DNA from: Pleurocapsa sp. PCC 7319
Lineage (GTDB): Bacteria; Cyanobacteriota; Cyanobacteriia; Cyanobacteriales; Xenococcaceae
Reading direction: 5' to 3'
Length of the DNA: 64,000 nucleotides
Assembly: GCF_000332195.1 (NCBI RefSeq)
Contig: NZ_KB235922.1
Location: 5,119,322-5,183,321, forward strand
In this document: one piece after another, positions 1 through 64,000 of the stretch
How the letters are laid out: each line of letters opens with the position of its first letter
Numbering within the stretch: position 1 is the first letter of the stretch
Program-made: the position numbers and the translations under genes
The notes under the pieces: generated by a model
What the model saw: only the letters and a program-made list of their open reading frames with translations
The model's database searches: none
What the model was told of the DNA's origin: nothing

Positions 1-566
1 TCTATACGGTTTTTTTCACATCCCAAGTGGGATATGGCTATAGTTGGCTTGTTTGCCATTCTTTATCCTAATTTTAAGACCAATACAAAAAATAATTTAT
101 GAATTTGTATGATTACGAGCATTTACTTCGACGTAAGTGGACGAAGAACACTCTGAACATCGGTCAGACTCAATATCTTTCTTAGTGGAGCTTTACTCCC
201 TGATCTGCAATGGCTTCATAAACAACTATAGAAAATGGCTACAGTCGAAGATTGTAAGCTTGTCAGATCAACTGTTGGACTTAACTCCCTAGTTTCGCGG
301 CGAAGCAGGAGCTAACCAGACAGTTATTTCCGCAAAACTATATTTTATTTTAAGACACCGCTTCTGACGGGTTGGAAATTATGAAAGACCAAACATATCT
401 GCTGAGATACGTAAATAACCTTTTCGTTAAAATATATTAACAGATAAAACCATCAGTGGGAAATTAAAAGTATCAAAATCCCGACCTCTATCTCCAAAAT
501 CACTGAGAAATCAGACCTGATGGAAGTGTGTACAGTATCAAGCTTTGTCTGAGATAATAATAACTT
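1..566. other. Gene-poor leader region upstream of btpA
   Basis: No convincing coding region. Short open stretches are below 30 codons and lack a ribosome binding site. A small inverted repeat (atcccaagtgggat) lies near position 22. The region is AT-rich and presumably holds the btpA promoter, but I see no clear -35/-10 pair. Confidence 0.5.
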
Positions 567-588
567 TTGAAGAGGAGAAAAAACTGGC

Positions 589-609
589 ATGGTGGAGTCA
601 AAGAAATAA
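589..609 (+). CDS. Possible six-codon leader peptide before btpA
   Basis: An AGAGGAG-type ribosome binding site at about 571-577 precedes ATG at 589. That ATG opens a reading frame of only six codons (MVESKK) ending at TAA 607-609, two bases before the GTG at 612 that best fits the btpA start. The frame differs from btpA. It could allow translation to re-initiate at btpA, or it could be chance. There is no conservation evidence in this window. Confidence 0.2.
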   Translation: MVESKK

Positions 610-611
610 AA

Positions 612-1460
612 GTGGAATTAAAACAAATTTTTAAAGCAAATAATCCGGTAATTGGTGTGGTTCATTTATCTCCTTTGCCTACTTCTCCTCGTTGGAAAGG
701 TAAGCTTCAAGAGGTGATTGCTAGAGCCGAACAAGAAGCAACTGCACTTTCAGCAGGTGGAGTTGACGGCATTATTATTGAAAACTTTTTTGATGCTCCT
801 TTTTCTAAAGAGTGTGTCGATCCAGCGGTGGTCAGTGCCATGACCCTGATCGTCGATCGCTTAAAAGGTATGGTCATGCTGCCGATGGGGATCAATGTTT
901 TGCGTAACGATGCCCGAAGTGCTATGGCGATCGCTAGCTGTACCGACATTCAGTTTATTCGTGTAAATGTCTTAACGGGAGTTATGGCAACAGACCAGGG
1001 CATAATTGAAGGAAAAGCCCACGAATTACTCAGATACCGTCGGGAATTAGGGTCAGAAGTCGCTATTTTGGCAGATGTCTTAGTCAAACATGCCCGTCCT
1101 TTGGGTACACCTAATTTAACTACTGCTGTGCAGGACACTATTCAACGGGGATTAGCAGATGGAGTAATTCTCTCGGGATGGGCAACGGGTAGTCCTCCTA
1201 CCCAAGAAGATTTGGAATTGGCATCTGCCGCCGCTGCTGATACTCCTGTATTTATTGGTAGTGGGGCTAATTGGGAGAATATCCCCCAACTGATGCAAGC
1301 AGCAGATGGCGTAATTGTTTCTAGCTCTCTCAAACGCTATGGCAAAATCAGTGAAACTATTGATCCCATTCGAGTGTCTCAATTTGTGGAAGCCGCAAAA
1401 TCAACTGTGAAACAGGAAAATAAAGTAAAGTCAAATACCTCGATTAAACAATTCAATTAG
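612..1460 (+). CDS. btpA: BtpA family photosystem I biogenesis protein
   Basis: The protein belongs to the BtpA/SgcQ family of TIM-barrel-like proteins. In cyanobacteria BtpA is a thylakoid-associated factor needed for stable accumulation of photosystem I reaction-centre proteins. The recognisable features are the N-terminal PVIGVVHLSPLPTSPRW stretch and the later GSGAN and DGVIVSSSLK segments, which are phosphate-binding-like loops at the barrel's C-terminal end. The open frame extends up to a TTG at 567, but family members begin just before the PVIG segment, so I place the start at GTG 612 (about 282 residues). No good ribosome binding site sits directly before 612; the nearest strong one (571-577) serves an out-of-frame ATG at 589. 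The gene appears monocistronic. Family assignment is firm, the start is not. Confidence 0.9.
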   Translation: MELKQIFKANNPVIGVVHLSPLPTSPRWKGKLQEVIARAEQEATALSAGGVDGIIIENFFDAPFSKECVDPAVVSAMTLIVDRLKGMVMLPMGINVLRNDARSAMAIASCTDIQFIRVNVLTGVMATDQGIIEGKAHELLRYRRELGSEVAILADVLVKHARPLGTPNLTTAVQDTIQRGLADGVILSGWATGSPPTQEDLELASAAAADTPVFIGSGANWENIPQLMQAADGVIVSSSLKRYGKISETIDPIRVSQFVEAAKSTVKQENKVKSNTSIKQFN

Positions 1461-1629
1461 TTCAACACAAGCTGAATTTCAACACAAGCTATAATTTGGA
1501 CAATAAAAAAGCTATTGATTATTAGCCGTCAGTTATTAGTAGTTCAAGAGATAATTTGTCTCCCAGAAGCTAAGAACTAAGAGCTAACAGCTTTTATCTA
1601 ATAATGAACCTATCGATTGATATTTAGTT

Positions 1630-2622
1630 ATGCGCCGCCGACGTTCTTTACCCTGGATTTACCGCTGGTCACGACCGATAATTGGAGCAATAGCAATTGC
1701 GGGAGCAATTCTGACTGCATATTTAACTATCACCAAATTAACTGGAGGCGGTCCCGCTTGCTCTGCTGATGCTGCTGCTGGCTGTGGTGGAGTATTAGAT
1801 AGTGCTTATGCCACAGTTTTTGGTTTGCCCTTAAGCTTATTTGGTTGTATGGCCTATATCAGTATGGCGGTTTTTGCCCTGGTTCCCCTGGCAATTGGTG
1901 CTGATGGCAAAAAGGATCTGAAAAAACAGCTCGAAAACCTTACTTGGTGGCTTTTGCTGGCTGGCAGTATTGCCATGACAGTCTTTAGCGGCTATTTGAT
2001 GTATGTCTTAGCTACAGAACTTAAGGCAGTATGTCCCTACTGTATTGGCTCAGCATTATTTTCTCTCAGCTTATTGGTACTGACGATTACTGGTAGAGAT
2101 TGGGAAGATTTAGGACAAATATTGTTTACCGGAGTTATCGTAGCGCTGCTTACCATAGTAGTGACTTTAGGTATTTACTCTAACGTCAATTCTTCGATTG
2201 CCCAAGCTAATGGATCCCAGGAAGAAGTAGTGGATGCCGATGGTTTAATTGCTATTCCAGAACCAGTAGGAGATCCGAAACCGCCTATCGGCTGGGAAAT
2301 TAACACTACATCTGAAGAAGCAGAGATCGCTTTGGCAAAACATTTAACTGCCACTGGAGCGAAAAAATATGGTGCGTTTTGGTGTCCTCACTGCTATGAA
2401 CAGAAGCAGTTGTTTGGGAAAGATGCATTTAGTGAAATTAATTATATTGAATGCGACAATCAGGGCAAAAATCCTCAAAGAGATGTTTGTATGGCAGCAG
2501 GAATCCAATCTTTCCCTACTTGGGAAATTGATGGTCAGTTTTACCCAGGAACAAAAACTCTAGCCGAATTAGCTGAATTATCTAAATATCAGGGCGACAA
2601 AAATTTTAAATATAAATTGTAG
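1630..2622 (+). CDS. VKOR-thioredoxin fusion (disulfide-forming membrane protein)
   Basis: This is a vitamin K epoxide reductase homologue fused to a thioredoxin-like domain, the cyanobacterial and plastid (LTO1-like) arrangement. It oxidises thiols in lumenal or periplasmic proteins and passes the electrons to quinone. The sequence shows a basic N-terminus, several membrane segments, a loop cysteine pair at about residues 44 and 52, and the quinone-proximal CPYC motif at 135-138. A soluble domain follows with WCPHC (cysteines 252 and 255), the CXXC of the thioredoxin-like domain. Length (330 residues) is normal for this fusion. ATG 1630 is followed at once by an MRRRRS basic stretch, fitting positive-inside orientation. 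It stands alone between btpA and the barrel protein; co-regulation with photosystem assembly is possible but inferred only. Confidence 0.93.
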   Translation: MRRRRSLPWIYRWSRPIIGAIAIAGAILTAYLTITKLTGGGPACSADAAAGCGGVLDSAYATVFGLPLSLFGCMAYISMAVFALVPLAIGADGKKDLKKQLENLTWWLLLAGSIAMTVFSGYLMYVLATELKAVCPYCIGSALFSLSLLVLTITGRDWEDLGQILFTGVIVALLTIVVTLGIYSNVNSSIAQANGSQEEVVDADGLIAIPEPVGDPKPPIGWEINTTSEEAEIALAKHLTATGAKKYGAFWCPHCYEQKQLFGKDAFSEINYIECDNQGKNPQRDVCMAAGIQSFPTWEIDGQFYPGTKTLAELAELSKYQGDKNFKYKL

Positions 2623-2820
2623 TTTTATCTTTCTCCTCATCACCGTAATTTCTACTTCTGATCTTTGATTTATACAAGATTTAAACCAGCAAGCTGCTAG
2701 AATCTACTTCGATATAGTTGAAATTAAAGTCGACAGAGGCGTTAATTTTATTGGTCTCATTAATCGACTTATTGAAACTAGCAGTGGTTTTCAATTTAGT
2801 GGGGAGTAGAAGGCGATCGC

Positions 2821-4647
2821 ATGAATAAACTGCTATTGGGGCTGGTTAGTTCGATTATTTTTTTCCTATCCAAAACATCTATCGCTCAAGCTCAATCTTC
2901 AGAAAATTTATCCAATCAAGAATCAAATCAGGCTCGAATAACTTTTACTCCTTTGGCAAAACAGTTATTTTCTCAACCAACAGCTCAGCATTTGGGTCAA
3001 GGAGAAGTTTTAATCAATTTAAATACCCGTACCTTCTTCTTCCCCGATCTGGTTGAGAATGGGGTCGATGATAATGACAGTGCCGTCAATTTTAATACTG
3101 GTTTTAGTTGGGGGATCACAGACGATTTGCAACTAACATTGCAATTTCAGCATGTTGACAGTAGTTCCCCGGTTAGACAAGGGGAATTTACTTCAGAACG
3201 AACAGAAGATAATGAAGCAGCGCTGGAACTGAAGCAGCGTCTTTGGAGTAATCAAGCTCAAACCCAATCTTTGAGTGGTGTGCTATCTGCCTCTTGGGGA
3301 ACCAGGGGGTTTATGTTTACCAGAGACCAGGAAGTTACGGAAATCAACAATCGTGATATTTTTGTCTCTCTTGCCGTACCTTTTTCTGCTAGTGTTGGCG
3401 ATCGCTGGGAATTTAACTTATCCCCGACTTTGGCCTTCTTTAAAGATGAGAGTGCCGTTTTTTTTCATCGTCTGCCGGATGATGACGAAAGTTCTTTTGG
3501 CACGGTTCTGGGTTTAGGTGGTGGTGTTTCTTATCGAGTAAATTCCAGATTATCTATTTTTGGTGATGTATTTTTCCCTCTAACAGGTAATAACAGCATT
3601 AATCGAGATTCAGGCGATCCCGATAAGGCGATCGCTTATAATGCAGGGCTACGTTATTTAACCAATCCTCGTCTAGCATTGGATGTTTATGCCTCCAATA
3701 CCTTTGCTAGTTATGCCCCCCTTTCTCTGACTGCCGATCGAGATTTTATGGGTTTGGGAGCTAATTTAGTATTTATGCCTGATGTATTTAAAGCAAATCG
3801 TCGCTATGGAGATAGTTTTCAAGCAACTAAAAACGAGACACAATCTTTAACTACTGACGGTTTGGGCTTTTTTGATGGTGGAACATTACCTAGCGGTAAG
3901 TTTGCCTTTCAACTACAGGGTGGTAGCCAAGGTGTTTTGACTGCACTTCGCTTTGGTTTACTTAAAGATTTTGAAGCGGGAATTTTCCTCGATTATGTAG
4001 CGGGAGAAATAGATGAATCAGAACAAGGTATTAGCGGTAAAGTGAGGTTCTTAAATCAAGAGGAGAATGCCCCAGTAACTCTTAGTGTTGCCGCTACTGC
4101 AAGTCTGACAAACGAACCCTTTATCAATTTCATTGAGAACGACACAAATGCCTTTGAAAGATTTGACTTGAATAAAAGTGTTCCTTTCTTCACTCCCGGA
4201 GGAGATGAACGATTTGAAGGTAAGCTGATAATTTTTACCATTTCTCTGCCTATTCATTATGAAATAAGTAAGGGGACAGCAGTTTGGGCGACACCAATTT
4301 TAGGTTACGTCCAACGCCAAGGATTAGAAATAGGAGGATTTAATCTTGGTACTTCGATTGCTCTTAGCTCAGAGATTAATTTGATCGGCGAAGTGGGAGT
4401 AAACTTTGCCGGAGAGGGAAATGCTTTTATTGATGGACAACTGGAAGATAAAATTCCTTGGTCAATCGGAGCGCGCTGGACACCATTGTCTTTATTGAAT
4501 CGAGAAGCTGCTACTGATAATAGCGACCCTTATTTAGAGTTGTTCTTAACCAACCGTGTTGGGTCTTCTACTTGGCATCAATTAAGAGTAAGAGAAAACA
4601 ACGAAGTCGGCGTTGGGGTTGGTTTATCCATTCCTTTTTCCTTTTGA
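2821..4647 (+). CDS. Secreted outer-membrane beta-barrel protein, function unknown
   Basis: A 608-residue protein with a classical signal peptide (hydrophobic core at about 4-18, then a SIAQAQ-type cleavage region). The mature part is rich in alternating hydrophobic/polar beta strands with many aromatic residues, and the chain ends in SIPFSF; a C-terminal phenylalanine is typical of outer-membrane barrels. Recurrent segments such as LINLNTRTFF, GFSWGITDDLQL and SLSIPF look like strand-turn units, and two halves (residues about 35-330 and 340-608) seem related in style. I cannot name the substrate or family. A GGGGAG-like ribosome binding site lies just before ATG 2821, separated by a HIP1 octamer. 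It is transcribed alone and followed by a hairpin. Confidence 0.7.
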   Translation: MNKLLLGLVSSIIFFLSKTSIAQAQSSENLSNQESNQARITFTPLAKQLFSQPTAQHLGQGEVLINLNTRTFFFPDLVENGVDDNDSAVNFNTGFSWGITDDLQLTLQFQHVDSSSPVRQGEFTSERTEDNEAALELKQRLWSNQAQTQSLSGVLSASWGTRGFMFTRDQEVTEINNRDIFVSLAVPFSASVGDRWEFNLSPTLAFFKDESAVFFHRLPDDDESSFGTVLGLGGGVSYRVNSRLSIFGDVFFPLTGNNSINRDSGDPDKAIAYNAGLRYLTNPRLALDVYASNTFASYAPLSLTADRDFMGLGANLVFMPDVFKANRRYGDSFQATKNETQSLTTDGLGFFDGGTLPSGKFAFQLQGGSQGVLTALRFGLLKDFEAGIFLDYVAGEIDESEQGISGKVRFLNQEENAPVTLSVAATASLTNEPFINFIENDTNAFERFDLNKSVPFFTPGGDERFEGKLIIFTISLPIHYEISKGTAVWATPILGYVQRQGLEIGGFNLGTSIALSSEINLIGEVGVNFAGEGNAFIDGQLEDKIPWSIGARWTPLSLLNREAATDNSDPYLELFLTNRVGSSTWHQLRVRENNEVGVGVGLSIPFSF

Positions 4648-4653
4648 CATTTT

Positions 4654-4680
4654 CCCGTCGCGGGACGCGAGGGTCTTTTC
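4654..4680 (+). terminator. Probable intrinsic terminator of the barrel gene
   Basis: Seven bases after the stop codon, cccgtcgcg and cgcgaggg can pair with one bulged base around a GGA loop, followed by tcttttct. Position and GC-rich stem fit a Rho-independent terminator, though the T tract is interrupted. Confidence 0.5.
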
Positions 4681-4747
4681 TCACAAAAAAATAAACTGAA
4701 AATTAAGAGTTATCTGGTCAGTTGAGTTACTTTCAAGCAACTAGCAA

Positions 4748-5341
4748 CTAGTCAATGTAATGTCCTCTATATTTACGGCGAGGCTTATTTTGTGGACTTG
4801 GTGGTTGCATTTTTGTCCAATCTATTATTTCTTCCTCATACAATTTACCGCGATATTTCTTAATCTCTGTTTTAGTTGGAATTGAATCATGATTGGATGC
4901 TAATTGTTCTTCTTCATACATCTGACCACGATATTTTCTGGTAACTTTTTCAGTAGGAATTGACTGAGAATTTTGTCTTACCGTTTGAGTAGGAATTGGT
5001 TGAAAATCTTTTACTACTGTTTTGGTAGAAATTGATTGAGGGGTCTGCAGTACAGTTTGATCTTTGTTGACCTTAGTATTTGGATTATTATGGCTGGAGG
5101 GTAATTTTGATGTTTCCTCAATCCAAATTGTCAAATTTTCCTGACTTCTTACTACAAAAGTGTTAACATCTAATTCGTTGTATTTCTGACAAATATCTAA
5201 TACTTCTAGAATTTGATTATGTTTAAAGTTATCAACTTTCCTCCAAACTAAGTCATTTAAGGAAAATTCTGAATTAGATTGATCCAAAAATTCTTTAGGA
5301 GTAGAATTCTCGGTGGTAAGCCAAGTATTTTTTCCAGTCAT
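4748..5341 (-). CDS. Hypothetical protein with C-terminal KYRG repeats
   Basis: A 197-residue soluble protein with no signal peptide. The N-terminal 80 residues are mixed helix. The middle holds short degenerate repeats of the form QSIPTxTV, about 12 residues each. The last 60 residues contain three KYRG motifs (KYRGQMYEEE, KYRGKLYEEE, KYRGHYID). The YRG motif recalls the short cyanobacterial DUF4278 element, but similarity is limited to a few residues and I do not claim membership. It faces the preceding gene tail to tail, and the next gene upstream (Uma2) has the same orientation about 200 nt away. Function unknown. Confidence 0.55.
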   Translation of the reverse strand: MTGKNTWLTTENSTPKEFLDQSNSEFSLNDLVWRKVDNFKHNQILEVLDICQKYNELDVNTFVVRSQENLTIWIEETSKLPSSHNNPNTKVNKDQTVLQTPQSISTKTVVKDFQPIPTQTVRQNSQSIPTEKVTRKYRGQMYEEEQLASNHDSIPTKTEIKKYRGKLYEEEIIDWTKMQPPSPQNKPRRKYRGHYID

Positions 5342-5478
5342 AGCATGAGTTAGAACTTTTTTTTGATGTCCTCCTAGTATAAAACTCTCTAGTAAGATAT
5401 CTTTGTTTGTAAAATATTTTGACTATTAACATTTTTAAACGGCTGTGTTGCAGATCTTGATTATGATAATTAGATGAC

Positions 5479-5521
5479 AGCGATCGCTTTATCAGATCAT
5501 GGAGTGATGTATGGGGCGATC
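5479..5521 (+). pseudogene. Short diverged copy of a dnaE PHP-domain segment
   Basis: These 43 bases match dnaE positions 6390-6432 at 40 of 43 places. Translated they give AIALSDHGVMYGAI against AIALTDHGVMYGAI in DnaE. No longer frame is open and the similarity stops at both edges. It looks like a leftover of a duplicated or imported dnaE 5' end, lying between the Uma2 stop and the KYRG gene. Confidence 0.6.
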
Positions 5522-5538
5522 AACAAAAGAAAAAGTAT

Positions 5539-6120
5539 CTAAAAAATCTCACTTAAATTTAAAATAAACCCAGGTAATACCTTTTCTCCTGATAAAGTCT
5601 GAGGATTGTTTAAAATTTCTACCTGTTGGTTAAGACGATATATTTCTACTGTTTTTGCTGATGGTTCGATTAACCAGCCAAGTCTTATACCGTTATCTAA
5701 ATACTCCTGCATTTTCGTCTGTAAATCTTCATATCGTTGATTTTTTAAATCGCTTGGACTTACCAGTTCAATTACAAAGTCGGGAGCAAGAGGAGGAAAA
5801 CCTTGTTTTTCTTTCAAAGTAAGATTGTTCCATCTATTTAATTCAATCCAGCTAACGTCTGGACTTCTTCTGGCACCATTAGGCAAGACAAAAATAGTTG
5901 AAGAATCAAACGCCTCACCAAGTTTTGTTTGACGATTCCAATTACCCAAATCCAAATATAAATTAAAGTTCTTTCTCCCTGCTTCACCACCAGTAGGACT
6001 CATGACAATCAATTCTCCATCTTGAGTCAACTCCATTCTTGCTATTTGTTCGACATCAGCTAGCCAATCGAATTGTTCTGGAGTTACTTTGAATCCCTTG
6101 GGTACGGAAATTGCTTCCAT
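5539..6120 (-). CDS. Uma2 family (DUF820) putative restriction-endonuclease-fold protein
   Basis: A 193-residue member of the large cyanobacterial Uma2/DUF820 family, which has the PD-(D/E)XK nuclease fold. Biological roles are mostly unknown; many copies occur per genome. Visible features are the N-terminal substrate-lid segment ending MSPTGGEAG, the RSPDVSWI stretch with the first acidic residue, the core PDFVIELVSPSD, and LQTKMQEYLDNG with the conserved lysine region, followed by GWLIEP. All expected active-site positions appear present. Length is normal for the family. It is divergent from dnaE, with about 170 nt between the two starts. Confidence 0.9.
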   Translation of the reverse strand: MEAISVPKGFKVTPEQFDWLADVEQIARMELTQDGELIVMSPTGGEAGRKNFNLYLDLGNWNRQTKLGEAFDSSTIFVLPNGARRSPDVSWIELNRWNNLTLKEKQGFPPLAPDFVIELVSPSDLKNQRYEDLQTKMQEYLDNGIRLGWLIEPSAKTVEIYRLNQQVEILNNPQTLSGEKVLPGFILNLSEIF

Positions 6121-6288
6121 CGTTGTTACTTGAATCTCTTTTATTTATTTTATATATCCAGTAGATTTTTATAGCGATCGCCCTCCCCTGCCTCCAGTCT
6201 AAATTAAATATTCTTATTCCCTCGCCCCACAACAGTAATAAATCGTTAATAATGGATATTTGCTTACTGATAACTGCTTACTGAAAAT

Positions 6289-9200
6289 ATGTCTTTTGTT
6301 GGCTTACATATTCATAGCGACTATAGCTTGCTCGATGGTGCATCCCAGATACCCCAATTAATTGACCGCGCTTTAGAATTAAATATGCCAGCGATCGCGT
6401 TAACGGATCATGGAGTGATGTATGGGGCGATCGAGCTAATCAAAGTCTGCCGCAATAAGGGTATTAAGCCGATTATTGGCAACGAAATGTATGTGATTAA
6501 TGGCGACATAGAAGTTAACATCACCGAAAAGAAAAAACGCCATCGTAAATATCATCAGGTAGTACTGGCAAAAAATACCCAAGGTTATAAAAACTTAGTT
6601 AAGTTAACGACGATTTCCCACCTGAAAGGTTATCAGGGTAGTGGTATATTTGCTCGTCCCTGTATCAACAAAGAATTACTGGAGAAATATCACGAAGGAT
6701 TGATTGTTACCAGTGCTTGTTTGGGAGGAGAAGTTCCTCAAGCAATTTTAAAAGGAGATTTAGCTCACGCGGAGAAAGTAGCCAAATGGTATCAAAAATT
6801 ATTTGGAGATGATTATTACCTAGAAATACAAGATCACGGGTCGCCAGAAGATCGGATCGTCAATGTGGCAATTGTCAATATTGCCCGTAAATTAGGTATT
6901 AAAATTGTCGCCACTAATGATTCCCACTTTATCTCCTGTTATGACGTGGAAGCCCACGACGCGTTATTGTGCATTCTGACCCAAAAAAGAATTACCGATG
7001 ATAAACGGTTGCGCTATAGCGGTACAGAGTATCTTAAATCTGCCGAGGAGATGAAACTGCTATTTCGAGATCACCTAGAAGATGATGTCATTGAAAGGGC
7101 GATCGCCAATACTGTAGAAGTTGCCGAAAAAGTCCAACCCTACAATATTTTAGGCGAGCCTCGTATTCCTGATTACCCAGTTCCTTTAGGACATACCGCT
7201 GATAGTTATCTAGAAGAAGTTACCCGTAAAGGTTTACTAGAAAGACTCAAGTGTCGTAATCACACTGAAGTTCCTCCTGAGTATATGCAAAGACTGGAAG
7301 TGGAACTCAAGGTGATGCAGGAAAAGGGTTTTTCTACTTATTTTTTAGTGGTTTGGGATTATATTAAATACGCTCGAGACAATAATATCCCCGTGGGACC
7401 TGGTAGGGGATGCGTATTAGGGGATACTCAGGTCATGTTATCTAACGGTAAAGAGATAGCAATTAAAGATATTAAAGTAGGGCAAGAAATAATTACCCAC
7501 CAAGGAAATTTACAAACAATTACCCAAAAGCATGAATATGATTGCGATGAGGAAATTGTTAGATTAAAAGTTAGTAATCTAGATTTAGCTTTAACTCAAG
7601 ATCATAAAATTTGGGCGGTTAAAACTGAAGATTGTGTAGTTAACAGTGCTAAGACGGCTACGGTTTGCAAACCCACTTGCGATCGGTACTGTACACCTAA
7701 ACCTTTTGAAAGTTATTCTTTGCAATGGATTGAAGCAGGAAAACTCAAAGAAAATGATTTTGTGGTTTTTCCGCGAGTATCTTCTGCCGAATCAGAAATT
7801 ACTTTTGACGTATTAGATTTTGTCGAACAAAAAGATTATTTATATTTCGATGATAAATCTATTTGGTATGAAATCGGCACAAATCATTTAGCCACCAAAA
7901 AGATTCCTCGATATATTCAATTCAATGAGGATTTTGCGCGATTGCTAGGTTATTACATCGCAGAAGGGTGGTCGAGACTGGGAGAAAGAGAATGTGCTGT
8001 TGGTTTTGGCTTATCAAAAGCTGAAACTAATTATGCGGAAGAAATTGTCTCTCTAATCGAGCGCATTTTTGGTTTAGAAGCTACAATTATTCCTCATAAA
8101 ACTCGCTATTCTCAACAAGTCTTTTGTTACTCCCGAATTGTCGGTGAGTTTCTAACTGCTTTAGCTGGGAAAGGGGCAAATAACAAACGAATCTGTAACA
8201 AAATTATTACTCACGGTAGATCGGAATTAGTTAAAATTTTAATCGCCTACCTATTTCGTGGTGATGGTCATGCAGGAAATAAAGAAAAAACCCTCTGCAT
8301 TAAATATACAACCACATCTAAAGTACTATCTTCTCAGTTAAGATTATTACTTGCTCGCTTTGGCTATTGGGCATCAATTATTGTCAGAAAGCACAAGCAA
8401 AATATTGATTGGCAGCCAGAATACTCGGTTAAATTATCGGGCAAACAACTATTAGATTGGAATGCCGACTTTCTTGATTTTCCCATCGGTATCAAACAGC
8501 AGAAATTCTATCGCAACGATAGCTTTTTTGTAGACGATCGCTATATCTATCTAAAAATTAGATCGATAACTAAATTCCACCATACAGGGAAAGTGTATGA
8601 CATTACTGTTCCTGAAGATACTTCCTATGTAGGAAATGCGATCGCGATTCACAATTCCGCAGCAGGTTCCTTAGTCGCCTATTGCCTCAAAATTACTAAC
8701 ATCGATCCGATCCATCATGGGTTACTGTTTGAGCGTTTTCTCAATCCTGAACGAAAATCCATGCCTGATGTAGATACGGATTTTTGTCCTGATCGCCGTA
8801 GCGACATGATCAAGTATGTTACCGAAAAATATGGTGAGGCAAATGTCGCCCAGATTATTACCTTTAACCGCATGACTTCCAAGGCGGTACTCAAAGATGT
8901 AGGTCGGGTACTGGGGATTGATTTTGGGGATCAAAATCGCATTGCCAAGATGATTCCTGTGGTGCGTGGCAAACCAACCAAACTCAAGGTAATGATCTCG
9001 GAAGATACTCCCGAGCCTGCTTTCAAGCAAGCATACGAGAAAGAAAGTGTCAAAATTTTTAACGACAATAAAGAAGAAGTTGGCTCAGTTAAAATTCGTA
9101 ACTGGGTTGATATGGCAATACGGATCGAAGGAACCAATAAAACCTTTGGAGTTCATGCTGCGGGAGTGGTAATTTCTTCCAAACCCTTAGACGAAATTGT

Positions 9201-11574
9201 GCCCTTACAGAAGAATAATGATGGCTCAGTAATTACACAATATTATATGGAGGATATTGAAGCTTTAGGTCTATTAAAAATGGACTTTTTGGGCTTAAAA
9301 AATCTGACTACTATTCAGCGAGCTGCTAATTTAGTTCAGAAAACTAAAGGAATTGCGTTGGATTTAGACCAAATTCCTCTAGATGAACGTAAAGCCCTGG
9401 AAATTATTGCCAAAGGGAAACAGAAGAAACTTCCTGCGGATATTCAAGAAACCCATAAACTATTCCGGGCTGGAAATTTAGAAGGTATCTTTCAACTAGA
9501 ATCTGACGGCATGAAACAGATTACTAGAGACTTAAAACCCTCAGGAATTGAAGATATTTCCTCTATTTCAGCTCTTTATCGTCCAGGACCCTTAGATGCA
9601 GGATTAATTCCTATTTTTATCGATCGCAAACATGGTCGAGAAAAAGTTAGTTACCAACATCCCTTATTAGAATCAATCCTCAAAGAAACCTACGGCGTAA
9701 TTGTCTATCAAGAGCAGATCATGAAGATTGCTCAAGAATTAGCAGGCTATTCTTTAGGAGAAGCTGATTTGCTCCGTAGGTGTTTATCTGGCTCGACAAT
9801 GGTAATTGATACTGAGACAGGACAATTAGTAACTTTAAAAGAAATAGCAAGCAACCCTGAACATTGGCTCGACAAACAGATATTTACTCTTAATCAAACA
9901 AATCAGAAGATTGAGTCACAATTAATAGAGGCAATTTATCCCAATGGTGTTAAAGATGTTTGGGAAATAACTACCAGAACAAATCGTAAAATCAAAGCTA
10001 CTAAAGATCATCTTTTCTATACTTTATTAGGTTGGCAAAAATTAGAAGATTTCACGACGGGCGATCGCATTGGATTGGCTAAAAACTTGCCCATAAGTCA
10101 TTTTAGTAATGTTTCCCCAGCAAAAATTAAATTAATCGCCTATTTAATCGGTGATGGACATTTATCTACTAAATCTCCCTCCAATAGTTATTTTTGTAAT
10201 AGCGATCTACAGCTAATTAAAGATTTCAGTCAATGTTGTAATAAACTATTCGGTTCTTTTGCACCAATAGATTCTCAGACACATACTAATCAAAAAACAG
10301 TTCATTATGTTCGAATTGGTTTCTTAAGTAAGTTTAATCAATGGGTGGATAGTAATGTTAAACGCGCTCATTCAAGGGACAAAGAAATTCCTCAATGGGT
10401 ATTTAGCTTATCAAAACAGCAATTGCAGCTATTTTTAGGTACTTTATGGTCAACTGATGGTAGTTTCGACAATAAAACAGGACACACTGCTTATAATTCT
10501 ACTTCTAAAGTTTTAGTGGAACAAATACAGCATCTTTTATTACGTTTGGGAATTGTAGCTTTATTTAACGTCAAGAAAATTACCTATAACAACAAGCCTT
10601 ATATTTCTTACCGTGCTCAAGTAACGGGAAGAGAAGAAGTTAGTAAGTTCTGTGAACTTATTAAACCTTATCTGAGTAATATTAAATCTCAGCAAGCAAC
10701 AGCTTGTTACCAAGTAGTAGAACATAAACTTAAGTGCAATTCTAAGCATACAGTTCCTAGCGATGTCATTCATTTAATCCGGGACGAAAAATATTCGAGC
10801 GGTATGACTTGGAAAGAGATAGATATGGCTGTAGGTTTAGCAAAGGGAACGATGTCATCTGGCTTAAACTTCAAACAACCAAATCAAAGTTTAGCACGAC
10901 ATCGAGTACAAAACTTTGCTAAAGCTTTCAATAGCCAACGGTTAGATAGTATTGCCAACTCAGAAGTATTTTGGGATGAAATAGTTAGTATTGAATATGT
11001 GGGTCAAGAAGAAGTATTCGATTTAACTATTCCCGAACATCATAACTTTATTGCTAATGACTTTATTACCCACAACTGCATGGGAAAAAAGAAATTAGCG
11101 GAGATGGAAAAGCATCGAGAAAAGTTTATTGATGGTTCGGCTAAAAATGGAGTCAGAAAAGAATTAGCAAATGAACTATTCGATCAAATGGTATTGTTTG
11201 CCGAGTATTGTCTTAGTTATGACACGGAAATATATACCGTTGAATATGGAGCATTACCGATTGGCAAAATAGTTGAGTCCAGAATTAAATGTACAGTTTT
11301 GACCGTAGATAAAAACGGTTTGGTTTACTCGCAACCGATAGTCCAATGGCACGACCGCGGCATACAAGAAGTTTTTGAATATACTCTAGATAATGGTGCA
11401 ACTATTCGCGCCACTAAAGATCATAAATTCATGACTGTTGAAGGACAAATGTTACCAATCGATGAAATATTTGAACTAGGTCTAGAACTAAAGGAAATTC
11501 AACAATTTGATTGGTCCCGTCGGGGAAACCCCGCCGACCCTCTAGTTCAATCTGCTGAAGCATTAAAAGGGTAA
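6289..11574 (+). CDS. dnaE: DNA polymerase III alpha subunit, N-terminal half, with two inteins and the split N-intein
   Basis: This is the N part of the replicative polymerase catalytic subunit. The PHP domain starts at residue 1 (GLHIHSDYSLLDGA, then ALTDHGVMYGA). The catalytic palm carries GPGRG/SAAGS and PDVDTDF with Asp829 and Asp831. Three intein segments interrupt it: residues 375-789, 1165-1596 and 1641-1761. Removing them leaves about 793 extein residues, close to other cyanobacterial DnaE-N halves. The first two inteins have C-terminal HN and a Ser or Cys as next residue, so both should splice in cis. The last is the N half of the known split DnaE intein and must join in trans with a DnaE-C product encoded outside this window. 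The gene is intact, without frameshifts. Known precedent: Trichodesmium dnaE also has several inteins. Confidence 0.97.
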   Translation: MSFVGLHIHSDYSLLDGASQIPQLIDRALELNMPAIALTDHGVMYGAIELIKVCRNKGIKPIIGNEMYVINGDIEVNITEKKKRHRKYHQVVLAKNTQGYKNLVKLTTISHLKGYQGSGIFARPCINKELLEKYHEGLIVTSACLGGEVPQAILKGDLAHAEKVAKWYQKLFGDDYYLEIQDHGSPEDRIVNVAIVNIARKLGIKIVATNDSHFISCYDVEAHDALLCILTQKRITDDKRLRYSGTEYLKSAEEMKLLFRDHLEDDVIERAIANTVEVAEKVQPYNILGEPRIPDYPVPLGHTADSYLEEVTRKGLLERLKCRNHTEVPPEYMQRLEVELKVMQEKGFSTYFLVVWDYIKYARDNNIPVGPGRGCVLGDTQVMLSNGKEIAIKDIKVGQEIITHQGNLQTITQKHEYDCDEEIVRLKVSNLDLALTQDHKIWAVKTEDCVVNSAKTATVCKPTCDRYCTPKPFESYSLQWIEAGKLKENDFVVFPRVSSAESEITFDVLDFVEQKDYLYFDDKSIWYEIGTNHLATKKIPRYIQFNEDFARLLGYYIAEGWSRLGERECAVGFGLSKAETNYAEEIVSLIERIFGLEATIIPHKTRYSQQVFCYSRIVGEFLTALAGKGANNKRICNKIITHGRSELVKILIAYLFRGDGHAGNKEKTLCIKYTTTSKVLSSQLRLLLARFGYWASIIVRKHKQNIDWQPEYSVKLSGKQLLDWNADFLDFPIGIKQQKFYRNDSFFVDDRYIYLKIRSITKFHHTGKVYDITVPEDTSYVGNAIAIHNSAAGSLVAYCLKITNIDPIHHGLLFERFLNPERKSMPDVDTDFCPDRRSDMIKYVTEKYGEANVAQIITFNRMTSKAVLKDVGRVLGIDFGDQNRIAKMIPVVRGKPTKLKVMISEDTPEPAFKQAYEKESVKIFNDNKEEVGSVKIRNWVDMAIRIEGTNKTFGVHAAGVVISSKPLDEIVPLQKNNDGSVITQYYMEDIEALGLLKMDFLGLKNLTTIQRAANLVQKTKGIALDLDQIPLDERKALEIIAKGKQKKLPADIQETHKLFRAGNLEGIFQLESDGMKQITRDLKPSGIEDISSISALYRPGPLDAGLIPIFIDRKHGREKVSYQHPLLESILKETYGVIVYQEQIMKIAQELAGYSLGEADLLRRCLSGSTMVIDTETGQLVTLKEIASNPEHWLDKQIFTLNQTNQKIESQLIEAIYPNGVKDVWEITTRTNRKIKATKDHLFYTLLGWQKLEDFTTGDRIGLAKNLPISHFSNVSPAKIKLIAYLIGDGHLSTKSPSNSYFCNSDLQLIKDFSQCCNKLFGSFAPIDSQTHTNQKTVHYVRIGFLSKFNQWVDSNVKRAHSRDKEIPQWVFSLSKQQLQLFLGTLWSTDGSFDNKTGHTAYNSTSKVLVEQIQHLLLRLGIVALFNVKKITYNNKPYISYRAQVTGREEVSKFCELIKPYLSNIKSQQATACYQVVEHKLKCNSKHTVPSDVIHLIRDEKYSSGMTWKEIDMAVGLAKGTMSSGLNFKQPNQSLARHRVQNFAKAFNSQRLDSIANSEVFWDEIVSIEYVGQEEVFDLTIPEHHNFIANDFITHNCMGKKKLAEMEKHREKFIDGSAKNGVRKELANELFDQMVLFAEYCLSYDTEIYTVEYGALPIGKIVESRIKCTVLTVDKNGLVYSQPIVQWHDRGIQEVFEYTLDNGATIRATKDHKFMTVEGQMLPIDEIFELGLELKEIQQFDWSRRGNPADPLVQSAEALKG
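7411..8655 (+). mobile_element. DnaE intein 1 with LAGLIDADG homing endonuclease
   Basis: A 415-residue intein (DnaE residues 375-789) inserted between GPGRG and SAAGS. Block A begins CVLGDTQVMLSNGK, block B contains TQDHKIWAV, block F is VYDITVPEDTSYV and block G ends AIAIHN, with Ser as the +1 extein residue. All splicing residues (Cys1, block B His, penultimate His, terminal Asn) are present. The two dodecapeptide motifs LLGYYIAEG (552-560) and LIAYLFRGDG (651-660) mark a LAGLIDADG endonuclease. Each keeps an acidic residue, so nuclease activity may be intact. The target lies in one of the most conserved strings of DnaE, as expected for a homing element. Confidence 0.95.
9781..11076 (+). 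mobile_element. DnaE intein 2 with LAGLIDADG homing endonuclease
   Basis: A 432-residue intein (DnaE residues 1165-1596) between ADLLRR and CMGKKK. Block A starts CLSGSTMVIDTETG, block B is KATKDHLFY, block F is VFDLTIPEHHNFI and block G ends DFITHN, followed by Cys as the +1 nucleophile. LAGLIDADG motifs are LIAYLIGDG (1282-1290) and FLGTLWSTDG (1382-1391), both with an acidic residue. About 60 residues between the second motif and block F (IRDEKYSSGMTWKEIDMAV and onward) look like a small added helix-turn-helix, which would contact DNA. Splicing and homing residues all appear intact. Confidence 0.95.
11209..11574 (+). other. N-terminal half of the split DnaE intein
   Basis: Begins CLSYDTEIYTVEYGALPIGK after extein FAEY, with block B ATKDHKFMTVEGQMLPIDE, the arrangement of the well-studied Npu and Ssp DnaE split inteins. 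Cys1 and the block B TKDH are present. The N halves of those inteins are about 102-123 residues; this one is 121 and ends in a tail (WSRRGNPADPLVQSAEALKG) that does not resemble the Npu end. The tail is encoded by a palindrome, see the separate entry. Confidence 0.93.
11513..11540. repeat. GC-rich palindrome inside the 3' end of dnaE-N
   Basis: Imperfect inverted repeat around CGGGGAAACCCCG, flanked by ggtc and gacc. The same GGGGAAACCCC-like core recurs in the repeat-filled spacer near 22375. It encodes the atypical C-terminal tail of the N-intein. Confidence 0.5.
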
Positions 11575-11614
11575 AGCAATTTACACTGATCGAGTCTCTA
11601 AAATCTATTTTTAG

Positions 11615-11688
11615 GGCGGACGATGGGACTTGAACCCACGAATGGTGGTACCACAAACCACTGCCTTAACCACTTGGCTACGCCCGCC
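11615..11688 (-). tRNA. tRNA-His (GTG)
   Basis: Read on the minus strand the sequence folds as a complete cloverleaf. It has the extra G(-1) opposite C73, the diagnostic feature of tRNA-His. The acceptor stem is GCGGGCG/CGTCCGC. The D arm contains AGTGGTTAAGGC, the anticodon stem is GTGGT/ACCAC with loop TTGTGGT (anticodon GTG), and the T arm is GTGGG-TTCAAGT-CCCAT. CCA is not encoded. It is convergent with dnaE-N, 40 nt beyond its stop. Confidence 0.97.
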
Positions 11689-11771
11689 ATATATATCGCT
11701 TAGATATTATAGCACCATTACCAAGATTTATATTCCATAGTTTAAAATTGAAAAAACTACAATCAAACTGC

Positions 11772-12149
11772 ATGACAAGGTTGAGAATTATAAGTGTTGG
11801 TGGAATGATTACTCTGGGGTTAGGTGCGATCGCTTTTTTTACCAACCCAGGGCAAGAAGGTTATCAAAAGTATGCAGACGCTACTCTCAAAACCAAACTC
11901 AAGGACAAGGTTTGCTCACAGGTTAGGGAAGAAGTTAACCCCTGGCTAGAAGGTCAGTGTCATATTCTAATTAATACTGCTAGTCCTTATTTAGCTCAAG
12001 TTGTCAATCAACAAACACAACGACAAAACTTCTTGTTATTTAGTATTTATCAAGCAGATATACCTCTGCCTTCGCCTCTACCAAGTTATCATTTGGAAAC
12101 TCTTGGGATACTAGGTAATTATTATACCTACCAAGCCAAAAAACTTTGA
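11772..12149 (+). CDS. DUF4359-type secreted or membrane-anchored protein
   Basis: A 125-residue protein with one N-terminal hydrophobic segment (about residues 5-22, IISVGGMITLGLGAIAFF) followed by NPGQEGYQKYA, the hallmark of the cyanobacterial DUF4359 family. Two cysteines (KVCSQV and GQCHIL) are spaced as in that family and could form a disulfide outside the cytoplasm. An upstream in-frame TTG at 11748 would add eight residues; ATG 11772 gives the better signal-anchor. Function of the family is unknown. It starts about 80 nt from tRNA-His, divergently. Confidence 0.75.
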   Translation: MTRLRIISVGGMITLGLGAIAFFTNPGQEGYQKYADATLKTKLKDKVCSQVREEVNPWLEGQCHILINTASPYLAQVVNQQTQRQNFLLFSIYQADIPLPSPLPSYHLETLGILGNYYTYQAKKL

Positions 12150-12169
12150 TGGGTCAAGTCGCTTCGCTC

Positions 12170-12302
12170 GAATTCAGAATTGTGAATTCAGAATTCAGAG
12201 TTGTTTGGAAGAAGGCTTGAACCTCTCCCAAACCTCTTCCGTCCTTAAGGACGGGGCTTGTACCTAAATTCTGAATTCTGAATTCTGAGTTCTGAATTCA
12301 GA
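12170..12302. repeat. Inverted heptamer repeat (GAATTCA family)
   Basis: The left arm has about four copies of gaattca-type heptamers (12170-12200). The right arm has their complement tgaattc/tgagttc (12267-12302). The 65-bp core contains the small palindrome gtccttaaggac. The transcript would fold into a long imperfect hairpin. The type matches known cyanobacterial short tandem heptanucleotide repeats. No gene lies within it. Confidence 0.75.
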
Positions 12303-12364
12303 TGGTCAAGCTACTATATTTAACCAAACTGCAATAATATATAACGTAAAAGCCGGAATTGATT

Positions 12365-12739
12365 ATGAGTGAAGCAAACGAAGCCAAAAATATTCTATCT
12401 AAATCTAAACAGGAAGCAACCCGCAATCCCCCTTACGGAAAAGTAAAATCTTTGGATAAAGGTGAAAGATATTGCATTAATCGCATCGAAATTAAACCAG
12501 GAGAACACATGAGCACCCAGATGCACTATCATCGCAGTGAGCATTGGATTGTTGTTTCTGGGACAGCCAAAGTAATTTGCAACGGTAAAGAAACTTTAGT
12601 CATGCAAAATCAGTCTACCTATGTACCAATGAACACTGCCCATCGAGTAGAGAACCCAGGGGTAATTCCTCTAGTGATGATTGAAGTACAAAATGGCGAA
12701 TATCTAGGGGATGACGACATTATTCGTTTTGATGATTAA
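12365..12739 (+). CDS. Cupin, mannose-6-phosphate isomerase type II-like
   Basis: A single-domain cupin of about 124 residues resembling the C-terminal isomerase domain of ManC/AlgA-type enzymes. The first cupin motif is HYHRSEHWIVVSGTAKV with two His and a Glu as likely metal ligands. The second is STYVPMNTAHRVENPG with the last metal His. Standing alone without the nucleotidyltransferase domain, it may convert mannose-6-phosphate and fructose-6-phosphate or serve another sugar; substrate is inferred from family only. An in-frame TTG at 12359 is the furthest start, but ATG 12365 is preferred. No operon partner is seen: the next gene is convergent. Confidence 0.88.
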   Translation: MSEANEAKNILSKSKQEATRNPPYGKVKSLDKGERYCINRIEIKPGEHMSTQMHYHRSEHWIVVSGTAKVICNGKETLVMQNQSTYVPMNTAHRVENPGVIPLVMIEVQNGEYLGDDDIIRFDD

Positions 12740-12802
12740 GCTCAAAATACAAAATTTTTGCTGATAATCATCTAATACAACCAAAAAATAAAAATATCCT
12801 TG

Positions 12803-13123
12803 TTACCTCAGACTTTCACCAAGCCAGTTAAGATATGATGCTGAGCCATTACAAATCGGAAGCGCAACAATCTCTGGCACTTCGTAACTATGAAGTGTTT
12901 TTATTTGGGCTGTTAACTCGTTAAACTTACTCAAGTCAGTTTTAATGATTAATTGATATTCTTGTTCATCATTTACTTCTCCCTGCCAAATATACAGAGA
13001 ATTAACTGGAAACAAATTAATACAAGCTGCTAGTTTAGAATCAAGTAAGCTTTGAGAAATTTCTTTTCCTTCTTTTAATGAAGGAAAAGTTACAAAAACT
13101 ACACCGTAGTTATTAGAGTTCAT
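12803..13123 (-). CDS. cutA: Divalent-ion tolerance protein CutA
   Basis: A 106-residue CutA1 protein, a trimeric ferredoxin-like fold found across life. It was named for copper tolerance in E. coli, but its role in cyanobacteria is unclear. Characteristic stretches are VVFVTFPS near the N-terminus, LLDSKLAACINLFPVNSLY, WQGEVNDEQEYQLIIKT and the HSYEVPEIVALPI signature near the C-terminus. Length is standard and no signal peptide is visible. It is convergent with the cupin gene, and the pentapeptide gene lies upstream on the same strand 26 nt away, so the two may be co-transcribed. Confidence 0.95.
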   Translation of the reverse strand: MNSNNYGVVFVTFPSLKEGKEISQSLLDSKLAACINLFPVNSLYIWQGEVNDEQEYQLIIKTDLSKFNELTAQIKTLHSYEVPEIVALPICNGSASYLNWLGESLR

Positions 13124-13149
13124 TTCTATAGTCTTGTTAATTAAGTCAA

Positions 13150-14103
13150 TTAAGCAGTCTGTACTCGATGTTGAAGGGAATGAACATAGTTGATTTTTTT
13201 AGCTGAATATAAAAAACTTCTTTCGACTAATGGAGTCTTATCTAAGATAGTGTTCTGCAAAACCGCGAGTTCAAAATTAGCATTTTTAATATCTGCTTGA
13301 GTTAGATTAGCATTACTTAAATTCGCCTGCTTAAAAGAAGCTCCACATAAGCTAGCACTACTCAAATTAGCCTGATTTAAATTGGCGTGATTTAAATTAC
13401 CTTTTTGAAGTCGGACATTGGCTAAATTGGCATTATTCAAGTTAGCGTTACAGAGATTAGCTTCTTTGAGTAGAGCATTGGCTAAATTAGCATTGCTTAA
13501 GTTGGCATTGCTTAAATTAGCCCGAGCCAGTTTAGCTTGAGTCAAGTTAATTCCCGTTAAATCAGCACCACTTAAATCAACATCGATCATAAATGTCTGA
13601 CTAAGATTAACATCAGTTAAAGAGATATTTTGTAGCTGCGCTCCTGTTAATCTTCCTTCGTATAAATTCGCCCAATTAAAATTGGCTTGATTCAAATTAG
13701 CTTGTCTTAAATTAACCTTTTGTAGTTTAGCGCCACATATATTGGCTGCGAATAAGTTAGCACTCCTAAGATTAGTATGAGAAAGATTCGCTCCACTAAG
13801 TTGCGCCTCAACTAATTGCGATTTAACCATAAAAGCACCAGTCAAATTCGCCTTTGTTAAATTCGCTTTTGTTAAATTGGTTTCACTCATTTTGGCGTAA
13901 CTAAAGTTTGCCCAATTGAGAGTTGCTTCGCTCAAATCAGATTTCGTTAAGAATGCACGACTTAAGTTAGCACCCATAAGGTTAGCTCCGGTTAGATTGA
14001 CGGAAATTAACATTACTCCTGATAAATCTTCTCCCCGTAAATCTACTCCCGTAAAGTCTCGATAACCTTGCTCGTAAAACTTTAATAGCTGATTAACTTT
14101 CAT
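13150..14103 (-). CDS. Pentapeptide-repeat protein
   Basis: About 317 residues. After the leader MKVNQLLKFYEQGYRDFTG, which is typical of cyanobacterial family members, nearly the whole chain consists of A(N/D)LXX repeats (for example ANLSNANLSNANLANALL). Such repeats fold into a right-handed quadrilateral beta-helix; functions vary and none is evident here. The frame is open back to 14154 but the leader motif supports ATG 14103. The C-terminal 40 residues leave the repeat pattern. It lies upstream of cutA on the same strand. Two further pentapeptide proteins occur in the window (27167 and 32669). Confidence 0.9.
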   Translation of the reverse strand: MKVNQLLKFYEQGYRDFTGVDLRGEDLSGVMLISVNLTGANLMGANLSRAFLTKSDLSEATLNWANFSYAKMSETNLTKANLTKANLTGAFMVKSQLVEAQLSGANLSHTNLRSANLFAANICGAKLQKVNLRQANLNQANFNWANLYEGRLTGAQLQNISLTDVNLSQTFMIDVDLSGADLTGINLTQAKLARANLSNANLSNANLANALLKEANLCNANLNNANLANVRLQKGNLNHANLNQANLSSASLCGASFKQANLSNANLTQADIKNANFELAVLQNTILDKTPLVERSFLYSAKKINYVHSLQHRVQTA

Positions 14104-14610
14104 GGTTATTATCAATTCTAATTTCAGGTATATATAGCCAATCTTAATTGCCACGTATTATTTGAGCAGACAATTAATATTATTACCTACATTTTGATTG
14201 AGGGTAGATCAATAATAAATTTTGTATCGATGTATTTTTTTTTATGGATTTTGTTATCTATTAATTATGTGATTATAGTCATTTCAAATAATAATGGAAC
14301 ACTTTTTCGGCTGAACCCTTCTCATAGCAATAAATAGTTGTCTCAATCTAAATTGAAATGACTTATTGATTACAAATTAAAAAACAGTCATATTCTGACT
14401 GTTGTAAAGCAATATTAGGTTTGGATAAAACAGCTACGCCGTAGCTACAAGCTCTTGGCTATTAACTTAAGTAATCTTTAGAGCTAAAAGCGATGTAGCG
14501 CGGTCTTGTTGGTTTCCAGCAAAGAGTGACTACATCAAGAAGCTAATAGCTAGAAGCTAAAAGCTTTTTGGATAAAATGTATTTTTGAATTAACTAAATC
14601 GATATTGATA
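14104..14610. other. Spacer with degenerate agct-rich repeats
   Basis: No gene found. From about 14425 to 14570 the sequence alternates agctcttggctatt, agctaatagctagaagctaaaagctttt and related words, partly self-complementary. This is the same repeat style as at 1525-1595 and 51675-51850. The rest is AT-rich. Confidence 0.5.
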
Positions 14611-15666
14611 CTAACTAGAAAGAGAATAAATTTGTCCATCAATTAAGAGTCTCGTAATTCCTTTGTCTTGAAGATGGCGGGAGGTCTTTTGAAGCATTCG
14701 ACTATCGGGAACTTTGATCACTCGCTCGCGCCGATGAGAAAAGCGTTTAGCGATACGATGATTGTCAAACACAGGAAGAGTTCTTTGTTTTGTTTCTTCT
14801 TGAGGAATTAATCCTAAGTCAGCAAAATCAGCTAGGGGTTTAACAATTAACTCTGCCGAACGATCAATAACTAAATAACAACTTCTCGGAAGAGAAGCTT
14901 TCGAGAGAGGAAGAATTTGAATATCACTAAAACTTTCACTATTGCGGGAAAAAGTTATACTTTCCTCAGTATCGTCTTCCCACACATCTTCATCATCCTC
15001 GTCATCCTCCTCTTCATTAATATCTTCTAAGTCTTCCCCCAGCATCTCCTTGAGGGTAATGATTTCAACTTCGTTATCTTCATCATCTTCATCTTGCTCT
15101 TCAAGATCAACACGATCTGTCTTCAGAATTGGACCGCGATCGCTTAGGGTTGTGGAAGGGCGATCGGTTGCTATGACTTCAGATGTGTCATCGTTCGATT
15201 GCTCAATTGCCAATTCGGAAAGCTTTGACTCCTCGATAAACTCTTCTTGCTCAAGATTAACTGAAGAACGACGACGACGAACAGGAATTGATTTAGGATC
15301 TGTAGCAGCAGAATCGATTGTTAGATCCGCAACATTGGCATCTTCATCCGCAACTACTTCTTCCGTCTGATCGGGTACAGTTTTCGGCTTAGTTTTTGTC
15401 GATTTAGATGGAGATTTTTTCTTAGTGCTAGTAGCAGTCTGCTCCACTTTAGGAGTTGATTTTTCTCCTCGTGGAGTCCGCGCCAAACGTTTCTGCTGAA
15501 TTAAATCTTCATATTCTGCTGGGGTTAACTTATTTTTAAGAAAGCGACTGATCGTAGAACTGCTGACCTCATAGCGACTTGCCAACGTTGAGGTAGTAGC
15601 TTCGGAATTACGATATAGCTTAAGAATATTTTGCTTATCGTCTTCAGTTAATTTTCTTGGACTCAT
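14611..15666 (-). CDS. Helix-turn-helix protein with long acidic linker
   Basis: A 351-residue protein. Residues 1-60 (MSPRKLTEDDKQNILKLYRN and onward, then STLASRYEVSSSTISRFLKN) form a transposase-like helix-turn-helix. Residues 65-260 are low complexity: a Lys/Pro/Ser/Thr stretch, then strongly acidic runs rich in Asp and Glu. The C-terminal 90 residues (SLPRSCYLVIDRSAEL, then SRHLQDKGITRLLIDGQI) form a compact domain of unknown function. There is no DDE catalytic domain, so it is not a transposase despite the helix-turn-helix. It is divergent from carA, separated by about 270 nt. It could be a regulator or nucleoid protein; I cannot name it. Confidence 0.7.
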   Translation of the reverse strand: MSPRKLTEDDKQNILKLYRNSEATTSTLASRYEVSSSTISRFLKNKLTPAEYEDLIQQKRLARTPRGEKSTPKVEQTATSTKKKSPSKSTKTKPKTVPDQTEEVVADEDANVADLTIDSAATDPKSIPVRRRRSSVNLEQEEFIEESKLSELAIEQSNDDTSEVIATDRPSTTLSDRGPILKTDRVDLEEQDEDDEDNEVEIITLKEMLGEDLEDINEEEDDEDDEDVWEDDTEESITFSRNSESFSDIQILPLSKASLPRSCYLVIDRSAELIVKPLADFADLGLIPQEETKQRTLPVFDNHRIAKRFSHRRERVIKVPDSRMLQKTSRHLQDKGITRLLIDGQIYSLSS

Positions 15667-15939
15667 GCTTTCTTAATCAAACTCGCGCTAGTTTGGCTTT
15701 GCTTATGATAACAAGATCAATTATCAGTAACGATATAATTTAATCCGCAAGGATCAAAAACTCGTAACTAATGTCATCAACGTTATTTCAATAGTTTATC
15801 TTGTTGGGTTAATCTTGGTAATGTTAACTAGAGTCAACATAATATTTTTTTTGCTTTTCTCGGGAAAAAAGTCTTTATTTAGCCAAGAATTGCTTGTTTA
15901 CTTGTTGATTAGAGTAATTTAGTCAAGATCATAAACCGA

Positions 15940-17088
15940 ATGGTGAATATGCTCAAACCCAATGCCAAACCTGCCTTACTCGTTTTAGCTGATGGAACTT
16001 CTTATTCTGGTTGGTCTTTTGGCGCCCAAGGAACTGCCGTGGGAGAAGTGGTATTTAATACAGGAATGACAGGATATCAGGAAGTTTTAACCGATCCTAG
16101 TTATTCTGGTCAGATCATTACTTTTACCTATCCTGAACTCGGTAATACGGGAGTAAATCCTACTGACGAAGAATCAAATACTGTCCAGGCAAAAGCTGTA
16201 ATCGCTCGTAATATTGCTTCTCGCCCTAGTAACTGGCGTTCTACCCAATCTCTGCCAGATTATCTTCAAGAGAGAAATATCCCTGGAATTTATGGCATTG
16301 ACACTCGTTCTTTAACCCGTAAATTAAGAGATTATGGCGCAATTAATGGCGGGGTATCGAGTGAAGTTCTCGATCCTCAAAGATTACTAGATTTAGTGCA
16401 ACAAGCACCAGATATGACTGGTTTAAATTTAGTCAAAAACGTAACCACAAGTGAGGTTTATCAGTGGTCGGAGGAGACAGACGCTGAGTGGGAATTTGCT
16501 GCTGCAACTGCTCAAGATCACTCCCTCACAATAGTGGCGATCGATTTTGGCATTAAACGCAATATTCTCCGTCGTTTGGCGAGCTATGGTTGTCGGGTAA
16601 TTGTGGTTCCTGCCAATACTCCTAGTGAAGAGATACTAGCTCATAATCCTGATGGTATTTTCCTCTCTAATGGTCCTGGAGACCCCTCTGCTGTTACAGA
16701 AGGCATTGTTACTACAAAAGAGCTATTAAAGGCAGAAAAGCCAACGTTTGGTATTTGTATGGGTCATCAAATTCTGGGACTATCCCTCGGTGCTGAGACA
16801 TTTAAGCTCAAGTTTGGGCATCGTGGTTTAAACCAACCCGCAGGTTTACAAACACAAGTGGAGATTACAAGTCAGAATCACGGATTTGCGATCGCCGAGA
16901 ATTCTTTAGGAGCAGATGTTGAAATAACTCACTTGAATCTCAACGATAAAACCGTAGCCGGATTACGTCATAAGACTTTGCCCTTCTTTTCGGTACAGTA
17001 TCATCCTGAAGCTAGTCCTGGTCCTCACGATGCAGATTATTTGTTTGCCCAATTTGTGAAATTAATGCGAGAAGCGAAGAATGCTTAA
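15940..17088 (+). CDS. carA: Carbamoyl-phosphate synthase small subunit
   Basis: The glutaminase subunit, which feeds ammonia to CarB for carbamoyl phosphate used in pyrimidine and arginine synthesis. The N-terminal CPSase_sn domain contains [21 protein letters not shown], and [18 protein letters not shown] follows. The C-terminal class I glutamine amidotransferase has [10 protein letters not shown], the nucleophile Cys in FGICMGHQ and the His/Glu pair in [10 protein letters not shown]. Length (382) is typical. The start may be ATG 15940 or ATG 15949 (MLKPNAKPA); neither has a clear ribosome binding site. carB is not in the window. dcd follows 95 nt downstream on the same strand. Confidence 0.97.
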
Positions 17089-17183
17089 AAAAATAAAGAA
17101 ATACAATCTGATGAATTTTGATAAATAGCTTGTTATACTACTTTCTTTATTACTGAGTTTGAGTTGGCAAAACTGCTTAAAAC

Positions 17184-17786
17184 ATGATTAAAAACGACAA
17201 GTGGATTATTGAACAAGCCCGACAGGGAATGATTTCTCCTTTTGAAGAAAAATCCATCAGAAAAGCAGTTCTAGGAACAGCTCAAGAAGTCCCCACTATT
17301 AGTTGGGGACTGAGTTCCTATGGTTACGATATTCGTCTGTCACCACACGATTTTCGGATCTTTAGACACATTCCTGGCACAGTGGTAGATCCTAAAAGGT
17401 TTAATCCCCAAAATTTAGAACAAGCAGAGTTACACACAGATGAAGATGGTTCATCTTACTTTATTATTCCTGCCAATAGCTATGGCTTGGGGGCATCCTT
17501 AGAAAGCATCAATATGCCTCCAAATGTCACGGCAATTTGTCTGGGTAAATCTACTTATGCTCGAGTCGGCGTGATTGCCAATACTACACCTTTAGAAGCA
17601 GCTTGGAAAGGAGAAGCAATTACTCTAGAGTTTTCTAATGCCTCTAGTGCTGATGTCAAAATTTATGCTTCAGAAGGAGTGGTACAGTTATTGTTTTTTG
17701 AAGGACAACCCTGTCAAACTACCTATGCCGACCGCGGTGGTAAATATCAAAATCAATCTAATAAAGTTACATTACCTAAAGTTTAG
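17184..17786 (+). CDS. dcd: dCTP deaminase
   Basis: Converts dCTP to dUTP, which a dUTPase then turns into dUMP for thymidylate synthesis. The 200-residue chain has the trimeric dCTP deaminase/dUTPase fold: SSYGYDIRLSPHDFRIF near the start, the LGKSTYARVGVIANTTPLEAAW motif with catalytic Glu and substrate-binding residues, and the EGVVQLLFFEG strand. The ending ADRGGKYQNQSNKVTLPKV is typical. The thyX ATG begins 2 nt after this stop codon, so the two are almost certainly one transcript, placing dUTP supply next to dTMP synthase. Confidence 0.95.
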   Translation: MIKNDKWIIEQARQGMISPFEEKSIRKAVLGTAQEVPTISWGLSSYGYDIRLSPHDFRIFRHIPGTVVDPKRFNPQNLEQAELHTDEDGSSYFIIPANSYGLGASLESINMPPNVTAICLGKSTYARVGVIANTTPLEAAWKGEAITLEFSNASSADVKIYASEGVVQLLFFEGQPCQTTYADRGGKYQNQSNKVTLPKV

Positions 17787-17788
17787 CC

Positions 17789-19085
17789 ATGAATAACCTT
17801 CAATTATCAAAAGACCCCTTAAATGACGGCAAAAGTAGAATTGAGCTAATCGATTCTATGGGTAACGATTTGAGCATAGTTAATGATGCTAGAGCTTCTT
17901 TTGCCAAGAGTTCTGATTCATTAAATGAAAGAGATATTAAATTAATTAATTACTTAATTAAACATCAACATACTAGTCCCTTTCGAGGAGTTGTCTTCAA
18001 GTTCAAAGTAAAAGCCCCCCTCTACATTTGTCGTCAGTGGTAAACCTCAATAGTAATATATTAGTGTCCTATTAAAATTGAAATCAGCAAGTTTTTAATA
18101 TGATTCTAGAGTATCTACCCATAGTTAGAGTTGTTACATCGTCTAATTGCAGAACTTATTCTAAATAGACCTTTGCAAAGGAATGAATTAGTTCATCATA
18201 TTGATGGAGATAAACAAAATAATAACCCTAATAATTTGGTGATTTGCAAAAGTACTCAGGAACATAGAAGAGTACATGATGACCTTGAAAAATTAGCTAT
18301 GATTTTAGTTGCTAATGGAGTTATTCAATTTGATAGGAAAACTAATCGCTATAGAATGCCCCATCTAAAAGAAATTTTAGATGCGTATCGTGTGAATTCA
18401 GGAGAAACCTACGTTCTTGACGTAGAGAATATGGCAATCCTGAGCCAAGCCAATCTTAGATCGGAAGGTGCAACGACTATCCCTCTGGGGAGTAGAGATC
18501 AAGTGATCTCGAAGCGCACGACAGCCTACCTTGAAAAAGAAGGTTGATGATATAGTCTGGTCTTTATGGAAACATAAAGAGAGCTATTGGAAACGAATAG
18601 CTCGTAACATCAACGGGAAACATGTGATTGCCAGTAATCATAACGATGAACAATTAGGCTGGAATGAGAAAAGTTTTCGCTATGTAGCAATTGATGATAG
18701 CAACGAATTTTACATTCCTCCAACCTTTAGAAAACAATCGAAAAACAACAAACAAGCAACTAGAGGTAGCTTAGATCAAGAGTTGAACGACCAGGCGATC
18801 GCCATATATAAAGAACAATGTGAAAATAGCTATCAAGCCTATACTAAGCTCCTAGAGCTAGGAGTCGGAAGAGAACAAGCTAGAGGAGTATTAATTCCTT
18901 CTGTTTATACATCTTGGGTGTGGACAGTTTCTTTGCAAGCATTGCTAAATTTCATCGGCTTGCGTTTAGGAGTTGGGGCGCAAAGTGAAATTGGAGCTTA
19001 TGCCCAGGCAATTGTCGAGTTAATAGAACCAATTGTGCCCATATCTATAGAAGCTTGGTCTAATCATTCAGGAATTAATAATTAA
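17789..19085 (+). CDS. thyX: Flavin-dependent thymidylate synthase, split by a group I intron
   Basis: ThyX methylates dUMP to dTMP using methylene-tetrahydrofolate and FAD. Exon 1 is 17789-18041 and ends PLYICRQW plus the first base of the next codon. Exon 2 is 18616-19085 and starts with the last two bases of Trp85, then KHVIASNHNDEQLGWNEKSF. Joined, they give 723 nt, an intact 240-residue protein with RQWWKH...NEKSFRY, the cyanobacterial version of the ThyX signature. Without splicing, exon 1 stops at TAA 18041-18043 after 84 residues, inside that signature. Substrate and flavin-binding segments (HTSPFRG; exon 2 GVGREQARGVLIP) are intact on either side. The gene is 2 nt from dcd, so the two are probably co-transcribed. 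Confidence 0.92.
18042..18615 (+). ncRNA. Group I self-splicing intron in thyX
   Basis: A 574-nt intron. The exon 1 side ends with T 18041 and the intron ends with G 18615, as group I introns require. The catalytic core is at 18401-18615: GGAGAAACCT (18401), GGCAATCCTGAGCCAAGCC (18433-18451, P4-P6), GGAAGGTGCAACGACTAT (18463-18480), and P7 formed by gactat 18475-18480 with atagtc 18552-18557. P8-like accttgaaaaagaaggt precedes P7, and P9 hairpins lie at 18562-18579 and 18582-18602. The core words closely match the cyanobacterial tRNA-Leu intron type. I could not draw a confident P1/internal guide sequence. The 5' half holds an HNH reading frame. Confidence 0.9.
18131..18547 (+). CDS. Intron-borne HNH endonuclease, possibly truncated
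   Basis: The frame reads LHRLIAELILNRPLQRNELV, then HHIDGDKQNNNPNNLVICKS and TQEHRRVH, a clear HNH nuclease motif with paired His, the Asn-rich turn and the final His. This is the class that makes introns mobile. There is no ATG: the frame opens after a stop at 18122-18124 and could start only at TTG 18131, missing the N-terminal part seen in longer relatives. From about 18400 on it runs through the ribozyme core to TGA 18545-18547, so the last 45 residues are dictated by RNA structure. It is either a minimal enzyme or a decaying one. Confidence 0.75.
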   Translation: MLHRLIAELILNRPLQRNELVHHIDGDKQNNNPNNLVICKSTQEHRRVHDDLEKLAMILVANGVIQFDRKTNRYRMPHLKEILDAYRVNSGETYVLDVENMAILSQANLRSEGATTIPLGSRDQVISKRTTAYLEKEG

Positions 19086-19129
19086 GAATAGCGATCGCAG
19101 TTTACCGATCACTACCTTCCACCTACTGT

Positions 19130-19873
19130 TCACTCCAAACTCTGAATTCCTAACTCCGAATTTGCGCCATTAGATCGCTTTTCTGTCTCTTGTTTAATCG
19201 CTAAGAGGGTCTCTTCTAAACTGTCTTCGTAGATGCCAAAAAAGAGACTATCGCTAGGTGTTTTACCAGGTTCTACAACAACCTGATGTGTAATTAAAAC
19301 TTGATCTGGAGGCGCACTAGGATATGGAGAGACAGGTTCTAAAATCCAGCTTCCATTCAAAGTTTTCAAATCACCGTCAATGGCTTCAAAAGCAATTTCC
19401 TGGGGATAAGTTTCGGTTGTGGCAATCTCGACACGAGACTCAATATTGAAAACTAGAGCTTTAACCTTATTAGTTTGTTCAAATACCTTGCGATCGCCAT
19501 TATTTTCAAGTAGTGCGCTGCTGGAAACCCCAGGTAAAAACTCAGCAAAACGATCATAGTCAGTTAAAACTTGCCAAGCATCGTCCATTGAAGATTTTAC
19601 CAAAACGCGACAAGTATATTTTCCGTTATCACCTAACAAAATCACGTTACCTTTTCTGAGGTCAACCCTTTGCTGTACGGGCAATAGATCCACCGGACCA
19701 TCAAATAATTTGGCTGTAGCGGTGGAACTAAAGATAGTACTCATCAAAAAAGCGATCGCTCCTAGGAACAATACAACTAAGAAACGATGTTTTTGCCGAT
19801 AAAGTTTATTAATCAATTTGTAGCATTCCGTAATATTCGATGGAGCCTTGCCTATTGTAACCAATACATCCAT
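19130..19873 (-). CDS. SRPBCC (START-like) family protein with N-terminal membrane segment
   Basis: A 247-residue protein. A hydrophobic segment at about residues 31-52 (FLVVLFLGAIAFLMSTIF) probably anchors or exports it. The rest matches the polyketide cyclase/dehydrase-like SRPBCC fold: DAWQVLTDYDRFAEFLPGV is the characteristic opening, followed by beta strands (VFEQTNKVKALVF, NGSWILEPV) and a long C-terminal helix. Such proteins bind lipids or other hydrophobic ligands; no ligand can be inferred. The tail faces thyX exon 2 with 44 nt between. The start is uncertain; later methionines are less likely because the membrane segment would be cut. Confidence 0.75.
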   Translation of the reverse strand: MDVLVTIGKAPSNITECYKLINKLYRQKHRFLVVLFLGAIAFLMSTIFSSTATAKLFDGPVDLLPVQQRVDLRKGNVILLGDNGKYTCRVLVKSSMDDAWQVLTDYDRFAEFLPGVSSSALLENNGDRKVFEQTNKVKALVFNIESRVEIATTETYPQEIAFEAIDGDLKTLNGSWILEPVSPYPSAPPDQVLITHQVVVEPGKTPSDSLFFGIYEDSLEETLLAIKQETEKRSNGANSELGIQSLE

Positions 19874-20521
19874 GATGTGAATTGCCTTGATGCGCGATAG
19901 CGATAGCTATTTCGGTCAAGTCAAGTATTTGAACTGCTTTGCGCTCAGCTCTTAGCTCAATATAAAGTAGATGGGGAATACTTTAAATTAAATACTCTGC
20001 GTAAGCCTAAAATCTTTAATGCTCAAGAAATTGCTTGAATTTTATAAATCAATAAAATTCTATTTCCTAAATTAATATTTTAATAAGTATTTTTACCTGC
20101 AATACATAGCAAAGTTTGCTCATTAATTAATTATCTTATAGCTTAATATGAGCTGTGAACTATTGCACCTTATTAAATAAATGTATTAAATAAAAAATTG
20201 TCATGTTGACTGCTTCAGTAGGCGTTATATAATCACCTTGTTTTATAAATTATTAACAATCATTTAAATATTTATTCGATAAATTGACCTCATACTATCT
20301 TAGTAAATGAGACTGTAATTCTAAGATTATTAGGCAGTTCTTAGCTTGTCAATATTAGCTATTTAACTAAAATATTTAGAGTAATTTTACTTGAGCTATA
20401 TATTGACATTATGCTCAACAATCAAAATAAGAGAATACTATAAATGCTAATTTCATAGCAGCAAATTGATGAACCAAAGCTATAGTATCAATTACCCCAC
20501 TAGTCTGACAAAAAGATAATT
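19874..20521. other. Long AT-rich spacer without a gene
   Basis: About 650 nt of low-GC sequence between two divergent genes. No open frame above about 30 codons with a start and ribosome binding site, no RNA gene and no strong hairpin. It presumably contains both promoters. Confidence 0.5.
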
Positions 20522-21424
20522 ATGCTGAAAATTGCTCGTAAAACAGCCAAAACTTTACTGCCAAAGTCTACTGTTTACCGTCTAAAACGCCAAATTGAGC
20601 AAAATCGCTTTGAAAGATATGCCAAAGAAAAACTAGAGCTTAATTTTCGCTTGGTCAGTCCTGGTCCAGTTCCCCCAAAAGAACTTATTGCCAAGACCGC
20701 TGCCTTAAATGAACAAGAATTAGCAAGACAAAGTAATAGTGATGTTTATTTTGAGACTGGTTACTACTCTGTTTTGCGCTTACTCAAAATTTTAGAACAC
20801 TTTTCAATCAATCCTAGAACTATTGGTTCTATATTTGAGTTAGGCTGCGGTACAGCCAGACTTTTGAGACATTTTCGCTGTATGGATGGAGTTAAGCTAG
20901 TGGGTTCTGATGTTAACCCAGAAATGATCGAATGGTGCCGAGCAAATTTGCCGGAAATTGAGTTTTATCAGAATGAACTTGTTCCGCCTCTAAACTTCGC
21001 AGAAGATAACTCTTTTGATTTGATGTTAGCCTCTTCGGTTTTTACCCATATTCCTCTAGATACTCAAGAGTTATGGCTGGCAGAAATGCAGCGAATTTTG
21101 CATCCTGGTGGAATATTTATCTGTTCTGTATTAGGTCAGAATCATGCCTCTTTGCTGTTGGGTTCTGAAGAGATGCAGAAATTAAAAACTGATGGTAGTT
21201 TTACCTTGACTTCGGATGACGATCAAGCTACTTATTCAACCCGTGTTGGAGGTTCTGCTTGGGATGTGTTCCAAACTCGCGCAGAAGTGATTAGGGTTTT
21301 TGGTTCATTTTTTCAAATAGTCGACTATATTCCTGGTGGACAAGATTTCTTAGTACTACGTAAACCAGATCCTGCCGTTTCGGTAATCATGAATTCTACT
21401 CCTTTTCCTGCGGAAAAAATCTGA
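20522..21424 (+). CDS. Class I SAM-dependent methyltransferase
   Basis: A 300-residue soluble enzyme. Motif I is IFELGCGTARLLRHF, the acidic loop follows at VGSDVNPEMIEW, and DLMLASSVFTHIPL and MQRILHPGGIFICSV are the motif IV and post-I regions of Rossmann methyltransferases of the Methyltransf_11/25 type. The N-terminal 80 residues are basic and helical and are not part of the catalytic core. The C-terminus has a lid-like segment. Substrate unknown; relatives in polysaccharide clusters modify sugars, but no sugar genes are adjacent here. It is flanked by spacers and appears to be transcribed alone. Confidence 0.85.
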   Translation: MLKIARKTAKTLLPKSTVYRLKRQIEQNRFERYAKEKLELNFRLVSPGPVPPKELIAKTAALNEQELARQSNSDVYFETGYYSVLRLLKILEHFSINPRTIGSIFELGCGTARLLRHFRCMDGVKLVGSDVNPEMIEWCRANLPEIEFYQNELVPPLNFAEDNSFDLMLASSVFTHIPLDTQELWLAEMQRILHPGGIFICSVLGQNHASLLLGSEEMQKLKTDGSFTLTSDDDQATYSTRVGGSAWDVFQTRAEVIRVFGSFFQIVDYIPGGQDFLVLRKPDPAVSVIMNSTPFPAEKI

Positions 21425-21584
21425 AACAAAGTACTAGATTAAGAATGATTCACTTATAGTTATTTGGCGATTTCAAAGATACACGAAAGAAGATCTGCAT
21501 CTTATATTTTTATTTATCTTAATATTTTTATTCAAAAAGCTATCATACTTTCCATAGCCTTTCTTATCACCTACCAAGTAGATT

Positions 21585-22070
21585 ATGGAAGAAATACTGG
21601 AGTTAAAAAACTGTCTTCTAAATCATCAATATGAGCGGGCAATGTCTATAGTCGAAGAATTAGAGGAGATGGGTAGGCAGGATAAAATCAATAATTTAGA
21701 GTCTTTTCTCATTATTTTGTTGATCCATCTAATTAAAATTCAAGTAGAAAAAAGAGTAACTCGAAGTTGGCGTAGTTCGATTTTAAATAGTCTTAGAGAA
21801 ATTCAAAAACGCAACAAATTAGGTAAAAAGTTCCAATATATTAAATCAAATCAATGGGACGAACATTTTGAGTCTACATATCCAGATGCTATTTTTAAAG
21901 CCGCAGATGAAGCTTTTGGTGGAATTGAAATTAAAGAACTCAAATCTTTGGTTAATTTCAGTCTCTTAAAAAGGACTGCTTTAGAATTACTCAATCTTAC
22001 CTACACCCTGGATGGAGATAGTATGGTTGAGTTAATTTGCGATCGCTTTCCCGTTGGGCTACAAGAATAA
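21585..22070 (+). CDS. DUF29 family protein, divergent copy
   Basis: A 161-residue helical protein. The core VEELEEMGRQDKINNLESFL, then RSWRSSILNSLREIQKRN, matches DUF29, a family common in cyanobacteria with unknown function. Compared with the other two copies in this window it lacks the N-terminal LYxRDYYLWL motif and has a different C-terminus. It lies just upstream of the heptamer array. Some DUF29 proteins are found near toxin-antitoxin or transposon genes, but no partner is seen here. Confidence 0.75.
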   Translation: MEEILELKNCLLNHQYERAMSIVEELEEMGRQDKINNLESFLIILLIHLIKIQVEKRVTRSWRSSILNSLREIQKRNKLGKKFQYIKSNQWDEHFESTYPDAIFKAADEAFGGIEIKELKSLVNFSLLKRTALELLNLTYTLDGDSMVELICDRFPVGLQE

Positions 22071-22222
22071 ATTTCCAAGAGTGATCGCTATTGAAAATTA
22101 AATGAAGAAAATTTTATGACGATCAACTCCCTGCATAAAACCTACTTCTGCTATACGCTGCAAACAATTAGTTTTATAGCAATTCTCAGACTTGTGAGAT
22201 ACATCTTAATTAACAATGGACA

Positions 22223-22341
22223 ATTAGCCATTAGCCATTAGCCATTAGCCATTAGCCATTAGCCATTAGCCATTAGCCATTAGCCATTAGCCATTAGCCA
22301 TTAGCCATTAGCCATTAGCCATTAGCCATTAGCCATTAGCC
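22223..22341. repeat. Tandem heptamer array, 17 copies of ATTAGCC
   Basis: 119 nt of perfect 7-bp repeats, with two more units at 22450-22463 after a GC-rich insert. The insert holds ggggg-aaa-ccccc and other inverted words. This is a heptanucleotide short tandem repeat as known from cyanobacteria. The remainder of the 22071-22578 spacer has no gene. Confidence 0.95.
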
Positions 22342-22578
22342 CTTCGGGTTCAGCACTTCTTACGAAAGTTGCTCATGGGGGAAACCCCCAAGACCGCACT
22401 TTCGCGCTTTGCTCAAGTCGGGGAACCCGCCCAACGCAAGTGCTTCACCATTAGCCATTAGCCAAAATCAGGATTTTAGAGTGTACCTCATAACTATGAG
22501 AACCGCTTTATTGCCAAAAAAATAGCCTGCCAAAGCAGACCAAATGATTGTATTATCCGAGCAGAATAATTAATAGGG

Positions 22579-24156
22579 TTAATTCTTAATTAAATCTTCT
22601 ACTGTGGAGACTTGAATATTATTTTGAGGTACCTCTTGAGTGATAATTGCCGATCGCAATATGGGCGTACTGTTAACCGAATTAGTAGTCAAAGTAAATA
22701 AAGGATTTGAGAAAATTCCCGCAAAAGAAGTAACAATTGCTGAAACCACAAGACCCACCTGTAGGGGACGCATACCAGGGAGTTTCCAGTTAATTGTCGG
22801 GTAATTTTGGACAGATTCAGACATTTCCTGGGGTTCTTTTACTACCATCATTTTGACTACGCGAATGTAGTAGTAAATTGAGATCACACTAGTTATTAAA
22901 CCCAGTAATACTAGACCATATAGACCAGCTTGCCAGCCAGCCCAGAAGAGATAAATTTTACCAAAAAAGCCCGCCATTGGGGGAATTCCACCCAGAGATA
23001 GTAAACAGATGCTTAAGCAAAGAGTGAGTAGGGGATCTTTATGAAGTAAACCAGCGTATTCACTAATTTGATCTGTACCTGTACGGAGGGAGAAAAGAAT
23101 AATGCAGGTAAATGCTCCCAAGTTCATAAATAGATAGATGAACAGGTAAAAGATCATGCTGGAGTAACCATTATCAGTACCAGCAATTAAACCAATCATC
23201 ACAAAACCAGCCTGAGCAATAGAAGAATAAGCCAACATCCGTTTGATGCTAGTTTGCGCTAAGGCTACCACATTGCCCAACAACATACTGAGAATTGCTA
23301 GGGCAGTAAAAATAAAATGCCATTGATCGGTAAGAGAACCAAATGCCGTTACCAACAGGCGAATCGCCAGAGCAAAACCGGCTGCTTTAGAACCTACTGA
23401 CAAGAAAGCCACAACGGGAGTAGGAGAGCCTTCGTAAACGTCAGGAGTCCATTGGTGGAAAGGAACAGCCGAGATTTTAAAGGCAATCCCCGCAATAATA
23501 AATACTAAAGATACCGCTAATCCCAACGACTGTACACCGTTGATTTCGGGAACTTTGGTAGCAATTACATTAAGATTTGTTTCTCCTCCTGACAGACCAT
23601 AGAGTAGAGATAGACCATAAAGGAAAATCGCTGAACTTGCAGCTCCTATCAGCAAGTATTTTAATGCTGCTTCATTAGAGCGCGGATCTCGCTTCATATA
23701 ACCTGTCATCAGATAGGAGGAAATACTCAGCATCTCTAAAGAGATAAACACCATCGTTAGCTCATTTGCCCCACAAAGGAACATTCCTCCTAAAGTGGCG
23801 GTGAGCATAATGCCAATGAACTCCGCCAAAGATGTTCCAGACTGTTCAATATAACGGATTGACATCGGGATAGTAACTGCTGCTGAGAGAGCTACTATAC
23901 CCCGAAAGACAATGCTGAGATTGTCACTATTAAAGGAACCGAGAAAAGCGATCGCCTCAGGATTATCCCATCCCAGGATCAAAGCCACAATTGAGATCAA
24001 TAAACCAGCGATCGCCAGATATGGTAGCCAACGAGAGGAACTACGCCCAACTATTAAGTCGATAACTAAAATAATCATCAGGGTCAAAATGACAATGCCT
24101 TCAGGCAAAATCGTCCCTGCATGAAGCTGAGAAGCTACATTACTAGAAAAATCCAT
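22579..24156 (-). CDS. ndhB: NAD(P)H-quinone oxidoreductase subunit 2
   Basis: A proton-pumping antiporter-like membrane subunit of the cyanobacterial NDH-1 complex (cyclic electron flow, respiration and CO2 uptake forms). The frame opens at 24198, but the conserved start is [20 protein letters not shown], so ATG 24156 is chosen (525 residues, normal length). About 14 transmembrane helices are visible. The proton-translocation helices carry the conserved [13 protein letters not shown] glutamate and the later [12 protein letters not shown] lysine. The C-terminal tail [12 protein letters not shown] is soluble. It is divergent from topA, with about 280 nt between the two starts. Confidence 0.97.
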
Positions 24157-24437
24157 AGAGTTTTTGGGTATTGTCAGAAATAGATTAAAGTTGAACAATT
24201 GCTAAAAAAGCTTTACAAAGGATTGTAACTCTCTATCTACCTTCTATTGAAGCTTATTATATTTTTACTTTTTAACAACTTGAACCTAAACTCTTAGTGA
24301 ATCTTGGTTATGGTGAAATTAAAACTAATGCAAAATAAAGAATGTTTGTCGTTTGAGCGAATATAACTATAGATTAGGAAATAAACCTCTATTAGAAAAA
24401 TCAACATCTGCTATTTTACTGCGTTAACTCCATCTAT

Positions 24438-27137
24438 ATGTCAACATTAGTCATTGTCGAATCTCCTACAAAAGCACGTACTATTCGTAATTATTTACCT
24501 TCTAGCTATCAAGTTCAGGCATCTATGGGTCATGTCCGTGATTTGCCTCCCTCAGCTAAAGAAATTCCTCCTGCCTACAAAGACAAAAAGTGGGCAACTT
24601 TGGGGATCAATGTGGAAGACAAATTTCAACCAATTTATGTTGTCCCCGAGAAGAAAAAAAAGGTAGTTAAAGAATTAAAAACTGCATTGAAAACCGCAGA
24701 TGAATTGATTCTGGCGACAGACGAAGACAGAGAAGGAGAAAGCATTAGCTGGCATTTGTTGGAAATTCTCAAGCCGAAAGTGCCCGTCAAACGCATGGTA
24801 TTTCATGAAATCACTAAAGAGGCAATTAAAAAGGCTTTAAAAGACTGTCGTGAGGTCGATCAGGATTTAGTACACGCCCAAGAAACGCGAAGAATTCTAG
24901 ATCGTTTAGTCGGTTATACTGTTTCACCTCTACTCTGGAAAAAAATATCCTGGGGTCTATCGGCAGGAAGAGTACAATCAGTTGCAGTACGCTTAACTGT
25001 AGCTAGAGAGAGAGAACGTCGAGCATTCCAATCTGGAGGTTATTGGGATTTAAAAGCTGACCTAGAACAGGACAAAAACCCCTTTGAAGCTAAGTTAATC
25101 ACCCTCGATGGCAAACGTATAGCTACTGGAAGCGATTTTGACCCCGATACAGGCAAAATTGCTCAAGGTAGAGATGTCGTTCTCTTAAACGAAACTGAAG
25201 CAAATAAACTCAAAGAGAAGATTTTTGACAAAACTTGGACGGTAACAAATCGAGAAGAAAAAGCTGCTAAGCGTCGCCCTTCTCCTCCTTTCACAACTTC
25301 TACTCTACAGCAAGAATCAAACCGTAAACTGGGTATTTCCGCCAGAGAAACCATGAGCGTTGCCCAGAAACTCTACGAAAAGGGTTTTATTACTTATATG
25401 CGGACAGATTCGGTACATTTATCCCAACAGGCGATCGCCGCTGCTCGCAATTGTGTCGAACAAATGTACGGCAAAGAATACCTTAGTCCTAAATCTCGTC
25501 AATACAGCACCAAAAGTAAAGGGGCTCAAGAAGCACACGAAGCAATCCGCCCTGCAGGAGAAACTTTCCGTACGCCCAAGGAAACAGGACTTACAGATCG
25601 TGAATTTAAGCTATATGACTTGATTTGGAAGCGCACAGTTGCCTGTCAGATGGCAGATGCCCAGCTTACCCAGATTGCGGTCGATGTCAGCGTCGAAAAT
25701 GCTGTTTTTCGGGCTAACGGCAAAAGAATTGAATTTCCCGGTTTCTTCCGAGCTTACGTTGAAGGTTCAGATAATCCTGATGCCGCCTTAGAAAATCAAG
25801 AAATTCCTTTACCACCGCTGAAAAAGGGAGATCGACCAGAATGCAAAGAACTCGAAGCGATCGGACACGAAACTCAACCTCCTGCCAGATATACTGAGGC
25901 ATCTTTGGTTAAAACCCTAGAAAAAGAAGGTATTGGTCGTCCTAGTACTTATGCAACTGTCATGGGCACAATTATTGATCGCGGTTACGTTCAGATGCGA
26001 GGTAAAGCTTTAGTTCCCACTTTTACCGCCTTTGCAGTTACAGCTTTACTAGAAGAACATTTTCCCGATTTAGTAGATACGGAATTTACCTCAAAGATGG
26101 AGCAAACTCTGGACGAAATTGCTAGAGGTGGTGCAGAGTGGATACCTTACTTAAAAAAATTCTATCAAGGAGAAACCGGATTAAAAACCCAAATTGATGT
26201 CAAAATCGATGAAATTGAACCTTCTATCGCTAAAACAATCCAATTAGAAAATCTGGATGCCATAGTCCGTATCGGTAAGTATGGTCCCTATATTGAAATA
26301 AATAGCGATGGAACAGAAGAAGAAGAAGAAGCGTTAAAAGTTTCTATTCCCGATGATTTAACCCCTGCCGATCTAAATCCAGAGCAAATTGAAGCTTTAA
26401 TTCGTCAGAAAAAAGAAGGACCAGAAAAAGTAGGATTACACCCCGAAACTGGTGAACCAATTTACTTCAAAGTGGGTAAATATGGTCCTTATGTTCAGCT
26501 GGGTGATAAAACTGACGACAATCCCAAACCTAAAATGAGTTCGATTCCTAAAAAGGACAACAAAGAAAATGTCACAATAGAGGATGTAACTCTAGAAATG
26601 GCCGTGGGTTTGTTGTCTTTACCACGTTTATTAGGTCGTCATCCCGATACAGAAGGCAAAATTAAAGCAGCATTAGGACGTTTTGGTCCCTATGTCGTTC
26701 ACGAATTTAAAGGACCGGAGGATACCAAATTACAACGGGACTATAGATCCCTCAAAAAAGAAGATGATGTTCTGACTGTAAATTTGGAACGTGCCCTAGA
26801 ACTATTAGCCCAACCTAAACGTTCTCGTGGAGGCAGTAAGAAGACACCCCTGCGGGAATTAGGTCCTCACCCTGAAGACAAAGAGCCAGTTAATATTTAT
26901 AAAGGACCCTACGGGAATTATGTAAAACACGGCAAGATAAACGCTGGTTTACCCAAAGATGAATCTGTCGAAGAGATTACTTTGGAAAAAGCTCTAGAGT
27001 TACTAGCGGAAAAAGCTGCTACTAAAAAGAAAACTACTAAGAAAACTACTAAGAAAAAAACCACAGCTAAGAGGAAGACTACAACAGCGAAGAAAAGTTC
27101 TACCAAAAAGACAGCTGCAAATAAAGAAGCGTCTTGA
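24438..27137 (+). CDS. topA: DNA topoisomerase I
   Basis: A type IA topoisomerase that relaxes negative supercoils. The Toprim domain at the N-terminus has [12 protein letters not shown] and the acidic TDEDREGES cluster. The active-site tyrosine is Tyr320 in FITYMRTDS, close to E. coli Tyr319. The C-terminal half lacks zinc-finger cysteines and instead has repeated [22 protein letters not shown] and [11 protein letters not shown] modules, the Toprim C-terminal repeats of cyanobacterial and actinobacterial enzymes. The last 40 residues are a Lys/Thr-rich tail ([15 protein letters not shown]), a likely DNA-binding tail. The 899-residue length is normal. ATG 24438 is close to the conserved [11 protein letters not shown] start. 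Confidence 0.98.
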
Positions 27138-27166
27138 AGAATGGAAGATTATTTCGAACTTAAATC

Positions 27167-27736
27167 CTAAGTTGGCATCATTGATTTGGCAGAGCGACCC
27201 CAAGATAAAATCTTCCGCAAGGAACCTTTGTTTTTCTGAGAATCTGAATTAGTCTTAACTTTGGCTTGAGATGAATCCGGATTTGCTAAAATCATTCCTG
27301 CTACTTGAGGAGCAAAATCAGAATCGAAGATAGTTTGAGAATCATAAACTGCTCCCACAAGAGAAGCATTATCAAGTTTAGCCCCTTTTAAATTGGCTCC
27401 TTGTAGGTTAGCTTTTTGTAGATTTGCAGCCCTTAAGTCTGCACCTTCTAAATTAGCCTGTACTAAATTAACTTCTGCCAAATTTGCTTCTTGGAAATTA
27501 GCTTTGCTTAAACAGCAGTTTTGAAAACTAGATAAACCGAGATAAGCCTTTCTCAAGCTAGCCTGATTTAAACTACAATTACTCCAGTTGATTTCAATTA
27601 AATTAGACTCATCTAAATTGATTTGCTCGAAATTATTTCCTGTCAAGTTTACTGCTGTTAAAATTGTTTGCTGAAAATTCCTAACTCCAGCTTGATAGGC
27701 TTGAAGAAATTCAACTTTATTTTGTAATTTAAGCAT
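27167..27736 (-). CDS. Pentapeptide-repeat protein with basic C-terminus
   Basis: About 189 residues from ATG 27736; the frame is open further to 27805, but the leader MLKLQNKVEFLQAYQAGVRNF matches family starts. Residues about 25-125 are A(N/D)LXX repeats (ANLQKANLQGANLKGAKL). The C-terminal 55 residues are not repeats and are rich in Ser, Lys and Arg. It faces topA tail to tail with only 30 nt between stop codons. A role in gyrase or topoisomerase protection, known for some pentapeptide proteins, would be speculation based on position only. Confidence 0.85.
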   Translation of the reverse strand: MLKLQNKVEFLQAYQAGVRNFQQTILTAVNLTGNNFEQINLDESNLIEINWSNCSLNQASLRKAYLGLSSFQNCCLSKANFQEANLAEVNLVQANLEGADLRAANLQKANLQGANLKGAKLDNASLVGAVYDSQTIFDSDFAPQVAGMILANPDSSQAKVKTNSDSQKNKGSLRKILSWGRSAKSMMPT

Positions 27737-27960
27737 AATAAATAATATATAAATTTTTGTAAACTCACAATCTTGATTCATCTTAATACATCTTACAAAA
27801 AACAATAATCAGTCTAATTGCTGAATTTTTCAATCATAAATAGTAATCATAAATAAATTTCAAGAATAATTGCTTTGAGAACTATAATCACCTTGCTTAT
27901 ACAAAAAATAATCAAAAAAAATAATTACTCTATACCTATTTTTCTTCATCAAAACAATAC

Positions 27961-28917
27961 ATGGGTCACTATTTTATAAAAAGATTATTAATAGCTATAC
28001 CTACCTTAATAGCTATTAGTCTGGTAATTTTTACGATTTTGGCCTTAGCACCGGGGGATCCATTAGGTGAATTTGCTTCTAATCCGGCAATTACTGCCGA
28101 AGTCAGAGAGAATATACGTAAATCCTTTGGTTTGGATCAGCCAGCTTATGTCCGTTATTTTAAGTGGGCTAGCTCATTTTTACGTGGAGACATGGGCTAT
28201 TCTTTCAATAGTCGAAGTCCCGTCTTGCAACTAATATTGCAGCGTTTACCGACTACTCTTTTTGTTGTTGGGACAGCCTATATTATTGGTTTATTGATTG
28301 CCTTTCCTTTAGGTATTATTTCAGCTAGCAAAAGATATTCTCTTACAGATCAAATCATTACCACGATCGCTTTTTTGGGATTTTCCATTCCTCCCTTCTT
28401 TACAGGGTTACTATTTATCATTATTTTCAGTGTTCAGTTACGCTGGTTTCCCTTCATTTTTAACAGCACCTTACAAGTAACAGATTGGACAAGTTTTATC
28501 GCCCAGATGAAACAATCAATTATGCCTATATCGGTTTTAGCCTTATATCATGCGGCAATTTTAATGCGTTTTATCCGCTCAGCTGTTTTAGAAGAGTTAC
28601 AACAAGAATATGTTAGAACAGCCTTTGCTAAAGGATTGAGTCAGTTTGCCGTCATTAAAAATCATGTCTTACGTAATGCCTTAATACCTGTAGTAACTTT
28701 AATTGCTTTAGATATCCCCACTATTTTTACAGGCGCATTAGTAACAGAACAGGTTTTTCGCGTACCAGGTATCGGTGCCTTACTCATAGAATCTATTTAT
28801 CGTAGCGATACTCCAGTGGTGATGGCTATTACTTTTATTTATGGTTGTCTAATAGTATTTTTTAATTTAATGGCTGATTTAGTTTATGCCCTGCTCGATC
28901 CGAGAGTTAAGTATTAA
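27961..28917 (+). CDS. ABC transporter permease, DppB/OppB type
   Basis: A 318-residue inner-membrane permease of the peptide/nickel ABC family. The N-terminus MGHYFIKRLLIAIPTLIAIS and the following SLVIFTILALAPGDP are the family signature, with six membrane helices in total. The EAA cytoplasmic loop is in EYVRTAFAKGLSQFAVIKNHVLRNA. The C-terminus YALLDPRVKY is typical. In most genomes the partner DppC permease follows directly; here it lies 755 nt downstream beyond a nuclease-like gene. No binding protein or ATPase gene is in the window. Substrate (oligopeptide, nickel or other) cannot be told. Confidence 0.94.
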   Translation: MGHYFIKRLLIAIPTLIAISLVIFTILALAPGDPLGEFASNPAITAEVRENIRKSFGLDQPAYVRYFKWASSFLRGDMGYSFNSRSPVLQLILQRLPTTLFVVGTAYIIGLLIAFPLGIISASKRYSLTDQIITTIAFLGFSIPPFFTGLLFIIIFSVQLRWFPFIFNSTLQVTDWTSFIAQMKQSIMPISVLALYHAAILMRFIRSAVLEELQQEYVRTAFAKGLSQFAVIKNHVLRNALIPVVTLIALDIPTIFTGALVTEQVFRVPGIGALLIESIYRSDTPVVMAITFIYGCLIVFFNLMADLVYALLDPRVKY

Positions 28918-28951
28918 AACAAGTAATTGCAATACAATTTGGATTTTTTTG

Positions 28952-29578
28952 ATGTTTGTTACCTTCAGCGAATTTGGCAGAAGTAATATTAATCCCAAGA
29001 GGATTGCTAGAGAACTAGGTTGTCAGTTTATCATCGACAATTTGAGTTTTCCTGCGGTAGATATTACTGCTTATCTTGATGAGATTAAATTATTGGAGTC
29101 TAAAACTAATCGTCGCTTTAAAAAAATCTCTACCAATAATGAATTTGCTAAGCGAGAGTTTTTAATTGCGCCAATACTTTTGCTGCTGTTTGATTGGATT
29201 GAACTGGAAATTGAAACTGAATATTACGTTGATATCAATCGATTAAAAGGTAAGCTAGACTATTTAATTACTGGCAAAAAAGAATTACTTATAATTGAAG
29301 CCAAAAACGATAATTTTGATGCTGGGGCTAATCAGATTATTCCCGAACTTGTTGCCACAGCCGAACAGGAAAATCAAGATTTACTTTATGGTTCAGTCAG
29401 CAATGGTATTCTATGGAAGTTTTATCAATGCGATCGCGCTGCTCGACCCCTAAAGAATCGCCAAAAAGCTCCAGAAAACAGTAGCTTTGACATTATTATT
29501 ACTCAAGATATAAGTTTCTACACTTTCCCGAAAAATAGCGAAGAACTTTTTGCTGTTTTATTGGGACTGCTTAGTTAG
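28952..29578 (+). CDS. PD-(D/E)XK-like nuclease-fold protein between permease genes
   Basis: About 208 residues starting at MFVTFSEFGRS. The segment INRLKGKLDYLITGKKELLI, then IIEAKND, carries the Asp...Glu-X-Lys pattern of restriction-endonuclease-fold proteins, and the QIIPELVATAEQEN helix fits the fold. Proteins of this form are frequent in cyanobacteria and usually listed as hypothetical or type I restriction-like. It starts 34 nt after dppB stops and ends 94 nt before dppC, in the same direction, so it is probably co-transcribed with both. The longer open frame begins inside dppB and is less likely. Confidence 0.7.
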   Translation: MFVTFSEFGRSNINPKRIARELGCQFIIDNLSFPAVDITAYLDEIKLLESKTNRRFKKISTNNEFAKREFLIAPILLLLFDWIELEIETEYYVDINRLKGKLDYLITGKKELLIIEAKNDNFDAGANQIIPELVATAEQENQDLLYGSVSNGILWKFYQCDRAARPLKNRQKAPENSSFDIIITQDISFYTFPKNSEELFAVLLGLLS

Positions 29579-29672
29579 TTCCCTATCTTGCTCAAAGGCA
29601 TTCTTTAGAGTATTTATGAATGATTCATCTCTAAATGGTGAAGCTCTGATAAAAAATAAGGGGTAATTTTAG

Positions 29673-30566
29673 GTGAGAGGAAAAAAAGTCCAATCTGAAA
29701 GTAATTTGTGGTTAGATAGCTGGCGCAGATTTAAGCGCGATCGCCCTGCTGTTTTGGGCTTAATAGTTATCTTAATTATTACTTTGACGGTTATTTTTGC
29801 TCCGATTATTTATACAACGTCTGCCGATAAAATCGACTTTATTTCTTCTTCTGCTCCTCCTAGCTGGCAGCATCCTTTTGGTACTAATGATTTAGGACAA
29901 GACCAATTTGCCAGAGTTTTACAGGGAGGTCGAGTATCTTTAACGGTAGGTATTGCTTCGATGTTAGTCGCAATCTTGCTGGGAACACTTATTGGTGCGA
30001 TCGCCGGATTTTATGGCGGTATCATTGATGGCGTTTTAATGCGAATTACAGATTTATTCTTAGCTCTCCCGCAGTTACCGTTATTACTTTTAATTGTTTA
30101 TCTCTTTCGCGATTCAATCAAGAAAATTGTGGGTGCGGAATTAGGAGTATTTATGTTGATTATCTTGCTAATTGGTGGTTTAAACTGGATGTCGGTAGCC
30201 AGATTAGTAAGGGCAAATTTTCTCAAGCTAAGAGAGATGGAATTTGTGAGTGCGGCTAAAGCAATTGGAGCGAAACCGAATAGACTGATTTGGATACACT
30301 TATTGCCCAATGTTTTAAGCGTAATTATTGTTGCTGCTACTCTATCAGTTGGTAACGCCATTATTACCGAGTCTACTCTCAGTTTTTTAGGCTTAGGATT
30401 CCCCCCCGATGTACCTACTTGGGGACGAATGTTATTCGAGGCAAAAGACTATTTAACCTCTGCTCCCCATATGGCAATTTTTCCTGGTCTGGCAATATTT
30501 TTAACTGTTTTAAGTATTAACTATATTGGAGATGGACTGAGAGATGCTCTCGATCCTAAGAGTTAA
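29673..30566 (+). CDS. ABC transporter permease, DppC/OppC type
   Basis: A 297-residue permease, partner of the DppB-type protein. The N-terminal SWRRFKRDRPAVLGLIVILI helix and the APIIYTTSADKIDF region are family marks; HPFGTNDLGQDQFARVLQGGR is the conserved periplasmic opening. The EAA loop is in EFVSAAKAIGAKPNRLIWIH. The C-terminus GDGLRDALDPKS is typical. The start is GTG 29673, with aggggt about 9 nt upstream. Together with 27961 it forms one heterodimeric channel. The gene is followed by heptamer repeats and the insertion sequence. Confidence 0.94.
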   Translation: MRGKKVQSESNLWLDSWRRFKRDRPAVLGLIVILIITLTVIFAPIIYTTSADKIDFISSSAPPSWQHPFGTNDLGQDQFARVLQGGRVSLTVGIASMLVAILLGTLIGAIAGFYGGIIDGVLMRITDLFLALPQLPLLLLIVYLFRDSIKKIVGAELGVFMLIILLIGGLNWMSVARLVRANFLKLREMEFVSAAKAIGAKPNRLIWIHLLPNVLSVIIVAATLSVGNAIITESTLSFLGLGFPPDVPTWGRMLFEAKDYLTSAPHMAIFPGLAIFLTVLSINYIGDGLRDALDPKS

Positions 30567-30625
30567 GTTGGAAAAACTAATAAGTAACGAGTAATGAGTA
30601 ACAAGTGATGAGTAACAAGTAATGA

Positions 30626-32515
30626 CTCACGGTTCGCTTAAATCAAAGATGGCTAGAAAAATAAAACAGCTCAACTGTATGCTGAGAAAGAAGTTGAAAG
30701 AATAGAGAGACCAACCCGTCTTGAAAGGAACTAACTCAGAAAGAGCAGATGATCTTCCTCTAATTATTCATTGGCTAAAGCAAATGGAAATAGCATCAAT
30801 AATTGATCGAGAGCTACCTGTTCCTCATGGGAATCGAAAAGGATTAAGCTACGGTCAATTATCAGTCCTATTTCTAAGTTATGTAGTGAGCCAATCAGAC
30901 CATCGATTATGTGCCGTAGAACCATGGGTAGAAAAACATCGGCAAACCTTAGAAATAGCAACAGGATGGAACATTGGGGGCAAAGATGCCACAGATGACC
31001 GACTAGCTGACTTATTAAGTGTCATCGGTTCATCGGAAAATCAAGGGCGAGAGAAAGTAGCAATTCAATTGGGACAAAGCACAATACGAGCTTATGAATT
31101 ACCAACGGACAAAGCCAGAAGCGATACCACAAGTTTTAGTGTCTATCATCAGCCCACAAAAGAAACAGAAGGAACTAACTTGCTGAATTTTGGTTATAGT
31201 AAAGACCGCCGCCCTGATTTGGTTCAATATCGTCAAATGTTAGCTACTCTCGACCCCATGGGAATGCCTCTATTGGGAGCTACATTATCAGGAAATGGAA
31301 CAGATGAATCTCATTATCTACCAACATGGCAACAATTGGTGGAGATTATTGGTCACAAAGATTTCTTGTTTCTCGCCGATTCTAAAGGCTCTACTTGGAA
31401 TAATCGGGGGAAAATTAATCAACAAGGAGGAATTTACTGTTTTCCGCTAGCGATGCATCAGCCTCGTCCCAAACTGTTATCGCAATGGGTGGCTAATCCA
31501 CCAACAGCAGTGCAAGAAATTTGTCTCAACTCCGAAGCCGAGTCAGAATCTCCCATTGGTAAGGGTTTTGAAGTTCCGTTGGGCAGTCTCTGGTATGAAA
31601 AAGAACATCAAAAGTGGCATCGTTGGTCAGAACGATGGTTAGTGGTTTGTTCTTATGCTTTACAACAGCGTCAACTTAAAAGCTTGTCAGCTCGTCTGAG
31701 TAAAGCGGAACTTGCCCTAGAAAAACTCGCTAAAAAACCACCACAAGATGAGGTAGCTCTACAAACCAAAGTGGAGACTATTCTGAAACGTTATCGAGTT
31801 ACGGGGCAGATCTTAACTGCGATTGAGAAGAAAATTGGCTATCAAAAAGTTTATCAAGGTGCTGGTCGAGGAAGTAAGAATCGTCCCTCTCGTCGTGTTC
31901 GTCAAACTACTCTTTCCTTGACTTATCAACGTTGTGAGACCGCTATCACCCATCAACAATCCATCGCTGGTTGGAGATTGTATGTAACTAATGCTAATTC
32001 ACAGCGTCTTTCTCTTGAGCAAGCTGTTAACTCTTATCGGGAGCAATGGCAACCTGAAAGAGGTTTTCATCGTTTTAAACGAGGTCGTCTTCCCGCTTTA
32101 CCCATCTATTTTCAAGATGAAGAACGGATTCGAGGGCTGATGTTTTTACTAACGATCGCCCTGACTCTGTTTACCTTGATGGAATTTGTGGTTCGTCGCC
32201 AACTAGCGGTGACAAAGCAATCACTTCCTGGACTTTATTCAGGCAATCCCAAGCGCACTACTTTTCGTCCCACTGCTGAACAATTGCTAGCTGCTTTTGG
32301 CGATCTAACTTTGTATCTTTATCCTGATGGCTCTACTGAAATTAGTTCTCTTAATTCTCTTCAAAGACAGATTTTAAATCTGATGAAGATTCCTGAATCG
32401 ATTTACATTCTTCCCCAGCTAGTTCCTGATTGACTCCAATCCAGCAAATAATTGCTGTGACTTGATTCTATCCTCTTTATTTGATTCAATGCATTTTATT
32501 TAAGCGAACCGTGAG
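30626..32515. mobile_element. Complete IS1634/IS4-type insertion sequence
   Basis: The 1890-bp element is bounded by perfect 18-bp terminal inverted repeats: the left end starts CTCACGGTTCGCTTAAAT and the right end is its complement. A 6-bp target duplication TAATGA flanks it (30620-30625 and 32516-32521). It carries one intact transposase gene. The target was an array of gagtaac/aagtaat heptamers whose remains lie on both sides (about 30580-30625 and 32516-32550). Intact ends, duplication and open reading frame suggest recent insertion. Confidence 0.93.
30721..32433 (+). CDS. IS1634-type (IS4 superfamily) DDE transposase
   Basis: A 570-residue transposase. The N-terminal DNA-binding part (LIIHWLKQMEIASIIDREL, then KGLSYGQLSVLFL) resembles the DUF4277 opening of IS1634 proteins. 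Catalytic acidic residues are in ARSDTTSFSVYH, FLFLADSKGSTWNN and the Y-(2)-R-(3)-E-(6)-K signature YREQWQPERGFHRFK. A coiled, Lys-rich insertion (LSKAELALEKLAKKP) lies before the last motif. The frame opens with TTG 30721 and the next in-frame ATG is codon 22, so a TTG start is likely. No frameshift or internal stop, so it is probably functional. Confidence 0.93.
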   Translation: MKGTNSERADDLPLIIHWLKQMEIASIIDRELPVPHGNRKGLSYGQLSVLFLSYVVSQSDHRLCAVEPWVEKHRQTLEIATGWNIGGKDATDDRLADLLSVIGSSENQGREKVAIQLGQSTIRAYELPTDKARSDTTSFSVYHQPTKETEGTNLLNFGYSKDRRPDLVQYRQMLATLDPMGMPLLGATLSGNGTDESHYLPTWQQLVEIIGHKDFLFLADSKGSTWNNRGKINQQGGIYCFPLAMHQPRPKLLSQWVANPPTAVQEICLNSEAESESPIGKGFEVPLGSLWYEKEHQKWHRWSERWLVVCSYALQQRQLKSLSARLSKAELALEKLAKKPPQDEVALQTKVETILKRYRVTGQILTAIEKKIGYQKVYQGAGRGSKNRPSRRVRQTTLSLTYQRCETAITHQQSIAGWRLYVTNANSQRLSLEQAVNSYREQWQPERGFHRFKRGRLPALPIYFQDEERIRGLMFLLTIALTLFTLMEFVVRRQLAVTKQSLPGLYSGNPKRTTFRPTAEQLLAAFGDLTLYLYPDGSTEISSLNSLQRQILNLMKIPESIYILPQLVPD

Positions 32516-32668
32516 TAATGAGTAACAAGTGATGAGTAACAAGTAATGAGCAATAATTTCTGTTGAAAATTGTTTATCGGCTATTAGTCAACAGGATTAA
32601 TTCTAATCAAGCTGATTCTCATCATAGAGGCTAGAATAGCGTAATCTTGGCACTCTATTTTAAAGTCT

Positions 32669-33451
32669 ATGAAAACTAAATTATTTACAGTAATAGCTAC
32701 ACTAATTACTGCCACTATTTCTCTGCCCATTCAAGCTGAAAGTTTAAGCGATCTCAATCAACTTTTAAATACTAAAAAATGCTCTCAATGCGATCTAATT
32801 AACTCTGGTTTAGTACAGGCAAATTTAACTAGAGCAGATTTAGTCCAAGCCGATTTAACTGGAGCTAATCTGAGCCAAGCAAATTTAATGGGTGCAGATC
32901 TGCGGGGAGCTAACTTATCAGGAGCATCTCTACATGGGGCTAATCTCTCAGGAGCAAATCTCACAGGAGCAAATTTAGCTGGAACAGATCTGAGAAATGC
33001 TTATGTAGGTAATACTGATTTAAGCGAAGTCGATCTGGATTCTGCTTATTTAGAAGGCATCAAAGGCATCTCCGAAACAGCAGGTACTCCAGAACAATTT
33101 CACCGTTGGGGAGTACAAGAAGTTGAGCGGGGAAATTATAATGCTGCGATCGCCCATTATCGAAGAGCAATTAAGGTCGATCCTGAATTTGCCCCGGCAT
33201 ATTTAGGATTAGGTATTGTTCAATATAATTTCGATCATCGAGCAGAGGCGAAAAAAAATACGCAGATTGCTGCCAAACTATTTAAAAAGCAAGAGCATCA
33301 ACTTGGTTATCAAACAGCTACTAATTTTCAGCAGCAAATGGCATTAATTCAAAAAGCAGAAGAAAATGCAGAGAAAAATCAAGGTGGCATCGGTCATGTA
33401 GGCAAGTTCATGGGTAGTGTAGGCTCTTTGTTATTACAGTTATTGCTTTAA
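32669..33451 (+). CDS. Secreted pentapeptide-repeat/TPR protein
   Basis: A 260-residue protein with a signal peptide (MKTKLFTVIATLITATISLP, cleavage near IQAES). A KCSQCDLINSGLVQANL segment follows, the cysteine-containing cap typical of exported cyanobacterial pentapeptide proteins. Residues about 45-125 are A(N/D)LXX repeats. After EGIKGISETAGTPEQFHRWG come TPR-like helices (GNYNAAIAHYRRAIKVDPEF and AYLGLGIVQYNFDHRAEA). The C-terminal 40 residues are unclassified. It probably acts in the periplasm or thylakoid lumen as a scaffold; no partner is indicated by neighbours. Confidence 0.85.
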   Translation: MKTKLFTVIATLITATISLPIQAESLSDLNQLLNTKKCSQCDLINSGLVQANLTRADLVQADLTGANLSQANLMGADLRGANLSGASLHGANLSGANLTGANLAGTDLRNAYVGNTDLSEVDLDSAYLEGIKGISETAGTPEQFHRWGVQEVERGNYNAAIAHYRRAIKVDPEFAPAYLGLGIVQYNFDHRAEAKKNTQIAAKLFKKQEHQLGYQTATNFQQQMALIQKAEENAEKNQGGIGHVGKFMGSVGSLLLQLLL

Positions 33452-33528
33452 TTCTTCCATTAAAGATATGGCTGCTATTTGGAACAGGTTTGCCATAACA
33501 TTAGAGTTACATCAATGAGAGTTTTGCT

Positions 33529-33993
33529 ATGACTACTCAATTATCTTCTCCTACTAATACAGCCAATCTATATGAACGAGATTATTATCTATGGCTGTCA
33601 CACACTGCTCAACTAATCAAGGAAGGTAAATTTTCTGAGATAGATGCAGTGAGCCTAGTTGAAGAAATTGAAGATATGGGCAGAAGTGAGAAACGAGCAG
33701 TAAAAAGTAATTTAATTATCGTGCTGCTCCATCTGCTCAAGTATAAATATCAGCCAGCTAAACGAACTAATAGCTGGAAAGCAAGTATCAGAGAACATCG
33801 ACGTAGATTAAGAGATGACTTGAAAGCCAGTCCTAGCTTAAAACGATACTTAGAAGATGTTTTTGATGAATGTTATCAAGATGGAAAAGAACAAGCTACC
33901 GATGAGACAGGATTGTCTCTAGATACTTTTCCCCTCAAATCTCCCTTTACTGCTGCCGAAACTCTCAATCCTGATTATCTACCTCCAGATTAA
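33529..33993 (+). CDS. DUF29 family protein
   Basis: A 154-residue soluble protein with the full DUF29 pattern: LYERDYYLWLSHTAQLI at the N-terminus, SLVEEIEDMGRSEKRAVKSN, LLKYKYQPAKRTNSWKASI and the terminal FPLKSPFTAAETLNPDYLP. The family is abundant in cyanobacteria and without known function. It is closely similar in layout to the protein at 39742-40203. It ends 12 nt before a HIP1 hairpin terminator shared with the convergent surface-protein gene. Confidence 0.88.
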   Translation: MTTQLSSPTNTANLYERDYYLWLSHTAQLIKEGKFSEIDAVSLVEEIEDMGRSEKRAVKSNLIIVLLHLLKYKYQPAKRTNSWKASIREHRRRLRDDLKASPSLKRYLEDVFDECYQDGKEQATDETGLSLDTFPLKSPFTAAETLNPDYLPPD

Positions 33994-34004
33994 CCATTAA
34001 TAAC

Positions 34005-34040
34005 AAAAAGCGATCGCTCTACTAGGGCGATCGCTTTTTT
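34005..34040. terminator. Bidirectional HIP1 hairpin terminator
   Basis: aaaaagcgatcgc and gcgatcgctttttt flank a loop of nine bases (tctactagg). Both strands give a strong stem followed by T residues. It sits exactly between two convergent genes (stops at 33993 and 34074). Confidence 0.85.
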
Positions 34041-34073
34041 AATCGAATTTAGTGCTAGAAAATAAGTATTTAT

Positions 34074-35936
34074 CTAATCAGCATAATAATCGTGTCTATA
34101 GGGATTTGATCCCCTATTTATTTCTTGTTTATCTTTGACGAAATCGCCGTCACTGTCATCATCCTCATTATTATCAACTCCGTCACCATCTACATCATTG
34201 GAAGTCCCACCTTGTTTTAATTCATAATCCGGTTGCCCGTCACCATTGTAATCACCGTTTTCTTCATTTCCATCGTTTATACCGTCATTGTCAGTATCAG
34301 GGTTAGTTGGATCGGGGTCTTTGGGATCGTTATCATTTAAACCATCGCCATCAGTATCCACATTAGTCGGACTAGTGCCTAAATTGAGTTCGGCATTATC
34401 ATTAATTGTGTCACCGTCAGTGTCTGCCTTAGTTGGATCGGATTGATGAGTATTTACTTCATCGCCATCAGTTAAACCATCGTCGTCGCTGTCTGGATCA
34501 TTCGGGTCTGTTGGAGGATTACCTGTAGAGGGATTTATCTCTTCAGCATCGTTTAAACCATCATTATCTGAATCAGCGTTGGCATCTTCTGGATTAGGAT
34601 CTTCTCCATCTAGCAAGCCGTCGTCATCAAAGTCTGAATCATTCGGATCGGGATCTTGACCATCGATTAAGCCGTCATCATCATGGTCAGAATCTTGAGG
34701 ATATTGATCGTTACCATCTAGTAAGCCATCGTCATCCATATCAGGATCGTTAGGATCGGGATCTTGACCATCAATTAAGCCATCGTAGTCTGCATCAGGA
34801 GTAACACCAAGTATTACATTTCCTCTAATATCTTGTTTAATTGCCGAAAAAGTATGGTTATCTGATTCAAAAGCTGCTCCACCTTCGGTTAAAGTCGCAA
34901 CTACAATTTCATCGTACTCTAGGTCATTGAAAAATACGTTGACAAAGCTAAAAGGTTCATTTTCATGACCGCCACCACCACTATAAGCAGGATTTCCATA
35001 ATAGGCTTGAGTATCTTCAACTCCAGAGCTTTGAATAAAATCTACCAAATCCTTGGTTTTAAAGACAGCTACCTCATTGCCATTATTTTTGAAAGTTATT
35101 TGATTGTAAGGATCGCCTGCCGACCACCAGAAACCAAAATACTTTTGATCTTGGTCAACCTTAATGTTGTAACTCCTGATAGTTTGCTTAAGTTCCTGAG
35201 TAATGAATTTAGAACCTTCTGCACCGCCCCATTCATTTGCATTTTGAATATCTAGGTCACTGCCATAAGAATAAGTAGTGCCACCATTAGTTTTGGTGAA
35301 TCCTGCTGTACCAGTACTTTGATCGTTGAAATCAACTACATAATAATCACTAGTACTTGGTAATTGACTAGTTTGAATTGTAGGTGCTTCTATGGAAACA
35401 GTAATGCCATTAGCTTCAAGTCTATCAGCAACTCCATTACTATTATTGTCCAAAGTACCTTCTACACTATCCAGTTTGCCGTCATTATCGCTATCAAGAT
35501 CGGCAAAATCTGGAATACCATCTTGATCTGTATCTAATGGATTATCAAGATTGCTTCCCGCTTCCGTGGGATCGTTAATGCCATCAGCATCTGTGTCACA
35601 ATTTTTGTTCTTACTGGGTTTCAACTCAAAATCAAAATCGCCCTGGAGAATTATTTGAACAGCTTCGGCAACTTCAGATGTATTAAGATTAAGTTTGCCT
35701 AATTCTTTTTCTAAATATCCTCCTTTACCTGGATTACTGGGATCGAACTTTTCCAAGACAACTTCTTTTCCCGAATCCAGTGTGATTTTAATGGGCGCAT
35801 TGTTTCCATGACCTTGGTTTTCACAAGGAGCAGCTATTGCTTTCTTTGTTTCTGATTGTGCAAACAGACTTCCTGCTATTAATATACCGATAAGAGTTTT
35901 GCTAGTAAGTCTTTTAAGATTAATAAGTTTAAGCAT
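34074..35936 (-). CDS. Exported calcium-binding (thrombospondin type 3-like) surface protein
   Basis: A 620-residue secreted protein with a signal peptide (about residues 10-36, ending KKAIAAP). Residues about 110-170 and 385-620 hold repeated DxDxDGxxD motifs (DTDQDGIPDFADLDSDNDG, DDDGLIDGQDPDPNDSDFDD), which bind calcium as in thrombospondin type 3 repeats. The middle (YFGFWWSAGDPYNQITFKNN and nearby) resembles cyanobacterial exosortase-dependent surface proteins of the Npun_F0296 kind, from memory of the family. I see no PEP-CTERM anchor at the end, so attachment is unclear. It shares a duplicated terminator type with the VWA gene behind it. Confidence 0.75.
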   Translation of the reverse strand: MLKLINLKRLTSKTLIGILIAGSLFAQSETKKAIAAPCENQGHGNNAPIKITLDSGKEVVLEKFDPSNPGKGGYLEKELGKLNLNTSEVAEAVQIILQGDFDFELKPSKNKNCDTDADGINDPTEAGSNLDNPLDTDQDGIPDFADLDSDNDGKLDSVEGTLDNNSNGVADRLEANGITVSIEAPTIQTSQLPSTSDYYVVDFNDQSTGTAGFTKTNGGTTYSYGSDLDIQNANEWGGAEGSKFITQELKQTIRSYNIKVDQDQKYFGFWWSAGDPYNQITFKNNGNEVAVFKTKDLVDFIQSSGVEDTQAYYGNPAYSGGGGHENEPFSFVNVFFNDLEYDEIVVATLTEGGAAFESDNHTFSAIKQDIRGNVILGVTPDADYDGLIDGQDPDPNDPDMDDDGLLDGNDQYPQDSDHDDDGLIDGQDPDPNDSDFDDDGLLDGEDPNPEDANADSDNDGLNDAEEINPSTGNPPTDPNDPDSDDDGLTDGDEVNTHQSDPTKADTDGDTINDNAELNLGTSPTNVDTDGDGLNDNDPKDPDPTNPDTDNDGINDGNEENGDYNGDGQPDYELKQGGTSNDVDGDGVDNNEDDDSDGDFVKDKQEINRGSNPYRHDYYAD

Positions 35937-36214
35937 ATTAATAATGTTTAATTGTCTAGAAATAAATGTAATTTGTGACTAGTTACTCGATTTTTTGGAT
36001 ATTTCTTGGAATTTATTTTCCAGTAAATCAACAATAACAGTGCCAAACAAATAACGTAAATTCCTGAAAATACCTAAATTTCAATAATAAGAATTGATGT
36101 AAAATCAGTAAGTTTTATTTATTTGTTATGAAGATAGTTCGCAATACAAATAAAAATAAAACTAAGGAGCAAGTATTAATACTAGCTTTTGCATTTAGAA
36201 ATTGTACTCAGTAA

Positions 36215-36250
36215 TAAAAAAGCGATCGCCTTACTAGGGCGATCGCTTTC
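36215..36250. terminator. HIP1 hairpin terminator of the VWA gene
   Basis: agcgatcgcc and gggcgatcgct pair around ttacta, with an A tract before and T residues after. For the minus-strand gene ending at 36290, transcription runs through the stem into the complement of aaaaaa. Nearly the same sequence as the hairpin at 34005. Confidence 0.8.
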
Positions 36251-36289
36251 TCAAATTCTATCGATTTAAAGTTTTTAGATATTGAGAAA

Positions 36290-37840
36290 TTAGTCAGCAA
36301 AAGTGTCTGTAATACCTTGAACTGTTACTGTAACGTCAGCAGTATCAGTATTACCTACTTCATCGCTTACAGTGTAAGTGAATATTTCATCTTGACTATT
36401 GCCATCATTTAGAAGTTGTAAAACATTACTACTTGTTGGATCGTAATCTAATGTACCATCACTATTTAAAGTAACTGTGGCACCAGAAGTAAGTTCAAAA
36501 ACCATTCCAGGACTTGCAGCTGAGCCATTAATTTCAGCAACTGACAATTCACTGGATTCAGAATCTACATCCGTATCGTTCGCCAGTACGTCAATACTTG
36601 TAATAGTATCTTCATCAGTAGTTACTGCATCATCTACTGCATCAGGATCGTCTGCCACTCCATTGATATTTAAGGTGGCTGTAGCACCATCTGTGTAACC
36701 AGAAGGATCGCTCACAACGTAAGTGAGTTCATCAGGTGCAGGCAACTGATCTCCTTCACTGAATGATTCAAACAACCCGTTTGGATCGTAAGTAACATCA
36801 CCATTACTCGCAACAGTTAACAATGCACCTGAGGGCATTGTTATTTGTTGTCCAACAGTCTTTTCAGCTCCATTAACATAAAACTTAGTCACAGTTAGAT
36901 TGTCACCATTAGGGTCGGTATCTTGTCCAGCGTTGGCATTATTGGGATCACCTGCAATTAAGTTATAAGTTGCAACTGTATTTTCATCAGTAGAAATAAC
37001 GTCATCTTGAGCGTTTGGATCAAGGGCACCACTAATCTCTTGATAAATTTTAGCTTTTGCTGCTCTAGTAAAATCATCAAAACCAGCAGCAGTTTCGACA
37101 AAGCCTTTGGTACCACTTTTAACATTTTCAATGTAGAAGTCAGTTATATAAGTGGTATTAGTACCATTTTCAATTGGTAGACCATTAATGGTAATGCCAA
37201 GATTTTCTGCTGTATCTCTAGCATTTTTTACGCCTTGACAAACAAAGTCACTACTGGAACAATAACCGTCTTTAGAGGTATTTCCATTATGCTGAGAACC
37301 ATTAGATCTTCCGTCTCCAGATACATCAATAACTAAAACATCTCCATCGTAATCATTATTGACAATTTCACTTGTGGCAGCAGTGATCGCACCAGTGACA
37401 TTTGTACCGCTACCTACACTTCTATTTTCTCCATTCCATTGATAGATACTAGTGGTCGAACTACTGGGTCTGGCTAAATTATCAAGATAATTGGCAAAGT
37501 CTAACGACTCTTGCTCTGTTTTAATAACTCGCCAAGGCTGGGCAGGAGCAGGTCTTCTAGCCCAAAACTGAACTCCAACTGCAAGACCATTAGGTAGACT
37601 TTCGATAGTTGAGATTACTTCACTATCTCTAAAAGCAGCAGCATAACCATCCATCTGGAGATTATACTCATCTGAATTAACACTTCCAGAGATATCAATA
37701 GATAACATTAATTCTGCTGAGACATCTATTTGACTACCTGTAGCAACTGCTGTGTCAGTCTTAGCTGTCAGATAGCTCAACGCCATAAAAGTTAACAAAC
37801 TACCAGTGGTAATTTTCTTAAGAGTATTAGTATGAAACAT
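36290..37840 (-). CDS. Exported DUF1194/von Willebrand A protein with cadherin-like repeats
   Basis: A 516-residue protein with a signal peptide (TGSLLTFMALSYLTAKT region, then VATGSQIDV). Residues about 40-260 form a VWA-like DUF1194 domain; ELMLSIDISGSVNSDEY is the MIDAS-type DxSxS metal site, and VLVIDVSGDGRSNG contains the other loop. Residues about 270-510 contain two VCBS/cadherin-like repeats (TDENTVATYNLIAGDPN; TDEDTITSIDVLANDTD), an adhesion-type design. The protein probably works at the cell surface in binding or matrix assembly. It has the same orientation as the calcium-repeat protein 350 nt downstream, but each has its own terminator. Confidence 0.82.
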   Translation of the reverse strand: MFHTNTLKKITTGSLLTFMALSYLTAKTDTAVATGSQIDVSAELMLSIDISGSVNSDEYNLQMDGYAAAFRDSEVISTIESLPNGLAVGVQFWARRPAPAQPWRVIKTEQESLDFANYLDNLARPSSSTTSIYQWNGENRSVGSGTNVTGAITAATSEIVNNDYDGDVLVIDVSGDGRSNGSQHNGNTSKDGYCSSSDFVCQGVKNARDTAENLGITINGLPIENGTNTTYITDFYIENVKSGTKGFVETAAGFDDFTRAAKAKIYQEISGALDPNAQDDVISTDENTVATYNLIAGDPNNANAGQDTDPNGDNLTVTKFYVNGAEKTVGQQITMPSGALLTVASNGDVTYDPNGLFESFSEGDQLPAPDELTYVVSDPSGYTDGATATLNINGVADDPDAVDDAVTTDEDTITSIDVLANDTDVDSESSELSVAEINGSAASPGMVFELTSGATVTLNSDGTLDYDPTSSNVLQLLNDGNSQDEIFTYTVSDEVGNTDTADVTVTVQGITDTFAD

Positions 37841-38065
37841 ATATCTAATTTCTTGACTGTACTTGATTAATTTGAATTGTTTGTATACACAGCAATATTC
37901 AATAAGAAGAAAAATCGAGTGCGAGAGAATTGCCTGTAACTAACAACCTCGCACTTATCAGATTTATCTATTTAGAATTGCTATGTAAAATATTGGAAAA
38001 TTTTTCTGAGATCTAAGTAAATATCTACTGGTAAAATTTAAGCAATATAAATACTACTTAACTTA

Positions 38066-38332
38066 TTAGTTGCAAATGGAATTAATAGATTGACCATTTT
38101 CCACTTTTTCAGCAATTTGACTTAAAGCAATGATTTGTTCCATTGTGGGTTCTTCTAATTCAGCAATGTATGAACGAACCATTTCAGCCATTTCACTTTC
38201 ATCAGTTATATTTTGATCTTCTACTTCCTGGCAAAATGAATTTACTAACTCATCTGGTGAATCTTGAGCTGATACTGCACCTTGAAAACCGAAAGCTAAT
38301 AAGGCAAAAGAAAGACAAAATAACTTTTTCAT
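38066..38332 (-). CDS. Small secreted hypothetical protein
   Basis: An 88-residue protein with a clear signal peptide (MKKLFCLSFALLAFGFQGAVSAQD). The mature 65 residues are acidic and helical (SFCQEVEDQNITDESEMAEM), with two cysteines at the ends of the mature domain (SFCQE and NSICN) that could form a disulfide. No known family is recognised. It may share regulation with the VWA gene on the same strand but is separated by about 225 nt. An overlapping frame on the other strand is discounted. Confidence 0.7.
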   Translation of the reverse strand: MKKLFCLSFALLAFGFQGAVSAQDSPDELVNSFCQEVEDQNITDESEMAEMVRSYIAELEEPTMEQIIALSQIAEKVENGQSINSICN

Positions 38333-39456
<1,124 letters not shown>

Positions 39457-39559
39457 TTAGATCCTCTTTGCTTCGTTGGCAATTGACTGTAGTCCCCTAA
39501 AGTAAGCTAGCCTGGTGGCTTTTGCATATTTTCTCCCCAGAATTAGCAACACTAAATCT

Positions 39560-39700
39560 AGCCCCCCTAGTCCCCCAAACTTGGGGGGAACAAGATCTCA
39601 AAGTCCCCCAGAATTGGGGGATTTAGGGGGCAAAAATCTCAAAAACGAAACACAAGAGACTTATGTGTACACGGTAGCCGCAGAATTGGTAGGGGTTAGG
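39560..39700. repeat. GC-skewed inverted repeat (CCCCC/GGGGG)
   Basis: Short palindromes such as cccccaaacttggggg (about 39572-39587) and cccccagaattggggg repeat within 100 nt, with ggggg runs beyond. This is a common cyanobacterial spacer repeat. It may also end glnB transcripts. No gene. Confidence 0.7.
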
Positions 39701-39741
39701 GGGGCAAAAAAGCAGCACTTTCAATTTGACTTCCAAAATAG

Positions 39742-40203
39742 TTAGAAATCGCAAGATGGTAAATAGTTAGAATCGAGAACTTGCTGCATCGTAAAAGGAC
39801 AATCTGTCGGCAGATTTGTTATTCCTGTTTCTTTAATCGCATCTCTTCTACCTCGACTATAGCCTTTTGCTATTATTTCTGAATCGTCTAACATTTTTTT
39901 TAGACTGGGCATATCTTCTATATAGTCACAGATGTTATCTCGTTCGCGATCAATAGTGTTTGTCCAGCTTTTACTGCGTTTTTCTGGCTGATATTGCCAT
40001 TTAAGTAGATGCTGATAGATTAATCTGAGACTAGATATTATTTTATTGCGTTCACTTCTGCCCAAGGTTTCTAATTCTTCGATTAAATTTTCTATGTCTA
40101 GTTGACTAAAGTTTTTAGTTTTTAATAATTGTGTGGTTTCTTTCAGCCATAAATAATAATCGCGATTATATAGTTGGCTAAGATTTTGTATTTTGGCAGT
40201 CAT
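39742..40203 (-). CDS. DUF29 family protein
   Basis: A 153-residue paralogue of 33529-33993: LYNRDYYLWLKETTQLLKT, NLIEELETLGRSERNKI, WQYQPEKRSKSWTNTID and the terminal CPFTMQQVLDSNYLP are the family landmarks. No signal peptide or membrane segment. It starts 25 nt from the stop of the penicillin-binding protein gene on the same strand, so a joint transcript is likely although function is unknown. The repeat spacer downstream probably separates it from glnB. Confidence 0.87.
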   Translation of the reverse strand: MTAKIQNLSQLYNRDYYLWLKETTQLLKTKNFSQLDIENLIEELETLGRSERNKIISSLRLIYQHLLKWQYQPEKRSKSWTNTIDRERDNICDYIEDMPSLKKMLDDSEIIAKGYSRGRRDAIKETGITNLPTDCPFTMQQVLDSNYLPSCDF

Positions 40204-40228
40204 GACATTAACGTTGTCTTCACTTCAC

Positions 40229-42490
40229 TTAATTACTAACCGCTTGCTTCATATATTTCCCCCAAAGGCTTGCTGCATGATAACTACTGCCATTGGTGGG
40301 GGAATTGTCATCATTGCCTAGCCAAACGCCAGTCACCAAGTCTTTTTTGGGAACATAGCCAATAAACCAGAGATCTACATTGTTATCTGTAGTACCAGTT
40401 TTGCCTGCTTCCCCTTCGTCGATATAGGCAGCTTTTCCAGTCCCCTTTTCGACTGCTTCTTGCAACATATCAGTAAGCTTATCAGTAACGTCTTGGGAAA
40501 TTACATCGCGGTATGTTTCTGTATCATCTTCAAAAACATAGATCTCACGGCAGCTATCGCGCTCGCTAGAGTCTTGACAGTCACTTCCATCTAAAATGCG
40601 GTTAATGGCATGGGGTTTGTTCCAGATTCCGTCATTAGCAATAGTGGCATAGGCACCAGTCATCTCTAAAACATTAGTTTCGCTTTGCCCAATCACTAAT
40701 CCAGGAGCTTCAATGAGAGAGGATGTCACACCTAGGCGTTTAGCTACATCTATAACTCTTTTTAAGCCAACATCTTGAGCAACTCTCAGGGCAGTAACAT
40801 TTTCTGACTGAGCTACCCCACGATACATATCAATATCCCCATTGCTACGCTCACATCCACGATATTGTTGTCCTTTCCAAAATAAGGGAGTGCAGGAATA
40901 TTCTTTGTCGGGATCTATTTCCTGTTCCAGAGCTGCGGCATAGGCAAAGATTTTAAAAGTTGAGCCTGGTTGTCTTTTTGCCTGTACTACTCGATTAAAT
41001 TGACTTTGTTCATAGTTAAGTCCGCCAACCAGAGCCAGAATATTGCCATTTCTACTATCTAGGGTAACTACTGCCCCCTGTGAAAAACCCAGGCGATCGC
41101 CATCATTATTAATTGAGTAATCTAAAGCTAATTCAGCTTGTTTTTGTAGTTGGGTATTTAAAGCAGTTTCAATAATAAAGTTGCCTTCTTGAGCAACATC
41201 TGAACCTAATAGTGTTTGAAGTTCATCTAAGACATAACTATAAAAATAGGGCGCAACAGTACTCGAAAAAGTTTCACGAGCTTTGGGACTAACTTCAATA
41301 CGCGACCTCCTGGCTCGATCTGCTTCTGATTCACTGACCATACCCATTTTGACCATGCGATCGATAATACGGTTGCGCAAGCCAACGGCAGTATCATAAT
41401 CTTTAACAGGATTGTATAGATTAGGGGCGGGTAAAATAGCTACTAAGGTAGCAGCCTCGGAAAGATTTAGCTCCGAAGCGGACTTTTCAAAATAGAATTG
41501 AGCTGCATCTTCAAAGCCATAACTACCAATACCAAGATATACACGATTAAGATAAGTTTTGAGAATAAAATCTTTACTATAAAATGTCTCCAATTTCAAC
41601 GCCACCATCATTTCCCGAATTTTTCGTCCCGCAGTATTTTGTCTGCCGACTTCGGGAAAGAGGCTACGGGCTAATTGTTGGGTAAGGGTACTGGCTCCCT
41701 GACGTAATTCAGCTGAAGAAAGATTAATTACCATTGCTCTAGTGACTCCTATGGGATCGACCCCAAAATGCCAATAGAAACGACTATCTTCGGAAGCAAT
41801 TACCGCTTGAGGTAAGTAGGGAGAAAAATCAGACAGTTTTTTTAGTTCTCGGTGAGTATTGTTTTGAGCAGTAGGGTTGATCGGGGTTTCGCCATCTTGG
41901 GCATAGACTACTATCGGCAGAGTTGATTCTTTTGGTATGGGATACACAGGTACTTTGACCCATTCAATACTCAACAACAGCAACAGTAACCCTAACATAC
42001 CTCCCATACTGTAGAGAGAATAACGAAGAATATATAACCAAAATGGAGGAGGGTTATAATATTTGACCGTAACACCAGCCGCTAGCTCTGGTGGTCCAAG
42101 AGTAAAGCTTTCACCGTGAAATAGAGAGAAGGTTTTGAAACGTTTTTTACCTCGATAGATACCGTTAGTCGATTTTTCGTCTTGGACAACAAAAGAACGG
42201 GTCTTTTTGCGGTTTCTCTTGAGAGTTAGGTGAGTTTGGCTGACTACTGGATTGCGAATGTTAATATCACAACGAGAACTTCTACCTAAAGTATAGCGAT
42301 CGCCCACTAAGGGATAGATTTGTTCTTTGCCCTTAGCTTCTTTAATTCTTAATTCTGGGGTTGGTTTACCTGATTTAAAATTAGCAGCATTAAAGTTAAC
42401 TTTCCCTTGGATTTTTTGTACTGCTTGGGTAACAACTTTGCTCATGGGCGATTTAGATCTCTTACCATTAGAAGGAGGTTTAGTAGCCAT
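40229..42490 (-). CDS. Class A penicillin-binding protein with N-terminal FHA domain
   Basis: A 753-residue bifunctional peptidoglycan synthase. Residues about 45-140 are an FHA phosphopeptide-binding domain (YTLGRSSRCDINIRNPVVSQ, then STNGIYRGKK). One membrane helix follows (about 150-172, GLLLLLLSIEW). The glycosyltransferase (GT51) part contains ASEDSRFYWHFGVDP with the catalytic Glu and GASTLTQQLARSLF. The transpeptidase has the SxxK serine in PGSTFKIFAYA, SENVTALRV as SxN, and GEAGKTGTTDNN as KTG. The FHA domain sits on the cytoplasmic side and implies control by a Ser/Thr kinase; no kinase gene is nearby. The start at 42490 gives the whole FHA domain plus a basic leader. Confidence 0.95.
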   Translation of the reverse strand: MATKPPSNGKRSKSPMSKVVTQAVQKIQGKVNFNAANFKSGKPTPELRIKEAKGKEQIYPLVGDRYTLGRSSRCDINIRNPVVSQTHLTLKRNRKKTRSFVVQDEKSTNGIYRGKKRFKTFSLFHGESFTLGPPELAAGVTVKYYNPPPFWLYILRYSLYSMGGMLGLLLLLLSIEWVKVPVYPIPKESTLPIVVYAQDGETPINPTAQNNTHRELKKLSDFSPYLPQAVIASEDSRFYWHFGVDPIGVTRAMVINLSSAELRQGASTLTQQLARSLFPEVGRQNTAGRKIREMMVALKLETFYSKDFILKTYLNRVYLGIGSYGFEDAAQFYFEKSASELNLSEAATLVAILPAPNLYNPVKDYDTAVGLRNRIIDRMVKMGMVSESEADRARRSRIEVSPKARETFSSTVAPYFYSYVLDELQTLLGSDVAQEGNFIIETALNTQLQKQAELALDYSINNDGDRLGFSQGAVVTLDSRNGNILALVGGLNYEQSQFNRVVQAKRQPGSTFKIFAYAAALEQEIDPDKEYSCTPLFWKGQQYRGCERSNGDIDMYRGVAQSENVTALRVAQDVGLKRVIDVAKRLGVTSSLIEAPGLVIGQSETNVLEMTGAYATIANDGIWNKPHAINRILDGSDCQDSSERDSCREIYVFEDDTETYRDVISQDVTDKLTDMLQEAVEKGTGKAAYIDEGEAGKTGTTDNNVDLWFIGYVPKKDLVTGVWLGNDDNSPTNGSSYHAASLWGKYMKQAVSN

Positions 42491-42663
42491 TAGGTTGTCA
42501 TCTCACAAAAAGAACGCCACAATATTTTGATGTCAATATTTCCAATTGTAAGAAATAGTTACACTAATTGATAAAAAGACTGAAGTGTTAAGGCAGAAGA
42601 TGACACCTAGCACTACTCTAAATCCATTAAGAAAAGAACATTAAGCAAGAATTTCGATTATGA

Positions 42664-42921
42664 TCAATTGTCCATCGTTGAATCAGAGCCAAATTGACGA
42701 GAAATTTTATTAATCAACCAAGTAGCAAATGCTCCTAGAAAAAGAATTCCGATCGCTGGATTGAAAACTGGTTGCCACAACCGATACCACAGCTCAAAAC
42801 CCAGAGGAATATTGAGATAACGTCCGATAACAGCGATCGCAAACCAGATAAAGCCAAAGAGAACTAAGAATACGTCGGCAATCAGGATGCGGTTGATCCA
42901 AGTTACAATTTGTTCTTTCAT
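42664..42921 (-). CDS. Small two-helix membrane protein
   Basis: An 85-residue protein with two hydrophobic segments (about 13-33, IADVFLVLFGFIWFAIAVIG; and 54-69, PAIGILFLGAFATWLI) and short soluble ends. It looks like a conserved cyanobacterial hypothetical protein, but I cannot name a family. It lies 16 nt downstream of trmFO on the same strand and is probably co-transcribed with it. No signal for a specific role. Confidence 0.7.
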   Translation of the reverse strand: MKEQIVTWINRILIADVFLVLFGFIWFAIAVIGRYLNIPLGFELWYRLWQPVFNPAIGILFLGAFATWLINKISRQFGSDSTMDN

Positions 42922-42937
42922 AGTTTGTTTTGACGCG

Positions 42938-44302
42938 TTATAGGGTTACAACTGGCTTTAATAGGGACTGTTTCCAAGTTTCTAAATCGGACAAAGAGCG
43001 ATCGCGATATTGACCGTATCTTTCTCGCTTATTTTTGACTCTGGTAGGTAATTGAGGAATAATACCAAAATTCGGGGGCATGGGTTGGAAATGTTTCGGG
43101 GAAGCAGAACTAATAAATCCAAATAGCGCGCCCATCATCGTTGTTTCAGGCATAGTTACCGGTTCTTGCCCCAATAATAAACGCGCCGCATTTGTCCCTG
43201 CTAACCAACCTCCGGCTGCTGCTGCTGTATAGCCTTCCGTTCCCACCAGTTGACCCGCAGCTAAAACAGTATTTTTGCTGGTAAATTGTAAACTGGGTTC
43301 TAATAATTGCGGAGAATTAATAAAGGTATTGCGGTGCATGACTCCCATACGGACGAATTCAGCATTTTCTAGTCCAGGAATAAGACGAAAAATCCGTTTT
43401 TGTTCCCCCCATTTGAGATTGGTTTGAAAACCGACCATGTTCCAGAGTTGTCCTGCTTTATCCTCTTGACGCAATTGCACTACAGCGTAAGGTCGTTTCC
43501 CCTTATTTTCTGGCACCCGAAAATCTCCCAAACGAGAATCGAATAAACCTACAGGCTTGAGGGGTCCATAGCGCATTGTATCTTCTCCCCGTTGTGCTAA
43601 TTCTTCAATGGGTAAACAACCTTCAAAAAACTTAGCATTTTCCCGTTCAAAATCTTTGAGTTCTGCTTGTTCGGCATTACATAGCTCTTGTTGAAACTGA
43701 AGATACTGCTCTTGATTCATGGGGCAATTGAGATAAGCTGCCTCTCCCTTATCGTAACGAGATGCCAAAAAAGCAATATCTCGATCTATTGATTCGCCAA
43801 CGATAATCGGACTAGCAGCATCAAAAAAGCTCATATACTCCATTCCCGTGAACTTTTGTAGGTCTGAAGCTAGTTGAGGACTAGTTAAAGGACCTGTAGT
43901 TAAAACCACAACTTGATCCTGCGGTATTGCAGTGATTTCTGCTCGTTTTAATTCGATCAGGGGATGATTAGCTAAAGTACTAGTTAAGTGACTGCTGAAA
44001 ACAGCTCTGTCAACAGCCAAAGCGCCTCCTGCTGGCACTGACTGTTCATCTGCTGTGGAAATGACTATAGAGCCAAGACGGCGAAGTTCTTCATGAAGTA
44101 AACCCGCTGCGCGATCGCTATTTTGGGCACCAAAAGAATTGCTACAGACTAATTCTGCTAATTCTTCTGTATGATGAGCGGGAGAAGTTTTTACAGGACG
44201 CATCTCGTATAAGATTACCGCAATCCCTGCTTGAGCAATTTGCCAGGCAGCTTCAGTCCCTGCCAAACCACCACCAATTACAATTATTTTGTCTTGGATC
44301 AT
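42938..44302 (-). CDS. trmFO: Folate-dependent tRNA m5U54 methyltransferase
   Basis: Methylates U54 in the T-loop of tRNAs using methylene-tetrahydrofolate and FAD. The N-terminal FAD-binding [20 protein letters not shown] is followed by [11 protein letters not shown] with a conserved cysteine. Further landmarks are [11 protein letters not shown] and [14 protein letters not shown]. The C-terminal [19 protein letters not shown] closes the flavin site. The 454-residue length is standard. It begins 16 nt upstream of a small membrane protein gene. The start ATG 44302 fits the conserved KIIVIGGG opening. Confidence 0.97.
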
Positions 44303-44399
44303 ACTATCTCTAAGCCGATTGCTAGTTAACTAATGATACGAATAGGATTTAGTATAAAAAATTTTTTTGGGCAAAAAATACAAAAAAGTAATAATATCC

Positions 44400-44574
44400 A
44401 CAAATTTACTGACGACGAAATTAGTCGCTTGATTTAGTGTAGAGTCGCGTTGATTTTGTTGCTGAGATGTAACACCCTAAATATCATTATAGGACTACAG
44501 CTTAGGCAATATATCTGAAAGTGAAGTCGTAAATTATCCCGTGTATTAGCCAGCCACTGATACACGGTTTTTTT
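44400..44574 (+). ncRNA. Candidate small RNA ending in a strong terminator
   Basis: On the plus strand there is no open frame from 44303 to 44765, yet a textbook terminator lies at 44539-44574. The nearest upstream gene (trmFO) runs away from it. A transcript starting somewhere in about 44400-44480 and ending near 44574 would be a noncoding RNA of roughly 100-175 nt. I do not recognise Yfr1, 6S RNA or another named cyanobacterial RNA. The 5' end is not defined. Confidence 0.4.
44539..44574 (+). terminator. Orphan Rho-independent terminator
   Basis: CCGTGTAT (44539-44546) pairs perfectly with ATACACGG (44560-44567), followed by seven T residues. No coding sequence is upstream on this strand. 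Confidence 0.85.
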
Positions 44575-44765
44575 AGTTTCCAGGTTCAAGTTTTGATTGT
44601 TTTGGCTAACATTCAGCAGCTATATTCTGGTGTTTATGCCACTTTTAAATAAGTATGATGTATCATACGCATTTTTGATTAACTATTGTTGAGCTTTAGT
44701 AAGTTTAGCTACAAAATATTGTGTTTTTCGATGCCATCCTAGAGTAAAACAAGCAGAAAATACAG

Positions 44766-44921
44766 ATGAAAAGTTTGGCATCACTTTTACTTCCCTCAAT
44801 TTTAGGATTTGTAGCAGGAATTGGACATGGTATTACTTCTCATCATCAAGATCTTCCTTTCTCTCTATCCGAGCAAGTTATAGAGTCAGTTAGAGGAGAC
44901 AGATCGAACTCTTTCAATTAG
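44766..44921 (+). CDS. Possible 51-residue membrane or secreted peptide
   Basis: ATG 44766 opens a 51-codon frame, MKSLASLLLPSILGFVAGIG then HGITSHHQDLPFSLSEQV, with a hydrophobic N-terminus followed by a His-rich stretch and a polar tail. It reads like a real small protein by composition, but a ribosome binding site is weak. It lies between the orphan terminator and the next small gene on the same strand. Confidence 0.45.
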   Translation: MKSLASLLLPSILGFVAGIGHGITSHHQDLPFSLSEQVIESVRGDRSNSFN

Positions 44922-45056
44922 AGGCAAATACTACTCTAGTGTAAGGCGATGCACACAGTTTGAACCGTTAATCAAGTTTTGTGAAAAGTAGCCATTGTTA
45001 CAGTTATTTCTGAAATAATAGCAATAGAAATAATTAGAACTGTTGAGGCTTTAAAA

Positions 45057-45260
45057 ATGCGGTTACAAACATCTAGCGAAAATACTTCCAGCTTAGATAG
45101 AGCTATTGGTTTTTCTTTAGCGGCCTTCTCTATGTTTGTGGTTGGTTACACTGTCACTCGTACTTATATGAGTCAGCCTCAAAGTCAAAATGTAGCTCCT
45201 GGAAGCCCTGATTTTGTCATTCCTCACCAAGCTACACTGTGGAGTGATTTAGGAGGTTAG
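45057..45260 (+). CDS. Small single-span membrane protein
   Basis: A 67-residue protein with one hydrophobic segment (about 16-33, AIGFSLAAFSMFVVGYTV) and soluble ends (SSENTSSLDR; QNVAPGSPDFVIPHQATLWS). It lacks the ExxNxR chlorophyll-binding motif, so it is not a high-light-inducible protein. It may be a thylakoid or photosystem-associated small protein by size and type, but this is only a guess. It ends 42 nt before a HIP1 hairpin shared with convergent lptC. Confidence 0.65.
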   Translation: MRLQTSSENTSSLDRAIGFSLAAFSMFVVGYTVTRTYMSQPQSQNVAPGSPDFVIPHQATLWSDLGG

Positions 45261-45302
45261 TTAACAACATTAGTTAACAATAAAAGAATTATGAGAAGTA
45301 TT

Positions 45303-45336
45303 AGGGCGATCGCAACAGAAAAAAGCGATCGCCCTT
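45303..45336. terminator. HIP1 hairpin between convergent genes
   Basis: agggcgatcgc and gcgatcgccctt form an 11-bp stem around an A-rich loop. It lies between the stop codons of the small membrane protein gene (45260) and lptC (45366). The flanking T tract is weaker than at 34005. Confidence 0.7.
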
Positions 45337-45365
45337 ATTGTTAGCATTAATTTTTAATTATTTTC

Positions 45366-46517
45366 TTAATTATTTCCATTTTTAATTACTGTAGTGACTT
45401 GTTTTTTTCCGTTACTGGTAACTACGATGTTGTTGTCTCTCAAAGTACCAACTGCTTTTTCCCCTGTTAACCTAACCTCTGGCTCAACTTGCTCATAAAC
45501 CACATCACCTTGAGCTTCAATTTCTTCTGAGTCTATTTTCCAGGTTAATTGACGAGCATATAATTCTGAAGGTTTTTGTTGATTTATTCCTCGTACTCCA
45601 TTGTTTAACTTAGCTATTCGCTGCTGTAAGTTAATTTCTCCTCCATTTCCAGTAAGACTGATTTGACGCTCGCGATCTAAGATTTGAATTGGCTGTTCGG
45701 TTTTTCCTAGGCGCTGTTGATAATTCCAGGTTAAAGATTCGGTAGCAATTTGTAGTTTTGGCTGAAGAGAAATTAATTCAATATTTTTATTGAGTATGGC
45801 TGTTTGAGCTGCTAAATTAACTTGAGCATAATCGGCTACTAATTTCTCGGTTATGGTTTCATTTTGGTCATAGCCAACTATTTGAATTGCACCAGGGCTT
45901 GAGATCTTATCTTGAGGAATCTCCCAAGCCAAATGCTCGCTTTTTAACTGTAATCCCGGTTGATGACTCGTTGCAATCACATCTCCCTTTATTTCTAAAC
46001 TTTCACGATCGGTAAAATAACGTCCTTCAGCAGCACTTAAAACTAAATTTGGATGAATGCCTTGTAATTTTTGTTTAATTAGTAGTAGATTTTCTTGGGG
46101 TCGCCATTCCACCTCGTCAGTTTTGACCACACTTTCATTGCGGGGGTCACTAGCAACTATTTGGTCTTTGAGGAAGATTAGATTACCGTTGTCTTGGACT
46201 TCTCCCTTATTGGCACTAATCTGAAAAATTAGTTTTCCATCTTGTAACAAGTTGCCCAGTACTTGATTTAAGGTAGCGGTTTTTTGATCCTCGCTATATT
46301 CAATACTATCAGCTTTAATTTTCCAGACTGTATTTTCTGAACTGTTAGATTGCTCCAAAATAGCGTTATTTAACACTAGCTGGGTATCCAGTCGCTCTAT
46401 GTTAACGGAAGATGATTCTTGTTTATTAGGCGGAGATGACTGACAACTATGTATAGCAATAATACTAGCTGTTAATATTCCCAGAGATAAATGGCGACCT
46501 AAGCCTCCTAAGCTCAT
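45366..46517 (-). CDS. lptC: LPS export periplasmic protein LptC-like
   Basis: A 383-residue lipoprotein-like protein. The N-terminal helix (LSLGILTASIIAIHSC) ends at IIAIHSCQSS, a lipobox-like Cys. The body is built of repeating OstA-like beta-jellyroll strands (WKIKADSIEYSEDQKTATLN, LKSEHLAWEIPQDK, LSAAEGRYFTDRESLEIKGD), as in LptC of the lipopolysaccharide transport bridge. Cyanobacterial LptC proteins are longer than the about 190-residue E. coli form, consistent here. It is downstream of labA on the same strand with about 107 nt between. No other lpt gene is present. Confidence 0.85.
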   Translation of the reverse strand: MSLGGLGRHLSLGILTASIIAIHSCQSSPPNKQESSSVNIERLDTQLVLNNAILEQSNSSENTVWKIKADSIEYSEDQKTATLNQVLGNLLQDGKLIFQISANKGEVQDNGNLIFLKDQIVASDPRNESVVKTDEVEWRPQENLLLIKQKLQGIHPNLVLSAAEGRYFTDRESLEIKGDVIATSHQPGLQLKSEHLAWEIPQDKISSPGAIQIVGYDQNETITEKLVADYAQVNLAAQTAILNKNIELISLQPKLQIATESLTWNYQQRLGKTEQPIQILDRERQISLTGNGGEINLQQRIAKLNNGVRGINQQKPSELYARQLTWKIDSEEIEAQGDVVYEQVEPEVRLTGEKAVGTLRDNNIVVTSNGKKQVTTVIKNGNN

Positions 46518-46624
46518 GTTTAAATTCTGATGTAAAGAAATTAGGCATCTTCAAGCGTGATAATTACTTGATTCTGTCTAACACTGCTTATTATTACTTA
46601 AGTATAAGCGATTATTTTTACCTA

Positions 46625-47221
46625 TCAATGCTCATCCATGATACCGAATCCAGTAAAAGTTCGATAGGGATCGCTGTGTTTTATAGTCTTTTGAATATCT
46701 TCTTTGATTTGATCGAGATCAATATAGCGATCGGCTACATTAATTAGACTATCACTAGTCATTGAGCGCAGGCTCACAACTTCTACTCGTGCTCCTCGAT
46801 AACTAACCGCATCTACTGCATAAGCTAAATCTCCATCACCACTGACAAGGACGGCAGTATCATAAGCACCAACTAAAGCCATCATATCAACAGCGATTTC
46901 TACATCTAAATTGGCTTTTTTTGAGCCATCAGGTAACTGTACTAAGTCTTTGGCAATAACGCGATAACCATTACGGCGCATCCAGAGTAAAAAACCTTGC
47001 TGTTTTTCGTTAGTACGGTCTACTCCAGTATAGAAAAAGGATCTCAGTAGTCTTGAACCTCCAGTAAGGCGATATAAAAGTTTACTGTAATCAATTTCAA
47101 TACCTAGTTGCAACGCGGCATAAAATAAATTTGAACCGTCGATAAAAATAGCTACGCGTCCCCTATTTTCTAGAATTTGTTCTGGTGTAAAAATAGGGTC
47201 GCTTCCGAAATTATCCAACAT
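46625..47221 (-). CDS. labA: NYN domain protein, LabA/DUF88 family
   Basis: About 198 residues. The NYN (PIN-like) ribonuclease fold shows FIDGSNLFY, NLDVEIAVDMM and VSGDGDLAYAVDAVSYRGA, with the acidic residues expected for metal binding. LabA of Synechococcus elongatus modulates circadian output through RpaA; whether this copy does so cannot be told. The frame opens at 47236, but GAGG lies just downstream of that ATG and 9 nt before ATG 47221, so translation probably begins at MLDNFGSDPIF. It is upstream of lptC on the same strand. Confidence 0.85.
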   Translation of the reverse strand: MLDNFGSDPIFTPEQILENRGRVAIFIDGSNLFYAALQLGIEIDYSKLLYRLTGGSRLLRSFFYTGVDRTNEKQQGFLLWMRRNGYRVIAKDLVQLPDGSKKANLDVEIAVDMMALVGAYDTAVLVSGDGDLAYAVDAVSYRGARVEVVSLRSMTSDSLINVADRYIDLDQIKEDIQKTIKHSDPYRTFTGFGIMDEH

Positions 47222-47500
47222 TGTGTAAAGCCTCATTTCTTATGAAAAAAATTTTTCTATGTGGGTGGATTAGCCCATAATTACTGACTACTAAGGTAGT
47301 CAAACCAATTTTTCTAGTTATAAAGGCGACGACAAAGCTTATTAAATTTTGATCGTCAGGACAGCTAATCATTTAGCTTAAGATTTAGATACTTCTGTTC
47401 AACTGTTATAAAAACGTTTTAACTTTAACTTGTTTTGTACTTTAATTTAGTAGTTTTATACCAATAAAAAACCCTATTATGCTAAATTAATTGCCATAAT

Positions 47501-49099
47501 TTAATCTTCTGACGGTAATTCCAGCTTAGAAAATATAGGACTGGCTTTGCCCAAAGTCTTATTGGTTGATAGTTTGCCCCAAGATGAGTGAATCGGAAAG
47601 TTCTCTTTCGCTTGTGCTTGCTGATGGCTATTAAAATCCCAATCAAATCCTAATTGCTGATATATTTTACTGCTGATGTTTGGAATAATGGGGGATAGCA
47701 AATAAGCCGACAAACGGACAGACTCTAAGACAGCGTATAAGATTTGCTCGACTTCAGTTTGTTTTTCCTGTTTAAATAAACTCCAGGGTGCACTGTCATC
47801 AATATATTTATTGCTGGCACGCACTAAAGTTAAAATTTCTTGACAAGCTTGACTAAATTGAAGATTTTTATATGCTTGGATAACGCGATCGCCCAAGTCC
47901 ATACCAATACTTTTCAGTGGATGGTCTGAACTATAGTCGGTGCTGGTTAATTGCGGTCCGTTTCCTTGGCAATATTTGGTCAACATTCCCAAAGTTCGAT
48001 TAAGCAAATTACCCAGATCGTTAGCTAGATCGGCATTAAGCACATTAATAAAACGAGTTTCATTAAAATCGCCGTCTTTACCCAATTCGATCTCTTTAAG
48101 AAAGTAATAGCGTACAGCGTCTGAACCATATCTATCGACTAAATCAAAGGGGTCAATGGTATTTCCCAAAGTTTTACCCATTTTGAGTCCATCTTTGGTT
48201 AAAAAACCATGACCAAACACTCTTTTTGGTAAAGGCAAACCAGCAGAAGCTAACATAGCTGGCCAGTAAACCGCATGAAATCTTAATATATCTTTACCGA
48301 TTAAATGTAAATTAATTGGCCACCACTGAGATAAAGCATTATCTAAACTAGGTTCTTGACCTGGCTCAAGTAATGCTGTGATATACCCTAAAAGAGCATC
48401 AAACCAGACATAGATAGTATGTTCCTCATCTACAGGGATTGGGAACCCCCAATCTAAATTGACACGAGAAATTGAAAAATCCTTTAAACCTTGTTTAATA
48501 AAATTGAGGACTTCATTGCGTCGACTAACTGGTTGAATAAAATCTGGTTGAGATTCACACAGTTCTTCCAGTTGTTGCTGATATTTGGAAAGGCGAAAGA
48601 AATAATTTTGTTCATCACGCCATTCTGCCTGTTTATTGGTGTGAATAGCACAGTGATGATCTTCAATTAACTCCCGATCTTCTTTAAACTCTTCGCAAGA
48701 GACGCAGTACCAGCCCTGCTGACGATCAAGATAGATATCCCCTTGTTTCCAAACACGCTCAAAAAACTCGTTAACAATGGTCTGATGTTCTGACGCAGTG
48801 GTACGGCTAAAGCGATCATATTGGATATTGAGCTGTTCCCAGAGGGATTTAAAACTCTCAACAATGCGATCGCAATGAACTTGAGGTTCTAAACCCTGTT
48901 CAGTTGCAGTGCGCTGAATTTTTTGTCCATGTTCATCTGTCCCGGTAATAAATAAGACAGATTTACCCTGCAAACGCTGAAATCTAGCTACGGCATCTGC
49001 CACAATAGTGGTGTAAGCACTACCGATGTGAGGCACACCGTTGACGTAATAAAGGGGGGTAGTTAAAGCAAATTTATGGTTATCAGTAGAATTATTCAT
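47501..49099 (-). CDS. metG: Methionyl-tRNA synthetase
   Basis: Class I aminoacyl-tRNA synthetase charging tRNA-Met. The HIGH-type motif is in NGVPHIGSAYTT. The catalytic Rossmann segments include FITGTDEHGQKI, WYCVSCEEF and the HLIGKDILRFHAVYWPAML stretch. The KMSKS-type loop is DGLKMGKTLGNTIDP. The C-terminal alpha-helical anticodon-binding domain includes NRTLGMLTKYCQGNG. The 532-residue form lacks the C-terminal tRNA-binding extension of longer bacterial enzymes, which is normal here. It appears monocistronic. Confidence 0.98.
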   Translation of the reverse strand: MNNSTDNHKFALTTPLYYVNGVPHIGSAYTTIVADAVARFQRLQGKSVLFITGTDEHGQKIQRTATEQGLEPQVHCDRIVESFKSLWEQLNIQYDRFSRTTASEHQTIVNEFFERVWKQGDIYLDRQQGWYCVSCEEFKEDRELIEDHHCAIHTNKQAEWRDEQNYFFRLSKYQQQLEELCESQPDFIQPVSRRNEVLNFIKQGLKDFSISRVNLDWGFPIPVDEEHTIYVWFDALLGYITALLEPGQEPSLDNALSQWWPINLHLIGKDILRFHAVYWPAMLASAGLPLPKRVFGHGFLTKDGLKMGKTLGNTIDPFDLVDRYGSDAVRYYFLKEIELGKDGDFNETRFINVLNADLANDLGNLLNRTLGMLTKYCQGNGPQLTSTDYSSDHPLKSIGMDLGDRVIQAYKNLQFSQACQEILTLVRASNKYIDDSAPWSLFKQEKQTEVEQILYAVLESVRLSAYLLSPIIPNISSKIYQQLGFDWDFNSHQQAQAKENFPIHSSWGKLSTNKTLGKASPIFSKLELPSED

Positions 49100-49745
49100 T
49101 TAAATTAGCGGACAATTGCTCAAACTAATAAGGTATAGATTTCATAACCTAATCTAGTTCGATGGCAATAATCAATAAATCGAAGCATAATGCGCCACAA
49201 TCTATTTTTCTTAATAGCCCTAAAACCAGTCTTTTTAGTCAGAGATTACTCCCCCGTACAGCGACGGAGCCTTCTTACGAAGTTTGCTTATGCCTGCGGT
49301 ATCCCTTTGGGACAACGGGGACAAAGGCCAGCCTTATGGCCGCATCTTACCCCAGCAACCCTAGACAAAGGCGTATAGTTCGCCGCATGTACTCGCATCG
49401 CATCGCGTAACTTCGCGCTGCTCTGACCGTTGGTTAAGTTGGAGAAATTTAATTAAAATAGCAAGATTTGAGAACTCCTCATATTAGTATCAATTACAAC
49501 AACGGTTTAAATTAACTTTAAGAGAAATACTTAATAAATTTTCGATTTCGTTAATAAAGTTTGGTTAGAAAGACCTAATTTAGTCATGATTGATATATTT
49601 CAGCTTCAATATAGCGTCCGTCAATCGAAAAAGATTAAACTTTTGTTAATTGTTAAATATTGCTTCATACTAAAAATAGTTTTTATCGAGCAGTCTAAAT
49701 AGGGTATTCCTCATATTCGCAGAATAAAGTAAAAAAATTAGTTTC
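49100..49745. repeat. Spacer with a GC-richer dispersed repeat
   Basis: Between metG and the acyltransferase gene. From about 49250 to 49435 the sequence is GC-richer and made of short words (cttacgaagtttgct, ggacaacggggac, catcgcatcgcg) that resemble the insert at 22345-22450. Open frames crossing it are spurious. The rest is AT-rich with no gene. Confidence 0.55.
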
Positions 49746-50468
49746 ATGTTATCTTTTACACCACGTTTAGTAGCTCATTCTTTAATATCGGCAGCTAATC
49801 TTAATTTAACCTTGTCTTATGCTGATCGCATTCCTCAAGATCTTCCTACTATTGTTGTGAGCAATCATCGTAGTTTTTTGGATGCGCCGATTTTAATTCA
49901 AGCTTTTCCCTATTCTTTGCGTATTGCCTGTCATCATTACATGGGGCAAACTCCCCTAGTCAGGGAGCTTGTTAACTCTCTAGGGTGTTTTCCATTAGCC
50001 CAAACGAGTCAAAGGCAGCGACAATTTTTAAGCCAAGCCAGTAATCTATTGACTTCTCGCCAATGGGTCGGTTTATTTCCTGAAGGAACTAAACCCATGA
50101 TTGAACCTACTGCTCCCCATGAGATTAGTGAATTCCAACGTGGTTTTGCTCATTTAGCATGGAAAACTCCAGTACCTAGTTTGGCAGTGTTACCAGTAGC
50201 GATCGCCTCCTTATCTGAGACTACCTTACCAACTATCCCGATCCACTGGCTCAAAAAATTTGACCAAGAAGAACCATTTTTTCAACGTCAGGGTTTTCAT
50301 CCTATGTTGATCTATCATCGCGTCCAAGTCTTGATCGGTCGCCCTTACTTAATTGATGTCAATAAAAAACAACAGTATAAAGGAAAACAAGCTAAAAAGT
50401 TGGCAACAGATTTAACTCAGTATTGCCAGAATCAAATTACAGAATTATTACAAGAAGGCTGTTTCTAA
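49746..50468 (+). CDS. 1-acyl-sn-glycerol-3-phosphate acyltransferase (PlsC-like)
   Basis: A 240-residue acyltransferase of the LPLAT superfamily, transferring an acyl chain onto lysophosphatidate or a related acceptor at the membrane. The catalytic HX4D motif is NHRSFLD (His41, Asp46). The substrate motif is WVGLFPEGTKP (about 107-117). Only weakly hydrophobic segments (about 7-22, 90-100), so likely peripheral. The phytyl-ester-synthase-like hydrolase follows 307 nt downstream on the same strand, so the pair may work on the same lipids; this is inferred from position. No ribosome binding site is clear. Confidence 0.88.
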   Translation: MLSFTPRLVAHSLISAANLNLTLSYADRIPQDLPTIVVSNHRSFLDAPILIQAFPYSLRIACHHYMGQTPLVRELVNSLGCFPLAQTSQRQRQFLSQASNLLTSRQWVGLFPEGTKPMIEPTAPHEISEFQRGFAHLAWKTPVPSLAVLPVAIASLSETTLPTIPIHWLKKFDQEEPFFQRQGFHPMLIYHRVQVLIGRPYLIDVNKKQQYKGKQAKKLATDLTQYCQNQITELLQEGCF

Positions 50469-50775
50469 AGAAGCGATAAAATGACTATCTTCGGCATTTT
50501 ATGAACATGAGCTATCAGCTATCAGCTTGACATCTAAATTGTTTTTTTTATGACATGCTCCAGTTCTGCTCATGAAAAATCAAGCTGTGACCTCTAAAAT
50601 GACCAACTAAGGTTTCCGATTAGCTGCTAATTAACAACTGCTTGGTAAGCTCTTGGCATTGAATTAAACAAAATATTAAAAAAAAATGATTGAACTCTAT
50701 CTTTAAGGGTAAAACGTACAACAATAGATATTATTAAGTAATATTAAGTTTTAAATCTTATATTTCACATAATCC
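50469..50775. other. Spacer between the two lipid genes
   Basis: AT-rich, with a short gagctatcagctatcagctt repeat near 50508, related to other agct repeats in the window. No gene or clear RNA. Confidence 0.5.
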
Positions 50776-51573
50776 ATGAACTCCGAATTTAGTGTAAGTT
50801 TTATTCCTCCTGAGAAAGTCAATCGCGATTTACCTTTGTTTGTTTATTTACCTGGTATGGATGGTACAGGTAAACTATTTCAAAAACAGGCAGATAAACT
50901 AGCTACTTGTTTTGATTTACGTTGTCTTGCAATTCGTATTGATAACTATAGTAATTGGCAAGATTTAGCTGGAGACACCGTCAAATTAATCAAATCGGAA
51001 TTAACCACTAAGACTAATCAAGAAGTATATTTATGTGGCGAATCATTTGGTGGTTGCTTAGCACTAAAAACAGCTTTAGCTGAATCATCTTTGATTGAAA
51101 GACTAATTTTAGTTAATCCTGCCTATGCTTCTAATCGACTACCAATTTTGGGTCTGGGAGCGAATATTACCCCTTGGCTGCCAAACTGGTTACATCGCTA
51201 TTCTGCTGCTGGGCTGTTGCCTTTCCTGGCTAAATTAAACCGAATTAATGATGGCGATCGCCACAAGCTTCTAGAAAGTATGAAAGCACTGCCTCCCCAA
51301 GTGGTTAGCTGGCGTTTATCTCTCCTCACAGATTTTAAAGTTGCTGATGAAGAATTACGCAGTTTACATATTCACTGCCTCATTATTGCTGGTGCATCAG
51401 ATAGCTTGTTGCCTTCAGTAGATGAGGGCAAAAAATTGGTTAATATTTTACCGAACGCACAAATAACAGTGCTACCCCAAAGTGGTCATGCCTGTCTTTT
51501 AGAAACTGAAGTTAACCTCTATCAAATCCTAGTAGAACAAAATTTTATTCCTGCTAGATATGCTGTTTGCTGA
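50776..51573 (+). CDS. Alpha/beta hydrolase, phytyl ester synthase N-domain-like
   Basis: A 265-residue alpha/beta hydrolase. The nucleophile elbow is CGESFGG (Ser90), the acid is probably in AGASDSLLP, and the catalytic His is in PQSGHACLL near the C-terminus. The opening LPLFVYLPGMDGTGKLFQKQ resembles the hydrolase half of plant phytyl ester synthases, which in cyanobacteria is often a separate protein. Likely role: acyl transfer or ester metabolism of thylakoid lipids and phytol; substrate is not shown by the sequence. Upstream on the same strand is a PlsC-like acyltransferase. Confidence 0.8.
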   Translation: MNSEFSVSFIPPEKVNRDLPLFVYLPGMDGTGKLFQKQADKLATCFDLRCLAIRIDNYSNWQDLAGDTVKLIKSELTTKTNQEVYLCGESFGGCLALKTALAESSLIERLILVNPAYASNRLPILGLGANITPWLPNWLHRYSAAGLLPFLAKLNRINDGDRHKLLESMKALPPQVVSWRLSLLTDFKVADEELRSLHIHCLIIAGASDSLLPSVDEGKKLVNILPNAQITVLPQSGHACLLETEVNLYQILVEQNFIPARYAVC

Positions 51574-51883
51574 AATATTCTTCTGGACTAAATAAATTAA
51601 GGACAAAAAACTCAATGCTCAAATATTAAAAACGCCTAATGTGAATTAAAAAAATTTCATATAGCATTAATATTTATCGGCTACTAGCCATCAGCTATCA
51701 GCTTTTTAGATCATAATCTTAAGTTCAGAGGGCAAACTCCATAACTCATTCAAGTTTGTGCGAGATAACAGCTAAATTTACAAATGCGAAGAAGAGTGCC
51801 ATATATATCGCTCGAAGAGGCTAAGAGCTGATGGCTGATAGTTAAAAACCGTTTAATCTGAAGAAGCTATTTTATATCAAGCG
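51574..51883. repeat. Inverted agct-rich repeat near ilvH
   Basis: ctagccatcagctatcagct (about 51683-51702) pairs with agagctgatggctgatag (about 51823-51842), leaving a core of about 120 nt. Same repeat family as at 14430 and 1525. No gene. It could form a long hairpin in either transcript. Confidence 0.6.
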
Positions 51884-52408
51884 TTAAAGAGTAACTTTGG
51901 CTTCCAACGTCTTCAGATATTCTGTATTAACTCTGGATTCTCTAGTTAAGGCTATTTTGCCGGTACGAGCTATTTCACGAATACCAAATTTATTTAACAT
52001 CTGAATAATCGCTACAATTTTACCTGGATCGCCCACAACTTCTATGGTTAAAGCTTCTTCCGAAAGATCGACAATCCGAGCACGGAAAATTTGAGTGATT
52101 TGAATTACTTCTGCTCGATTAGCAGCATTAGCATTAACCTTAATCAACATCAGTTCTCTCTCTACACAAGGTTGGTGGCTAATATCCTGTACTTTGAGGA
52201 CGCTAATTAATTTATAGAGTTGTTTAATTAACTGCTCAATCACCTGTTCATCTCCAGGCACAACCATAGTAATACGCGAGATCCCCATTTGTTCGGCAGA
52301 ACCTACTGCCAGACTTTCAATATTAAAACCTCGACGGGCAAATAATCCGGCAATGCGCGTTAAAACTCCTGCTTCGTCCTCTACTAAGACAGAAATAGTG
52401 TGCTTCAT
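51884..52408 (-). CDS. ilvH: Acetolactate synthase small subunit
   Basis: The regulatory subunit of acetohydroxyacid synthase for branched-chain amino acids. It confers valine feedback sensitivity. The N-terminal ACT domain has [20 protein letters not shown] and [12 protein letters not shown], and the second domain begins after REL. The C-terminus TLEAKVTL is usual. The frame opens at 52477, but the conserved start is MKHTISV at 52408; an ATG at 52411 would add one residue. Neither ilvB nor ilvC is adjacent. GNAT gene 52520 lies upstream on the same strand but its relation is unclear. Confidence 0.95.
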
Positions 52409-52519
52409 CATAGCTGAAAGATTGGTGGTATTTAATAGAGTTAGTCTCCTATCATAAAATGAAATTGACTGGAGCAAGAAATTGACTGGAACCAGTGAAA
52501 GCGATCGCCATTAAAAGCT

Positions 52520-52849
52520 TTAAAAATCAATCCTAAATTCTAAACCTCGTTCTTGGAAACCAAGGTTCTTGTATAGTTGATGAACCTTAGGACGAGATTT
52601 TCTACTAGTTGCAATTAGTTTATAACAACCTTGTTCTTGAGCTGCTGCCATGACCTGATTAATTAATCTTGTTCCCATACCCTTACCTCTACTTTGTTCA
52701 GAAACATAAACATCTTCGAGTAAGCCAAAAGGCTCTTGATGCAGATCGTTGTGCATCACGTACAGATAAGCCCTAGCTATTTCTACTTCGTCTTCAAAGA
52801 TAGAAAATTTAATTCCTTTGGCAGCAACAACTTTGGTTTGAATGTTCAT
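52520..52849 (-). CDS. GNAT family N-acetyltransferase
   Basis: A 109-residue acetyltransferase. The acetyl-CoA motif A is VSEQSRGKGMGTRLINQVM (R/QxxGxG/A), preceded by EPFGLLEDVYV and followed by CYKLIATSRKSRPKVHQLYK and NLGFQERG, the B motif. Substrate unknown. It is a compact version of the fold. It is on the same strand as ilvH, with about 110 nt between the coding parts. Confidence 0.87.
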   Translation of the reverse strand: MNIQTKVVAAKGIKFSIFEDEVEIARAYLYVMHNDLHQEPFGLLEDVYVSEQSRGKGMGTRLINQVMAAAQEQGCYKLIATSRKSRPKVHQLYKNLGFQERGLEFRIDF

Positions 52850-53051
52850 CTGGTAATTATTGTGGTTAGACCAAAATTAAAAATTTTCACGCTCGTAGCG
52901 ATCGCTATCGACTTAGATTGACGAAGCATATCATCAGGATTGCTATATTAGTCGCCAACATAGTAATAAATATAAAGATTGGCGATTATCCTCAAAATGA
53001 GCTATACAAATGCCTATTTAAGAGGCTGCAAATAGTTATTTCCACTTTATA

Positions 53052-53690
53052 ATGCATAAAATCTCAAGTATTAGCAAAATAAACTACTATTTAGCCTTAC
53101 TTTTGCTATTTCCTTTATTCAAGCTTTGTCATCAAATATTCAATAAAATTTATCCTGAAATTGATTCACAAATTCAGTTAACCATACAAGAAAAAAGAAT
53201 CCTCATACTTGATATTTTTTTCAAAATTACTTATCAAATTGGTGGTGCTTATATTACAGGGTCTATCGTCTTGATGGCACTAATAATGTTGCTCTACAAA
53301 CGCTACTGGGCAGAAGCCAAAGCACTAGTCGTTGCTACTTTAGGTATTATCATCCTGATAGATGAAATTCTCAAACCATTTTTTGATCGTCGTCGTCCTC
53401 CAAAACCAAGATTGGTAGACGATTTAAGTTGGGATAGTTTTCCCAGTGGTCATGCAGCTGGGAGCTTGGTTTTTTACTTTTATTTATCTTTTGTACTTGC
53501 TGCTCAGTATCCTCAATCAGCTAAATATATCTATGCTGTAGCTACTATCTTAATCTTGATAATTGGTTTTGGTAGTATATACGTTAATGCTCACTGGGCG
53601 ACCGACATTCTAGCAGGTTATCTATTTGGCTATATTTGGTTGCTAGTTAGTTTGACTTTTTTAAAATTCTTGAGTCGTAAGAAAACATAG
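53052..53690 (+). CDS. PAP2 superfamily membrane phosphatase
   Basis: A 212-residue integral membrane protein with about five helices. The three phosphatase motifs are KPFFDRRRP, SFPSGHAAG and YVNAHWATDILAG, with the catalytic His in the last two. Family members dephosphorylate phosphatidate or undecaprenyl diphosphate outside the inner membrane; which one applies here is not evident. The first helix could serve as signal anchor. It precedes pepP on the same strand by about 58 nt, perhaps co-transcribed. Confidence 0.92.
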   Translation: MHKISSISKINYYLALLLLFPLFKLCHQIFNKIYPEIDSQIQLTIQEKRILILDIFFKITYQIGGAYITGSIVLMALIMLLYKRYWAEAKALVVATLGIIILIDEILKPFFDRRRPPKPRLVDDLSWDSFPSGHAAGSLVFYFYLSFVLAAQYPQSAKYIYAVATILILIIGFGSIYVNAHWATDILAGYLFGYIWLLVSLTFLKFLSRKKT

Positions 53691-53748
53691 TTTTGCTGCA
53701 TAATAAACTATATTAAGTTTGTTTACATTGCTGGGAAGTTAAAACAAA

Positions 53749-55071
53749 ATGGGGATTGAGCAACAGGAATACCGTCAACGTCAGCAAGAATTAATGTCCA
53801 AGATAGGTGATGGTACAGCAATTTTTCGGAGCGCGCCCATGGCAACTATGCACAACGATGTTGAGTATACTTACCGTCAAGATAGTAGCTTTTATTATTT
53901 GACGGGTTTTAACGAACCTGAAGCGGTCGCGGTATTTGCTCCCCATCACGAAGAACATCAATATGTATTATTTGTACAGCCCAAAGATCCTGAAAAAGAA
54001 ACTTGGACGGGCTATCGTTGTGGTGTAGAAGCAGCCAAAGAAATATATGGTGCAGACGAAGCTTATCCCATTGAAGAGTTAAACGAAAAGCTGCCCCAGT
54101 ATCTAACAAATGCCGATCGCATTTACTATCATTTGGGTCATGATGAGAAATTTAATAATCTAGTAATTTCTCATTGGCAACAATTGATGCAGGGATATCA
54201 AAAACGCGGTAGAGTCCCTTTGGCAATTGAAGATACTCGCCCCTTAATCTTCCCGATGCGATTAGTTAAAAGCCCTGGTGAAATAGCAATGATGCGTCAG
54301 GCGACTAAGATATCGGCAATGGCACATAATCGAGCCCGCGAATTTGCTCAACCAGGACTATATGAATACCAGGTACAAGCAGAAATTGAACATATTTTCC
54401 GAAAAGAGGGGGCGATTGGAATTGCCTACCCTTCAATTGTGGCCTCAGGTGAAAATGCTTGCATTCTTCATTACATTGAAAACAATCGTCAGTTGCAAGA
54501 CAACGAATTACTATTAATAGATGCTGGTTGTTCCTACGGTTACTACAATGGCGATATTACTCGTACTTTTCCTGTCGGTGGCAAGTTTACCCCTGAGCAA
54601 AAAGCTATATATGAAATTGTCTTAGAGGCTCAGTTAAAAGCGATCGCCGAAGTACAAGCAGGAAAACCTTATAATGAGTTTCACGATATGGCGGTCTGTG
54701 TCATTGTTCAAGGTTTATTAGACTTGGGACTACTCACAGGGGACTTAGAAGAAATTATCAAAGAAGAAAAATATAAGCCGTTTTATATGCACCGTACAGG
54801 ACATTGGTTAGGGCTAGATGTCCATGATGTCGGTGTTTATAAACACAATGAAGAAACTTGGCAAAATCTACAACCAGGACATATAGTCACAGTAGAACCA
54901 GGAATCTATATTTCTCCCCATATCAAACCCGCTGAAGGACAGCCAGAAATTCCTGATAATTGGAAAGGCATTGGTATTCGTATTGAGGATGATGTACTAG
55001 TAACAAGCGATGGACATGACATTCTCACCTCCGACGTGCCTAAATCCATTGAAGAAATGGAGAGAGGTTAA
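53749..55071 (+). CDS. pepP: Xaa-Pro aminopeptidase
   Basis: Cleaves N-terminal residues followed by proline. The 440-residue enzyme has the aminopeptidase P N-terminal domain (RQQELMSKIGDGTAIFRSAP, then YTYRQDSSFYYLTGF) and the M24 creatinase-like fold. Metal ligands lie in LIDAGCSYGYYNGDITRTFP (two Asp), HRTGHWLGLDVHDVG (His), VEPGIYI (Glu) and IRIEDDVLVT (Glu). All are present. Start ATG 53749 gives the expected length. Confidence 0.96.
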   Translation: MGIEQQEYRQRQQELMSKIGDGTAIFRSAPMATMHNDVEYTYRQDSSFYYLTGFNEPEAVAVFAPHHEEHQYVLFVQPKDPEKETWTGYRCGVEAAKEIYGADEAYPIEELNEKLPQYLTNADRIYYHLGHDEKFNNLVISHWQQLMQGYQKRGRVPLAIEDTRPLIFPMRLVKSPGEIAMMRQATKISAMAHNRAREFAQPGLYEYQVQAEIEHIFRKEGAIGIAYPSIVASGENACILHYIENNRQLQDNELLLIDAGCSYGYYNGDITRTFPVGGKFTPEQKAIYEIVLEAQLKAIAEVQAGKPYNEFHDMAVCVIVQGLLDLGLLTGDLEEIIKEEKYKPFYMHRTGHWLGLDVHDVGVYKHNEETWQNLQPGHIVTVEPGIYISPHIKPAEGQPEIPDNWKGIGIRIEDDVLVTSDGHDILTSDVPKSIEEMERG

Positions 55072-55106
55072 AAATTGACAATCGATGTTCCTAAACAGTC
55101 AAACGT

Positions 55107-55141
55107 GAGTTCGGAGTTCGGAGTTCGGAGTTCAGAGTTCG
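55107..55141. repeat. Heptamer array GAGTTCG, five copies
   Basis: Five tandem heptamers gagttcg (one with gagttca), followed by ggaatta, between pepP and the dioxygenase gene. Same class as the other heptamer arrays in the window. Confidence 0.85.
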
Positions 55142-55184
55142 GAATTATGATTATTTCATCTCAGGCGTATCGAGTTATTTTAAA

Positions 55185-55952
55185 GTGAAAATTGTTGAAT
55201 TAACGAAGGAAATTGTTCAGGGTAAAGGATATGTTGTGTTACCCAACTTGTTGAGTCTTCAAGAAGCAACAGAAGCGAGAAACTTGATCCTAGAACTTGC
55301 TCAACAGGAAAAACAAGAAGGTAAATTGATTGTTCAGGGAGCAAAAGAAAGACTATATGGTTTGATTTACAAAGGGGAATTTTTTACCAAATTAGTGCAA
55401 GACAAACTAATACTCTCAGTTATTGAAGCCATTTTAGGTGAAGATATCATCTTAGGAGGGTTTTCAGCCCATATTCTTCATCCAGGGGCGCAAAGAATGG
55501 GTGTTCATGTAGATTATCCTTATTGGGCAATGTCTTCTCCTTTTCCCACATATCCAATTTTAGAAATTCAGGTTATTTGGATGATGGAAGATTTTACTGC
55601 CGATAATGGTTCGCCTTTATTTGCGGCGGGAACACAAACTTTAGCTACTAAACCCGATCTCAAACAGTTTGAAAATACGGCGGAAAAAATTACTGGAACA
55701 GCGGGAACAGCAATCATTTCTCACGGACTGTGTTGGCACGATACTTCCGAAAATTCCAGCGATCGCCCTAGAGTATCTCTATTAGGGAATTATACTCCTC
55801 AATACATTCACCCTCTTGAAAATAATTTATTTGACTTTAAAGAAGAAACAATTGCCAACTCAAGTCCTCAGTTAAGAAAACTCCTAAGACATACCTGGAT
55901 GTCCAGAAACAAACCTATATATGGTATGAAGTTTAATATGAGCGATAAGTGA
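55185..55952 (+). CDS. Phytanoyl-CoA dioxygenase family (Fe(II)/2-oxoglutarate)
   Basis: A 255-residue oxygenase. The HxD iron-binding motif is HVDYPYW (His and Asp), the distal His probably in SHGLCWHDTSENSSDRPRVS, and the Arg of SDRPRVSL should bind 2-oxoglutarate. The start is GTG 55185 (MKIVELTKEIVQGKGYVVLP). A SAM methyltransferase gene starts 9 nt downstream, so the two are surely co-transcribed and may modify the same small molecule. Substrate unknown. Spacer repeats precede the gene. Confidence 0.88.
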   Translation: MKIVELTKEIVQGKGYVVLPNLLSLQEATEARNLILELAQQEKQEGKLIVQGAKERLYGLIYKGEFFTKLVQDKLILSVIEAILGEDIILGGFSAHILHPGAQRMGVHVDYPYWAMSSPFPTYPILEIQVIWMMEDFTADNGSPLFAAGTQTLATKPDLKQFENTAEKITGTAGTAIISHGLCWHDTSENSSDRPRVSLLGNYTPQYIHPLENNLFDFKEETIANSSPQLRKLLRHTWMSRNKPIYGMKFNMSDK

Positions 55953-55961
55953 ACTTTTGCG

Positions 55962-56792
55962 ATGACAGAAATTCAGCTTAATCAATTCAAGCAAGCCATA
56001 GCTGCGGTATACGATCACCGTAAAGACTCCTATGATCTAGGCGGAAAAGAAAATTGGCACTATAAGTTAGCCTGTAGTCTGGTAGAGTGCGCAGATCTAA
56101 AAAGCGGTCAAAAGATTTTAGATTTAGCGACAGGTACGGGAATGGTAGCTATAGAAGCTGCTAAACAAGTAGGAATAACAGGTCAGGTGATGGGACTGGA
56201 TATCTCTTCTGGTTTGCTTTCCGTCGCTCAACAGAAAATTGATGCAGCCGGATTAAATGACATTATCCAACTCAAGCTTGCAGATGTCGAAAAACTAGAC
56301 TTGGCTGAAAATAGCTATGACTATATATTGTGTTGTTCTGCACTTCCTTTATTTACCGATGTTCCTGCTGATTTGCGTCTATGGCATAGTTTTCTCGTAC
56401 CAGGAGGTAAATTAGGTTTATGTGTTTTTGCTGAAACTGCTTTCGTTTTTGGAGTTGTATTGCAAACAGTAGCTAGACGCTATGGAATTGAAATAATTAT
56501 GAGTGATTTAACTGGAACTGAAGCAAAATGCCATTCCCTACTTCAAACAGCAGGATTTAAAAATATCCAGATTACAACTGAACAATACGGTAGTTACATA
56601 ACCTTAGAATCATCAGCCAGTAGAGCTTGGGATACTAGCCTACAGCATCCTCATTGTTATCCTTTATTACAGTTAAGCCCTCAGGAATTGGAACAGGCTA
56701 AAGCTGAATACATAACTGAATTAGAATCTTTAGTGACTGATCGAGGCATTTGGAATGATATTACAACCTATTTTGTAATTGGTGAAAAATAG
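55962..56792 (+). CDS. SAM-dependent methyltransferase (UbiE/Methyltransf_11 type)
   Basis: A 276-residue enzyme. Motif I is ILDLATGTGMVAIEAAKQV, with the acidic end of strand 2 in VMGLDISSGLL, then AGLNDIIQLKLADVEKL and DYILCCSALPLF. The C-terminus contains a SGP-like segment and a final ITTYFVIGEK strand. Likely a small-molecule methyltransferase; the neighbouring dioxygenase, 9 nt upstream, suggests a two-step modification. No pathway is visible. Confidence 0.88.
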   Translation: MTEIQLNQFKQAIAAVYDHRKDSYDLGGKENWHYKLACSLVECADLKSGQKILDLATGTGMVAIEAAKQVGITGQVMGLDISSGLLSVAQQKIDAAGLNDIIQLKLADVEKLDLAENSYDYILCCSALPLFTDVPADLRLWHSFLVPGGKLGLCVFAETAFVFGVVLQTVARRYGIEIIMSDLTGTEAKCHSLLQTAGFKNIQITTEQYGSYITLESSASRAWDTSLQHPHCYPLLQLSPQELEQAKAEYITELESLVTDRGIWNDITTYFVIGEK

Positions 56793-56815
56793 GGATTAAT
56801 GAATTGGTGTTCTAG

Positions 56816-57226
56816 CTAAAGTCTAGGAGTTTGAATAATTTGCCGTTGTCTCAAATCATCTTGACGTTGCTGTCTTTCCTGCTGTTGCCGTTGTCTCAAA
56901 TCATTCTGGCGTTGCTGACTTTCCTGCTGTTGCTGTCTGGCTCTTTCCAGATTCTGTTCTTGGTTTCGTTGCCATTGTTGATATTGATCAATTCTTAGAT
57001 CTTGATCTTGGCGTCGTTGTTGACGAATTTGTTCTTGTTGTCTCTTCCAGTCTTCCTGGCGATCTTTTTGCTCTGTTGATTGACGTAATATCGCTTCGTT
57101 TAGCTTATTTCGATTGATCTGGCTATTTTGCAAAGTGTTTCCTACAACAGAACTTGTCAACACACTGGTTAACAATACCGTGCAAGTTAATCCTGATTTC
57201 AAAAGCCAATTTAACCAATTACTCAT
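56816..57226 (-). CDS. Secreted Gln/Arg-rich repeat protein
   Basis: About 136 residues. From ATG 57226 (AGGAG 8 nt upstream) the chain opens MSNWLNWLLKSGLTCTVLLT, a signal peptide with cleavage near TSSVVG. The mature part is almost all Gln, Arg, Glu and Asp with WKRQQEQIRQQRRQDQDL-type repeats. Two nearly identical copies of a unit reading RQQQESQQRQNDL or RQQQERQQRQDDL are encoded by a 40-nt DNA duplication, a sign of recent expansion. The frame extends to 57283, but the ribosome binding site favours 57226. Probably an extended coiled-coil or disordered protein of the periplasm. Confidence 0.75.
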   Translation of the reverse strand: MSNWLNWLLKSGLTCTVLLTSVLTSSVVGNTLQNSQINRNKLNEAILRQSTEQKDRQEDWKRQQEQIRQQRRQDQDLRIDQYQQWQRNQEQNLERARQQQQESQQRQNDLRQRQQQERQQRQDDLRQRQIIQTPRL

Positions 57227-57727
57227 AGGTTTTGCTCCTGGTGTTGCGAAAATTATTTCACTGTCAAACTTAGGGCGCTTCATCTTTTGGAGGTAAGAAT
57301 GCTGTTGAAGGGGTTTAGAGCCAAATCACAATATGAACTTGGTATTTAAAAGCGATCGCGCGAAGCGCACTGGCAGAGCCAATCACTAGTATGATTTAGT
57401 CGCACATTAAGCAAGTCAAGAAGCTAATTTGTCACTGAAAGTTTTGGATAGCAGGAAAATTTCTGTCTGTCTTTCTTCTTCAATTATGACAATTATGTCG
57501 ATTGTAAGTAATTTTGCGGAATAAAAATAAATTTTCTATAAACTGCAAATGCCGAAAATAATTATAACTATTGCTTAAAAGCACTATGATTTCAAGAACT
57601 GAGTAGATTTAACAAAGACTTAAAATTTTAACTAGCATTGATGGCGAGCCAAAACTTCAATGATATTATCAGTGTAATCTTGTAAAAGAAACTACTGAAT
57701 ACTATCTTTTTTTGAGTTGATTTTGAT
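57227..57727. other. Spacer containing copy 1 of a 33-bp repeat
   Basis: Apart from the 33-bp repeat at 57352-57384, nothing recognisable. AT-rich, with no gene and no clear RNA. Confidence 0.5.
57352..57384 (+). repeat. Dispersed 33-bp repeat, copy 1
   Basis: Identical over 33 bp to 57770-57802. It begins with the HIP1 octamer gcgatcgc, continues gcgaagcgcactggcaga and ends gccaatc. This copy lies in a spacer. Confidence 0.9.
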
Positions 57728-58612
57728 ATGCTCTTCGATCAATCAGGGAGAATTACTCAAGTGTTATCTGCGATCGCGCGAAGCGCACTGGCAGAGCCAA
57801 TCGCCAAATATAATAGGTTGATTGCACTATATATTTGTTTAGCAGGAATTGTAATTTTACAGAGTCAAGAGTATAAAAAGTCAGCACAATCGATTAATCG
57901 TGCTAATTATCTGATTCAGGAAGAAGAACAAGCGAGACTAATTAATTGGCAACAGCAAAGTTCAAACCACGGCTTTAGTAACTTGATGGCTGATTGGTCG
58001 TACCTAAACTTTGTTCAGTATTTTGGTGATAAAAAAGCGAGAGAGACTATAGGCTACAAATTAGTTCCCGATTACTTTAAAGCTATCAGTAAGATCGATC
58101 CTCACTTTACCCAGGCACATTTGAGGCTTTCCATTGCCAACACTATGTATGCAGGTCATCCAGAACAAACTGTTGGCTTAATGGAGCAAGTTTTAAAGTC
58201 AGTAAATCCCGAGCAAGAGGAAGCTTCGTTACTTTGGACTTCTAAAGGATTAGATGAATTACTATTTTTAGGGGATAAAGATGCGGCGATTAACTCTTAT
58301 AAAATGGCGGCTAAGTGGGCTACTTTAACCGAAAGCGATCGGGAATATCCCACTGACAAAGACGATTGGCAAACCCACCGCGCAAAGCACGAACGCCGAC
58401 ATAGTTTAACTATTAAAGATCTAGAACAAGCTTTAGAGTCTACTAGCGAAGTAGATCTTAAACTGACTCAAATCAGAGCCTGGTCTAGTGTTTTAGTTCA
58501 TATTAAAGATAACCAGAGAAAGAGAGAAATACTCGATAAAATTAATGATTTAAAGTCTGAAATAATGATTTTAAACCAAGAAAAACAAAAATCAGCAGTA
58601 ATGACACATTAA
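57728..58612 (+). CDS. Membrane-anchored TPR-like hypothetical protein
   Basis: A 294-residue protein. Residues 15-25 (AIARSALAEPI) are encoded by the 33-bp repeat, exactly 11 codons in frame. A single membrane segment is at about 29-47 (LIALYICLAGIVIL), with the rest outside or inside as a helical domain: ADWSYLNFVQYFGDKKARET, SKIDPHFTQAHLRLSIANTM and AAINSYKMAAKWATLTESD resemble TPR helices. The C-terminus is a long helix. Family unknown. The gene is followed by a long spacer. Confidence 0.65.
   Translation: MLFDQSGRITQVLSAIARSALAEPIAKYNRLIALYICLAGIVILQSQEYKKSAQSINRANYLIQEEEQARLINWQQQSSNHGFSNLMADWSYLNFVQYFGDKKARETIGYKLVPDYFKAISKIDPHFTQAHLRLSIANTMYAGHPEQTVGLMEQVLKSVNPEQEEASLLWTSKGLDELLFLGDKDAAINSYKMAAKWATLTESDREYPTDKDDWQTHRAKHERRHSLTIKDLEQALESTSEVDLKLTQIRAWSSVLVHIKDNQRKREILDKINDLKSEIMILNQEKQKSAVMTH
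57770..57802 (+). repeat. Dispersed 33-bp repeat, copy 2, inside a gene
   Basis: Perfect copy of 57352-57384, in frame within the gene starting at 57728 (codons 15-25). Because 33 is a multiple of three the frame is kept. Confidence 0.9.
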
Positions 58613-59065
58613 GCTTTTGTCTATTTAGCCCCCAGAGAAATTTTAATTACGTCGCACTCCCGCCGTGATTAATTCAATTTCACTGAGATAGTGGTTTCCC
58701 AAACCTCGGCTCCATTCGGAGGCGGGTTTATTCGTCTCTCAATCAGTTATTAAATGTGAATTAGCTTAGCTGAAAGCCTTTTAAAGAGAGAAACTCAATT
58801 TAATCTATTTTTCTAAAAGCCAATTTTTACCTAGTATTACTGTTACTTGTGTAGATTTTTAAAAATTATAATTTGTACTTTTGATATCATTATATTCTTT
58901 GAGTTTATTTATTAAGCTCAATTTTATTCATAACTAATACTCAATCTATCAATTGAGTATTTTTACTTATTATTAAAAAAACATGCCTAAATATTATTTT
59001 GTTCCTAAATTGTCACTTTTGTTCTTTTATACTCATAGAAATGATAAGTAAAGAGATAAAAAACT
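58613..59065. other. Spacer without a gene
   Basis: AT-rich, with a GC-richer palindromic stretch at about 58690-58740 (aacctcggctccattcgg, aggcgggttt). No convincing reading frame or RNA. Confidence 0.5.
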
Positions 59066-59239
59066 ATGAGCTCTAACGAAAACCTAACAAGAATAAACAT
59101 GGTTGACAAGCAAGTTAAATTACATCAGCTTTCAATGAAAGGTCGCAAAGCTTATACACAAAGAACTAGAAAATTCAACCGACTAAGACTTGTTACTAAG
59201 GAACACAATATTATCCAAGAAGAAAGAAAAGCAGCTTAA
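59066..59239 (+). CDS. Small basic protein of 57 residues
   Basis: ATG 59066 opens a 57-residue frame with many Lys and Arg (QLSMKGRKAYTQRTRKFNRL). Composition and length look like a small nucleic-acid-binding or ribosome-associated protein rather than chance. Only a weak aagagat precedes the start. No known family is recognised. It stands alone between long spacers. Confidence 0.5.
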   Translation: MSSNENLTRINMVDKQVKLHQLSMKGRKAYTQRTRKFNRLRLVTKEHNIIQEERKAA

Positions 59240-59789
59240 TGTTCTTTAACTTAAACATTTGAGTTCTAAGACATTTTACCATGCTAGTTTCATTATCCTG
59301 ACTGTCTGACACATCTCTAATAATAACGAAGCAATTCTTGTTTTCAAGGTTGCCAATACACCTGAGGTGCATAGGTTTGATAAGATTTGATAATTCTAAA
59401 ATTAGCTTTGAATCTAAAAATATCAAACCTAAAAAATGATTGTTTGAGTTATATGTGTCAGTCAGTCAGGTCATCATCGTGATGAGAGCTTAATATTAAA
59501 CAAAAGTAGCAGAAAATTACCAAAGATATAAATTTAAGTTTTTTAAAAAATCAATCTTATTTTCTGTTGTTGGAAAATAACTTAAAAACTTTTTGAATTA
59601 AACCAAAATGTGATTCAAAAAAGTAATTGACTCAGATAATTAAAACAAGAATTCAACTACTTTGACAACAAAAACTCCAATAAGACTGTAGTTGATTGAA
59701 ACCTGTGTTGAAACTTTAAGAAAATAAAGTTTTGTTGTCTAGTAGTTGTCAGAAAAGAATAAACAATGGCAGGCAAGGACGCTTGGAAG
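59240..59789. other. Spacer without a gene
   Basis: AT-rich. No gene with a credible start; a minus-strand frame at 59211-59426 overlaps the small basic gene and has no ribosome binding site. No RNA recognised. Confidence 0.5.
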
Positions 59790-60701
59790 TCAGGCTAATT
59801 GACTCGGTTGAGAGTAAAAAAGCTTCCGTTTCAGGTTGACAACTTGAGCGTAAGCAAGATGATCGCCTTGTTTTTTATATTGTTGTAAAGCAATATTGAT
59901 ATCAGATAATGCAGCGTGCTTGTGTCCTAATTGATGATGTAATACTGCCCGGTTAATATACGCTTGTGTAAGGTCGGGATTTAATTGTACTACTTGAGTA
60001 AAATCTTCAATGGCTGCTAAATAATCTCCTTGTCGATGATGAGCGCAGCCTTGATTAAAGTAGGCATTATAGTTGTGATGTTCTAAATCAATGGCTTGCT
60101 CAGTATCAGCGATCGCCTGACTATAATTTTTGAGCATCATATGAGTCAAACCACGATCATTATAGATTAGTGTTTTTTGTTCTTTATCGATTAGGCTAGG
60201 GGACATTAACGCCAAATTGTAATCTACAATTGCTTGCTCATAGTCTCGTATAGCATAATGAGCTAAACCGCGATTGTAATAAGCTCTATAGTCCTGCCGA
60301 TCCCGTTGGATAACCTCTTGATATTCCGCGATCGCTAGCTCATATTTCTCCCTGAGATAATAAGCTAACCCCAAGTCAAGATGAGCCTCTGTATTCTCAG
60401 AATTATATTGAATGGCAAAAGTACAGTCAGCCTCAGCTGCCGAATAGTTTTGTAATTGTAGATTAACTAGACAGCGATTGCTATAAGCAGATCCAATTAA
60501 GCTGTCTTGCTGATTGATTACTTGAGTAAAGCCAATCAAAGCCTGTTGATAGTTATGTTGATGAACATGGTCTAGGGCAGAGTTGAAAATTTTGGAACTA
60601 TTTACCTTAGATTCAGCCCAAACAGGAGAATTAAGCCAGAAAGTAATTGTCACAATTAAGGACAAAGTACCTAATAAGCATCGGTGTAAAACAATCTTCA
60701 T
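59790..60701 (-). CDS. Secreted tetratricopeptide-repeat protein
   Basis: The frame reaches 60890, but the signal peptide MKIVLHRCLLGTLSLIVTIT (then WLNSPVWAES) starts at ATG 60701, giving about 303 residues. Seven or so TPR units follow, for example NTEAHLDLGLAYYLREKYEL, then AIAEYQEVIQRD, and NYNAAYFNQGCAHHRQGDYL-type units, each with the helix pattern of 34 residues. TPR proteins act as scaffolds; location here is periplasm or lumen. Neighbours give no partner. The region 60702-60995 upstream holds no other gene. Confidence 0.85.
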   Translation of the reverse strand: MKIVLHRCLLGTLSLIVTITFWLNSPVWAESKVNSSKIFNSALDHVHQHNYQQALIGFTQVINQQDSLIGSAYSNRCLVNLQLQNYSAAEADCTFAIQYNSENTEAHLDLGLAYYLREKYELAIAEYQEVIQRDRQDYRAYYNRGLAHYAIRDYEQAIVDYNLALMSPSLIDKEQKTLIYNDRGLTHMMLKNYSQAIADTEQAIDLEHHNYNAYFNQGCAHHRQGDYLAAIEDFTQVVQLNPDLTQAYINRAVLHHQLGHKHAALSDINIALQQYKKQGDHLAYAQVVNLKRKLFYSQPSQLA

Positions 60702-60995
60702 ATATATATAGGTAGATAAGAAAGCTACTATTTGAGTAGTTTTACTTTTACTGCTTAATAAATTGCCTAAACTTACAAAGAAATTCAAGAGACAACTGGT
60801 CAAACTTGTTTTATTTTGTAATAAATCACTAAATTTCTCATTTTTGCTTGTAGGCGCAACAACTAGCTGTAAGTTCAATTGAATCTTCATCTGGCAAAAA
60901 ACGCTGTAGAAATAGGAATACTGATACCAAATGGCATTCTCAGCCTTAAGCTAATTCCTCTCATAAATGAAAGATTTTGATAAAACTAGTGTTTA

Positions 60996-63176
60996 TCACT
61001 GACTACCGACGTACAACGGCACCAAAGCCTCGCCGTCAAGATTGGGGACTTGCCTCCTTGTCAGGTTCCTGGTCTCGCCGTCGCGTGTCTCCCGCACTAG
61101 ATAGTAGACCGGGGCTCTTAACGTCTCGCGGAAAGTCAGCGAAGTATGGGAATTGTCGTTGATAAATACTGGTACAGATCCAGGCTTAGTACCCCTTGTT
61201 AACTCATTGTGAACTCCACCCAACACTTCTAAAAAACCGCCGTTGTGGTTTTGCATATCTGTTACACTATGTCCTTCCACTTTATAGCCCATAATCCAGG
61301 TCGTGGCACCTTCATTCAAAACCGCCGGGTTTGTGTCTTCCGGATTAATATGTCGAGCCCAGATCTTTTGACCCTCGCGAAACTGAAAGACTGGACCCAG
61401 AATGTTCGGACCTCCACTGACATTATCGAGAAACGCCTTACCTGCCCCAGAAGTACCCTGATAGACGACATTACGCATATTCATGCTGTGACGTAGCACA
61501 AGAGTACGCTTGGACACATGACGGAACCAGACCATTTTGGATCCCTCATACCTGACCCCTGCGTCTCTAAAGCCTTGGCTATCGGAGGTGTAATTGGGCG
61601 TAAACCCATCCTCGAGCACTAAAGGCGGACTGTTTTCATCACCTGTCTCAACCACAAACGCCGCCGTCTCGTTTTTACCGAAATTGCTATGATGCGTTAC
61701 TATCGAAAAGAGAAAATTGATTCGAGTGACGGTCTGTGGAATGGTGTAGGGCTTAGAGATCTCGAAACGCCCTGGGTAAGGCACAAAGTAAAGGGTCGAG
61801 GCCCCAGAATTTAGGATAGCCTGAATGTCGTCGTTCGGATGAACCACCTGATACTCAGAAGGAGCTGTGAGGTCGGGGTAGGGCATGGCCAGGTCTGGGT
61901 ATTGGCTTGGGTCTAGATAAGGTATGCCCGGCGCGTCTTCGATGGGTAAATTGAGCGAACTCATGGCTTGGGTTCGAGACAGCACCTTGGGCCAATGTGG
62001 ATAGGAAACTTTCTCCTCAATATAGCCCCCTGGCGTAAAGACATGGTGCGTCATAAAGTTGCCGCCGTTTTGGACGATGGCTGGAAAACCGCTGTTCAGC
62101 TCGCTATCGATGACAACCACAAAAGAGTTCTCGTTCAGCTGGAGCGACTTGACGCTGGGATCGGTGTTTTCGCTCACCAGTCTCCGTATCGAAGCAGAGG
62201 TATTGTTGATGACAAACCCTGCATTCTCCTGATTGCGAAGGGTAACATACTCAAAGTTGGGATGTGTGGGCAAAGCCGTGGATTGCTCATCCACGAAAAT
62301 CCCCCGGTCAAAGCCAGACACGGTAATATCGCGATAATATCCCTGAGTAACGCTGATCGAGAACCATATGCCGCACACGCCGTTGCCCGCGACAGTCACA
62401 TTACTGATTTCTGCGGTGTTGGCTCCTCCAAAGCGAACTCCAACCGCTCCCCTATATTTGCCAGTGTCGATGGTCAGGTTACGCAAAACGTTAGTAGCGA
62501 CTTCGTTGTTTACCTCGGTATCCGGATGGGCATAGCTGAGCAGTGGCGTAGGCTCGTCCCTATTGTTGAAATATCCCTCGGGATCACCTGTCAGTCTGAT
62601 GATTGTGTGTTCCCGGTTCTGACCCACGAAGCGGATAGCATGCTCTGCACCCTGATCATTCTCACGCAGCATTTGTCCCCCAGTGAAGAGAATTGGTCTA
62701 CTCACTTCATAGATCCCTTCGGGCAAGTAAATGATGTTACTCAGGTACTCTCGCGACCAGGGGTATTTGGGATTTTTTAACACCGCCCGATACTTCCACA
62801 CGACACAGTCATATGCAGTGATCAAGGCCTGGGTATCATCTTTGCCGTCATTGGGAACGGCCGAATGTACGCCAAGTTTAGTTACATCTATCACCCGACC
62901 CCCCTCATAGTTAAGGGCTCCACTACAAGGATTATCGCCATCTCCCCAGCCATTGTCGGCTGTACCGCTCCAGCTAGAATTGGGTTCCCAGACAACCTCA
63001 GATGGATAGAACAAGTTGAAATCAACCCATTCTCCCCGATCTCCAACCCCAAGCCTGCTTTGGACTGGGGAACTCTCAGGCATAGGCGAGGCTTGCCAGA
63101 GTAAGACTGGTACGAGCAGCAGGAAGCTGTTCAACAGCATTGCCTTAACCCATCGTTTCCAGTACCGTGTTTTCAT
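60996..63176 (-). CDS. Exported pectate-lyase-like beta-helix protein, likely acquired
   Basis: About 726 residues from ATG 63176, which has AAGGAG 6 nt upstream. N-terminal membrane signal MKTRYWKRWVKAMLLNSFLL, then a Pectate_lyase_3-type domain: GGRVIDVTKLGVHSAVPNDG, then KDDTQALITAYD, YLPEGIYEVSRPILF, and strands such as VRFGGANTAEISNVTVAG and FDRGIFVDEQST. A second beta-helix region lies around YPDLTAPSEYQVVHPNDDIQ. Likely acts on polysaccharides outside the cell, or binds them; catalytic residues cannot be assigned. GC content is about 50% in stretches I counted, against about 40% around it, and I see no HIP1 octamer, so it was probably transferred in. Confidence 0.85.
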   Translation of the reverse strand: MKTRYWKRWVKAMLLNSFLLLVPVLLWQASPMPESSPVQSRLGVGDRGEWVDFNLFYPSEVVWEPNSSWSGTADNGWGDGDNPCSGALNYEGGRVIDVTKLGVHSAVPNDGKDDTQALITAYDCVVWKYRAVLKNPKYPWSREYLSNIIYLPEGIYEVSRPILFTGGQMLRENDQGAEHAIRFVGQNREHTIIRLTGDPEGYFNNRDEPTPLLSYAHPDTEVNNEVATNVLRNLTIDTGKYRGAVGVRFGGANTAEISNVTVAGNGVCGIWFSISVTQGYYRDITVSGFDRGIFVDEQSTALPTHPNFEYVTLRNQENAGFVINNTSASIRRLVSENTDPSVKSLQLNENSFVVVIDSELNSGFPAIVQNGGNFMTHHVFTPGGYIEEKVSYPHWPKVLSRTQAMSSLNLPIEDAPGIPYLDPSQYPDLAMPYPDLTAPSEYQVVHPNDDIQAILNSGASTLYFVPYPGRFEISKPYTIPQTVTRINFLFSIVTHHSNFGKNETAAFVVETGDENSPPLVLEDGFTPNYTSDSQGFRDAGVRYEGSKMVWFRHVSKRTLVLRHSMNMRNVVYQGTSGAGKAFLDNVSGGPNILGPVFQFREGQKIWARHINPEDTNPAVLNEGATTWIMGYKVEGHSVTDMQNHNGGFLEVLGGVHNELTRGTKPGSVPVFINDNSHTSLTFRETLRAPVYYLVRETRDGETRNLTRRQVPNLDGEALVPLYVGSQ

Positions 63177-63511
63177 TCCATTCTCCTTTGCTTGAATCCC
63201 ACATTTCGCGAGTTGCATTATACTTCTAAGAAGTTTCGATTCAAGTCCCTTACCTTAAAGCAGTTTTGGCGATTTGAATAGAAAATGTGTCATCGCAAAA
63301 AGTTAAAAATAATTCAAGACATAATAATGAAAATCTGACAAAAATAGTGATTTTTACAATTATCTATTGTGCTACATTCGTAACGTGCCTAATGTGGGGA
63401 TCAAGGTGAGGTGCGATGATCCTAAATTTTAAAAAGTGGACTTTCTCCGTCGCTTCGATATTTCTCAGATGGGGGAATTTTGGATTGCTGATGGTTAGGA
63501 GCTCAGATCCC
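63177..63511. other. Spacer upstream of the beta-helix gene
   Basis: AT-rich near 63230-63360 and containing only short open frames. No gene, RNA or repeat recognised. Confidence 0.5.
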
Positions 63512-64000
63512 TTACGGCAATTGTTCAAATGGGGATTCTTCAATGGTAGTAATTCCTGGAGAATCTTCATTACTATCATTATTGGGTACTCCTAGTAAGC
63601 TATCTTCTGCTATCGGCTCAACTAAACTGTTGTCATCAGATTGATTAAAGTTATTATTAGAAGACGGACTACTATAATCAGGTCTGGTTATATCAAAATT
63701 TTGCTGTCTCAAGCGATTGCGTTCTACACTAGAACCATATTGCTCGGACAAACTAGATGAATAATCATCTGAATAATCAAAAGAATTAACTGAAGTGGGA
63801 GGATTAGAATAGGTGCCTGTAGGTATGCCCGTTTCAGAACTAGGATCTATTCCTGACCTACCACCTCCTTCAACTTCTGTCGGCGCAGGTGCAACTATAA
63901 TATTCTTGTCTGATTTTTCCGCTTCTAATTGACTATTCTTCTGAGCAAAATCTGGTGAATTCTCTGTTTGTTCTTGAACAGCTTCACTTTGAGTAAAGTA
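63512..64000 (-). CDS. C-terminal part of a low-complexity protein, cut by window edge
   Basis: A minus-strand frame is open from the window end to TGA-type stop at 63512, without a start, so about 162 residues are the C-terminus of a longer protein. It is rich in Ser, Asn, Asp, Glu and Gln (DYSDDYSSSLSEQYGSS, SSPSSNNNFNQSDDN) and ends EESPFEQLP. It also contains VAPAPTEVEGGGRSG. Probably a disordered tail. Nothing tells the function of the missing part. Confidence 0.6.
   Translation of the reverse strand, partial: YFTQSEAVQEQTENSPDFAQKNSQLEAEKSDKNIIVAPAPTEVEGGGRSGIDPSSETGIPTGTYSNPPTSVNSFDYSDDYSSSLSEQYGSSVERNRLRQQNFDITRPDYSSPSSNNNFNQSDDNSLVEPIAEDSLLGVPNNDSNEDSPGITTIEESPFEQLP

Follow-up and report, generated by a model that had tools for sequence, protein, structure and literature searches.

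The window analysed here is a stretch of 64,000 nucleotides from Pleurocapsa sp. PCC 7319 (C7:5119322-5183321), whose genome sequence comprises 7.39 Mb in 10 contigs and is 99.99% complete. In this window the dCTP deaminase gene dcd is followed, after a gap of two bases, by thyX, which naive gene calling returns as two fragments with an in-frame stop. An HNH endonuclease frame lies between the two fragments (Table 1). As judged from its sequence, thyX is an otherwise intact gene split by a group I intron. Exon 1 ends in CAG TGG T and exon 2 begins with GG AAA CAT; the intron follows a U (T18041), starts with AAACC and ends with a G. The last T of the exon and the first two bases of the intron form a TAA stop at the junction. 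The predicted spliced junction 18041/18616 reads CAGTGGT-GGAAACAT, and the joined exons give 723 nt, encoding 240 aa plus the stop. This protein aligns without gaps with 11 uninterrupted relatives (76-90% identical) and can be aligned to the solved ThyX structures 6j61 and 1kq4. Its two exon pieces cover positions 1-74 and 82-190 of the 191 positions of the Pfam family Thy1 (PF02511).

The cut falls within the codon of W85, and the joined protein reads RQW-W-KHVIAS around it. KHVIAS, which is common to the uninterrupted relatives, occupies the RHRxxS positions and aligns opposite RHRIAS of 1kq4 (TM0449, a T. maritima-type chain), which places the intron in the codon immediately before the RHRxxS-equivalent motif. 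Liu and Yang reportedly described in 2004 a divergent type of ThyX motif, which may match the KHVIAS type.

An earlier note, made from the letters of this stretch, had read thyX as interrupted by a group I intron at 18042-18615, with exon 1 ending at T18041 and exon 2 resuming at 18616 to restore a 723-nt frame. These borders and the nature of the insert are borne out by the covariance-model match, by homologues at the same site in five relatives, by covariation and by the gapless protein alignment. It had likewise predicted correctly that simple annotation would call two thyX fragments plus an HNH gene, and the HNH frame is real. Its placing of the insertion exactly in the ThyX signature motif holds for the vicinity of the motif and not for its inside, the intron lying one codon before KHVIAS by comparison with 1kq4, and its description of exon 1 as ending in PLYICRQW has the border right but omits the restored W85.

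Table 1. Coordinates of the genes and intron elements at the thyX locus, in positions of the window
Feature	Position	Strand	Evidence
dcd (dCTP deaminase)	17184..17786	+	ORF; PF22769 DCD, E 6e-25
thyX exon 1, codons 1-84 and first base of codon 85	17789..18041	+	PF02511 positions 1-74, E 1.3e-9; dN/dS
Group I intron, IA2-like by sequence, 574 nt	18042..18615	+	RF00028, 102.5 bits; homologues; covariation
P1 extension, 5' strand (predicted)	18046..18091	+	duplex -24.1 kcal/mol, z -3.67
HNH endonuclease frame, TTG start, 138 aa	18131..18547	+	PF13392 HNH_3, residues 2-45, E 5.5e-8
P1 extension, 3' strand (predicted)	18308..18356	+	overlaps the HNH frame 3' of the HNH domain
Internal guide sequence UGCC	18357..18360	+	kept in 6 of 6 introns
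P2 hairpin	18362..18383	+	9 pairs, 3 changed on both sides
P3, 5' strand (3' strand 18515-18521)	18388..18394	+	7 pairs, 4 changed on both sides
P4-P5	18397..18444	+	RF00028 match; covariation
P6	18445..18469	+	RF00028 match; position
P7, 5' strand (3' strand 18552-18557), guanosine-binding helix	18475..18480	+	2 of 6 pairs changed on both sides (G022)
P7.1 - (A)GUA - P7.2, IA2 signature	18481..18510	+	position; criterion from the available part of PMC3428280; covariation
P8	18528..18544	+	position; covariation
P9 and P9.1	18563..18603	+	both sides changed in 4 of 6 and 6 of 6 pairs, respectively; a single P9.1 cell unpaired (G010)
thyX exon 2, remainder of codon 85 to stop	18616..19085	+	PF02511 positions 82-190, E 1.4e-29; dN/dS

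Fold of the intron and covariation

The Rfam covariance model RF00028, with which the earlier note had suggested checking the intron, matches at 18313-18579 with 102.5 bits (E 2.1e-26), well above its gathering score of 50. The intron and one tRNA are the only matches of an Rfam scan of the whole window. Homologous introns lie at the identical thyX nucleotide in five further genomes of the same family, G010 (419 nt), G013 (439 nt), G017 (484 nt), G020 (421 nt) and G022 (688 nt). All six score above the gathering score (102.5 for the window, then 82.2, 82.1, 77.7, 60.7 and 51.5), those of G010 and G022 being missed on longer stretches and recovered on about 1 kb. In each of them the last exon base is T, the last intron base is G, the codon position is the same and a UAA or UAG stop arises at the junction.

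For the analysis of covariation the helix strands of the six introns were excised by hand, unequal loops were omitted and the pairs were then counted. Standard pairs make up 99.7% of 336 cells, and in 29 of the 56 pairs both partners are changed, among them two pairs of P7 (gactat/atagtc in the window) that differ simultaneously in G022. None of 500 shuffles reached either the observed pairing or the observed number of changes on both sides. When the partners are shifted by one to three columns, pairing falls to 30-45%, a comparison in which the fold is favoured on cells paired, since it was derived from the same six sequences as were counted. The number of further pair types (41, against 37.3 in the shuffles, 30 of 500 being as high) is not distinctive. 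Such covariation over six homologues makes a chance fold very unlikely. P4-P6, P7 and P9, which the earlier note had recognised, are present, and P7 and P9 contain pairs changed on both sides.

The guide UGCC is predicted to pair with GGU of the exon and with A1 of the intron, with a U-G pair at the splice site. This pairing is short: on the exon side U-G, G-C and G-C end at a U-C mismatch, and the intron contributes a single A-U pair. Alternative exon-guide pairings upstream of UGCC, sought by eye, were discarded, since they tracked HNH coding and did not hold in the window; a search by eye for P10 in the window intron gave nothing convincing. In thyX introns of Vibrio phages, described below, GCA stands in front of P2, opposite UGU of the exon, which fits a joint change of guide and exon.

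A P1 extension was sought by pairing the first 50 nt of each intron with up to 60 nt before the guide, with 500 shuffles as control. The z values are -3.67 for the window, -2.94 for G010, -1.77 for G017, -2.91 for G020, -3.92 for G022 and -5.89 for G013, and 0, 4, 30, 5, 0 and 0 of the 500 shuffles, respectively, were as low. The extension thus stands out in five of the six introns and is weak in G017. In the window it would put the HNH domain in loop L1, while the HNH frame extends through most of the ribozyme core.

The HNH endonuclease frame

The product of the window HNH frame begins at a TTG and is without the N-terminal part of its phage relatives of 218-221 aa. The gene thus looks N-terminally shortened, which makes present mobility doubtful. 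Among the relatives, G022 has a frame of at least 131 aa and G017 a C-terminal remnant (by eye), and the introns of G010, G020 and G013, with 419-439 nt, are too short to hold an HNH frame besides the core. Across the six introns the endonuclease frames look like the product of decay after invasion. The idea of an HNH subfamily private to thyX was rejected, the methylase HNH of Mycobacterium phage Schatzie being equally similar (39% over 74 aa).

Distribution and history in the family

Of 388 genomes sampled from the order, 28 match the joined ThyX at E 1e-20. Nineteen are close relatives with an unbroken gene, and hence uninterrupted alleles at the intron site; six are split at this site, one of them the window genome (G000). 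The others are a distant protein (G254, 41%), a gene split elsewhere (G008) and one cut by a contig end (G005). At least three of the six intron-bearing genomes are probably metagenome-assembled. A scan of named genomes yielded 26 loci, of which 22 are nearly full-length and unbroken, three have this split and one (L080) has the split of G008.

Other elements interrupt thyX genes in these cyanobacteria. The gene of G013 (L040, 1255-7343) is split by three introns, namely a group II intron (1255-3815), the group I intron (3858-4296) and a second group II intron (4605-7343). Each of the two group II introns encodes an RT-maturase-HNH protein and has a domain V match that ends at its border; the borders GTGCG..AC and GTGTG..AT restore the thyX frame. 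In G008, a genus mate of the source organism, a group II intron (L039, about 1432-3870) lies between ThyX K103 and S104. By eye, this is the residue boundary of an intein in the other cyanobacterial ThyX class (..SFDVQ^C...HN|SFRY). In genes of that class (L042-L054), intein-like inserts follow RGHYG, follow RTHRVG or precede SFRY/SNRY, three sites in all, and L042 has two of them in one ThyX. Frames of ~540-560 aa with two Thy1 matches each, apparently tandem-domain ThyX proteins, are found in G047, G048, G055, G056 and G078, and a ThyX match is absent in 51 of 150 relatives.

Two trees bear on the type and history of the intron. The core tree has 52 rows: the six thyX introns, 38 viral cores, six tRNA-Leu introns drawn from 19, the intron of L004 (apparently in tRNA-Arg) and that of the Vibrio phage pVa5. 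The viral cores are the distinct usable ones from a pattern scan of 60 contigs; duplicates, incomplete cores and one row of six ids named for exclusion were omitted. The exon tree has 19 rows and includes five of the six intron-bearing genes (G013 was left out). On this exon tree the intron state has to change three times, and well-supported branches force at least two of these changes. The intron of G010 groups with introns of genus g6 (99/98), its ThyX exons with those of genus g1 (88/89). These patterns suggest lateral movement of the intron between genera. An old family resident, inherited vertically and lost repeatedly, would sit well with the six introns forming one clade (98/81) and with a clade of the window and G010 introns, which is not rejected (p-AU 0.119). 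In view of the repeated changes of state and the discordant position of G010, we consider this history somewhat less likely than multiple acquisition or transfer between genera.

Type of the intron

The earlier note had likened the intron to the cyanobacterial tRNA-Leu intron, which in these organisms we take to be of class IC3. There is indeed a likeness in the P4-P6 stretch: the window core has blastn matches in 124 of the 388 genomes of the order, commonly at query 39-122 or 73-97, and 19 of 24 such loci inspected carry a tRNA-Leu-type intron. It does not extend to the type. The tRNA-Leu introns are without the P7.1 and P7.2 hairpins, the best core identity of the window intron is 0.52 to tRNA-Leu introns against 0.73 to viral introns, and the tRNA introns separate at 99/99 in the core tree. 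On these three grounds we reject a close kinship with the tRNA-Leu intron, and the reading that such an intron jumped into thyX is very unlikely.

The window intron has two hairpins joined by AGUA between P7 and P3', and the linkage of P7.1 and P7.2 by G-U-A is given, in the available part of PMC3428280, as a mark of subgroup IA2. We class the intron as phage-type and IA2-like. In the core tree the thyX intron clade is nested among viral-contig introns with the same hairpins; this tree is one without a formally classified IA2 reference, and its viral set, chosen by a pattern from the thyX introns, does not sample phage introns at random. The blastn relatives of the intron include Staphylococcus phage stretches annotated Intron_gpI.

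The genome has a second group I intron (L004 1501-1784, C7:3475019-3475302). It was considered as a possible tRNA-Leu intron, but by eye it reads as lying in a tRNA-Arg(CCU); ARAGORN called no tRNA at this locus. Also by eye, P7 and P3' are separated by a long hairpin, in contrast to the tRNA-Leu introns.

Selection on thyX

The ThyX family has a single match genome-wide, in two pieces, and neither a second ThyX nor a ThyA nor a thymidine kinase was detected in this 99.99% complete genome (E 0.001). The earlier note had named a second intact thyX or thyA, with this copy decaying, as an observation that would speak against its reading. The exons show no sign of decay: dN/dS of the joined exons is 0.041-0.055 against six relatives (dS was saturated in a seventh comparison), and they are under strong purifying selection. 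Together with the lack of any other detected synthase, these values argue strongly against decay of thyX. A pseudogene cut by a dead mobile element, with thymidylate obtained from another source, would explain the two fragments with an in-frame stop that mechanical annotation gives and the shortened HNH frame. It is nevertheless extremely improbable in view of the intact and selected exons, the absence of another ThyX, ThyA or thymidine kinase among the matches, the core helices, intact and with compensatory changes, and the identical arrangement in five further genomes. We reject it on the lack of any detected alternative enzyme and the low dN/dS. The sole detected synthase and its intact, selected exons make it very likely that this cyanobacterium needs splicing of the thyX intron.

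That the halves of thyX stay separate and are joined as proteins, as in a split gene or by an intein-like element, has a precedent in the inteins of the other cyanobacterial ThyX class, but is of negligible probability given the junction stop codon in all six introns, HNH_3 as the only Pfam family in the 138-aa frame of the insert and the complete group I fold.

Proposed mechanism and significance

We regard it as about 95% probable that a phage-type group I intron, probably brought by HNH-driven homing, lies in the sole detected thyX gene of this organism and that its splicing restores the ThyX mRNA. In the transcript, GGU of the exon would pair with the guide UGCC beside P2, and the HNH domain would sit in the loop of the long P1 extension. 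The first attack, after U18041, would come from a guanosine bound in P7 and the second, after G18615, from exon 1, to yield the ThyX mRNA. The stop codon at the junction may end translation before ribosomes reach the ribozyme. The intron probably arrived by homing from a phage-type source, and its HNH gene appears to have been shortened at its N-terminus.

Should splicing be confirmed, a bacterium would rely on a phage-type ribozyme for an essential metabolic gene present in single copy. Mechanical gene finding halves such a gene, and a check of the pathway could wrongly suggest that the organism lacks thymidylate synthesis. In the six relatives the endonuclease frames range from longer through shortened to nearly erased, a range that fits the life cycle of an intron at different stages, and phage introns at the same site offer a testable route of transfer.

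Comparison with known systems

Group I introns with HNH frames also occur in phage thyX genes. The one of Vibrio phage vB_VspP_pVa5 was published in 2017, according to the accessible part of that article (PLoS One, PMC5746245). In this phage and in Vibrio phage 1.097.O (L243 and L253; RF00028 99.2 and 91.7 bits), as in the window, the interrupted gene is thyX and the HNH frame lies ahead of the core; the HNH proteins are homologous to that of the window (35-42% over 79 aa). The introns separate TQC from FKH, which corresponds to RQW/KH in the window, and by the terminal-G rule the insertion is one base earlier than in the window (CAGTGT^TTTAAACAC). The sister phages 1.026.O and VBP47, whose thyX is unbroken, have QCFKH at this point. 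The pVa5 gene belongs to a lytic phage, whereas thyX of the window is chromosomal.

Exactly the phase-1 site of the window is occupied in Alteromonas phage vB_AmaP_AD45-P1 (NC_021532; CAACGGT^TTAAACAC), whose annotation shows thyX as two pieces of a thymidylate synthase flanking HNH and GIY-YIG genes. This intron (L258 1669-2974) scores 105.7 bits with RF00028, its HNH protein is 40% identical to that of the window over 75 aa and, unlike the window intron, it carries two endonuclease genes, the HNH gene beginning 5' of the Rfam core match, the GIY-YIG gene lying 3' of it. When the window HNH was compared with a phage collection, the best 9 of 30 records were these Vibrio phages and the Alteromonas phages AD45.

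The ribozyme cores of phages and cyanobacteria fall in different clades. The phage thyX cores form one group (94/83, marginally below the level that the tree tool marks with a star), with the AD45 core as a long branch. A common origin of the cyanobacterial and Vibrio phage thyX cores was rejected as a joint clade (p-AU 0.0185). A joint clade with AD45 added (p-AU 0.0027) and one of the cyanobacterial and AD45 cores alone (p-AU 0.0324) were rejected as well, in tests where the AD45 row is long and was excised by a different rule and where the tool warned that long branches meet. We tentatively propose, at somewhat less than even odds, that the bases between RQ and KH of ThyX are an intron landing site shared by phages and cyanobacteria. 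At least two separate lineages of IA2 ribozymes, with related HNH genes ahead of the core, would have entered at the same or the neighbouring nucleotide in marine phage and pleurocapsalean chromosomal thyX, the histories of endonuclease and ribozyme being different. As judged by eye, the insertion points of the G008 group II intron and of the inteins in the other ThyX class follow the RQ/KH site by no more than about 20 codons.

The td intron of phage T4 belongs to subgroup IA2, and its endonuclease I-TevI is of the GIY-YIG type. The comparison with this ThyA case, drawn in the earlier note, is apt as to mechanism, both being self-splicing-type introns in thymidylate synthase genes, but td is a thyA-type gene, unrelated to ThyX, and the thyX intron of pVa5 is the closer precedent. 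The T4 intron is also cited in PMC5746245. Liu and Yang (2004, listed as a reference in PMC4649490) are said to have described a Trichodesmium thyX with an intein and a group II intron, which would likewise be a cyanobacterial ThyX interrupted by self-splicing elements, but of other classes than in the window.

Among cyanobacterial chromosomal genes for DNA precursors, ribonucleotide reductase also has group I introns, in a different gene from ours: the RIR intron of Nostoc punctiforme (Meng et al. 2007, through the part seen of the review PMC12702839) and an nrdE intron (in the available part of PMC3984707). The main text of that review has no occurrence of thyX or thymidylate, and in the open-access literature, searched mostly by titles and abstract starts, we found no paper on a group I intron in a chromosomal cyanobacterial thyX. 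As far as the available part of PMC3428280 describes it, the intron reported there, whose splicing was shown experimentally, resembles that of the window in P7.1 and P7.2 linked by GUA, in its HNH gene and in its setting of cyanobacterium and phage; it differs in lying in a phage DNA polymerase gene, in having no P2 and in a frame that starts in P6a. The thyX intron described here is a new case of an already known phenomenon, the closest precedent seen being the pVa5 intron.
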